Positions 1 through 35,909 of a DNA stretch of 35,909 nucleotides are shown here, piece after piece. How positions within the stretch are numbered: position 1 is the stretch's first letter; each line of letters begins with the position of its first letter. The notes beneath the pieces are model-generated. The model had not been told where the DNA came from. It saw nothing but the letters and a program-made list of their open reading frames with translations, and made no database searches. This DNA is from Modicisalibacter coralii (GTDB lineage Bacteria > Pseudomonadota > Gammaproteobacteria > Pseudomonadales > Halomonadaceae), in the NCBI RefSeq assembly GCF_004117855.1, contig NZ_QWBW01000044.1, forward strand, positions 1-35,909. Direction: 5' to 3'. Both the position numbers and the translations under genes were made by a program.

Positions 1-2
1 CC

Positions 3-731
3 GGCCAGTCGAACCTGAAGCGGGTGTATCTCGAGTGCGGCGGCAAGAGTCCCAATCTGGTCTTCGCCGACTGCAAGGACCTCGACGCCGTGGCCCGTCA
101 CGCCGCCGAGGCGATCTTCCACAACCAGGGCGAGGTGTGCATCGCCGGCTCCCGGCTGCTGGTCGAGAATTCGATCCGCGAGGCCGTCGTCGACAAGCTG
201 CTCGCCGCCGCCGAGAGCATGCAGCCCGGCGACCCGCTCGACCCGGCGAGCTTCATGGGCGCCATGGTCGACCGCACCCAGTATGAGCGGGTGCGCGACT
301 ACATTCGCCGCGGCGTCGAGGAGGGCGCGACCCTGCGCACCGGCAGCGACCCGGCCGCCGAGGGGCCGGGGCTGTTCATCGCGCCGACGGTGTTCGACGG
401 CGTCACCCCGCAGATGGCGATTGGCCGCGAGGAGATCTTCGGCCCGGTGCTGGCGGTGTTCGGCTTCGACAGCGAGGAAGAGGCCGTGCGGCTGGCCAAC
501 GACAGCGAGTACGGCCTGGCGGCCGGGGTCTGGAGCCAGGACATCGACCGCATCATGCGGGTGTCGCGGCGGCTCGAGTCGGGGCAGGTGTTCGTCAACA
601 ACTGGGCGGGAATGGACCAGACGGTGCCGTTCGGCGGCGTCAAGCAGTCGGGCAACGGCCGCGACAAGTCGCATCACTCGCTGGAGGAGTACTCCGAGCT
701 CAAGACGGTGTGGCTGTCGCTGGTGCCCTGA
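3..731 (+). CDS. puuC: Aldehyde dehydrogenase, PuuC type (3' part only)
   Basis: The gene enters from the left edge; only about 242 C-terminal residues are present and the frame is open to base 3. NAD(P)-dependent aldehyde dehydrogenases oxidise aldehydes to acids; PuuC acts on gamma-glutamyl-gamma-aminobutyraldehyde in putrescine breakdown. Visible are the LEcGGKSPN motif near the left edge, the catalytic cysteine in NQGEVC (codon at 138-140), the EEIFGPV motif and the PFGGVKQSGNGRD segment near the C-terminus. The ending, SLEEYSELKTVW, resembles the PuuC branch rather than betaine aldehyde dehydrogenases. A PuuR-like regulator lies convergently 63 bp away, which supports a polyamine or GABA role. 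The family call is firm; the exact substrate is inferred. Confidence 0.88.
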   Translation, partial: GQSNLKRVYLECGGKSPNLVFADCKDLDAVARHAAEAIFHNQGEVCIAGSRLLVENSIREAVVDKLLAAAESMQPGDPLDPASFMGAMVDRTQYERVRDYIRRGVEEGATLRTGSDPAAEGPGLFIAPTVFDGVTPQMAIGREEIFGPVLAVFGFDSEEEAVRLANDSEYGLAAGVWSQDIDRIMRVSRRLESGQVFVNNWAGMDQTVPFGGVKQSGNGRDKSHHSLEEYSELKTVWLSLVP

Positions 732-747
732 ACGCGGCACCTTTCAT

Positions 748-793
748 GACGCGGCCGTCCCGGTGAGGGGCGGCCGCCCCGGACACGGCCGTC
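748..793. terminator. Palindromic convergent-end element between puuC and puuR
   Basis: The 63-bp gap between two converging genes holds a perfect 14-bp palindrome (GGGGCGGCCGCCCC, 767-780). It is flanked by two near-identical 12-mers, GACGCGGCCGTC (748-759) and GACACGGCCGTC (782-793). All three share a CGGCCG core and can pair in several ways. It probably acts as a bidirectional terminator hairpin, but no T-tract follows, so rho-independent function is uncertain. Confidence 0.4.
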
Positions 794-794
794 G

Positions 795-1346
795 TCAAAA
801 CGTCTTGGCCGGGGTGCAGCAGCTCACCAGCCGGCACTCGCGCTTGCCGGGGTTGCGGAAACGGTGGGGGATGGCGGTGTTGAAGTAGTAGGCCTCGCCG
901 GGGCCCAGGGTGCGGGTCTCGATGCCGATGGTGATCTCGATCTCGCCCTCGAGGATCACTCCGGCTTCCTCGCCCTGGTGGGCGATCATCTCGCGTCCGG
1001 TGTCGGCGCCGCCGGGGTAGGTCTCGATCATGAACGACAATGATCGCGTCTGATGATTGCCGCCGACCAGCTTGTAGATCACGTCGCCGCTGCCGATGTC
1101 GGTCAGGTCCTCGGGGGAGTAGAAGACCTGATCGCGATTGTCCATGTCCAGTGTGAAGAAGTCGCCGACGCTGATGGGAATGGCGTCGAGTATCTTCTTC
1201 AGCGAGCTCACCGACGGACTGACCTTGCCCTGTTCGATCAGCGACAGGCTGGAATGGGTGACGCCGCAGCGCTTGGCCAGCTCGCGCTGGGAGATGCCGC
1301 GCAGGGTACGCAGGGCGCGCAGGCGCGGGCCGACATCATCTGACAT
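795..1346 (-). CDS. puuR: Cupin-domain HTH transcriptional regulator, PuuR-like
   Basis: This 183-residue protein is a cytoplasmic DNA-binding regulator. An XRE-type helix-turn-helix occupies about residues 8-60 (GISQRELAKRCGVTHSSLS at 17-35). A cupin domain follows at about 105-175, with the HQGEE motif (His123, Glu126-127) and His161 as likely cupin-pocket residues. Length and layout match E. coli PuuR, the putrescine-responsive repressor of the puu genes, including shared phrases such as EGEI and the TP-TF ending. The start sits directly at the common SD-(D/E)-G N-terminus. It converges on the puuC-like gene and follows gatB on the same strand after a strong hairpin. The ligand is inferred; it could control another aldehyde or amino-acid pathway. 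Confidence 0.82.
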   Translation of the reverse strand: MSDDVGPRLRALRTLRGISQRELAKRCGVTHSSLSLIEQGKVSPSVSSLKKILDAIPISVGDFFTLDMDNRDQVFYSPEDLTDIGSGDVIYKLVGGNHQTRSLSFMIETYPGGADTGREMIAHQGEEAGVILEGEIEITIGIETRTLGPGEAYYFNTAIPHRFRNPGKRECRLVSCCTPAKTF

Positions 1347-1366
1347 CCGGAAGATCCTTGTGGCGA

Positions 1367-1394
1367 GGCGGCCGGCGGCTTGCCGCCGGCCGCC
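1367..1394 (-). terminator. Perfect GC hairpin downstream of gatB
   Basis: A 13-bp perfect inverted repeat (1367-1379 and 1382-1394) separated by only TT lies 4 bp past the gatB stop and upstream of puuR on the same strand. It is almost entirely G and C. It probably ends or attenuates the gatCAB transcript and isolates puuR. There is no U-run after it, so it may work as an RNA 3'-end protector or through rho rather than as a classical intrinsic terminator. Confidence 0.5.
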
Positions 1395-1398
1395 GTCA

Positions 1399-2850
1399 TC
1401 ATGCGTTGTCGAGCTTGTCCTTGAGCAGTGCGTTGACCTGCTGCGGGTTGGCGGTACCGCGCGAGGCCTTCATCACCTGACCGACGAAGTAGCCGATCAT
1501 CTTGCCGCGCTTGTCCGGATCGGCTTCGCGGTACTGGGCGACCTGTACGGGGCTGTCGGCGATCACCTGATCGACCATCGCCTCGATGGCGCCGCTGTCG
1601 GTGACCTGCCGGAGACCCTGGGCGTCGATGATCGAGTCGGCGGTGTCGCCCTCGCCGTCCCACAGCGCGGCGAAGACCTTCTTGGCCGCCTTGCCGTTGA
1701 TGGTCTCGTCCTTGACGCGGGCCACCAGGCCACCGAGCTGGGCGGCCGAGACCGGGCTGTCGGCGATGTCGAGACCTTCCTTGTTGAGGCGGCCGGCGAG
1801 CTCGACCTGGACCCAGTTGGCGGCCAGCTTGGCATCGCCACCGGCGTCCTTGACCGCCTCGAAGTACTCCGCCATGGCCCGGCTCGACGACAGCACGCTG
1901 GCGTCGTAGGCCGACAGCCCCAGCTCGTTCTGGAAGCGCGCGCGCTTCTCGCTGGGCAGTTCCGGCAGGCTGGCGCGCAGGTGGTCGACGTAGGCCTGGT
2001 CGAGCACCACCGGCAGCAGGTCGGGGCAGGGGAAGTAACGATAGTCGTTGGCCTCCTCCTTGGTGCGCATGCTGCGGGTCTCGTCGTTCTCCGGGTCGTA
2101 CAGCCGGGTCTCCTGGATCACGCTGCCGCCGTCCTCGAGCAGTTCGACCTGGCGTTCGATCTCGAAGGCGATCGCGCGCTCCACGAAGCGGAAGGAGTTG
2201 ACGTTCTTGACCTCGGCGCGGGTGCCCAGCGATGCCTGGCCCCGGGGGCGCACCGAGACGTTGACGTCGCAGCGCATCGAGCCCTCGGCCATGTTGCCGT
2301 CCGAGATGCCCAGGTAGGTGACGATGGCGTGGATCGCCTTGAGATAGGCGGCGGCCTCCTTGGCGGAGCGCATGTCGGGCTCGGAGACGATCTCCAGCAG
2401 CGGCGTGCCGGCGCGGTTGAGATCGATGCCGGTCATGCCGTGGTAGTCCTCGTGCAGCGACTTGCCGGCATCCTCCTCGAGGTGGGCGTGGTGCACGCGA
2501 ATGCGCTTGGCGCTGCCGTCGTCGAGGGTAATCTCGACCTCACCCGGGCCGACGATCGGCTGATACATCTGGCTGGTCTGATAGCCCTTGGGCAGGTCGG
2601 GGTAGAAGTAGTTCTTGCGATCGAAGATCGAGGTCTCGGGGATCTCGGCATCGATGCCCAGGCCGAACTTGACGGCCATCGCCACGGCCCCCTCGTTGAG
2701 CACCGGCAGCACGCCCGGCAGGCCCAGGTCGACGGCGCAGGCCTGGGTGTTGGGCTCGGCGCCGAAGGCGGTGGAGGCCCCGGAGAAGATCTTCGACTGG
2801 GTGGCGAGCTGGACGTGGACCTCCAGCCCGATCACGGCTTCCCATTGCAT
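1399..2850 (-). CDS. gatB: Asp/Glu-tRNA amidotransferase subunit B
   Basis: GatB (483 residues) is the kinase and tRNA-recognition subunit of the GatCAB complex. It activates Glu-tRNA(Gln) and/or Asp-tRNA(Asn) with ATP so that ammonia from GatA can amidate the amino acid. The N-terminus begins with [13 protein letters not shown], the typical GatB opening, followed by the cradle domain with the [11 protein letters not shown](T/I)S motif near residues 81-95. The C-terminal part (about 340-483) is the YqeY-like helical domain, ending in [17 protein letters not shown]. The ATG overlaps the gatA stop (ATGA) and has an AAGGAG ribosome-binding site inside the end of gatA, indicating translational coupling. 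It is the last gene of gatC-gatA-gatB. Confidence 0.97.
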
Positions 2851-4310
2851 CAGGCGTTCTCCTTACCGAAAGCGGGCTGGCGGCGGTGCCAGTCGGTGGA
2901 CTGCTGGAAGCGGTGGGCGACGTTGAGCAGCCGCGCCTCGGCGAAGTGCGGGCCGAGGATCTGCAGGCCGACCGGGCGGCCGTTCGCGAAGCCGGCCGGC
3001 ACGCTGAGGCCGGGAATGCCCGCCAGGTTGATGGCGATGGTGTAGACGTCCTGCAGATACATGGCCACCGGGTCGGACTTGGCGCCCAGATCGAAGGCGG
3101 GCGTCGGCGAGGCCGGACCCATCAGCACGTCGACGTCCTCGAAGGCGTCGATGAAGTCCTGGCGGATCAGGCGGCGGACCTGCTGGGCCTTCTTGTAGTA
3201 GGCGTCGAAGAAGCCTTCCGACAGCGTATGGGTGCCGATCAGGATGCGCCGCTTGACCTCCTCGCCGAAGCCCTCGGCGCGGGAGCGCTTGTAGAGGTCG
3301 ATCAGGTCGGTGGGGTTTTCGCAGCGATGGCCGAAGCGCACGCCATCGAAACGCGACAGGTTGGAGGACGCCTCGGCCGGGGCGATCACGTAATAGGCGG
3401 GAATCGCCAGATCGGTGTGCGGCAGGCTGACCTCGCGCACGCTGGCGCCCAGCGACTCGTAGACGCGGATCGCCTCGCGCACCGCGCTCTCCACGGCGGG
3501 TGACAGGCCGTCGCCGAAATACTCCTTGGGCAGGCCGATCTTGAGCCCCGACAACGAGGCCTCGAGGGTCTCGCGGTAATCGGGCACGCCGCGCGCCACG
3601 CTGGTGGAGTCGCGCAGGTCGTGACCGGCGATGGCGCCGAGCAGCAGGGCGCAGTCCTCGGCGCTGCGCGCCATGGGGCCGGCCTGGTCGAGGCTCGAGG
3701 CATAGGCGACCATGCCGTAGCGCGAGACGCGGCCATAGGTGGGCTTGAGCCCGGTGATGCCGCAGAAGGCGGCCGGCTGGCGGATCGAGCCGCCGGTGTC
3801 GGTGCCCAGCGCCGCGGGGACCAGCCCGGCGGCGACCGCCGCGGCACTGCCGCCGGAACTGCCGCCGGGCACCGCGGCGAGATCCCAGGGGTTCTTGACC
3901 GGGCCGTAGTAGCTGTTCTCGTTGGACGAGCCCATGGCGAACTCGTCCATGTTGGTCTTGCCGAGGCTCACGCTACCGGCGGCGGCGAGCTTCTCGACCA
4001 CGCTGGCGTCGTAGGGCGAGACGAAGTTGTCGAGCATCCGCGAGCCGCAACTGGTGCGTACGCCCTGGGTGCAGAAGATGTCCTTGAGCGCCAGCGGCAG
4101 GCCGGTGAGCGGGCCGGCCTGGCCCGAAGCGCGGGCCTGGTCGGCGCGGTCTGCCGCCTCGAGCGCGGCGTCTGCCGTTACGGTGATGAAGCTGTTGAGT
4201 TCGCCGTCGAGGCGGTCGATGCGCGCGAGCAGCGCCTCGGTCAGCTCACGGCTGGAAAACTCGCCGGCGGCCAGTGCCGCGGCCAGTTCGGTGAGAGTCT
4301 TGTCGTGCAT
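2850..4310 (-). CDS. gatA: Asp/Glu-tRNA amidotransferase subunit A
   Basis: GatA (486 residues) is the glutaminase subunit: it hydrolyses glutamine and channels ammonia to GatB. The amidase signature is complete: Lys76 (in LPLALKDIF), Ser151 in the [14 protein letters not shown] stretch and Ser175 in [11 protein letters not shown] form the Ser-cisSer-Lys catalytic triad known from the family. Full family length. It lies between gatC (45-bp gap) and gatB (4-base overlap), so all three subunits are probably made from one message. The presence of GatCAB implies that at least one of Gln-tRNA or Asn-tRNA is made by transamidation in this organism. Confidence 0.97.
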
Positions 4311-4355
4311 GGGGCGTTGGCTCCGTGGAAAGCGGGTCCGGCGGGCGGGCGTCGT

Positions 4356-4643
4356 TTACTCGACGACCCGGGGTACCAGATAGAGGCCGTTCTCGACGGC
4401 CGGCGCACAGCGCTGAAAGCGCTCGCGCTGATCGGTCTCGGTGACCTCGTCGGCGCGCAGGCGCTGGGTGGCGTCCAGCGGATGGGCGAGCGGCGCGACG
4501 CCGTCGGTTTCCACGGCCTGGAGACGGTCGACCATTTCCAGGATCCGGCTCAGGTCGTCCACGTAACCTGCGGCCTCGTGATCGTCGAGCCCCAGGCGGG
4601 CGAGGTGGGCGGCCCGCCGTACGTCTTCGGGTTCAAGCGCCAT
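4356..4643 (-). CDS. gatC: Asp/Glu-tRNA amidotransferase subunit C
   Basis: GatC (95 residues) is the small belt-like subunit that wraps the GatA-GatB interface and stabilises GatA. The sequence has the usual opening, with (V)[13 protein letters not shown] at about 8-20, then a central [23 protein letters not shown] segment and a C-terminal [12 protein letters not shown] tail. The reading frame stays open upstream to 4901, but homology begins at MALEPEDV, which has a purine-rich AAGGAAG about 10 bases ahead, so I place the start at 4643. It is the first gene of the gat operon and is divergent from mreB across 193 bp. Confidence 0.93.
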
Positions 4644-4758
4644 AACGTCGGCTTCCTTCAGTGCGATGGCAATGCGTGTCGACCGCGGACGGGCGGCCAC
4701 GGTCGACGGGTGTCGTGAAATAGGCGAAACGGTACCACAACTCCGTGTGACGGGCATC

Positions 4759-4787
4759 TTGCTTGCCGCCTTGTCCCCGCGATGATA
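4759..4787 (+). promoter_or_regulatory. Possible sigma-70 promoter for mreB
   Basis: The 193-bp divergent gap between gatC and mreB must hold promoters for both operons. On the plus strand a TTGCTT (4759-4764) is followed after 17 bases by a weak ATGATA/TGATAC -10 (4782-4788), about 50 bases before the mreB ATG. The match is modest. I could not pick a convincing minus-strand promoter for gatC; the TTGTGG and TATTTC hexamers there are badly spaced. Confidence 0.3.
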
Positions 4788-4827
4788 CCGTTTGCGTCCG
4801 CACAGGGTTCCGGTCTGGACTAGGTGA

Positions 4828-5874
<1,047 letters not shown>

Positions 5875-5912
5875 ACGGACGGCGCCGGCGCGGCGTCGTT
5901 TCGCGTTTGCAG

Positions 5913-5929
5913 CGCGCCGTTGCGGCGCG
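5913..5929 (+). terminator. Stem-loop between mreB and mreC (partial terminator or attenuator)
   Basis: A perfect 7-bp stem CGCGCCG/CGGCGCG with a TTG loop lies 39 bp after the mreB stop. No U-tract follows (TCTCGGGTTC). It is likely to lower read-through or set differential stability between the mreB and mreCD parts of the message; termination itself is unproven. Confidence 0.4.
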
Positions 5930-5965
5930 TCTCGGGTTCTTGGCCAGTTCGCAGGGAGTCGTTCT

Positions 5966-6871
5966 ATCAAACCGCTGTTCTCGCAGGGTCCCGCACCCGG
6001 CTACCGCATGCTGCTGTGCGCCTTCATCGCCTTCGCGTTGATGTTCGCCGAGCATCGCCTGCCGCGCGTCGCGGAACTGCGGGCGCACCTGTCGACCGTG
6101 GTCACGCCGGTGCAGTGGCTGGTCAGCCTGCCCAGTGACGCGCTGTCCTGGGGGGCGCTGGTGGTCTCGGATCAGTCGCGTCTGGTCGACGAGAACCGGC
6201 GCCTGCGCCAGCAACTGCTGACCATGTCCCACCGGGTGCAGCGCATGGCCAGCCTGACCGCCGAGAACGTGCGCCTGCGCGAGCTGCTCGATGCCGCCCA
6301 GCGTCGTGAGGTCCCCTACATCACCGCCGAGCTGTTGTCGCTGGATTCGGACCCCTTTACCCATCAGATGGTCATCGACCGCGGTCGCAGCGACGGCGCC
6401 TACGTCGGCCAGCCGGTGATGGACGCGTCGGGGCTGATCGGCCAGGTGATCGCCGTATCGGCGTATACCAGCCGGGTGTTGATGGTCGCCGACGCCAGTC
6501 ACGCGGTGCCCGTGCAGGTCAATCGCAACGGTCTGCGCTTCATCGTCCAGGGCACCGGCAGCTACGATGTGCTCGACGTGCTGCACGTGCCCGATACCGC
6601 CGATATCCGCCCGGGTGACCTGCTGGTCACCTCCGGCCTGGCCGGGCGCTTTCCGGAAGGTTACCCGGTCGCGCGGGTTCGCGAGGTGGTGCACGACCCG
6701 GGCGCACCGTTCGCCCAGGTGACCGCCGAGCCGGTGGCCCAGCCGGAACGCTCCCGGCATTTCCTGCTGCTGTTTCCGCCGCCGCGACCCACGCGAATTC
6801 CCGTCAGCGATACCGCCCGTCATGCCGCCGAGCGGGTCAGCGGCATGACGGCGGACGAGGAGACGCCATGA
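5966..6871 (+). CDS. mreC: Rod-shape-determining protein MreC (probable ATC start)
   Basis: MreC is a bitopic inner-membrane protein whose periplasmic part scaffolds elongasome enzymes. The first ATG is at 6008, giving 287 residues, but codons 5966-6007 read [14 protein letters not shown], which lines up with the conserved MreC N-terminus (E. coli begins MKPIFSRGPS). The codon aligned with the initiator Met is ATC at 5966, seven bases after a GGGAG ribosome-binding site (5954-5958); the ATG at 6008 has no such site. I therefore annotate an ATC start (301 residues) and keep 6008 as the conventional alternative. A membrane helix (about [14 protein letters not shown]), a coiled coil (about 65-110) and the beta-domain follow. 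It overlaps mreD by ATGA. Confidence 0.9.
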
Positions 6872-7353
6872 TCGGTTCGCTGCGCGGCCTGGTGATGATC
6901 TGGACGACCCTGGTGCTGGCCCTGTGCCTGCAGGTCATGCCGTTGCCCGATGCCTGGCTGGTCTGGCGGCCCGACTGGCTGGGGCTGATGCTGGTCTACT
7001 GGTGCGTGGTGGCGCCGCAGCGCGTGGGCGTCTTCTACGGCTTCCTGTTCGGGCTGCTGCTCGATCTGCTCGAGGGCGCGCCACTGGGGCAGAACGCCCT
7101 GGTGCTGTCGTTGCTCACCTATCTGGCGCTGCTGGTCTACCAGCGGATGCGCGCCTATGCGCTGATTCAGCAGGCGGTGCTGGTGTTCATCATCCTGGGG
7201 ATCGCGCAACTGCTCGAGCAGTGGCTGAGAACCATCTTCGGGCCCTTCGCCATCAACCTGGTCTTCCTGCTGCCGGCGCTGATCGGCGCCGTGCTCTGGC
7301 CCTGGCTGTTCACCATGCTGCAGATGCTGCGGCGGCGTCTCGGCGTGACCTGA
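6868..7353 (+). CDS. mreD: Rod-shape-determining membrane protein MreD
   Basis: MreD (161 residues) is a small polytopic inner-membrane protein of the MreBCD elongasome. The sequence is hydrophobic throughout with about five membrane segments. It carries the family's [33 protein letters not shown]-type region around residues 46-77, split here by charged turns. Its ATG overlaps the mreC stop, so it is translationally coupled. Length matches E. coli MreD (162). Confidence 0.95.
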
Positions 7354-7400
7354 CACGCCGGCCTGGCGTCGGCGCATCCGCAATCCGAGGAGGGATTTCC

Positions 7401-7994
7401 ATGCCACCCGTTCTGCGCCTGGCCTCGGCGTCCCCGCGCCGTCGCGAACTGCTCGCCTCGATCGGCGTCGACGTCGAGGTGGCGCCGGTCGACATCGACG
7501 AGACGCCGCGGTCCGGCGAGCCGCCCGCCGACTACGTCGCCCGCCTGGCCCGCGCCAAGGCCGAGGCCGGCGGCGTCGGTACCCGACTGCCGACCCTGGG
7601 CTCGGATACCGCGGTGGTGGTGGCCGGGCGCATCCTCGGCAAGCCCCGCGATCGTCGGCATGCCGGCGAGATGCTCGCTGCTCTGAGCGGGGGTTGGCAC
7701 GAGGTGCTCACCGCCGTGGCGGTCAGCGGGCCGAGCGGGATGCTCGAGGCCTGCGTGACGACGCGGGTCGCCATGCGCGCCATCGGCGAGGCGGAGATGG
7801 CGGCCTACTGGGCCACCGGGGAGCCCGCCGACAAGGCGGGGGGCTACGCCATCCAGGGTCACGCGGCGATCTTCGTCGAACGCATCGAGGGCAGCCATTC
7901 GGCGGTGGTCGGGCTGCCGCTGTTCGAGACCGCCGAGTTGCTTGAGCGTCAGGGCATCGCGTTGTGGCCGACGCCGCGCCCGGCTGTGTCATAA
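7401..7994 (+). CDS. maf: Maf-family nucleotide pyrophosphatase (YhdE type)
   Basis: The 197-residue product is a Maf protein, an inosine-triphosphatase-like fold enzyme that hydrolyses non-canonical or pyrimidine nucleoside triphosphates; the YhdE branch prefers dTTP and UTP. Key motifs are [12 protein letters not shown] (7-18), SDTAVVV (around 70), GKPRD, and KAGGYAIQG with the conserved lysine and aspartate. The frame is open far upstream, but the start at 7401 has a strong GAGGAGGG site (7387-7394) and matches the family N-terminus. It lies in the classical mreBCD-maf-rng order. Confidence 0.93.
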
Positions 7995-8028
7995 TCGCGA
8001 GCAAAGCCTTCTTCACAAGGATCGGTGC

Positions 8029-9492
8029 ATGAGCGGCGAGGTACTCATCAACCTGACCCCGATGGAAACCCGCGTGGCGGTGGTCGAGAACGGGGTGCTG
8101 CAGGAAGCCTTCATCGAGCGCAGCCGACGCCGCGGCATCGTCGGCAACATCTACAAGGGCCGGGTGGCGAGGGTCCTGCCCGGGATGCAGGCCGCCTTCA
8201 TCGACATCGGTCTCGAGCGTGCGGCGTTCATCCACGCCAACGAGGTGATGCCGCCCAACACCCCGGCCGACGAGCAGGTCTCGATCAGCCAGTTGCTGCA
8301 CCAGGGCCAGCCGCTGGTCGTGCAGGTCACCAAGGATCCGATCGGTTCCAAGGGCGCGCGCCTGACCACTCATCTCTCGGTGCCGTCGCGCTACCTGGTC
8401 TACATGCCCGATTCGCCCCACACCGGGGTCTCCCAGCGCATCGAGGACGACGCCGAGCGCGAGCGGCTGCGGGCGCTGGTCGAGACCTGTCTGGACGAAT
8501 TCGATCAGGGCGTGCCGGGGGGCTTCATCATCCGCACCGCTGCCGAAGGGGTGGGGAGCGAGGAACTGCTCACCGACATGCAGTTCCTGCGGCGCCTGTG
8601 GCGCAAGGTCGAGGAGCGCAAGGTCACCGCGCCGGCACCCAGTCGCATCTACGACGACCTGCCGCTGTTCATCCGCACCCTGCGCGACGTGATGCGCGAC
8701 GACATCGAGAAGGTGCGCATCGACTCCCGCGAGAACTATCACAAGTTGATCGAGTTCGCCGAGGAGTTCATGCCCGATGTCGTCGAGCGCATCGAGTACT
8801 ACCCCGGCGAGCGGCCGATCTTCGATCTGTTCAGTGTCGAGGACGAGATCCACAAGGCGCTGGGGCGCAAGGTCCAGCTCAAGTCCGGCGGCTATCTGGT
8901 GATCGACCAGACCGAGGCGATGACCACCATCGACGTCAACACCGGCGGCTACGTGGGGCATCGCAACCTCGAGGAGACGATCTTCAAGACCAATCTCGAG
9001 GCGGCCACGGCGATCGCCCGGCAGCTGCGGCTGCGCAATCTCGGCGGGATCATCATCATCGACTTCATCGACATGGAGGACAGCGAGCACCAGCGCCAGG
9101 TGCTGCGCGTGCTCGAGAAGTCGCTGGAGCGCGACCATGCCAAGAACAAGCTGACCGGCGTCACCGAGCTGGGCCTGGTCCAGCTGACCCGCAAGCGTAC
9201 CCGCGAGAGCCTCGAGCAGACGCTGTGCGAACCCTGCCCGACCTGCCAGGGGCGGGGCACGCTGAAGACGCCGGAGACGGTCTGCTACGAGATCTTTCGC
9301 GAGATCCTGCGCGAGGAACGCGCCTACAGTCCCGAGACCTACATGGTGCTGGCCTCCCAGGCGGTGGTCGATCGGCTGCTCGACGAGGAGTCCGCCGCGG
9401 TCGCCGACCTGGAGATCTTCATTGGCAAGACCATCCGCTTCCAGGTCGAGACGCACTACTCCCAGGAGCAGTACGACATCGTGCTGATGTAA
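8029..9492 (+). CDS. rng: Ribonuclease G
   Basis: RNase G (487 residues) is the short RNase E paralogue that matures the 5' end of 16S rRNA and degrades some mRNAs. An S1 domain occupies about 35-125. The DNase-I-like catalytic domain has the Mg-binding aspartates Asp302 (in TIDVNTGGYVG) and Asp345 (in IIIDFIDM), equivalent to D303 and D346 of RNase E. The zinc-link CPTC is at Cys403 and Cys406. The C-terminal disordered scaffold of RNase E is absent, which identifies RNase G. The start at 8029 fits the MSGEVLINLTPMETRVA opening, with AAGGAT ahead of it. Next gene yhdP follows after 4 bp. Confidence 0.96.
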   Translation: MSGEVLINLTPMETRVAVVENGVLQEAFIERSRRRGIVGNIYKGRVARVLPGMQAAFIDIGLERAAFIHANEVMPPNTPADEQVSISQLLHQGQPLVVQVTKDPIGSKGARLTTHLSVPSRYLVYMPDSPHTGVSQRIEDDAERERLRALVETCLDEFDQGVPGGFIIRTAAEGVGSEELLTDMQFLRRLWRKVEERKVTAPAPSRIYDDLPLFIRTLRDVMRDDIEKVRIDSRENYHKLIEFAEEFMPDVVERIEYYPGERPIFDLFSVEDEIHKALGRKVQLKSGGYLVIDQTEAMTTIDVNTGGYVGHRNLEETIFKTNLEAATAIARQLRLRNLGGIIIIDFIDMEDSEHQRQVLRVLEKSLERDHAKNKLTGVTELGLVQLTRKRTRESLEQTLCEPCPTCQGRGTLKTPETVCYEIFREILREERAYSPETYMVLASQAVVDRLLDEESAAVADLEIFIGKTIRFQVETHYSQEQYDIVLM

Positions 9493-9496
9493 GCCC

Positions 9497-12400
9497 ATGA
9501 ACCCGATCCGAGTCACGCTGCGCTGGGTGTTGACGCTGCTGGCGATCCTGCTGGTGATCGCCGCGCTGGGCATGAGCGGCCTGCGCCTGGCGATGACCCA
9601 GCTCGACGCCGTGCGCGACCGGGTGGAAGCCGCCCTGGCCCGCCAGTTTTCCGCCAATCTGGACCTGCGCCGTTTCACCGGCGAGATGCAGCGCCTGGAT
9701 CCGCGCCTGAGCCTCGACGAGCTGCAGATCACGGTGCCGTCGGGCAAGTCGACGTTACCCCTGTTGTCGCTCGGCCACGCCGATCTGCGCCTCGATACGC
9801 TGGCCTCGCTGCGCGCCCGCCAGCCGGTCATCGGTCAGGCCCACGTCGCCGAGCTCACCCTGCACCTCTATCAGAACGCCCAGGGCGACTGGGCGTGGCC
9901 GGGGCGTGCCAAGGACCCCGCCTCGATGATGCAGGGCGGGTTCGACCTGAATCGGCTCGACGCCTGGGTGGGGCTGTTGCTGCAGCAGCGGGTGGCGGTG
10001 GACGACGTGCGCCTGGTCCTGCACGGCCTCGACGACAGCCTGACGCTGGTCGCCCCGCAGTTGCTGATCGCCGGCGGGGCGCAGCGGGCCCACATCGAAG
10101 GCCAGTGGTATGTCGAAGGCCAGCCCGAGCGCGTGCTCTCGGCGGTCCTCGAGGTGCTGCCGGGCTCGCGGGGGCTCGGCGACTTCAGTGCGGCGTTGCA
10201 GGCGAAGATGGATCTGTCGAGCCTCGACCGCCTCGGCCAGTTGCTCACCCGGCATCGGGCGGTGCGCCTCGACCGCATCGCGGGGGAGGCCGAGCTCTGG
10301 GCACGCTGGCGACACGCGAGGATCGCCGACGCCCGACTCGCGGTCACGGTACCGCAGCTCAGCCTCGGCGGGGACGGCGGCAGCGTCGAGCTGCACGATA
10401 TCGGCGCGCGGGCCCAGTGGCTGCGCAACGACGACGGCGAGGGCTGGCGTGCCTGGGTCAATGCGCTGTCGGTCAGCGATGCGACAGGGCCCTCGCCGCT
10501 GCCGTCGCGCCTGGAACTTGCCGGGCAGGGCAGTGACTGGTGGCTGCGCAGCGGGGCGTTCTCGCTGGACGCCCTGGCTGCCCTGGGCGAGCGCCTGCCG
10601 CTTCCCGAGGAGGTCGACCGGGCCCTGCAACGGACCAACCCCCGTGGCCAGGTGAGCGGCCTGCAGGTGGGGCAGCGGGACGGTGCCTGGCAGGCGCGCG
10701 TCGCCTTGCGCGGTGCCGCCCTCGACCCCTGGCAGGATGCGCCGGGTGGTGGGCCCGTCGACGCCTGGGTCGTCGCCGACGGTCAGCAAGGGCACGTCGA
10801 TTTCGTCGGCGGCGACGGGGTGTTCCTGCATTTTCCCGATATCTACGGGGATCCGCTGACACTCGATGCCGCCAGCGGCCGGGTCGACTGGTCGCTGGCC
10901 GAGCGGCAGCCGCTGGTGACCGGCAAGGATCTCCACGCGCAATGGCGCGGAGCGCCGGTCGACGGCAGCTTCGAACTGACAATCCCGGGTGACAACGCCG
11001 ACCGGCGACCGGGACGCTTCGTCCTCGACCTGGCGATGCGCGACGTCGACGCCCGCGACACGCCCCTGGCGCAGTGGTTGCCGATGAAGGCCTTCGATGA
11101 CCCGGACCTACGCGAATGGCTGTCCCGCGACATCACCGGCCTTGTTCCGCGCGGCACGCTGCATCTCGAGCAGACCCTCGACAAGGAGGCGATGAGCGAT
11201 GACGGCGGGGGCAGCGATGACGGCAGCGACGATCTGGGCAAGCGGACCCGACTCAAGCTGTCGCTCGACATCGAGCAGGGCAAGCTGCCCTACGAGGTGG
11301 GCTGGCCGCCCCTGGAGAACCTCAGCGGGCACCTCGACATGGTCGACGACACACTCGATGCGACGGTCGATCACGCCGAAACCCGCGGGCTGGTCACCGA
11401 GGGCGCCACGGTCGCGATGGCCGACGACCGGCTGAGCATCGAGGGGCCGGTGCGGGGCTCCACACAGGCGCTGCTGCAATTCCTGAGCGCGGCGCCCATC
11501 GACGGCTCCGACGCCTTTGCCGACTGGCGCAGCGAGGGGCGCGTCGCCGGCCGGCTGACCCTCGGCGTGACGCTGGACACCCCGGAAAACGTCGAAACGC
11601 CGGTGGACGTCGATGTCACGGCGAGCGTCGAGGCGCCGAGCCTGCGCCTGCCGCAATCCGATCTCGCCCTCTACGACGTCAACGGCGATCTGCGTTATCG
11701 GCACGATCCCCAGGCTGCCGAGAGCGATACCCTGACCGGCCAGCTCGGCGCCCGGGTCTTCGACGGGCCGTTGCTCGCCGACTTCGACGTCGGCGGCAAG
11801 GGCGTGACCTTCGAGGGGCGGGCGCTGGCCCGGGGGCTGCTCGAGTGGGGCGGTGTCGGCCAGCTCAGCGGCCTGCTCAGCGGTTACTTCCCCTATTCGG
11901 CCAACCTCGACCTCACCGGCGAATCGCCGCATCTGAGCCTCGACAGCGATCTCCAGGGACTGGGCATTCAGCTGCCGGCACCGTTCGGCAAGGCGCCGGC
12001 GGCTCGCGTGCCTTTCCATCTCGATGCCGCGACCGGCGCGCGCAGCGTGCAGGCCCGCCTGGCCGACCGGCTGCGCCTGCGCTGGCGCTCGCTGGGCCCC
12101 GATAGCGGTCAGGGCCAGGTGTGGCTCGAGCAGTGGCCGGATCCGTTGCCGGCCTGGCCGGGGTCGAGCGGCTGGCAGGTCGAGTGGCGGACGCCGCGCC
12201 TCGCCCTGGAGGCCTGGCAGACGGCGCTGGCCGGTGTCGCGCCTGGCGGCTCGTCGGGCAAGGGCGCGTCGGACAAGCCGGCCTCCGGCTCGTCGATGGC
12301 CGAGCTGCGCCGCGCCACCCTGACGACCCCCTGCCTGGCCTTCGATGACCGCTGCCTGGGCGATCTCGTCGCCAACGCCACGCGGCTGCCCGCCGACGGC

Positions 12401-13404
12401 TGGCAACTGGCGCTGGCGGGGGCGCTGGTCGAGGGCCGGGCCACGTACCGGCCACGCAGCCCTCGTCCGATCGACGTTCAGCTGCAAACGCTGCATCTCG
12501 ACGACCTGACCCCCGCAGCGACCGAGCCCCAGCTCGGCAGCGAGATCGCCACGACCAGCGAACCGCGGCCGGTGGCCTTGCCCGGAGGGTTGAACCAGTT
12601 ACCTGACGGGCATGTCAGAGTCGATACGATCACCCGCCACGGGCAGCGCCTGGGACCCTTCGAGGCCAGCTGGGAGGCGACGTCGGAGCGGTTGCGGGTC
12701 GCGCCGCTGTCGATGACGCTGGGCGAGATCACCGGCCAGGGCGAGGTGGTCTGGGAGGCGTCGGGCGCCGGTTCCAGCCTGACCCGCTCGCGGTTGACGA
12801 TCGAGGGCGGCGATCTGGGCAGCGCCCTCGAGCGTCTCGATCAGCCGGTGGCGGTGCGCTCGACGCGGACCCGTGTGCAGTCGCAGCTCGCCTGGCCGGG
12901 GGCGCCCTGGCAGTTCGCCCTGGAACGCTCGCGGGGCAGCATCCAGGCGAGGCTCGACGACGGGCGTTTCGTCACCCTGGATTCCCCCTCGGCGCGTCTG
13001 GTCGGCCTGCTCAACGTCGACAACCTGCTGCGGCGGCTGCGCCTGGATTTCTCCGACGTGACCGAGCAGGGCACGGCCTTCGACAGTGTCAAGGGCGATG
13101 CCACACTGTATGGTGGACGCCTGGAAACGCGCGGGCCGGTGGCGATCGATGGCGCCTCCACGCAGTTCAGCCTCGACGGCAGCGTCGACCTGATGGCCCG
13201 CGAGCTGGACCTCAAGCTGGGCGTCACCGTGCCGGTCAGCCAGAACCTGCCGCTGGCCGCGGTACTCGCCGGGGCCCCCTATGTCGGCGGCGCGCTGTTC
13301 CTGGCCGACAAGCTGTTCGGTGGCTGGCTCGACAAGGTCACGAGAATTTACTATCGCGTGCAGGGTCCCTGGACCTCGCCGCGCATCACTCTGGAAGACG
13401 CCGA

Positions 13405-13408
<4 letters not shown>
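9497..13408 (+). CDS. yhdP: AsmA-like/TamB-family envelope protein YhdP
   Basis: This 1303-residue protein is a bridge-like AsmA-superfamily member. In E. coli YhdP spans the periplasm and, with TamB and YdbH, carries phospholipid to the outer membrane. An N-terminal signal anchor is visible (about residues 10-32, [17 protein letters not shown]). Long beta-rich repeats follow, and the C-terminus is the typical [24 protein letters not shown] region ending in [12 protein letters not shown]. An acidic Gly/Ser/Asp-rich insert ([13 protein letters not shown], about residues 566-578) breaks the central part and looks like a flexible linker. Length is close to E. coli (1266). It overlaps tldD by ATGA. 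Confidence 0.93.
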
Positions 13409-14859
<1,451 letters not shown>

Positions 14860-14863
14860 ACTG

Positions 14864-14981
14864 GACGTGCCTGCGCGTCGCCCATCCGGCGTTGGAAATC
14901 GACTCGGCCTGCTCATTTACGGCCTGTAAACTCCGCGGCCTCGTCGATTTCCGCCTTGCCTGGGCGCCGCTCGGCGACGTC
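14864..14981. repeat. About 118-bp imperfect palindrome between tldD and darP
   Basis: Most of the 167-bp convergent gap is one large inverted repeat. Reading inward from each side, the arms share GACGT (14864-14868 and its complement near 14976-14980), then CGCCCA, then GGAAATCGAC (about 14894-14903, complement about 14943-14952), then GGCC, then TTTAC, closing on a GGCCT loop near 14921-14925. A small CTCTG-CGA-CAGAG hairpin follows at 14981-14993. It could terminate tldD and darP, or be a dispersed REP-like element. Confidence 0.6.
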
Positions 14982-15026
14982 TCTGCGACAGAGTGAGAGT
15001 GAAAAGACCGGGGACGCTGGGTGAGC

Positions 15027-15542
15027 CTACATCCCAGCCGTCTCGCGAATCAGCTTGAAGAGCTTGCGGGCGCTGGTCGGCGGCTTGTCGCGCTGACGCT
15101 CGCTGCGGGCGTTGCGGATCAACTGGCGCAGCGCCTGGCGGTCGACGTCGGGATACTCGGCGATGAACGCCTCGAGGTCGTCGCTGTCGCCCTCGATCAA
15201 CTGGTCGCGCCAGCGTTCCAGACGGTGGAAGGCGTGATCGCGGCGCAGCGCTTCCCGGTCGATGGCGTCGAAGGTGGCCTGGATGCCGTCGAGGTCCTCG
15301 CGGCGCATCAGCTTGCCGACGTACTGCATGTGGCGGCGGCGACCTTCGTGAGAGCGGATGCGGGCGGTCTCCTCGACCGCGGCGAGCATGTCCTCGGACA
15401 GCGGCAGGCGGTCGCGCTGGCCCTCCGGCAGGGCGATGATCCGTTCGCCGAGTTCCTGCAGCGCCTGCATCTCGCGCTTGCGCTGGGACTTGCTCGGCCG
15501 TTGCGGTGAGTCGTCGGGCGACTCGATCGAATCGAAAGACAT
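15027..15542 (-). CDS. darP: Dual-action ribosomal maturation protein DarP (YjgA)
   Basis: The 171-residue product belongs to the YjgA/DUF615 family. DarP binds late 50S precursors and promotes maturation of the peptidyl transferase centre. Visible are the basic KSQRKREMQALQELGE N-terminal segment (about 17-32), LPLSEDM near 46, the RRRHMQYVGKLMR motif near 67-79, and the basic C-terminal tail. The frame extends upstream to 15587, but a good -10 element lies at 15574-15579, inside that extension, so the MSFDSIESPD start at 15542 is preferred. The gene is divergent from pmbA and convergent with tldD. Confidence 0.92.
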   Translation of the reverse strand: MSFDSIESPDDSPQRPSKSQRKREMQALQELGERIIALPEGQRDRLPLSEDMLAAVEETARIRSHEGRRRHMQYVGKLMRREDLDGIQATFDAIDREALRRDHAFHRLERWRDQLIEGDSDDLEAFIAEYPDVDRQALRQLIRNARSERQRDKPPTSARKLFKLIRETAGM

Positions 15543-15573
15543 GCCATTTCCATCAGCATTGAAAGGTTGGCGC

Positions 15574-15579
15574 AGTATA
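15574..15579 (-). promoter_or_regulatory. Extended -10 promoter element for darP (overlapping pmbA control region)
   Basis: On the minus strand TGGTATACT forms an extended -10 (TATACT, 15574-15579), placing the start of transcription about 25 bases before the darP ATG. No good -35 is present. The same bases contain the symmetric GTATAC, so the 66-bp darP-pmbA gap may serve both directions. Confidence 0.4.
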
Positions 15580-15608
15580 CCAGCCAACCCGGTAACAAGG
15601 AGATCAGG

Positions 15609-16949
15609 ATGACTCAGGCCTTCGATGCCGCAGCGCAGCAGACGCTGCTGGAGTCTCGCGTGGCCGACGCCCTCGACCAGGCCCGGCAGGCGGGCGCCGA
15701 CGCCTGCGAGGTGGGCGCCAGCGTCGATCAGGGCGTCGAGATCAGCGTGCGGTTGGGCGATGTCGAGTCCGTGGAGCTGTCACGCGACCAGGGGTTCGCC
15801 GTCACCGTCTATCTGGGGCAGCGCAAGGGCAGCGCCTCGTCGTCCGACGCCTCCGAGGAGTCGATCCGCGCGGCGGTCGAGAAGGCGATGGCCATCGCCC
15901 GGCATACCGGCGAGGACCCGGCATCGGGGCTGGCCGATGCCGAGCTGATGGCCCGCGAGTTGCCGGATCTCGAGGTCCACCACCCCTGGAATCTGTCCAC
16001 CGAGGAGGCGATCGAGCTGGCGCTGGCCTGCGAGAGCGCGGGGCGTGACGTCGAGGGGATCGAGAACTCCGAGGGGGCGAGCTTCTCCAGCGGTGAGGGC
16101 GTGCGGGTCTACGGCAACAGCCATGGCTTCCTGGGCAGCCAGCGTGGCAGCCGCCATTCGCTGTCCTGCGTGCTGATCGCCCGCGACGCGCGCGGCATGC
16201 AGCGCGACTACGACTACACCAGCGAGCGCGACCCGGCGCGCCTGGCATCGCCCGAGACGGTCGGCCGGCGTGCCGCCGAACGCACCCTGCGCCGGCTGGG
16301 GGCCGGTCGCCCGCGTACCGGGCGGTTGCCGGTACTGTTCGCGCCCGAGGTCGCCGGGGGCCTGATCGGGCACTTCCTCAACGCCATTGCCGGTGGCGCG
16401 CTGTACCGCGATGCGTCCTTCCTGTGCGACAGCCTGGGCGAGCCGCTGTTTCCCGAGTGGTTCACGCTGGTGGAGCGTCCCCGCGAAGTGGGCGGCATGG
16501 CGAGCAGCGCCTTCGACAACGACGGGGTCTATACCCGCGACAACGTCTTCGTCGATCGCGGCAAGGTGGCCAGCTACATGCTCTCGGCCTACAGCGCGCG
16601 GCGGCTGGGCATGACCACCACCGGCAACGCCGGCGGGGCGCGCAACATTCGTCTCGAGGCGCCGCTGACCGCCCATGACGACCTGCTCGCCCGGATGGGC
16701 ACCGGCGTGCTGGTCACCGAGCTGATGGGGCAGGGCGTCAATGGCGTCACCGGCGATTATTCACGCGGCGCGGCGGGGTTCTGGGTCGAGAACGGGCGTA
16801 TCCAGCACCCGGTGGAGGAGTTCACCATCGCCGGCAATCTGCGCGACATGTTCGCCAGCCTGCAGGGATTGGGCGACGACATCGATACCCGCGGCAGCGT
16901 GCATACCGGGAGCTGGTTGATCGGCGAGATGACCGTCGCCGGCGACTGA
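15609..16949 (+). CDS. pmbA: TldD-partner metalloprotease subunit PmbA (TldE)
   Basis: PmbA/TldE (446 residues) is the non-catalytic partner of TldD in the heterodimeric zinc protease; it lacks the HExxxH motif, as expected. Family features include the SVDQGVEISVRLGDVESVE region near 36-55, SRDQGFAVTVYLGQRKGSAS, and TGNAGGARNIRLE near 338-350. A strong AAGGAG (15597-15602) precedes ATG 15609, which fixes the start. It stands alone as a short unit between darP and mgtE. Confidence 0.95.
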   Translation: MTQAFDAAAQQTLLESRVADALDQARQAGADACEVGASVDQGVEISVRLGDVESVELSRDQGFAVTVYLGQRKGSASSSDASEESIRAAVEKAMAIARHTGEDPASGLADAELMARELPDLEVHHPWNLSTEEAIELALACESAGRDVEGIENSEGASFSSGEGVRVYGNSHGFLGSQRGSRHSLSCVLIARDARGMQRDYDYTSERDPARLASPETVGRRAAERTLRRLGAGRPRTGRLPVLFAPEVAGGLIGHFLNAIAGGALYRDASFLCDSLGEPLFPEWFTLVERPREVGGMASSAFDNDGVYTRDNVFVDRGKVASYMLSAYSARRLGMTTTGNAGGARNIRLEAPLTAHDDLLARMGTGVLVTELMGQGVNGVTGDYSRGAAGFWVENGRIQHPVEEFTIAGNLRDMFASLQGLGDDIDTRGSVHTGSWLIGEMTVAGD

Positions 16950-16957
16950 ACCGCCGG

Positions 16958-17000
16958 GCCACGGCCACGGGCGTCATGCTGATGGCTCGTGGCTTGTGGC
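16958..17000. terminator. Convergent hairpin between pmbA and mgtE
   Basis: GCCACGGCCACG (16958-16969) pairs with CGTGGCTTGTGGC (16988-17000) across an 18-base loop with one bulge. It fills the 51-bp gap between the converging genes and abuts the mgtE stop. No T-run; a bidirectional terminator role is inferred. Confidence 0.45.
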
Positions 17001-18356
17001 TCAGAGATAGAACAGCGTCGCCAGCCCTAGAAAGGCCATGAAGCCGACCACATCGGTGACGGTGGTGAGGATCACATTGCCGGAGAGTGCCGGATCGATG
17101 TTGAGTTTCTTCAGCACCACCGGCAGCAGGGTGCCGATCAGCGCGGCGATCAGCAGGTTGATGACGATCGCCGCGGCGATGATGCCGCCCAGCGCCAGGT
17201 CGTCGAACCAGACCACGGCGACGGCGGCGATCACCAGGGCCCAGAGCAGGCCGTTGAGCACGGCGACCACCAGTTCGCGATTCAGCAGCCACTTGACGTT
17301 GCCGCCGGAGACGTGGCCCAGGGCGATGCCGCGGATCAGCACGGTGAGTGTCTGGGAGCCCGCGATGCCGCCCATGCTGGCGACGATCGGCATCAACACG
17401 GCCAGCGCCGTGACGCGCTGGATGGTGTCCTCGAACAGGCCGATCACCGCCGCCGCCATGAAGGCGGTGATCAGGTTCACCCCCAGCCATACCGCGCGCC
17501 GCCGGCTGGTCCGCCAGGCGGGGGCGAAGGTGTCTTCCTCCTCGTCGAGGCCGGCCATGCTCATCACCTGATGCTCGGCGTTCTCGCGGATCACGTCGAC
17601 CACGTCGTCGATGGTGATCCGCCCCAGCAGGTGCTGGTCGCCACCGACCACCGGCGCGGAGACCAGGTCGAACTTCTCGAACAGCTTGGCGACCTCGGCA
17701 TCGGGCGTCATCGCCGGGATGCTCACCATGTCGGTGTCCATCACCTCGCGGACCAGCATCGCGGTATCCGATACCAGCAGGCGGTTGATCGGCAGGCTGC
17801 CGATCAGCTTGTCGCTGCGGGTCACCACCAGCAGGGTGTCGGTGGTGTCGGGGAGGCGCTCGTGACGACGCAGGTAGCGCAGCACCACGTCGAGGGTGAT
17901 GTCGGGACGAATGGTCACCGCATCGGTGTTCATCAGCCCGCCGGCGGTATCCTCGGGGTAGGAGAGCACCGTCTCCAGGCGCTGGCGTTCCTGGGCCTCC
18001 ATCGAGGCGAGCACTTCCAGGGTGACGGTGTTGGGCAGGCGTTGCAGCAGATCGGCGAGGTCGTCGACGTCGAGCCCCTCGGTCGCCGAGACCAGCTGCT
18101 GGGCGTCCATGCGATTGAGGAAGACGGTCTGGATGTCCTCGTTGAGGTACTGGAGGACGTCGCCCTGCAGTTCGGGCTCGACCAGCTCCCAGAGGACCTC
18201 GCGCTCCCGCGGCGGCGTGGATTCCAGCAGATGGGCGACGTCGACCGGAGCCAGGCCGCGATTGAGCATGCGCCGTGCCTGATCGAGCGCACCGCTTTCC
18301 AGTGCCTCGTTGAGACGTTCCAGACGGGGCTGCAGCCTTTCGGGATTCTTGCTCAT
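17001..18356 (-). CDS. mgtE: Magnesium transporter MgtE
   Basis: MgtE (451 residues) is a homodimeric, Mg2+-gated inner-membrane channel. The layout is complete: an N-terminal superhelical MgtE_N domain (about 1-130), two CBS domains (about 135-255) that sense cytosolic Mg2+, a plug helix, then a C-terminal domain of five membrane helices (about 285-451), including GGIAGSQTLTVLIRGIALG, the family pore signature. The frame runs upstream to 18398, but MSKNPERLQ at 18356 has a GAGG ahead and lies downstream of a TGCTAGAAT element. It is the last gene on this strand after npr. Confidence 0.94.
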   Translation of the reverse strand: MSKNPERLQPRLERLNEALESGALDQARRMLNRGLAPVDVAHLLESTPPREREVLWELVEPELQGDVLQYLNEDIQTVFLNRMDAQQLVSATEGLDVDDLADLLQRLPNTVTLEVLASMEAQERQRLETVLSYPEDTAGGLMNTDAVTIRPDITLDVVLRYLRRHERLPDTTDTLLVVTRSDKLIGSLPINRLLVSDTAMLVREVMDTDMVSIPAMTPDAEVAKLFEKFDLVSAPVVGGDQHLLGRITIDDVVDVIRENAEHQVMSMAGLDEEEDTFAPAWRTSRRRAVWLGVNLITAFMAAAVIGLFEDTIQRVTALAVLMPIVASMGGIAGSQTLTVLIRGIALGHVSGGNVKWLLNRELVVAVLNGLLWALVIAAVAVVWFDDLALGGIIAAAIVINLLIAALIGTLLPVVLKKLNIDPALSGNVILTTVTDVVGFMAFLGLATLFYL

Positions 18357-18396
18357 GGCGCTCGGCGTCCTCGATCGTCCTGGCGGGTGGGGCGCC

Positions 18397-18402
18397 ATTC
18401 TA
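18397..18402 (-). promoter_or_regulatory. Possible extended -10 promoter for mgtE
   Basis: TGCTAGAAT on the minus strand is an extended -10 (TAGAAT 18397-18402) about 41 bases before the mgtE ATG. There is no clear -35. It would give mgtE its own transcription apart from the npr operon. I see no Mg2+ riboswitch-like leader in the 94-bp gap. Confidence 0.35.
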
Positions 18403-18450
18403 GCATCGCCGACTGACAGCGGCGCGCTTGCCGGGCGTTCCGGCGGCGGG

Positions 18451-18720
18451 TCAATGTTCCTCGTCGAAACGCGCCGCGAAGAGCGCCTCGAGGGCCTCCA
18501 GGGCGTCCTCGGCCTGGGGGCCTTCGGCCTCGACGGTCAGTCGAGTGCCGCAGGGCGCGGCGAGCATCAAGAGCGACATGATGTTGGCGGCGTCGGCGCT
18601 GCGTCCCTGGTGGGCCACGCTGACCCTGGCGTCGTACCCCTGGCAACACTGGACGAGCTTGGTGGCGGCCCGGGCATGCAGGCCGCGCTTGTTGATCAGG
18701 GTGAGTTCACGCTGGGGCAC
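18451..18720 (-). CDS. npr: Nitrogen-PTS phosphocarrier NPr (HPr-like)
   Basis: NPr/PtsO (89 residues) carries phosphate from PtsP (EI-Ntr) to PtsN in the nitrogen-related phosphotransferase system. The active-site histidine is His15 in NKRGLHARAATKLVQ, and the NIMSLLMLAA segment (47-56) is the second conserved HPr block. The start codon lies inside the end of rapZ (14-base overlap), so translation is probably coupled. Distinguished from sugar-PTS HPr by its place in the rpoN-hpf-ptsN-rapZ cluster. Confidence 0.93.
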   Translation of the reverse strand: MPQRELTLINKRGLHARAATKLVQCCQGYDARVSVAHQGRSADAANIMSLLMLAAPCGTRLTVEAEGPQAEDALEALEALFAARFDEEH

Positions 18721-19597
18721 GGGCCTCTCCCACTGCCGTCTGGATCCCCAGTTCGCGATGGCGGATGCGAACCTGGAAACGCTCGGTGAAGTGGCGGGCG
18801 AGACGCTCCACCATATACACCGAGCGGTGCTGACCGCCGGTACAGCCGATGGCCACCGTCAGGTAACTGCGGTTGCTGGCGCGGTAGGCGGGCAGCCAGC
18901 GTTCCAGCCAGCCGCGGATGTCGTCGACCATGGCGGTGACATCGGGGTAGCTCTCGAGGAATTCGACGACCTCGCGGTCGCGGCCGCTGAACGGCCTCAG
19001 GCGCGGGTCCCAGAAGGGGTTGGGCAGGCAGCGTGCGTCGAAAACCGTGTCGGCGTCGAGGGGCACGCCGCGCTTGAAGCCGAAGGATTCGAAGGTCAGG
19101 GTGAGCCGGTCGCTGCGGTGATGGGCGACCTGTTCGGCGATACGCCCGCGCAGTTCGTGAACCGAGAGTTGCGAGGTGTCGATCACCAGATCGGCGAGAT
19201 CGCGAATCCGCGACAGGGCGTCCTCCTCGGATTCGATCGCCTCGGCGAGCGTCATCTCGCTGTCGCGGGTCAGCGGGTGGCGGCGGCGAGTCGCCGAATA
19301 GCGCTCGAGGAGGATCTTGTCCTCGGCGGTGAGGTAGACCACCTGACAGTCGATACCGCGGCTGCGTACCGTGTCGAGCTGGTCGGGAAAACGCGCGAGG
19401 GCGACGGGCAGATTGCGGGCGTCGATGCTCACGGCGATGCTCGAGCGGTCGGTGTCGTCCTGCTGGAGCTCGTCGATCAGGGCGTCGAGGAGCATGGCCG
19501 GCAGGTTGTCGATGGCGTAGAAGCCGAGGTCTTCCAGGGCCTGCAGGGCGATCGACTTGCCCGACCCGGAACGACCGCTGATGATCACGAGCTGCAT
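18707..19597 (-). CDS. rapZ: RNase adapter protein / P-loop nucleotide-binding protein RapZ
   Basis: RapZ (296 residues, YvcJ/YhbJ family) binds nucleotides and, in enterobacteria, delivers the GlmZ sRNA to RNase E to tune glucosamine-6-phosphate synthesis. The N-terminal P-loop GRSGSGKS is at residues 8-15. The C-terminal domain has the conserved GCTGGQHRSVYMVERLA segment. The frame is open up to 19663, but MQLVIISGRSG at 19597, with GGGAGA upstream, matches the family start. It sits between ptsN and npr, as in E. coli and Pseudomonas. Whether a GlmZ-like RNA exists here cannot be seen from this window. Confidence 0.95.
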   Translation of the reverse strand: MQLVIISGRSGSGKSIALQALEDLGFYAIDNLPAMLLDALIDELQQDDTDRSSIAVSIDARNLPVALARFPDQLDTVRSRGIDCQVVYLTAEDKILLERYSATRRRHPLTRDSEMTLAEAIESEEDALSRIRDLADLVIDTSQLSVHELRGRIAEQVAHHRSDRLTLTFESFGFKRGVPLDADTVFDARCLPNPFWDPRLRPFSGRDREVVEFLESYPDVTAMVDDIRGWLERWLPAYRASNRSYLTVAIGCTGGQHRSVYMVERLARHFTERFQVRIRHRELGIQTAVGEARAPA

Positions 19598-19696
19598 CGA
19601 GCGGCTCTCCCTGGTGGCGATGAGTAAGGCGGGGCGACGCGGCGCCCCTGGGAATGTTGACACGTTTCGCGCGTGGCGCGAAGCGGTGTCCGGCCG

Positions 19697-20191
19697 TCAG
19701 GGAGCCTGTCGCGCACTGGCCGACGGGTCGCCCTGGTGGCGGATCGCGTCGAGCAGGATGTCGTAGAGGTCGCGCTGGCTCTCGCTGTGGCGCAGACGAC
19801 TGCGCGTGTCGGCATCGTTCATGATGCCGGCGACCTGGCCGAGCAGCGCCAGGTGCGTGTCATCCGCTTCCTCGGGAACCAGCAAGACGAAGATCAGATC
19901 GACCGGCTCGCCGTCGACCGCATCGAAGTCGATGGGCTCCTGGAGCTTTAGAAAGCCGGCGATCGGGGCCTTGCAGTGCGGATTGCGCGCATGCGGAATG
20001 GCGACACCGTTGCCGATGCCGGTACTGCCCAGGCGTTCCCGTCCGATCAGCCGGCTGAAGACTTCCTGGCTGTCGAGGCTGGGCGTGTTCTGCGCGATGA
20101 AAGTACTGAAGAACTCCAGTACGCGTTTCTTGCTCCCCCCGGGCACCGCGAACAGGGTGCGCTCGGGGGGAAGGATGGCTTCCAGTGTCAT
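19697..20191 (-). CDS. ptsN: Nitrogen regulatory EIIA protein PtsN
   Basis: PtsN (164 residues) is the terminal phospho-acceptor of the nitrogen PTS; in E. coli its unphosphorylated form affects potassium transport and other targets. The phosphorylated histidine is His67 in NGVAIPHAR, within an EIIA type-2 domain. The frame extends upstream as a shadow of hpf, but MTLEAILPPERTLF at 20191 is the family start. A short 10-bp gap separates it from hpf. Confidence 0.95.
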   Translation of the reverse strand: MTLEAILPPERTLFAVPGGSKKRVLEFFSTFIAQNTPSLDSQEVFSRLIGRERLGSTGIGNGVAIPHARNPHCKAPIAGFLKLQEPIDFDAVDGEPVDLIFVLLVPEEADDTHLALLGQVAGIMNDADTRSRLRHSESQRDLYDILLDAIRHQGDPSASARQAP

Positions 20192-20201
20192 GATGGAGGG
20201 G

Positions 20202-20510
20202 TCAGCGGGCGCCGGCGCCTTGCGCGCGGGCCTGGGCCTTCTCCTTGTGCTTGACGAGCTGGCGGTCGAGCTTGTCGGCCAGCGCGTCGATGGCGGCGTA
20301 CATGTCCGCATTCTCGGCTTCGGCGTGCAGATCGGCACCGGCGGCGTGCAGGGTACAGGCGGCCTGTTGACGCTCCTTCTCGATCGACAGCGTCACCTGG
20401 GCCGTGGTGATGTTGTCGTAATGGCGTTCCAGCCGCATGAGTTTCTCGTTGACGTAGTCACGCAGAGCATCCGTCAGTTCGACGTGATGGCCGGTGATGT
20501 TGGCTTGCAT
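20202..20510 (-). CDS. hpf: Ribosome hibernation promoting factor
   Basis: HPF (102 residues, short form of the S30AE/YfiA family) binds the 30S decoding region and promotes 100S ribosome dimers in stationary phase. The opening MQANITGHHVELTDALRDYV and the central HYDNITTAQVTLSIEKE are typical, as is DMYAAIDALADKLDRQL near the end. A CAGGAG site 7 bases upstream of the ATG fixes the start at 20510. It follows rpoN with a 171-bp gap that holds its own promoter. Confidence 0.95.
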   Translation of the reverse strand: MQANITGHHVELTDALRDYVNEKLMRLERHYDNITTAQVTLSIEKERQQAACTLHAAGADLHAEAENADMYAAIDALADKLDRQLVKHKEKAQARAQGAGAR

Positions 20511-20543
20511 GGGCACGCTCCTGTTACCGCGGGTGGTGGCTCG

Positions 20544-20571
20544 ATTGTAACCCTTTTTGCAGCTTAGCAAA
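20544..20571 (-). promoter_or_regulatory. Probable promoter for hpf-ptsN-rapZ-npr
   Basis: On the minus strand TTTGCT (20566-20571) and TACAAT (20544-20549) are 16 bases apart, about 34 bases before the hpf start. The -10 is strong (5 of 6) and the -35 moderate. The rest of the 171-bp rpoN-hpf gap has a GGCAC/GTGCC hairpin (20649-20665) just after the rpoN stop and nothing else I recognise. Confidence 0.5.
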
Positions 20572-20681
20572 CCCCCGCGGGATTACCCGAGAGGCAGGCG
20601 TGAAATTTGTCGTTCGCGGGCGGGCGTGTCGGCGGGGTGACGGGGAGCGGCACCTTCCCTGTGCCGGGTGGGACGCGGTGT

Positions 20682-22094
20682 TCAGGCGAGGCGCTTGCGC
20701 TCGCTGGAGGAGGGGATGCCCATGGCCTCGCGATACTTGGCCACGGTGCGTCGCGCGACCTGGATGCCGTCCTCGGCGAGCAGGTCGACCAGCTTGCTGT
20801 CGGAAAGCGGCTTGCGCGGCGGCTCCTCGCCGATCAGTTTCTTGAGCCGGGCGCGGATGGCGGTGCTGGAGTGCGCGTCGCCTTCGCCGCCGACGTGGCT
20901 CGAAAAGAAGTACTTGAGTTCGAAGACGCCGCGCGGGGTATGGATGAACTTCTGGGTGGTCACCCGCGAGATGGTCGATTCGTGCATCTCCACGGCCTGG
21001 GCGATGTCGGCGAGGATCAGGGGCTTCATGGCTTCCTCGCCGCGCTCGAGGAAGTCGAGCTGGCGCGTCATGATCTCGCGGCCGACCTTGAGCAGGGTGT
21101 CGTTGCGGCTCGACAGGCTCTTGATCAGCCAGCGGGCCTCCTGCAGGTGCTGCTTCATGAAGGTATTGTCGTCGCTCTTGTCGGCGCGGCGGATCAGGGC
21201 GGCGTAGTCGGGCTGGATGCGCAGTCGTGGCAGCGCCTCCGGGTTGAGTTCGATGCGCCAGCCGTCGCGCACGTGGCGGGCGAGCAGGTCGGGGATCACG
21301 TAGTCGCTGGCACTGTCGTCGAAGGCCTGGCCCGGGCGCGGGTCGAGCGCGCGGATCAGGGCGATCACCGAATCCAGCTGGTCGTCCTCGAGGCGCAGGC
21401 GCCGCTTGAGCAGCTTGCGATCGTCACCGGCGAGCGCTTCGAGGAACTGGCGAACCAGGCGCTTGGCCTGGGGCAGCAGCGGCGTGTCGTCGGGCAGGGT
21501 GCCGAGCTGGAGCAGCAGGCACTCGCGCAGGTCGCGGGCGAACACCCCGGTCGGGTCGAACTGTTGCAGACGGTAGAGGACCTGCTCGACATCGCTGGCG
21601 CGGAGTCCGGCGAGGCCCTGGGCGCGAAGTCCTTCGGCGAGGGCGTCGAGCTCGCCGTCGAGATAGCCGTCGGCGGTGATCGCGTCGATCAGGGTCTCGG
21701 CGATCAGCCGCTCGCGGGTGTCGAGATCGGCCATGTCGAGCTGCCAGAGCAGGTGGTCCTGAAGGCTCTCGCCGGCGGCGTTGCGGTCGAAGTCGGGGCC
21801 GTCCTCGCTGCGACTGCCGGCCGGCGCGAGGTCCTGATAGGTATCGGACCAGTCGCTGTCGACGCTCAGTTCGTCGGGGATGTCCTGGCTCCAGTCATCC
21901 TCGGCCGGTTCGCTGGACGCGGTCTCGCCGAACTCTTCCTCCATCTCGAGCATGGGATTGGACTCGAGCGCCTGCTGGATCTCCTGGCGCAGGTCCAGCG
22001 TCGACAGCTGCAGCAACTGGATGGCCTGCTGCAGCTGTGGCGTCATGGTCAACTGGGTGCCGACCCGAAGCTGCAACGTGGGTTTCATAGCCAT
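20682..22094 (-). CDS. rpoN: RNA polymerase sigma-54 factor
   Basis: RpoN (470 residues) directs RNA polymerase to -24/-12 promoters and needs an AAA+ activator to melt DNA. Region I is the glutamine/leucine-rich N-terminus (MTPQLQQAIQLLQLSTLDL, 17-35). An acidic region II follows (about 55-100), then the core-binding domain. The helix-turn-helix is in region III, and the RpoN box ARRTVAKYRE at 447-456 contacts the -24 element. All parts are intact. Start is ATG 22094; MKP at 22088 is a close alternative. Upstream lies an exact sigma-54 promoter consensus, suggesting self-regulation. Confidence 0.97.
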   Translation of the reverse strand: MAMKPTLQLRVGTQLTMTPQLQQAIQLLQLSTLDLRQEIQQALESNPMLEMEEEFGETASSEPAEDDWSQDIPDELSVDSDWSDTYQDLAPAGSRSEDGPDFDRNAAGESLQDHLLWQLDMADLDTRERLIAETLIDAITADGYLDGELDALAEGLRAQGLAGLRASDVEQVLYRLQQFDPTGVFARDLRECLLLQLGTLPDDTPLLPQAKRLVRQFLEALAGDDRKLLKRRLRLEDDQLDSVIALIRALDPRPGQAFDDSASDYVIPDLLARHVRDGWRIELNPEALPRLRIQPDYAALIRRADKSDDNTFMKQHLQEARWLIKSLSSRNDTLLKVGREIMTRQLDFLERGEEAMKPLILADIAQAVEMHESTISRVTTQKFIHTPRGVFELKYFFSSHVGGEGDAHSSTAIRARLKKLIGEEPPRKPLSDSKLVDLLAEDGIQVARRTVAKYREAMGIPSSSERKRLA

Positions 22095-22145
22095 GGCGAA
22101 GAAGCGTCATCGAGAGAATTTGTCGACACGTTATCCTGACGCCGA

Positions 22146-22161
22146 AAGGCTTGCAAGCCTT
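22146..22161. repeat. 16-bp perfect palindrome at the predicted rpoN start site
   Basis: AAGGCTTGCAAGCCTT is perfectly self-complementary over 16 bp. It begins 2 bp downstream of the sigma-54 -12 element and would span the predicted transcription start (about 22153). It could be an operator or a hairpin at the extreme 5' end of the rpoN message. It lacks a following T-run sufficient for a terminator. Confidence 0.6.
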
Positions 22162-22163
22162 AA

Positions 22164-22179
22164 AGCAATAACCGTGCCA
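22164..22179 (-). promoter_or_regulatory. Sigma-54 (-24/-12) promoter upstream of rpoN
   Basis: The minus strand reads TGGCACGGTTATTGCT, an exact fit to the sigma-54 consensus TGGCACG-N4-TTGCW. The GG (22177-22178) and GC (22165-22166) dinucleotides are separated by the required 10 bases. Transcription would start near 22153, about 59 bases before the rpoN ATG. It lies in the 165-bp lptB-rpoN gap. No activator gene is in this window. Confidence 0.7.
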
Positions 22180-22220
22180 CTATTCCGGCGGCCGGCTCGC
22201 GGCGATGCCTTGCAAGACGC

Positions 22221-22251
22221 GGCGCCGAGGCAGGAGGGGCGGGACGGCGCC
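22221..22251 (-). terminator. GC-rich stem-loop after lptB
   Basis: GGCGCCG (22221-22227) pairs perfectly with CGGCGCC (22245-22251) just 8 bp past the lptB stop. No U-tract follows. It may attenuate read-through from the lpt operon into rpoN. Confidence 0.4.
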
Positions 22252-22259
22252 GGTCGCGA

Positions 22260-22985
22260 CTACAGGCGGAATTCGTTGCCCAGGTAGACCTCGCGGACCT
22301 TCTTGCTGGCGAGGATCGCCTCGGCGCCGCCCTCGGCGATGATCTGGCCGTCGCCGACGATGTAGGCCTTGTCGCAGATATCCAGTGTCTCGCGGACGTT
22401 GTGATCGGTGATCAGGATGCCGATGCCCCGGTCGCGAAGCTGGCGGATGATGCCCTTGATCTCGCCCACCGAGATCGGATCGACGCCGGCGAACGGCTCG
22501 TCGAGCAGGATGAAGGCCGGTTCGGTGGCCAGCGAGCGGGCGATCTCCACGCGGCGGCGTTCGCCGCCGGACAGGCTCATGCCCATGTTGTCGCGAATGT
22601 GGTCGATGTGGAACTCCTCGAGCAGGTGCTCGAGCTGCGTCCGGCGGGCGGCCTTGTCGAGATCCCGGCGGGTCTCGAGGATCGCCATGATGTTGTCGGC
22701 CACCGAGAGCTTGCGGAAGATCGAGGCCTCCTGAGGGAGGTAGCCGATCCCCGCGCGAGCCCGGTGATGCATGGGCGCCCGGCTGAGGTCCTGGTCGTCG
22801 ATCGCCACTTCGCCGGCGTCGGCGCGCACCAGCCCCACGATCATGTAGAACGAGGTGGTCTTGCCGGCGCCGTTGGGGCCCAGCAGGCCGACGATGCTGC
22901 CCTGACCGATGGTCAGGCTGATGTCCTGGACCACCCGGCGATTCTTGTAGCTCTTGGCCAGATGGCTGGCGGTGAGCGTCTTCAT
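22260..22985 (-). CDS. lptB: LPS export ABC transporter ATP-binding protein LptB
   Basis: LptB (241 residues) is the cytoplasmic ATPase that powers LPS extraction with LptF/LptG. Walker A is GPNGAGKT (36-43), the ABC signature is LSGGERRR, and Walker B is [13 protein letters not shown], with the switch histidine in [10 protein letters not shown]. The start [14 protein letters not shown] lines up with E. coli MATLTAKNLAKAYK. An upstream ATG at 23021 overlaps the lptA stop by ATGA but adds 12 residues without homology and has no ribosome-binding site. LptF and LptG genes are not in this window. Confidence 0.96.
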
Positions 22986-23017
22986 CGCGGACGATTCTCC
23001 TCGGTTGTCGGCGCGCG

Positions 23018-23533
23018 TCATTGCGACGACTTGGGGGTGAGGGTCATGCGCACGCGCTGGTCCTGGCTGCCCTGGGCGTTGGAGCGGGCCTGGACCTTGC
23101 GACTGTCGAGATAGTATTCGACATAGGCGCCGTTGAAGGTGTCCTTGGCCTGATGCAGCTCGGCGTGGCCGATCAGTTCGACGCGGCGCGCCCCGGCATG
23201 GTAGACGACGGTGTCGCCCCAGCCCTTGACCAGTTCGTCATCGGGGGCCGGGCGCTGCTCGAGGTAGGCGCGCTGCTGCTGGCCGGTGGCGGTGACCCGG
23301 GTCACTTCGCCCTGGTCGTTGCGTTCGATCTCGACCCGGTGGGCCTTGAGCACCATGCTGCCCTGCTGCATGTCGACGTTGCCGGTGTAGACGGCGGTGC
23401 CGGCGCGGTCGTCGAGCTCGAGGCGATCGGCGGCGACGTTGATGGGTTGGCTGGCATCGCTCTCCAGCGCCATGGCCGATGGCGCGAGCAGGGTCAGCGC
23501 GGTCAGGCCGAGTCCGGCGAGGTAGGCTCGCAT
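23018..23533 (-). CDS. lptA: LPS transport periplasmic protein LptA
   Basis: LptA (171 residues) forms the periplasmic bridge that carries LPS from LptC to LptD. A signal peptide is visible ([22 protein letters not shown], cleavage after about residue 22). The OstA beta-jellyroll domain follows (about 30-150), with the [23 protein letters not shown] segment typical of the family. GTGAGGAT lies just upstream of ATG 23533. It lies between lptC (8-bp gap) and lptB. Confidence 0.94.
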
Positions 23534-23541
23534 GGGTATCC

Positions 23542-24120
23542 TCACTGTTGACTGATCGGCGGGTGAAAACCGTGGACGTCGCCGGCCAGGCGCAGTTGGC
23601 CGGTGTCGATCCAGGCGTCGAAGCGCTCGCCGCGGACCCGCTGGCGGTGCTTGTGAAGCACCGTCTCGGTGTCGCTCCAGGCGTGGCGCTGGTCGGCATC
23701 GTAGATCAGGGTCTGGCTGTTGATCCGCCACCCTTCACCGGGCGTCTGGAGCTGGGCGTCGCCGGTCAGGATCAGCGGGTTGCCGCCGGTTTCCAGCCTA
23801 CCCTTGTCGGCGGTGGCGAACCAGACCCGGCCCTTGGCGTCGACGAGCCGCCCGTCCGGGGTGTCGAGGCGGGTCACGTCGTCACCTGGGGTGTGCTCGA
23901 GACGCGGTGTGGCGAGGCGCTGGTAGGCCTGGCCCTGGCTGTCGAAGCGCGTCAGCTCGGCGTCTTCGAGGTAGTAGTCGGGCTCGCCGGTCTCGCCCTC
24001 GGGGACCGGGCCGGGCGGCGCACTGCCGCGCTGTTCGATGACCGAGAGCACCCCGCCCAGCGCGATCAGCAGCACCACGAGCCACCACTTGGCCGACAGG
24101 CGCGGGAGACGCATCGCCAT
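23542..24120 (-). CDS. lptC: LPS export system protein LptC
   Basis: LptC (192 residues) is anchored in the inner membrane by a single N-terminal helix (about 11-27, KWWLVVLLIALGGVLSV) and hands LPS from LptBFG to LptA. The periplasmic part is the expected beta-jellyroll, with YYLEDAELTRFDSQGQ and LTGDAQLQTPGEGWRI motifs. The start at 24120 is one base from the kdsC stop, so translation is coupled. A second ATG at 24114 is possible. Confidence 0.93.
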   Translation of the reverse strand: MAMRLPRLSAKWWLVVLLIALGGVLSVIEQRGSAPPGPVPEGETGEPDYYLEDAELTRFDSQGQAYQRLATPRLEHTPGDDVTRLDTPDGRLVDAKGRVWFATADKGRLETGGNPLILTGDAQLQTPGEGWRINSQTLIYDADQRHAWSDTETVLHKHRQRVRGERFDAWIDTGQLRLAGDVHGFHPPISQQ

Positions 24121-24121
24121 G

Positions 24122-24679
24122 TCAGGCCTGGCCGTGCAGGTAGGTGTCGAGCACCGACGCCCAGTGGCCCTGGAGCTCGAGCAGGCCGTCGCAGATCTCG
24201 CGGACGGCACCGTGGCCGCCGGCGCGCTCGGTCACCCAGACCGCATGCTCGCGGATATAACGCGGGGCGTTGGGTACGCTGATGCCCAGGCCGGCGCGCT
24301 TGATGGGCGCCAGGTCGGGCAGGTCGTCGCCGCAGTAGGCGACCTGATGCATCTCCAGACCGAGCCGCTGGATCAGGCGGCGCAGCAGGTCGAGCTTGGC
24401 GTCGCTGCCCTGGAAGACGTGCTCGATGCCCAGCGCCGCGGCGCGCCGGGTGACCATCGGCGAATCGCGCCCGGTGATCAGCGCGACCTCGACACCGGCC
24501 TGACGCAGCAGCTTGATGCCCTGGCCATCCTGGGTCGAGAAGGCCTTGGTCTCCTGACCGTCGGCCTGGAAATAGAGCTGGCCGTCGGTCATCACGCCGT
24601 CCACGTCGAGCGCCAGCAGGCGCACGTGGCGGGCGCGCTCCACGAGGGCGGGATGGTTGAGGCGCGGGTCGAGAACCAT
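24122..24679 (-). CDS. kdsC: 3-deoxy-D-manno-octulosonate 8-phosphate phosphatase KdsC
   Basis: KdsC (185 residues) removes phosphate from Kdo-8-phosphate to give Kdo for LPS. It is a cap-less HAD hydrolase: motif I is LALDVDGVMTDG with nucleophile Asp25 and acid/base Asp27, motif II lies in ITGRDSP, and motif III is YCGDDLPDL. AAGGAG precedes ATG 24679. Its place between kdsD and lptC links Kdo synthesis to LPS export. Confidence 0.95.
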   Translation of the reverse strand: MVLDPRLNHPALVERARHVRLLALDVDGVMTDGQLYFQADGQETKAFSTQDGQGIKLLRQAGVEVALITGRDSPMVTRRAAALGIEHVFQGSDAKLDLLRRLIQRLGLEMHQVAYCGDDLPDLAPIKRAGLGISVPNAPRYIREHAVWVTERAGGHGAVREICDGLLELQGHWASVLDTYLHGQA

Positions 24680-24731
24680 GAGTGTCTCCTTGAATTGCGT
24701 GACGACGCGACTGGCCTCGCGTGGCGGATGG

Positions 24732-25712
24732 CTAGATGACGCCGCTGGTCAGCAGGTCGTGCATGTGCAGGGCACCGACCGGGCGGTCCTCGGCGTCGAC
24801 CACCGCCAGCGCGGTGATGCGGTTGTCCTCCATGAGCTTGACCGCCTGGGCGGCGAGCACGTCGGGACGAATGCGCTTGCCGCCTGGCGTCATCACGTCG
24901 TCGACGCGCAGGGCATGCAGGTCGCTGTATTGATCGAGGGTGCGGCGCAGGTCGCCATCGGTGTAGACGCCGCACAACCGGCCCCGGGCGTCGACCACGC
25001 AGGTGAAGCCCAGCCCCTTGCGGGTGATCTCGAGCAGTGCGTCGCGCAGCGGGCTGCCGAGTGTCACGCTGGGCAGGCGCTGGCCAGTATGCATGAGGTC
25101 CTCGACCTTGAGTAGCAGGCGGCGCCCCAGGCTGCCACCGGGATGCGACAGCGCGAAATCCTCGGCGGTGAAGCCGCGGGCCTCGAGCAGGGCCACGGCG
25201 AGCGCGTCGCCGAGGGCCAGGGCGGCGGTGGTCGAGGCGGTGGGAGCCAGGTCCAGCGGACAGGCCTCGCGCTCGACGCCGGCGTCCAGATGGGCCTCGG
25301 CATGGCGGGCCAGCGCCGAGGCCGGGCGCCCGGTCATGCTGATCAGGGGGGCGCCCATGCGCTTGAGCAGCGGCAGCAGGGCGGTGATCTCCTGGGTCTC
25401 GCCGGAATTCGACAGCGCCAGTACCACGTCGCGGGCGGTGATCATGCCCAGGTCGCCGTGGCTGGCCTCGCCGGGGTGGACGTAGAAGGCCGGGGTCCCG
25501 GTGCTGGCCAGGGTGGCGGCGATCTTGCGCGCGATGTGACCCGACTTGCCCATCCCGGTGACCACCACGCGCCCTTCGCAGGCGAGTATCAGCCGGCAGG
25601 CGCGGTCGAAGTCCTCCGACAGCTTGGCGTCGAGGGCGGCGATCGCCTGCTGTTCCAGGTGCAGGGTGCGTCGCGCGCTGTCGCGAAAGGCGAACTCGGG
25701 ATCGATGGTCAT
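24732..25712 (-). CDS. kdsD: D-arabinose 5-phosphate isomerase KdsD
   Basis: KdsD (326 residues) converts ribulose-5-phosphate to arabinose-5-phosphate, the first step of Kdo synthesis. The SIS domain (about 40-180) carries GMGKSGHIARKI with Lys56, and His85 in GEASHGDLGM; Glu149 and His190 (in ALSHPGG) match further catalytic positions known in the E. coli enzyme. Two CBS domains fill about 205-326. It is the first gene of kdsD-kdsC-lptCAB and is divergent from mlaF. Confidence 0.95.
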   Translation of the reverse strand: MTIDPEFAFRDSARRTLHLEQQAIAALDAKLSEDFDRACRLILACEGRVVVTGMGKSGHIARKIAATLASTGTPAFYVHPGEASHGDLGMITARDVVLALSNSGETQEITALLPLLKRMGAPLISMTGRPASALARHAEAHLDAGVEREACPLDLAPTASTTAALALGDALAVALLEARGFTAEDFALSHPGGSLGRRLLLKVEDLMHTGQRLPSVTLGSPLRDALLEITRKGLGFTCVVDARGRLCGVYTDGDLRRTLDQYSDLHALRVDDVMTPGGKRIRPDVLAAQAVKLMEDNRITALAVVDAEDRPVGALHMHDLLTSGVI

Positions 25713-25789
25713 GACGGGATCGTGGTTGATGGCGCGCTCGAGGGGGCGCGGGCAGTGAATGGTCGACGTGGTGTCGCGACTGGACGCTC

Positions 25790-25818
25790 ATTAAACGGGC
25801 TGCAGGGCGACCATGCAA
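25790..25818 (-). promoter_or_regulatory. Sigma-70 promoter for the kdsD-kdsC-lptCAB operon
   Basis: On the minus strand TTGCAT (25813-25818) and TTTAAT (25790-25795) are separated by exactly 17 bases; the -10 matches 5 of 6 and the -35 4 of 6 positions. The leader would be about 70 bases. It is the best sigma-70 match I see in this window. Confidence 0.6.
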
Positions 25819-25839
25819 GCGCCGACGCTCTCGGGCTGG

Positions 25840-25866
25840 TTGTGCCGTCAATAGTTAGGATACAAT
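25840..25866 (+). promoter_or_regulatory. Probable promoter for the mla operon
   Basis: TTGTGC (25840-25845) and TACAAT (25861-25866) face mlaF with a short 15-base spacer; a second -10-like GATAAT is at 25871-25876. The strong -10 lies about 33 bases before the mlaF ATG. Together with the kdsD promoter it fills the 186-bp divergent gap. Confidence 0.45.
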
Positions 25867-25898
25867 GTTCGATAATTTTCGGCCATTGGGTTGCCCAG

Positions 25899-26711
25899 AT
25901 GAACGAATCGTTGCTCGTCGAGGTGGAGGGACTGCACTTCTCTCGCGGCGAGAAGGACATCTTTCGCGGCGTCGATCTGCAGGTACCCGAGGGTAAGATC
26001 ACGGCGATCATGGGTCCGAGCGGCACCGGCAAGACCACGCTGCTCAAGCTGATCGGCGGGCAGCTGTATCCCGATGCCGGGTCGGTGCGCATCGCCGGCG
26101 AGGACGTGCACCGGCTCTCGCGGCGCGCGCTGTTCCGGCTGCGCCGCCGGATGGGCATGCTGTTCCAGAGCGGGGCGCTGTTCTCCGATCTGTCGGTGTT
26201 CGAGAACGTGGCCTTTCCGCTGCGCGTGCACACCGACCTGCCAGAGGCGATGATCCGCGACATCGTGCTGATGAAGCTCGAGGCGGTGGGCTTGCGCGGG
26301 GCGCATAAGCTGATGCCGTCGGAGCTCTCCGGGGGTATGCTGCGGCGTGTCGCGCTGGCCCGGGCGATCGCCCTCGATCCGGACCTGATCCTCTACGACG
26401 AGCCCTTCGTCGGCCAGGATCCGATCTCCAAGGGCGTGCTGGTCGAGTTGATCAGGACGGTCAATCAGGCCCTGGGCCTCACCGCCGTGGTCGTGTCCCA
26501 CGACATCAAGGAGACCCTGTCGATCGCCGACTATGTCTACGTGATCTCCGATGGACAGGTCATGGCGCATGGCACTCCCTCGACGCTCAACGTCGACCAG
26601 GACGCGCGCGTGCGCCAGTTCATCCACGGCGAGCCGGACGGGCCGGTACCGTTCCACTATCCGGCCCCGGATTATTTCACCGACATCATGACAGGGAGGG
26701 CGACCTCGTGA
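25899..26711 (+). CDS. mlaF: Phospholipid ABC transporter ATP-binding protein MlaF
   Basis: MlaF (270 residues) is the ATPase of the MlaFEDB inner-membrane complex, which maintains outer-membrane lipid asymmetry. Walker A is GPSGTGKT (39-46), the signature is LSGGMLRR, and Walker B is [14 protein letters not shown], with the switch His in VSHDIKET. The frame is open upstream to 25143 as a kdsD shadow, but [17 protein letters not shown] is the family start. The last codon overlaps the mlaE GTG start (GTGA). Confidence 0.96.
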
Positions 26712-27535
26712 GTCGTGAACGCGGTGGGCGCCGCTGGCGCCCGCGCAATCCATTGGTCCGCCAGGTCGTCGCGCTGGGGCGCGGGACGCTGAACGTGATC
26801 GATGCCCTGGGTCGGGCGGGGATGTTCCTGTTCCTGTCCTGTGTCGGCATCCCTTCGCGGGAGGGCTGGCGGCTGTGGTTGCGTCAGATGCACTTCGTGG
26901 GCGTGATGTCGCTGGCCATCGTGCTGGTCTCGGGGCTGTTCATCGGCATGGTGCTGGCCTTGCAGGGCTACACCATCCTGGTCGACTTCGGCGCCGAGGA
27001 CGCGCTGGGGCAGATGGTCGCGCTGTCGCTGTTGCGTGAGCTGGCGCCGGTGGTCGCGGCGCTGCTGTTCGCCGGGCGTGCCGGTTCGGCGCTGACCGCC
27101 GAGATCGGCCTGATGAAGGCGACCGAGCAGCTCACCAGCATGGAGATGATCGGCGTCGACCCGCTGCGGCGAGTGATCGCGCCCCGGTTGTGGGCGGGTT
27201 TCGTCTCGTTGCCGTTGCTGACCATCGGCTTCAGTGTGGTGGGCATCTGGGGCGGTTATCTGGTGGGCGTCAAGTGGCTGGGCGTCTTCGAGGGCTCCTA
27301 CTGGAGCAACATGCAGGACAGCGTGGGCTTCGTCACCGATATCGGCAACGGCCTGATCAAGAGCCTGGTCTTCGCGCTGGTGGTGACCTGGATCGCGGTC
27401 TTCCAGGGCTACGACCTGGTGCCCACCTCCGAGGGTATCTCCCGGGCGACCACGCGCACCGTGGTGTATGCCTCGCTGGCGATACTCGGGCTCGACTTCG
27501 TGCTCACGGCGATCATGTTTGGAGAGATCGGATGA
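26708..27535 (+). CDS. mlaE: Phospholipid ABC transporter permease MlaE
   Basis: MlaE (275 residues) is the membrane permease of the Mla complex. It has about five to six hydrophobic helices, preceded by an amphipathic N-terminal helix. Family motifs include [15 protein letters not shown]-like [16 protein letters not shown] (about 77-92), [18 protein letters not shown] (about 114-131) and [15 protein letters not shown]. The start is GTG, overlapping the mlaF stop; the ATG of mlaD overlaps its end. Confidence 0.95.
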
Positions 27536-27996
27536 AACGCAGCAAGATCATGGAATTCGGTGTCGGCCTGTTCATGCTGGCCGGCATCCTGGGGCTGGTG
27601 TTCCTGGGGCTGCGTGTCAGTGGCCTGGGAAGTGGCGTCAACGGTGACACCTTCACGCTGCACGCGAATTTCGCCAACATCGGTGGGCTCAAGGTGCGCT
27701 CCAAGGTGACCTTGGCCGGTGTCGATGTGGGCCGGGTGACGGACATCGAACTCGATCCCAAGTGGTTCGATGCCCGGGTCACCATGGCGATCGACGACAA
27801 GCTCGAGGACAAGGTTCCCCGCGACAGCACGGCGGCGATACTCACCGCCGGGCTGCTCGGCGAGCAGTACGTCGGGCTGTCGCTCGGCGGCGACCCGGAC
27901 ACCCTCAAGGACGGCGACACGATCCGCGACACCCAGCAGGCGCTGGTGCTCGAGGAACTGATTCAGCAGTTCGTGTCGAACATGGTGAAGAAATGA
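27532..27996 (+). CDS. mlaD: Phospholipid transport substrate-binding protein MlaD (MCE domain)
   Basis: MlaD (154 residues) forms a hexameric MCE ring above MlaE through which phospholipid passes. One N-terminal membrane helix (about 8-28) is followed by the MCE domain (about 37-118), with [20 protein letters not shown] and the central-pore [13 protein letters not shown] segment near 105-117. Length is near the shorter side of the family. Start ATG overlaps the mlaE stop. Confidence 0.95.
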
Positions 27997-28012
27997 TGCG
28001 CGGAGGCCATCG

Positions 28013-28684
28013 ATGATGACAGTCAAACGCTTTTCTGGGATGGGGCGCTTTCTGGCCATGAGCCTGTTGCTGCTGGGTCTGCTGGCGTCGGGTGTGACGT
28101 TGGCCGCGCAGACGCCCCAGCAGAGCCCCGAGCAGTTGATCCGCAACAGCGTCAACGAGCTGATGGGCAAGATCGAGGGGCGCAAGGACTACTACGCCCA
28201 GCATCCCGGCGAGCTGGAATCGCTGGTCGACAACAGTCTCAAGGACATCGCCGACTTCCACTACATCGCCGCCAGCGTGATGGGGCGCTATTTCCGCGCT
28301 GCCACCCCGGCGCAGCGTTCGCGGTTCGCCGATACCTTCCGCCAGACGCTGATCGATACCTACGCCAAGGGGCTGGTGACCTTCGACTATCGCGACCTGC
28401 GCGTGCTCGATGGCTCGAGCGGCCGCTACGACGATCAGGCGAGCGTCGACATGGAAGTGGTCGCCGAGGATGGCAAGGTCTATCCGGTGAGCTACACGCT
28501 GCGGCTCGACGACGGTCAGTGGAAGGTCGTCAACGTGATCGTCAACGGCATCAACCTGGGGCTGACGTTCCGCAACCAGTTCGATCAGGCGATGCGCGAT
28601 AACAACCGCGATTACGACGCGGTGATCGACGGCTGGTCGCCGAACGTGGGGACCGACGAGCTGGAAAAGGGGAGTCAGGGGTGA
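28013..28684 (+). CDS. mlaC: Periplasmic phospholipid-binding protein MlaC
   Basis: MlaC (223 residues) shuttles phospholipid across the periplasm between MlaD and the outer-membrane MlaA complex. A signal peptide is clear (FLAMSLLLLGLLASGVTLAA, cleavage about residue 32). The mature part carries the ANYNFDYMAASVMG-like region (IADFHYIAASVMGRYFRAA) and GQWKVVNVIVNGINLGLTFRNQF, the family's C-terminal signature. Start ATG 28013 with GGAG upstream. It ends overlapping mlaB. Confidence 0.94.
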   Translation: MMTVKRFSGMGRFLAMSLLLLGLLASGVTLAAQTPQQSPEQLIRNSVNELMGKIEGRKDYYAQHPGELESLVDNSLKDIADFHYIAASVMGRYFRAATPAQRSRFADTFRQTLIDTYAKGLVTFDYRDLRVLDGSSGRYDDQASVDMEVVAEDGKVYPVSYTLRLDDGQWKVVNVIVNGINLGLTFRNQFDQAMRDNNRDYDAVIDGWSPNVGTDELEKGSQG

Positions 28685-29022
28685 AACGACTCCTCGACCA
28701 GCCCGAGGCGCGCCTCGAGGTCGACGAGGAGAGCGCCACCCTGGCCGCCAGCGGCGACGCCGACTTCGAGGTCGCCGCGGCGCTCGCCGCCCGGGGCTGC
28801 GAGTGGCTGGAGGCGCGCCCGCCGGGCAGTGCGGTGTGCTTCGATCTGTGCGGCGTCAGCCGGGTCAGCAGCGCGGCGATCAGTGTCGTCCTCGAGTGGC
28901 TGCGCTGCGCGCGACGCCAGCAGCTCGAGGTGACGACGGTACGGCTCTCGGCGCCACTGGCGAGGCTGACCGACATGGCCGGCCTCGATCTGCTCTTTCC
29001 CCACCTCGAGAAGCCCACCTGA
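28681..29022 (+). CDS. mlaB: STAS-domain protein MlaB
   Basis: MlaB (113 residues) is the small cytoplasmic STAS protein that binds MlaF and is needed for stability and activity of the transporter. The core DLCGVSRVSSAAISVVLEWL (about 58-77) is the STAS motif with the serine pair where phosphorylation occurs in related anti-anti-sigma factors. Start is GTG, overlapping the mlaC stop (GTGA). It closes the five-gene mla operon. Confidence 0.9.
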   Translation: MKRLLDQPEARLEVDEESATLAASGDADFEVAAALAARGCEWLEARPPGSAVCFDLCGVSRVSSAAISVVLEWLRCARRQQLEVTTVRLSAPLARLTDMAGLDLLFPHLEKPT

Positions 29023-29082
29023 CGGCTTTCCCATCGCCATCGACGGCGCTTTTCATTACCATGGGCGGTCATTGATCCTGAG

Positions 29083-29107
29083 CCCGTTGCCGGCATCCGG
29101 TGACGGG
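29083..29107 (+). terminator. Stem-loop between mlaB and ibaG
   Basis: CCCGTTGCCGG (29083-29093) pairs with CCGGTGACGGG (29097-29107) apart from a two-base mismatch, with a CAT loop. It lies in the 117-bp mlaB-ibaG gap. The following bases CCCCATTCTTTC are only weakly T-rich, so partial termination is the most I would propose. Confidence 0.35.
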
Positions 29108-29139
29108 CCCCATTCTTTCGACAGGAGTCGTCACGACCC

Positions 29140-29397
29140 ATGCAACCCAACGACGTCAAGGAGCTGCTCGAAGCGCGCATCGACGGTTGCGAGTTCCATA
29201 TCCAGGGCGAAGGCTGCAACTTCCAGGTCATCGCCGTGGGCGATGTCTTCGACGGACTCGGCCCGGTCAAGCGTCAGCAACTGATCTACTCGGCGCTTTC
29301 CGACGAGATCGCCAGCGGCGCGTTGCACGCCGTGAGCATCAAGACCTACACGCCGACGCAATGGCAGGCGGCGCCCGAGAACCCCCGCACTGAGTGA
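29140..29397 (+). CDS. ibaG: BolA-family protein IbaG
   Basis: IbaG/YrbA (85 residues) is a small BolA-fold protein that, with a monothiol glutaredoxin, can bind an iron-sulfur cluster; it is linked to acid stress in E. coli. The sequence has the helical N-terminus NDVKELLEARIDGCEFHI, the GDVFDGLGPVKRQQLIYSAL helix-turn motif and the HAVSIKTYTPTQW tail. It is placed between mlaB and murA, the conserved location in E. coli and Pseudomonas. Confidence 0.92.
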   Translation: MQPNDVKELLEARIDGCEFHIQGEGCNFQVIAVGDVFDGLGPVKRQQLIYSALSDEIASGALHAVSIKTYTPTQWQAAPENPRTE

Positions 29398-30672
<1,275 letters not shown>

Positions 30673-30685
30673 GGCAGCGGGGCGG

Positions 30686-30715
30686 CCCGGCTGACGTCCG
30701 ATGACGCCAGCCGGG
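30686..30715 (+). terminator. Stem-loop between murA and hisG
   Basis: CCCGGCTG (30686-30693) and CAGCCGGG (30708-30715) pair perfectly, with inner ACGTC/GACG adding to the stem. It lies 13 bp after the murA stop and 31 bp before hisG. There is no U-run and no histidine-rich leader peptide, so classical his attenuation is not supported; partial termination is possible. Confidence 0.4.
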
Positions 30716-30746
30716 TCAGAACTTCCCAACAAACGCGGTTGTCGCA

Positions 30747-31400
30747 ATGTCGAAGCAATTGATCGTCGCCCTGTCGAAGGGCCGAATTCTCGAGGAAACC
30801 CTGCCGTTGCTCGCCGACGCCGGCATCGAGCCGGTCGAGGACCTGGGCAAGAGCCGCAAGCTGTTGTTCGATACCAATCTGGCCAACGTCAAGCTGGTGG
30901 TGATCCGGGCCACCGACGTGCCCACCTATGTGCAGATGGGCGCTGCCGACCTGGGCGTGGCCGGCAAGGACGTGCTGCTCGAGCACGGGGCCGAGGGGCT
31001 CTACGAGCCGCTGGACCTGGAGATCGCCCGCTGCCGGCTGATGACCGCCGGCGTGGTCGGCGCGCCGCCGGTACAGGCACGGCGCCGGGTGGCGACCAAG
31101 TTCGTCAATGTCGCGCGGCGCTACTATGCCGAGCAGGGCATCCAGGCCGAGGTGATCAAGCTCTATGGCGCCATGGAACTGGCCCCGCTGATGAACCTGG
31201 CCGATGAGATCGTCGACATCGTCGATACCGGCAACACCCTGCGGGCCAATGGCATGGAACCCCGCGAGCTGATCGCCGAGATCAGCACCCGGCTGGTGGT
31301 CAACAAGGCCGCGATGACCATGAAGCACGAGCACCTGAAGCCGTTGATCGAGCGCCTGCGCAGTGCCGTGACGGCGCGCAGCGCCACGCCCGCCGGTTGA
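30747..31400 (+). CDS. hisG: ATP phosphoribosyltransferase, short form HisG
   Basis: HisG (217 residues) joins ATP and PRPP in the first step of histidine synthesis. It has [18 protein letters not shown] at the N-terminus and the PRPP-binding [17 protein letters not shown] motif (about 168-184). It is a short-form enzyme without the C-terminal regulatory domain, which in known cases requires HisZ as the regulatory partner; no hisZ is in this window. ATG 30747 lacks an obvious ribosome-binding site, but no other start is available in frame. Confidence 0.96.
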
Positions 31401-31441
31401 GCCAGCGCCGCCAACGGTTCGTCATGAGAGGACCCGCCACG

Positions 31442-32770
31442 ATGGCCGAGAGTGCAGTACCGAATTTCACCATGCCCCGCCTGGACACCCGCGATGCCGA
31501 CTTCGAGGCGTTGCTGGGGGCGCTGCTGGACTGGGAGGGCGTCTCCGATGCCGAGGTCCAGCAGCGGGTGGCGGAGATCATCGCCGCCGTGCGCGAACGC
31601 GGCGATGCCGCGCTGGTCGAGCTGACCGGGCGCCTGGACCGTCTGTCGGTGAGCGACATGGCGGCGCTGACCCTCAGCGCCGAACGCCTGGCCGAGGCCT
31701 ATGCCGGGCTGCCCGACGAGCAGCGCGAGGCGCTGAGCCATGCCGCCGAGCGCATCCGCACCTACCATCAGCATCAGAAGCCCGAATCGTGGCGCTACAC
31801 CGAGGCCGACGGCAGCGTGCTGGGCCAGCAGATCACGCCGCTGGACCGTGCCGGCATCTATGTACCGGGCGGCAAGGCCGCCTATCCCTCGTCGGTGCTG
31901 ATGAACGCGATCCCGGCGCATGTCGCCGGGGTGCGCGAGATCGTCATGGTGGTACCGACGCCGGACGGCGTGGTCAACGAACTGGTTCTCGCCGCGGCGC
32001 ACCTGGCCGGGGTCGACAAGGTCTTCACCCTGGGCGGCGCCCAGGCGGTGGCGGCGCTGGCCTACGGCACCGAGAGCGTGCCGCGGGTCGACAAGATCGT
32101 CGGTCCGGGCAACATCTACGTCGCCACCGCCAAGCGGGCGGTATTCGGCCAGGTGGGTATCGACATGATCGCCGGGCCGTCCGAGATCCTGGTGGTCTCC
32201 GACGGCGGCACCGATCCCGAGTGGCTGGCGATGGACCTGTTTTCCCAGGCCGAACACGACGAGGACGCCCAGGCGATACTGCTGAGCTGGGACGACGCCC
32301 ACCTGGACGCCGTCGAGGCGGCGATCGAGCGGCTGTTGCCGACCCTGGAGCGTGCGCCGATCGTGCGTGCCTCGCTGGAGTCGCGCGGCGCCTTGATCCG
32401 CTGCCGGGATCGCGACGAGGCCCTGGCGCTGGTCAATCGCATCGCCCCGGAACACCTCGAGCTGTCGGTCGAGGATCCCGACGCGTTGCTGCCGCAGGTG
32501 CGTCACGCCGGGGCGGTCTTCATGGGACGCTACACCGCCGAGGCGCTGGGCGATTACTGCGCCGGTCCCAATCACGTGCTGCCCACCTCCGGCACCGCGC
32601 GTTTCTCGTCGCCGCTGGGCGTCTACGACTTCCAGAAGCGCTCGTCGATCATCCACTGTTCCGCCGAGGGGGCGTCGGCGCTGGGGCGCACGGCCTCGGT
32701 GCTGGCACGCGGCGAATCGCTGACCGCCCACGCGCGCTCCGCGGAGAACCGCATCGTGCCGAAGACCTGA
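31442..32770 (+). CDS. hisD: Histidinol dehydrogenase
   Basis: HisD (442 residues) performs the last two steps of histidine synthesis, oxidising histidinol to histidine with NAD and zinc. Motifs include [64 protein letters not shown] (zinc Gln/His ligands) and the C-terminal [12 protein letters not shown]. The frame opens at a TTG (31397), but MAESAVPNF at 31442, with GAGAGGA upstream, is the better start; 31424 is an alternative. No hisC follows, unlike in Pseudomonas. Confidence 0.95.
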
Positions 32771-32798
32771 TCGGCAGGCAGGGGTGTGTGGTGATCGC

Positions 32799-32824
32799 AA
32801 CGCCGGGCCCGGGCCCGGCGTTTT
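32799..32824 (+). terminator. Rho-independent terminator of hisD
   Basis: AACGCCGGGCCCGGGCCCGGCGTT is a perfect 24-bp palindrome (32799-32822) followed by TT, so the stem runs into a TTTT tract. It lies 28 bp past the hisD stop and just before the end of the convergent protease gene. It is the most terminator-like hairpin in the window. Confidence 0.75.
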
Positions 32825-32828
32825 CGTG

Positions 32829-34064
32829 TCAGGCGGGATTGCCGGGACTGCCCGGCGTCGGCCGTTCGCCGACCTGGATGTCGACCTGCTTGCGTTCGCC
32901 ACCGCGGATGATCGTCACCGGCAGGCTGGCGCCGGGCTTGACCTCGGCGATGTCGGCCATGGCCGCACGGGGGTCGATGATCGGCTTGCCGTCGATGGTG
33001 GTCATCACGTCGCCGGGTTGCAGGCCCGCCTTGTCCCCCGGTCCGCCGGGAAACACGCTGGAGATCACCACGCCCTGGGCCGCCTTGAGACCGAACGAGG
33101 TGGCCAGATTGGCGGTGATCTCCTGCACCTCGATGCCCAGCCAGCCGCGGATCACCCGGCCATGCTGGATGATCTGCTTGAGAATCTCCCGGGCGAGATT
33201 GGTGGGGATGGCGAAGCCGATACCCTGGGAGCCTCCCGAACGCGAGAAGATCGCGGTGTTGATGCCCTCCAGGGCGCCGTCGGCATTGACCAGGGCGCCG
33301 CCGGAATTGCCGGGGTTGATCGCCGCGTCGGTCTGGATGAAATCCTCGTAGGCGGACAGGCCCAGGTGGTTGCGGCCGGTGGCGCTGATGATGCCCATGG
33401 TCACGGTCTGGCCGACCCCGAAGGGGTTGCCGATCGCCAGACTGATGTCGCCCACCGCGATGCGCTCGGAGTCGGCCATGCGGATCACCGGCAGGTCGTC
33501 GAGGTCGATCTTGAGCACCGCCAGGTCGCTTTCGGGGTCGGTGCCGATCAGCGTGGCCAGGGTTTCACGGCCGTCGCGCAGCGCGACCTGGATCTGGTCG
33601 GCGCCCTGGATGACGTGGTTGTTGGTCAGTACGTAGCCCTCTTCGCTGACGATCACCCCGGAGCCGAGGCTCGACAGCAGGCGCTGGCGCCGTGGCATGT
33701 TCTCGCCGAAGAACTGCCGGAAGAAGGGGTCGGACATCAGCGGGTGCTGTTCGCGTTCGACGACCCGCGAGGAGTAGACGTTGACCACTGCCGGAGCGGC
33801 CTGCTCGACGGCGTCGGCATAGCTGACCGGGCCGTCGCCGCGCTGCAGGGGGGCGGCCTCGCGCAGTTGCGGGGCGGGGCGCGAGACGTCGACGTCGGCG
33901 ACCGGCGCGGCGGCGGGATCGCGCGTGTCGCTCTTGGTCTCTTTCGTCGCGGATGGCGAGGACGACGGGGTGCCGAGCAGTTGCGGAAACTCGTGGAGCA
34001 GGACGATGGCCAGCAGCACACCGGTGATCACCGGCCAGACGAGGGGCATCACGAAGCGACGCAT
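32829..34064 (-). CDS. algW: Trypsin-like periplasmic serine protease, DegS/AlgW type
   Basis: The 411-residue product is a membrane-anchored HtrA-family protease. DegS/AlgW cut the anti-sigma factor RseA/MucA when misfolded outer-membrane proteins bind the PDZ domain. A single N-terminal helix (about 7-23) anchors it. A Ser/Pro/Thr- and Asp-rich linker (about 31-80) follows, then the protease domain with His150 (TNNHVI), Asp180 (SDLAVLKI) and Ser254 (NPGNSGGAL), and one PDZ domain (about 300-395). One PDZ and the anchor argue against DegP/DegQ. The start at 34064 has AAGGAT upstream. The linker makes it longer than E. coli DegS (355). Confidence 0.9.
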   Translation of the reverse strand: MRRFVMPLVWPVITGVLLAIVLLHEFPQLLGTPSSSPSATKETKSDTRDPAAAPVADVDVSRPAPQLREAAPLQRGDGPVSYADAVEQAAPAVVNVYSSRVVEREQHPLMSDPFFRQFFGENMPRRQRLLSSLGSGVIVSEEGYVLTNNHVIQGADQIQVALRDGRETLATLIGTDPESDLAVLKIDLDDLPVIRMADSERIAVGDISLAIGNPFGVGQTVTMGIISATGRNHLGLSAYEDFIQTDAAINPGNSGGALVNADGALEGINTAIFSRSGGSQGIGFAIPTNLAREILKQIIQHGRVIRGWLGIEVQEITANLATSFGLKAAQGVVISSVFPGGPGDKAGLQPGDVMTTIDGKPIIDPRAAMADIAEVKPGASLPVTIIRGGERKQVDIQVGERPTPGSPGNPA

Positions 34065-34127
34065 GAAGAATCCTTGAAACAGGGGGCCGCCAGCGCCGCG
34101 TTTCTCGAAGCCGACGGGTGCAGCCAT

Positions 34128-34145
34128 TACAATGGCGGCATTGTA
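34128..34145. promoter_or_regulatory. Symmetric TACAATG-GCGG-CATTGTA element, divergent control region
   Basis: The 113-bp gap between the protease gene and the Nif3 gene holds a perfect 7-bp inverted repeat TACAATG (34128-34134) and CATTGTA (34139-34145). Each arm presents TACAAT as a -10-like hexamer on one strand. No convincing -35 is seen for either, so it is a divergent promoter pair or an operator. Confidence 0.4.
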
Positions 34146-34177
34146 TCACTGCCACTGGCCGAATGCCTGGAGGAACC

Positions 34178-34936
34178 ATGATCGCACGTGACCGGCTGGT
34201 CGACGCCTGTACGCAACTGCTCCACCCGGATCGCTTCAAGGACTACACCCTCAACGGGCTGCAGGTCGCCGGGCGCGAGCGGGTGCAGCGCGTGCTCAGC
34301 GGGGTCACGGCCTGTCAGGCGCTGCTCGACGAGGCGGTGGCCTGGGAGGCCGACCTGATCCTCGTCCACCACGGCTACTTCTGGAAGAACGAGCCGGTGG
34401 CGATCACCGGCATGAAACAGCGTCGCCTGGCCACGCTCCTCAGGCACGACATCAATCTGCTGGCCTATCATCTGCCGCTCGACGCCCACGCCACGCTGGG
34501 CAACAACGCCTGTCTCGGCGACAGGCTGGGGCTGCGGGCGACGGCCTGTGCCGACGGCGAACTCGGCGAGGGCCTGCTCTGGCTGGGCGAGCCCGCCGAA
34601 CCGCGGGACACGCCGGCCATGGCGCGGTATCTGGAGGCCGTGCTGGGACGGGCGCCGACCACCGTGCAGGGCCACGAGCGGGCGATCCGGCGAATCGCCT
34701 GGTGCACGGGGGGCGCCCAGGACATGATCGCCTCGGCCGCCGAGGCCGGCGCGGACGCCTTCATCTCCGGCGAGATCTCCGAGCGGACCACGCATCAGGC
34801 CCGCGAGATGGGCATCAGCTACTTCGCGGCCGGCCACCACGCCACCGAGCGTTACGGCGTTCAGGCGCTGGGGGCGAGGCTCGCCGAGGAGCTGGGCATC
34901 GAGCACCGCTTCGTGGACATCGACAATCCGGCATGA
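34178..34936 (+). CDS. Nif3-like dinuclear metal-centre protein (YbgI family)
   Basis: The 252-residue protein belongs to the Nif3/YbgI/DUF34 family, whose members fold as toroidal hexamers with a dinuclear metal site; in some bacteria a GTP cyclohydrolase I type 2-like or metal-chaperone role is proposed, and the true function is unsettled. Metal ligands are visible: His64-His65 (ILVHHGYFW), Asp102 (YHLPLDAH), and His220 with Glu224 (AGHHATERYG). The start has GGAGGA 5 bases ahead; the open frame to 34118 is upstream of the promoter-like element. It sits next to algW as in Pseudomonas. Confidence 0.9.
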   Translation: MIARDRLVDACTQLLHPDRFKDYTLNGLQVAGRERVQRVLSGVTACQALLDEAVAWEADLILVHHGYFWKNEPVAITGMKQRRLATLLRHDINLLAYHLPLDAHATLGNNACLGDRLGLRATACADGELGEGLLWLGEPAEPRDTPAMARYLEAVLGRAPTTVQGHERAIRRIAWCTGGAQDMIASAAEAGADAFISGEISERTTHQAREMGISYFAAGHHATERYGVQALGARLAEELGIEHRFVDIDNPA

Positions 34937-34937
34937 G

Positions 34938-34958
34938 CCGGCGCCCACGAGGCGCCGG
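34938..34958. terminator. Convergent hairpin between the Nif3 gene and zapG
   Basis: CCGGCGCC (34938-34945) and GGCGCCGG (34951-34958) pair perfectly over 8 bp with a CACGA loop, filling the 24-bp gap between the two stop codons. No T-run on either side. A shared bidirectional terminator is likely. Confidence 0.55.
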
Positions 34959-34960
34959 GA

Positions 34961-35407
34961 TCAGTAGCGAACCGGGGGCTCGGTGGTGGCGGTCTCGTGC
35001 TTGCGCTGCAGGCCGAAATCCTCGGAGAGGGTGCCGCGGCCGTCGTCCGCATAGTCGCGTGGGGTGGCGGGCGACGACTCGTCGTCGCTGGTGGTGTCGC
35101 CCTGACCGGCGAGGCGGCGCTTGAGCTGCTGATCGTCGCAGAGACGCTCGGCGCCCTGGGCGAGTTGCTGCTCGAGCTCGTGGCTCTGGCGCTGGATGCT
35201 GGTGACGAGATCGGCGGCCCGGGCGAAATGGTCGTTGAGGCTGCCCTTCATCTGGTTGAGTTCCAGTTCGGTCTCGGCCAGGCGCTGGCGCGTCTTCTGA
35301 TTGCGCGCGACGTTGGCGTTGAGCAGATGGTAGCCCAGTGCGCCGACGCCGATGCCGGCTAGAAAGCTGGCGATGGCCAGGATCCAGTCGATGTTACCTT
35401 GGTACAC
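34961..35407 (-). CDS. zapG: Cell-division/envelope protein ZapG (YhcB, DUF1043)
   Basis: The 148-residue product is a YhcB/DUF1043 inner-membrane protein. YhcB is linked to cell division and the coordination of envelope growth in E. coli. One N-terminal membrane helix (about 6-27, WILAIASFLAGIGVGALGY) is followed by a long coiled coil (about 35-90) and a polar, disordered tail. I place the start at GTG 35407, preceded by AAGGGG; the GTG at 35437 adds ten residues with no ribosome-binding site. It faces zapE, as in E. coli where yhcB and yhcM are neighbours. Confidence 0.88.
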   Translation of the reverse strand: MYQGNIDWILAIASFLAGIGVGALGYHLLNANVARNQKTRQRLAETELELNQMKGSLNDHFARAADLVTSIQRQSHELEQQLAQGAERLCDDQQLKRRLAGQGDTTSDDESSPATPRDYADDGRGTLSEDFGLQRKHETATTEPPVRY

Positions 35408-35487
35408 GTCGTTCCCCTTGTTTGCTCTCACTGCCACGCCGGCGACGATGGCAACCCTCGGGCGCGGCTGGGCGCCCGGGCGGGTTC

Positions 35488-35518
35488 ATTATACGGGGCA
35501 GGGCTGGATCGCGGTCAA
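35488..35518 (-). promoter_or_regulatory. Probable promoter for zapG
   Basis: On the minus strand TTGACC (35513-35518) and a perfect TATAAT (35488-35493) are 19 bases apart, a little long. The leader to GTG 35407 would be about 75 bases. Confidence 0.5.
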
Positions 35519-35536
35519 CGCATGCGACCCGGGCCC

Positions 35537-35565
35537 ATGCGAGAAACGCCCCCGGTGCGTATAAT
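35537..35565 (+). promoter_or_regulatory. Probable promoter for zapE
   Basis: A perfect TATAAT (35560-35565) lies about 41 bases before the zapE ATG; the -35 at 17 bases upstream (ATGCGA, 35537-35542) is weak. With the zapG promoter it makes a 199-bp divergent control region with two consensus -10 boxes. Confidence 0.5.
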
Positions 35566-35606
35566 GGCCGGCTCATCGATCGCAGCCCGAGGATCTTTCG
35601 ACGCTC

Positions 35607-35909
35607 ATGTCAGCGCCCACATCGACTTCATCCGCCGGCCAGGCTGCCGGGACGCGCACGCCGCTCGAGCGCTATCGTGCCGACCTGCAGCGCGAGGGTT
35701 TCCAGTACGATGCCGCGCAGGAGCGCGCCGTCGAGCATCTCCAGCGCCTGCATGACGAGCTGATCAACACCCCGCGCCGCGCGCTGGCGCCGGCGAGTGC
35801 GGACCACGGCCTGAAATCGCGGGTCGCGCGGTTGTTCGGCAAGCGGGAGGAAACGCCGCCGCGCGCTGAGGTGCCTGATGTTCGGGGGCTCTACTTCTGG
35901 GGTGGGGTG
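35607..35909 (+). CDS. zapE: Cell division ATPase ZapE (5' part only)
   Basis: The frame starts at ATG 35607 and runs open through the right edge, giving the first 101 residues. ZapE (YhcM, AFG1-like) is an AAA-type ATPase that acts on the Z-ring late in division in E. coli. Visible are the N-terminal LERYRADLQREGFQYDAAQERAVEHL, the basic LKSRVARLFGKRE segment and RGLYFWGGV, which directly precedes the Walker A loop in this family; the loop itself is beyond the window. The first 18 residues are Ser/Thr/Ala-rich and variable. Confidence 0.88.
   Translation, partial: MSAPTSTSSAGQAAGTRTPLERYRADLQREGFQYDAAQERAVEHLQRLHDELINTPRRALAPASADHGLKSRVARLFGKREETPPRAEVPDVRGLYFWGGV

Follow-up and report, generated by a model that had tools for sequence, protein, structure and literature searches.

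A conserved sigma-54 consensus site in front of rpoN in the Halomonadaceae as a candidate element of negative autoregulation

Sigma-54 must share the core RNA polymerase with sigma-70, and the setting of its level in cells seems to be poorly settled. The consensus of sigma-54 sites is TGGCAYG-N4-TTGCW, and the spacing rule places the transcription start 12 nt after the GC. The sigma-54 polymerase cannot open the DNA without an activator, and where a sigma-54 promoter is activated, a divergent activator gene typically stands beside the site. In Pseudomonas putida, rpoN, the gene for sigma-54, is negatively autoregulated. Johansson et al. reportedly described in 2008 that sigma-54 polymerase affects a nearby sigma-70 promoter, the two being divergent and non-overlapping to judge by the title. 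According to the accessible portion of PMC12316311, the genes that follow predicted sigma-54 promoters are enriched in rpoN (COG1508), both in gammaproteobacteria and in other classes; rpoN autoregulation is inferred there from the predicted promoters, with Geobacter and Dokdonia cited. Unlike the reading proposed below, that portion gives neither the sign of the control nor an occlusion of a sigma-70 promoter, and its main text contains 0 occurrences of both "tandem" and "Halomonas". PMC3844500 states, in the part accessible, that where a sigma-54 site adjoins another promoter or overlaps it, that promoter may be repressed or activated. A literature search with coverage mostly without subscription journals found no paper for phrases on rpoN autoregulation.

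We analyzed a window of 35,909 nucleotides from Modicisalibacter coralii. Its rpoN gene lies on the minus strand at 20682..22094 and encodes 470 residues from the ATG at 22094, with the Pfam domains Sigma54_AID, CBD, and DBD; an alternative in-frame ATG at 22088 begins the conserved MKP. The upstream gene on the same strand (22260..22985, stop at 22260) encodes an ABC ATPase and was called lptB from its neighborhood and from the usual synteny. The minus-strand order at 18451–25712, read from the ORFs, resembles the usual kdsD-kdsC-lptC-lptA-lptB-rpoN-hpf-ptsN-rapZ-npr run.

The gap between lptB and rpoN carries the sigma-54 (−24/−12) site TGGCACG-GTTA-TTGCT on the minus strand at 22164..22179. 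Read from 22179 to 22164, the minus strand gives TGGCACGGTTATTGCT, which matches 12 of the 12 defined positions of TGGCAYG-N4-TTGCW and also fits TGGCAYR-N4-TTGCW. The GG (22178–22177) and the GC (22166–22165) are 10 bases apart, which confirms the full match claimed in the earlier note. The expected sigma-54 start, 12 nt after the GC, falls at about 22153 (minus strand), 59 bp from the ATG at 22094, and the distance given in that note holds as well. The search pattern TGGCACGNNNNTTGCW at 0 mismatches had this site as its single match in the whole window; allowing up to 2 mismatches gave 4 matches against 5.6 expected. Exact TGGCACGNNNNTTGCW occurred twice in the 4.44-Mb genome, and its reversed pattern once.

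Conservation was assessed in 100 Halomonadaceae genomes picked blind to the site, namely the 30 best RpoN matches, 30 across genera, and 40 further ones, mostly of genus g20. The site (at least 21 of 23 points) was present in 97 of the 100 genomes and in 22 of 24 genera, and it reached the full 23 points in 78; the genomes without it were G221, G024, and G004. The lack of conservation among lptB–rpoN gaps, which the earlier note had named as a refuting outcome, was not seen. Adding 70 genomes gave a set of 170, which is an unfair sample for the tandem described below because 34 of the 70 had already shown it. The site was found in 164 of these 170 genomes against 1.26 expected from shuffles. 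It is kept while the surrounding distances change across relatives, and it is gone in g5 and g24, which have lptB–rpoN gaps of 25–51 bp. By eye, the gap of the congener G038 is the same as that of Modicisalibacter muralis (L004). We conclude that the conserved element is a real sigma-54-consensus site, for which binding is predicted.

Outside the family, 50 named records (L032–L082 minus L078) were compared. At least 20 points were reached in 21 of them against 0.54 expected, at least 21 points in 11, and 22 points in 2; 13 of the 29 records without the site have a gap of at most 62 bp. Since 21 of the 50 records reach at least 20 points and few score higher, the site probably predates the Halomonadaceae and is weaker or absent elsewhere. 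Eight Marinobacter records (L034, L037, L040, L041, L043, L046, L047, and L057) carry another form, CGGCAAAGAACTTGCT or near it, at the same place.

Downstream of the site, the minus strand holds a sigma-70-type −35-like hexamer, TTGCAA (22151..22156), which encloses the expected sigma-54 start, and a −10-like hexamer, TAACGT (22128..22133), 17 bp after it; the approximate start computed from this pair is 22121. The pattern TTGYNN-N16..18-TANNNT followed the site in 95 of the 97 genomes, with a spacer of 17 in 89, whereas 200 shuffles averaged 1.7 and never exceeded 6. The exceptions were G002 and G022, and the element was found in 157 of the 164 site-bearing genomes of the enlarged set. By eye, the window's pair matches the sigma-70 consensus at 7 of 12 positions, and a strict consensus scan of the window reported no promoter; the evidence for either hexamer is therefore comparative, and the claim of a promoter rests on conservation. 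On this evidence, the element looks like a weak sigma-70-type promoter. The estimated sigma-54 and sigma-70-type starts are 27–47 bp apart in all 157 genomes, which is too close for two polymerases, as their footprints would overlap at this separation. Three genomes, G221, G145, and G137, have a lost or decayed sigma-54 site but retain TTGCNN...TAGGGT (by eye; the spacer is 18 in G145). The distance from the sigma-54 site to the −35 element varies, being mainly 17–18, 23–27, or 33–37, and a helical phasing between the two was rejected, the 23–25 group of the window's own genus being out of step.

These features set the locus apart from the described systems in different ways. Pseudomonas has the same gene neighborhood, with AGGCATATAACTTGCT and AGGCATATAATTTGCT in the same gap of L036 and L073; unlike the window's site, the Pseudomonas site is missing the initial T and contains TATAA(T/C). 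TATAAT or a variant was seen inside the rpoN-upstream site of the Pseudomonas-like records L073, L036, L059, and L067 (for example AGGCATATAATTTGCT), so that the Pseudomonas-like site may itself harbor a −10 element. The case of Johansson et al. is alike in that a bound sigma-54 polymerase alters a neighboring sigma-70 promoter, but the promoters there are, to judge by the title, divergent and non-overlapping, whereas both point at rpoN here, with estimated starts some 27–47 bp apart. The second exact match in the genome, L001, offers a canonical sigma-54 promoter for comparison. It has the same 12 defined positions and spacing as the rpoN site. Downstream of it is a flavohemoglobin-like gene, whose product has globin, FAD, and NAD domains, and on its other side a gene encoding a sigma-54 activator domain runs divergently. 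Unlike L001, which is beside this divergent enhancer-binding-protein gene, the rpoN site has neither an adjacent activator gene nor an enhancer that could be seen, and it lies on a sigma-70-like element.

We favor, with some reserve, the reading that this conserved site serves to autoregulate rpoN by negative feedback through a parked closed complex. Sigma-54 RNA polymerase would settle on the site as a stable closed complex and, once parked, would occupy the space needed at the downstream sigma-70-type promoter. Plentiful sigma-54 would then lower rpoN transcription, a negative feedback exerted through occlusion. Mixed behavior is conceivable as well, since with an activator the site could also serve as a second start. 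The site, its conservation, that of the downstream element, the geometry, and the register of the tandem are observed, whereas promoter function of the downstream element, sigma-54 binding at both sites, the negative sign, and the function of the second copy are inferred. The earlier note had offered either positive feedback or repression by parked holoenzyme; the repression half is favored here, and the positive-feedback half is ranked lower. That note had considered neither the conserved sigma-70-like element nor the 18-bp tandem of relatives, and both of these argue for repression, as do the scarce enhancer space with no enhancer signal and the three genomes that lost the sigma-54 site and kept the downstream element. 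The main sites also have TT at positions 9–10 in 113 of 164 genomes, compared with 2 of the 28 loose matches in the window's genome. TT at these positions goes with strong closed-complex binding in nitrogenase promoters, and its frequency at the main rpoN sites fits such binding. As nearly all sampled family genomes have a sigma-54 site on the rpoN promoter region, self-limitation of sigma-54 becomes directly testable.

A search of 250 family genomes with a strict pattern for two sigma-54 sites 14–44 bp apart gave 114 matches in 93 genomes, and the reversed pattern gave 7. In 73 of the 114 pairs, each from a different genome, the spacing was exactly 18 bp, and every one of these pairs precedes rpoN. 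The other 41 pairs are spaced by 15 to 42 bp. The coordinates of 34 of these, all except 7 pairs in G102, G117, G131, G155, and G201, were compared with listed rpoN positions, and 0 of the 34 were at rpoN. Class-wide, any tandem match occurred in 19 of 369 genomes and the 18-bp spacing in 2; the 3-kb loci surrounding these two pairs showed no rpoN start. The enlarged set held 78 tandems with the second site at −18, any other second-site spacing being seen in 1 to 3 genomes each. The 18-bp step was invariant in these 78 tandems, while the distance from the lptB stop to the site took 32 values and that from the site to the ATG took 20.

The upstream copy keeps the GG, the GC, and the consensus between them, and its first base is free. 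The base after the GC is G or C in 77 of 78 upstream copies, over nine genera, and A or T in 162 of 164 main copies. G or C directly after the GC would suit a site for binding without melting. Because G/C replaces A/T at this position, the upstream copy is read as a binding-only copy that would raise occupancy in the many related genera with the exact 18-bp doubling. The tandem is absent from the window, where the −18 place scores 6 of 23 points, and all 14 genomes of the window's genus have a single site. Mapped on a quick protein tree (89 genomes), the alternation between tandem and single site takes at least 6 changes, with gain and loss not distinguishable there. No report of an 18-bp rpoN tandem was found in the literature, again with coverage mostly without subscription journals, and for tandem or overlapping sigma-54 sites it yielded work on RapZ only. 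The autoregulation of rpoN has already been predicted in print (PMC12316311), and within that literature coverage the 18-bp tandem appears to be new.

With all 73 strict examples at rpoN, the fixed 18-bp tandem may be a naturally occurring instance of sigma-54 sites that serve as an operator rather than a start site. A bolder proposal, which we hold as tentative and rather doubtful, is that sigma-54 is a DNA-binding repressor of its own gene through an operator made of promoter copies, the tandem being locked at 18 bp with the upstream copy for binding only. The occupants of the pair might be two core-free sigma-54 molecules or else holoenzymes in competition; an excess of sigma-54 over free core polymerase would then be read on the DNA, and the window's genus would have the one-site form.

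The main alternative to occlusion, possible but on balance unlikely, is positive feedback, in which an activator-dependent sigma-54 promoter boosts rpoN in response to a condition that an enhancer-binding protein of this genome senses, and the sigma-70-type promoter provides the basal level. Several observations speak for it and at the same time weaken the occlusion reading. The site carries the hallmarks of a working promoter, with the full consensus including the T after the GC, and the window's genome encodes ten strong sigma-54 activator domains; weaker activator-domain matches mean little because the model also fires in 14 of 14 control genomes. The accessible portion of PMC12316311 takes predicted rpoN sigma-54 promoters as autoregulation, that is, as promoters transcribing rpoN. 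The distance from the lptB stop to the first sigma-54 site (minimum 9 bp, median 51) is 80 bp in the window and 80–130 bp or more in some genera, where an enhancer would fit. Occlusion is further weakened by the 7/12 sigma-70 match with its empty strict scan, the variable distance from the site to the −35 element, the 7 of 164 genomes that have the site without the downstream element, and the single-site state of the window's own genus. Against positive feedback, several genera leave just 9–30 bp between the lptB stop and the site, which is little room for an enhancer. No motif upstream of the site was seen by eye to be kept across genera, and among 164 genomes this region held an NtrC-like palindrome in none and a NorR-like palindrome in 1. 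Nor was synonymous-site constraint at the lptB 3′ end above that of the rest of the gene in 84 genomes. A raw rise in codon identity some 70–120 nt before the lptB stop had suggested an enhancer within the gene, but this candidate was rejected because the rise was below 2 standard deviations after amino-acid correction and equal or higher windows occur elsewhere in lptB. Scarce enhancer room without an enhancer signal weighs against an activated promoter, although an enhancer of another kind, also one within lptB, is conceivable.

The site might instead mainly store closed complexes or aid the promoter search of sigma-54 polymerase, with little effect on rpoN. Secondary sites aiding the search are proposed in the accessible part of PMC3844500, yet this explanation, which we consider improbable, accounts neither for the fixed place between lptB and rpoN and the neighboring promoter-like element nor for the location of all exact-18-bp tandems at rpoN. 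Chance has in its favor the 28 matches of the looser pattern TGGCAYNNNNNTTGC in the genome, with 10 for the reversed pattern. The conservation in 97 of 100 genomes and the shuffles reduce it to a negligible prospect: 0 of 20,000 dinucleotide shuffles of the 171-bp lptB–rpoN gap reached the full score of 23, and 21 was reached by 0.2%.

Several minor features of the region were also recorded. A 14-codon leader peptide (GTG...TGA) ending on the MKP ATG of rpoN was considered; among the 14 genomes of the genus, just 4 keep this frame open, with 15 codons in one of the four. We do not claim it, because the frame is poorly kept and its GTG falls inside the −10-like element, before the start expected for the sigma-70-type promoter. 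The palindrome AAGGCTTGCAAGCCTT directly after the sigma-54 site was set aside, being absent by eye from the congener G019, and no known RNA family was found in the window at the gathering threshold. The upstream motif [AC]TGAT[AC]T, present in 37 of 164 genomes, was likewise dropped as it is confined to part of g20, g6, and g15 plus one g7 genome; in 36 of the 164 (for example G063, G029, and G014) it lies 26–27 bp before the first sigma-54 site. Outside the family, L312 (G454) has two identical GGCATGTAACTTGC units 19 bp apart in a locus where no rpoN start was found. The rpoN matches are split in two at G114:C40:25731-27148 and G010:C1:1827986-1829394, like an interrupted frame or a faulty assembly. 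A short motif near GTCAGYGA, noticed by eye some 20 bases past the −10-like element, is frequent in the untranslated rpoN leaders of genera g1, g6, g9, g13, and g23 (for example G038, G029, G060, and G023).
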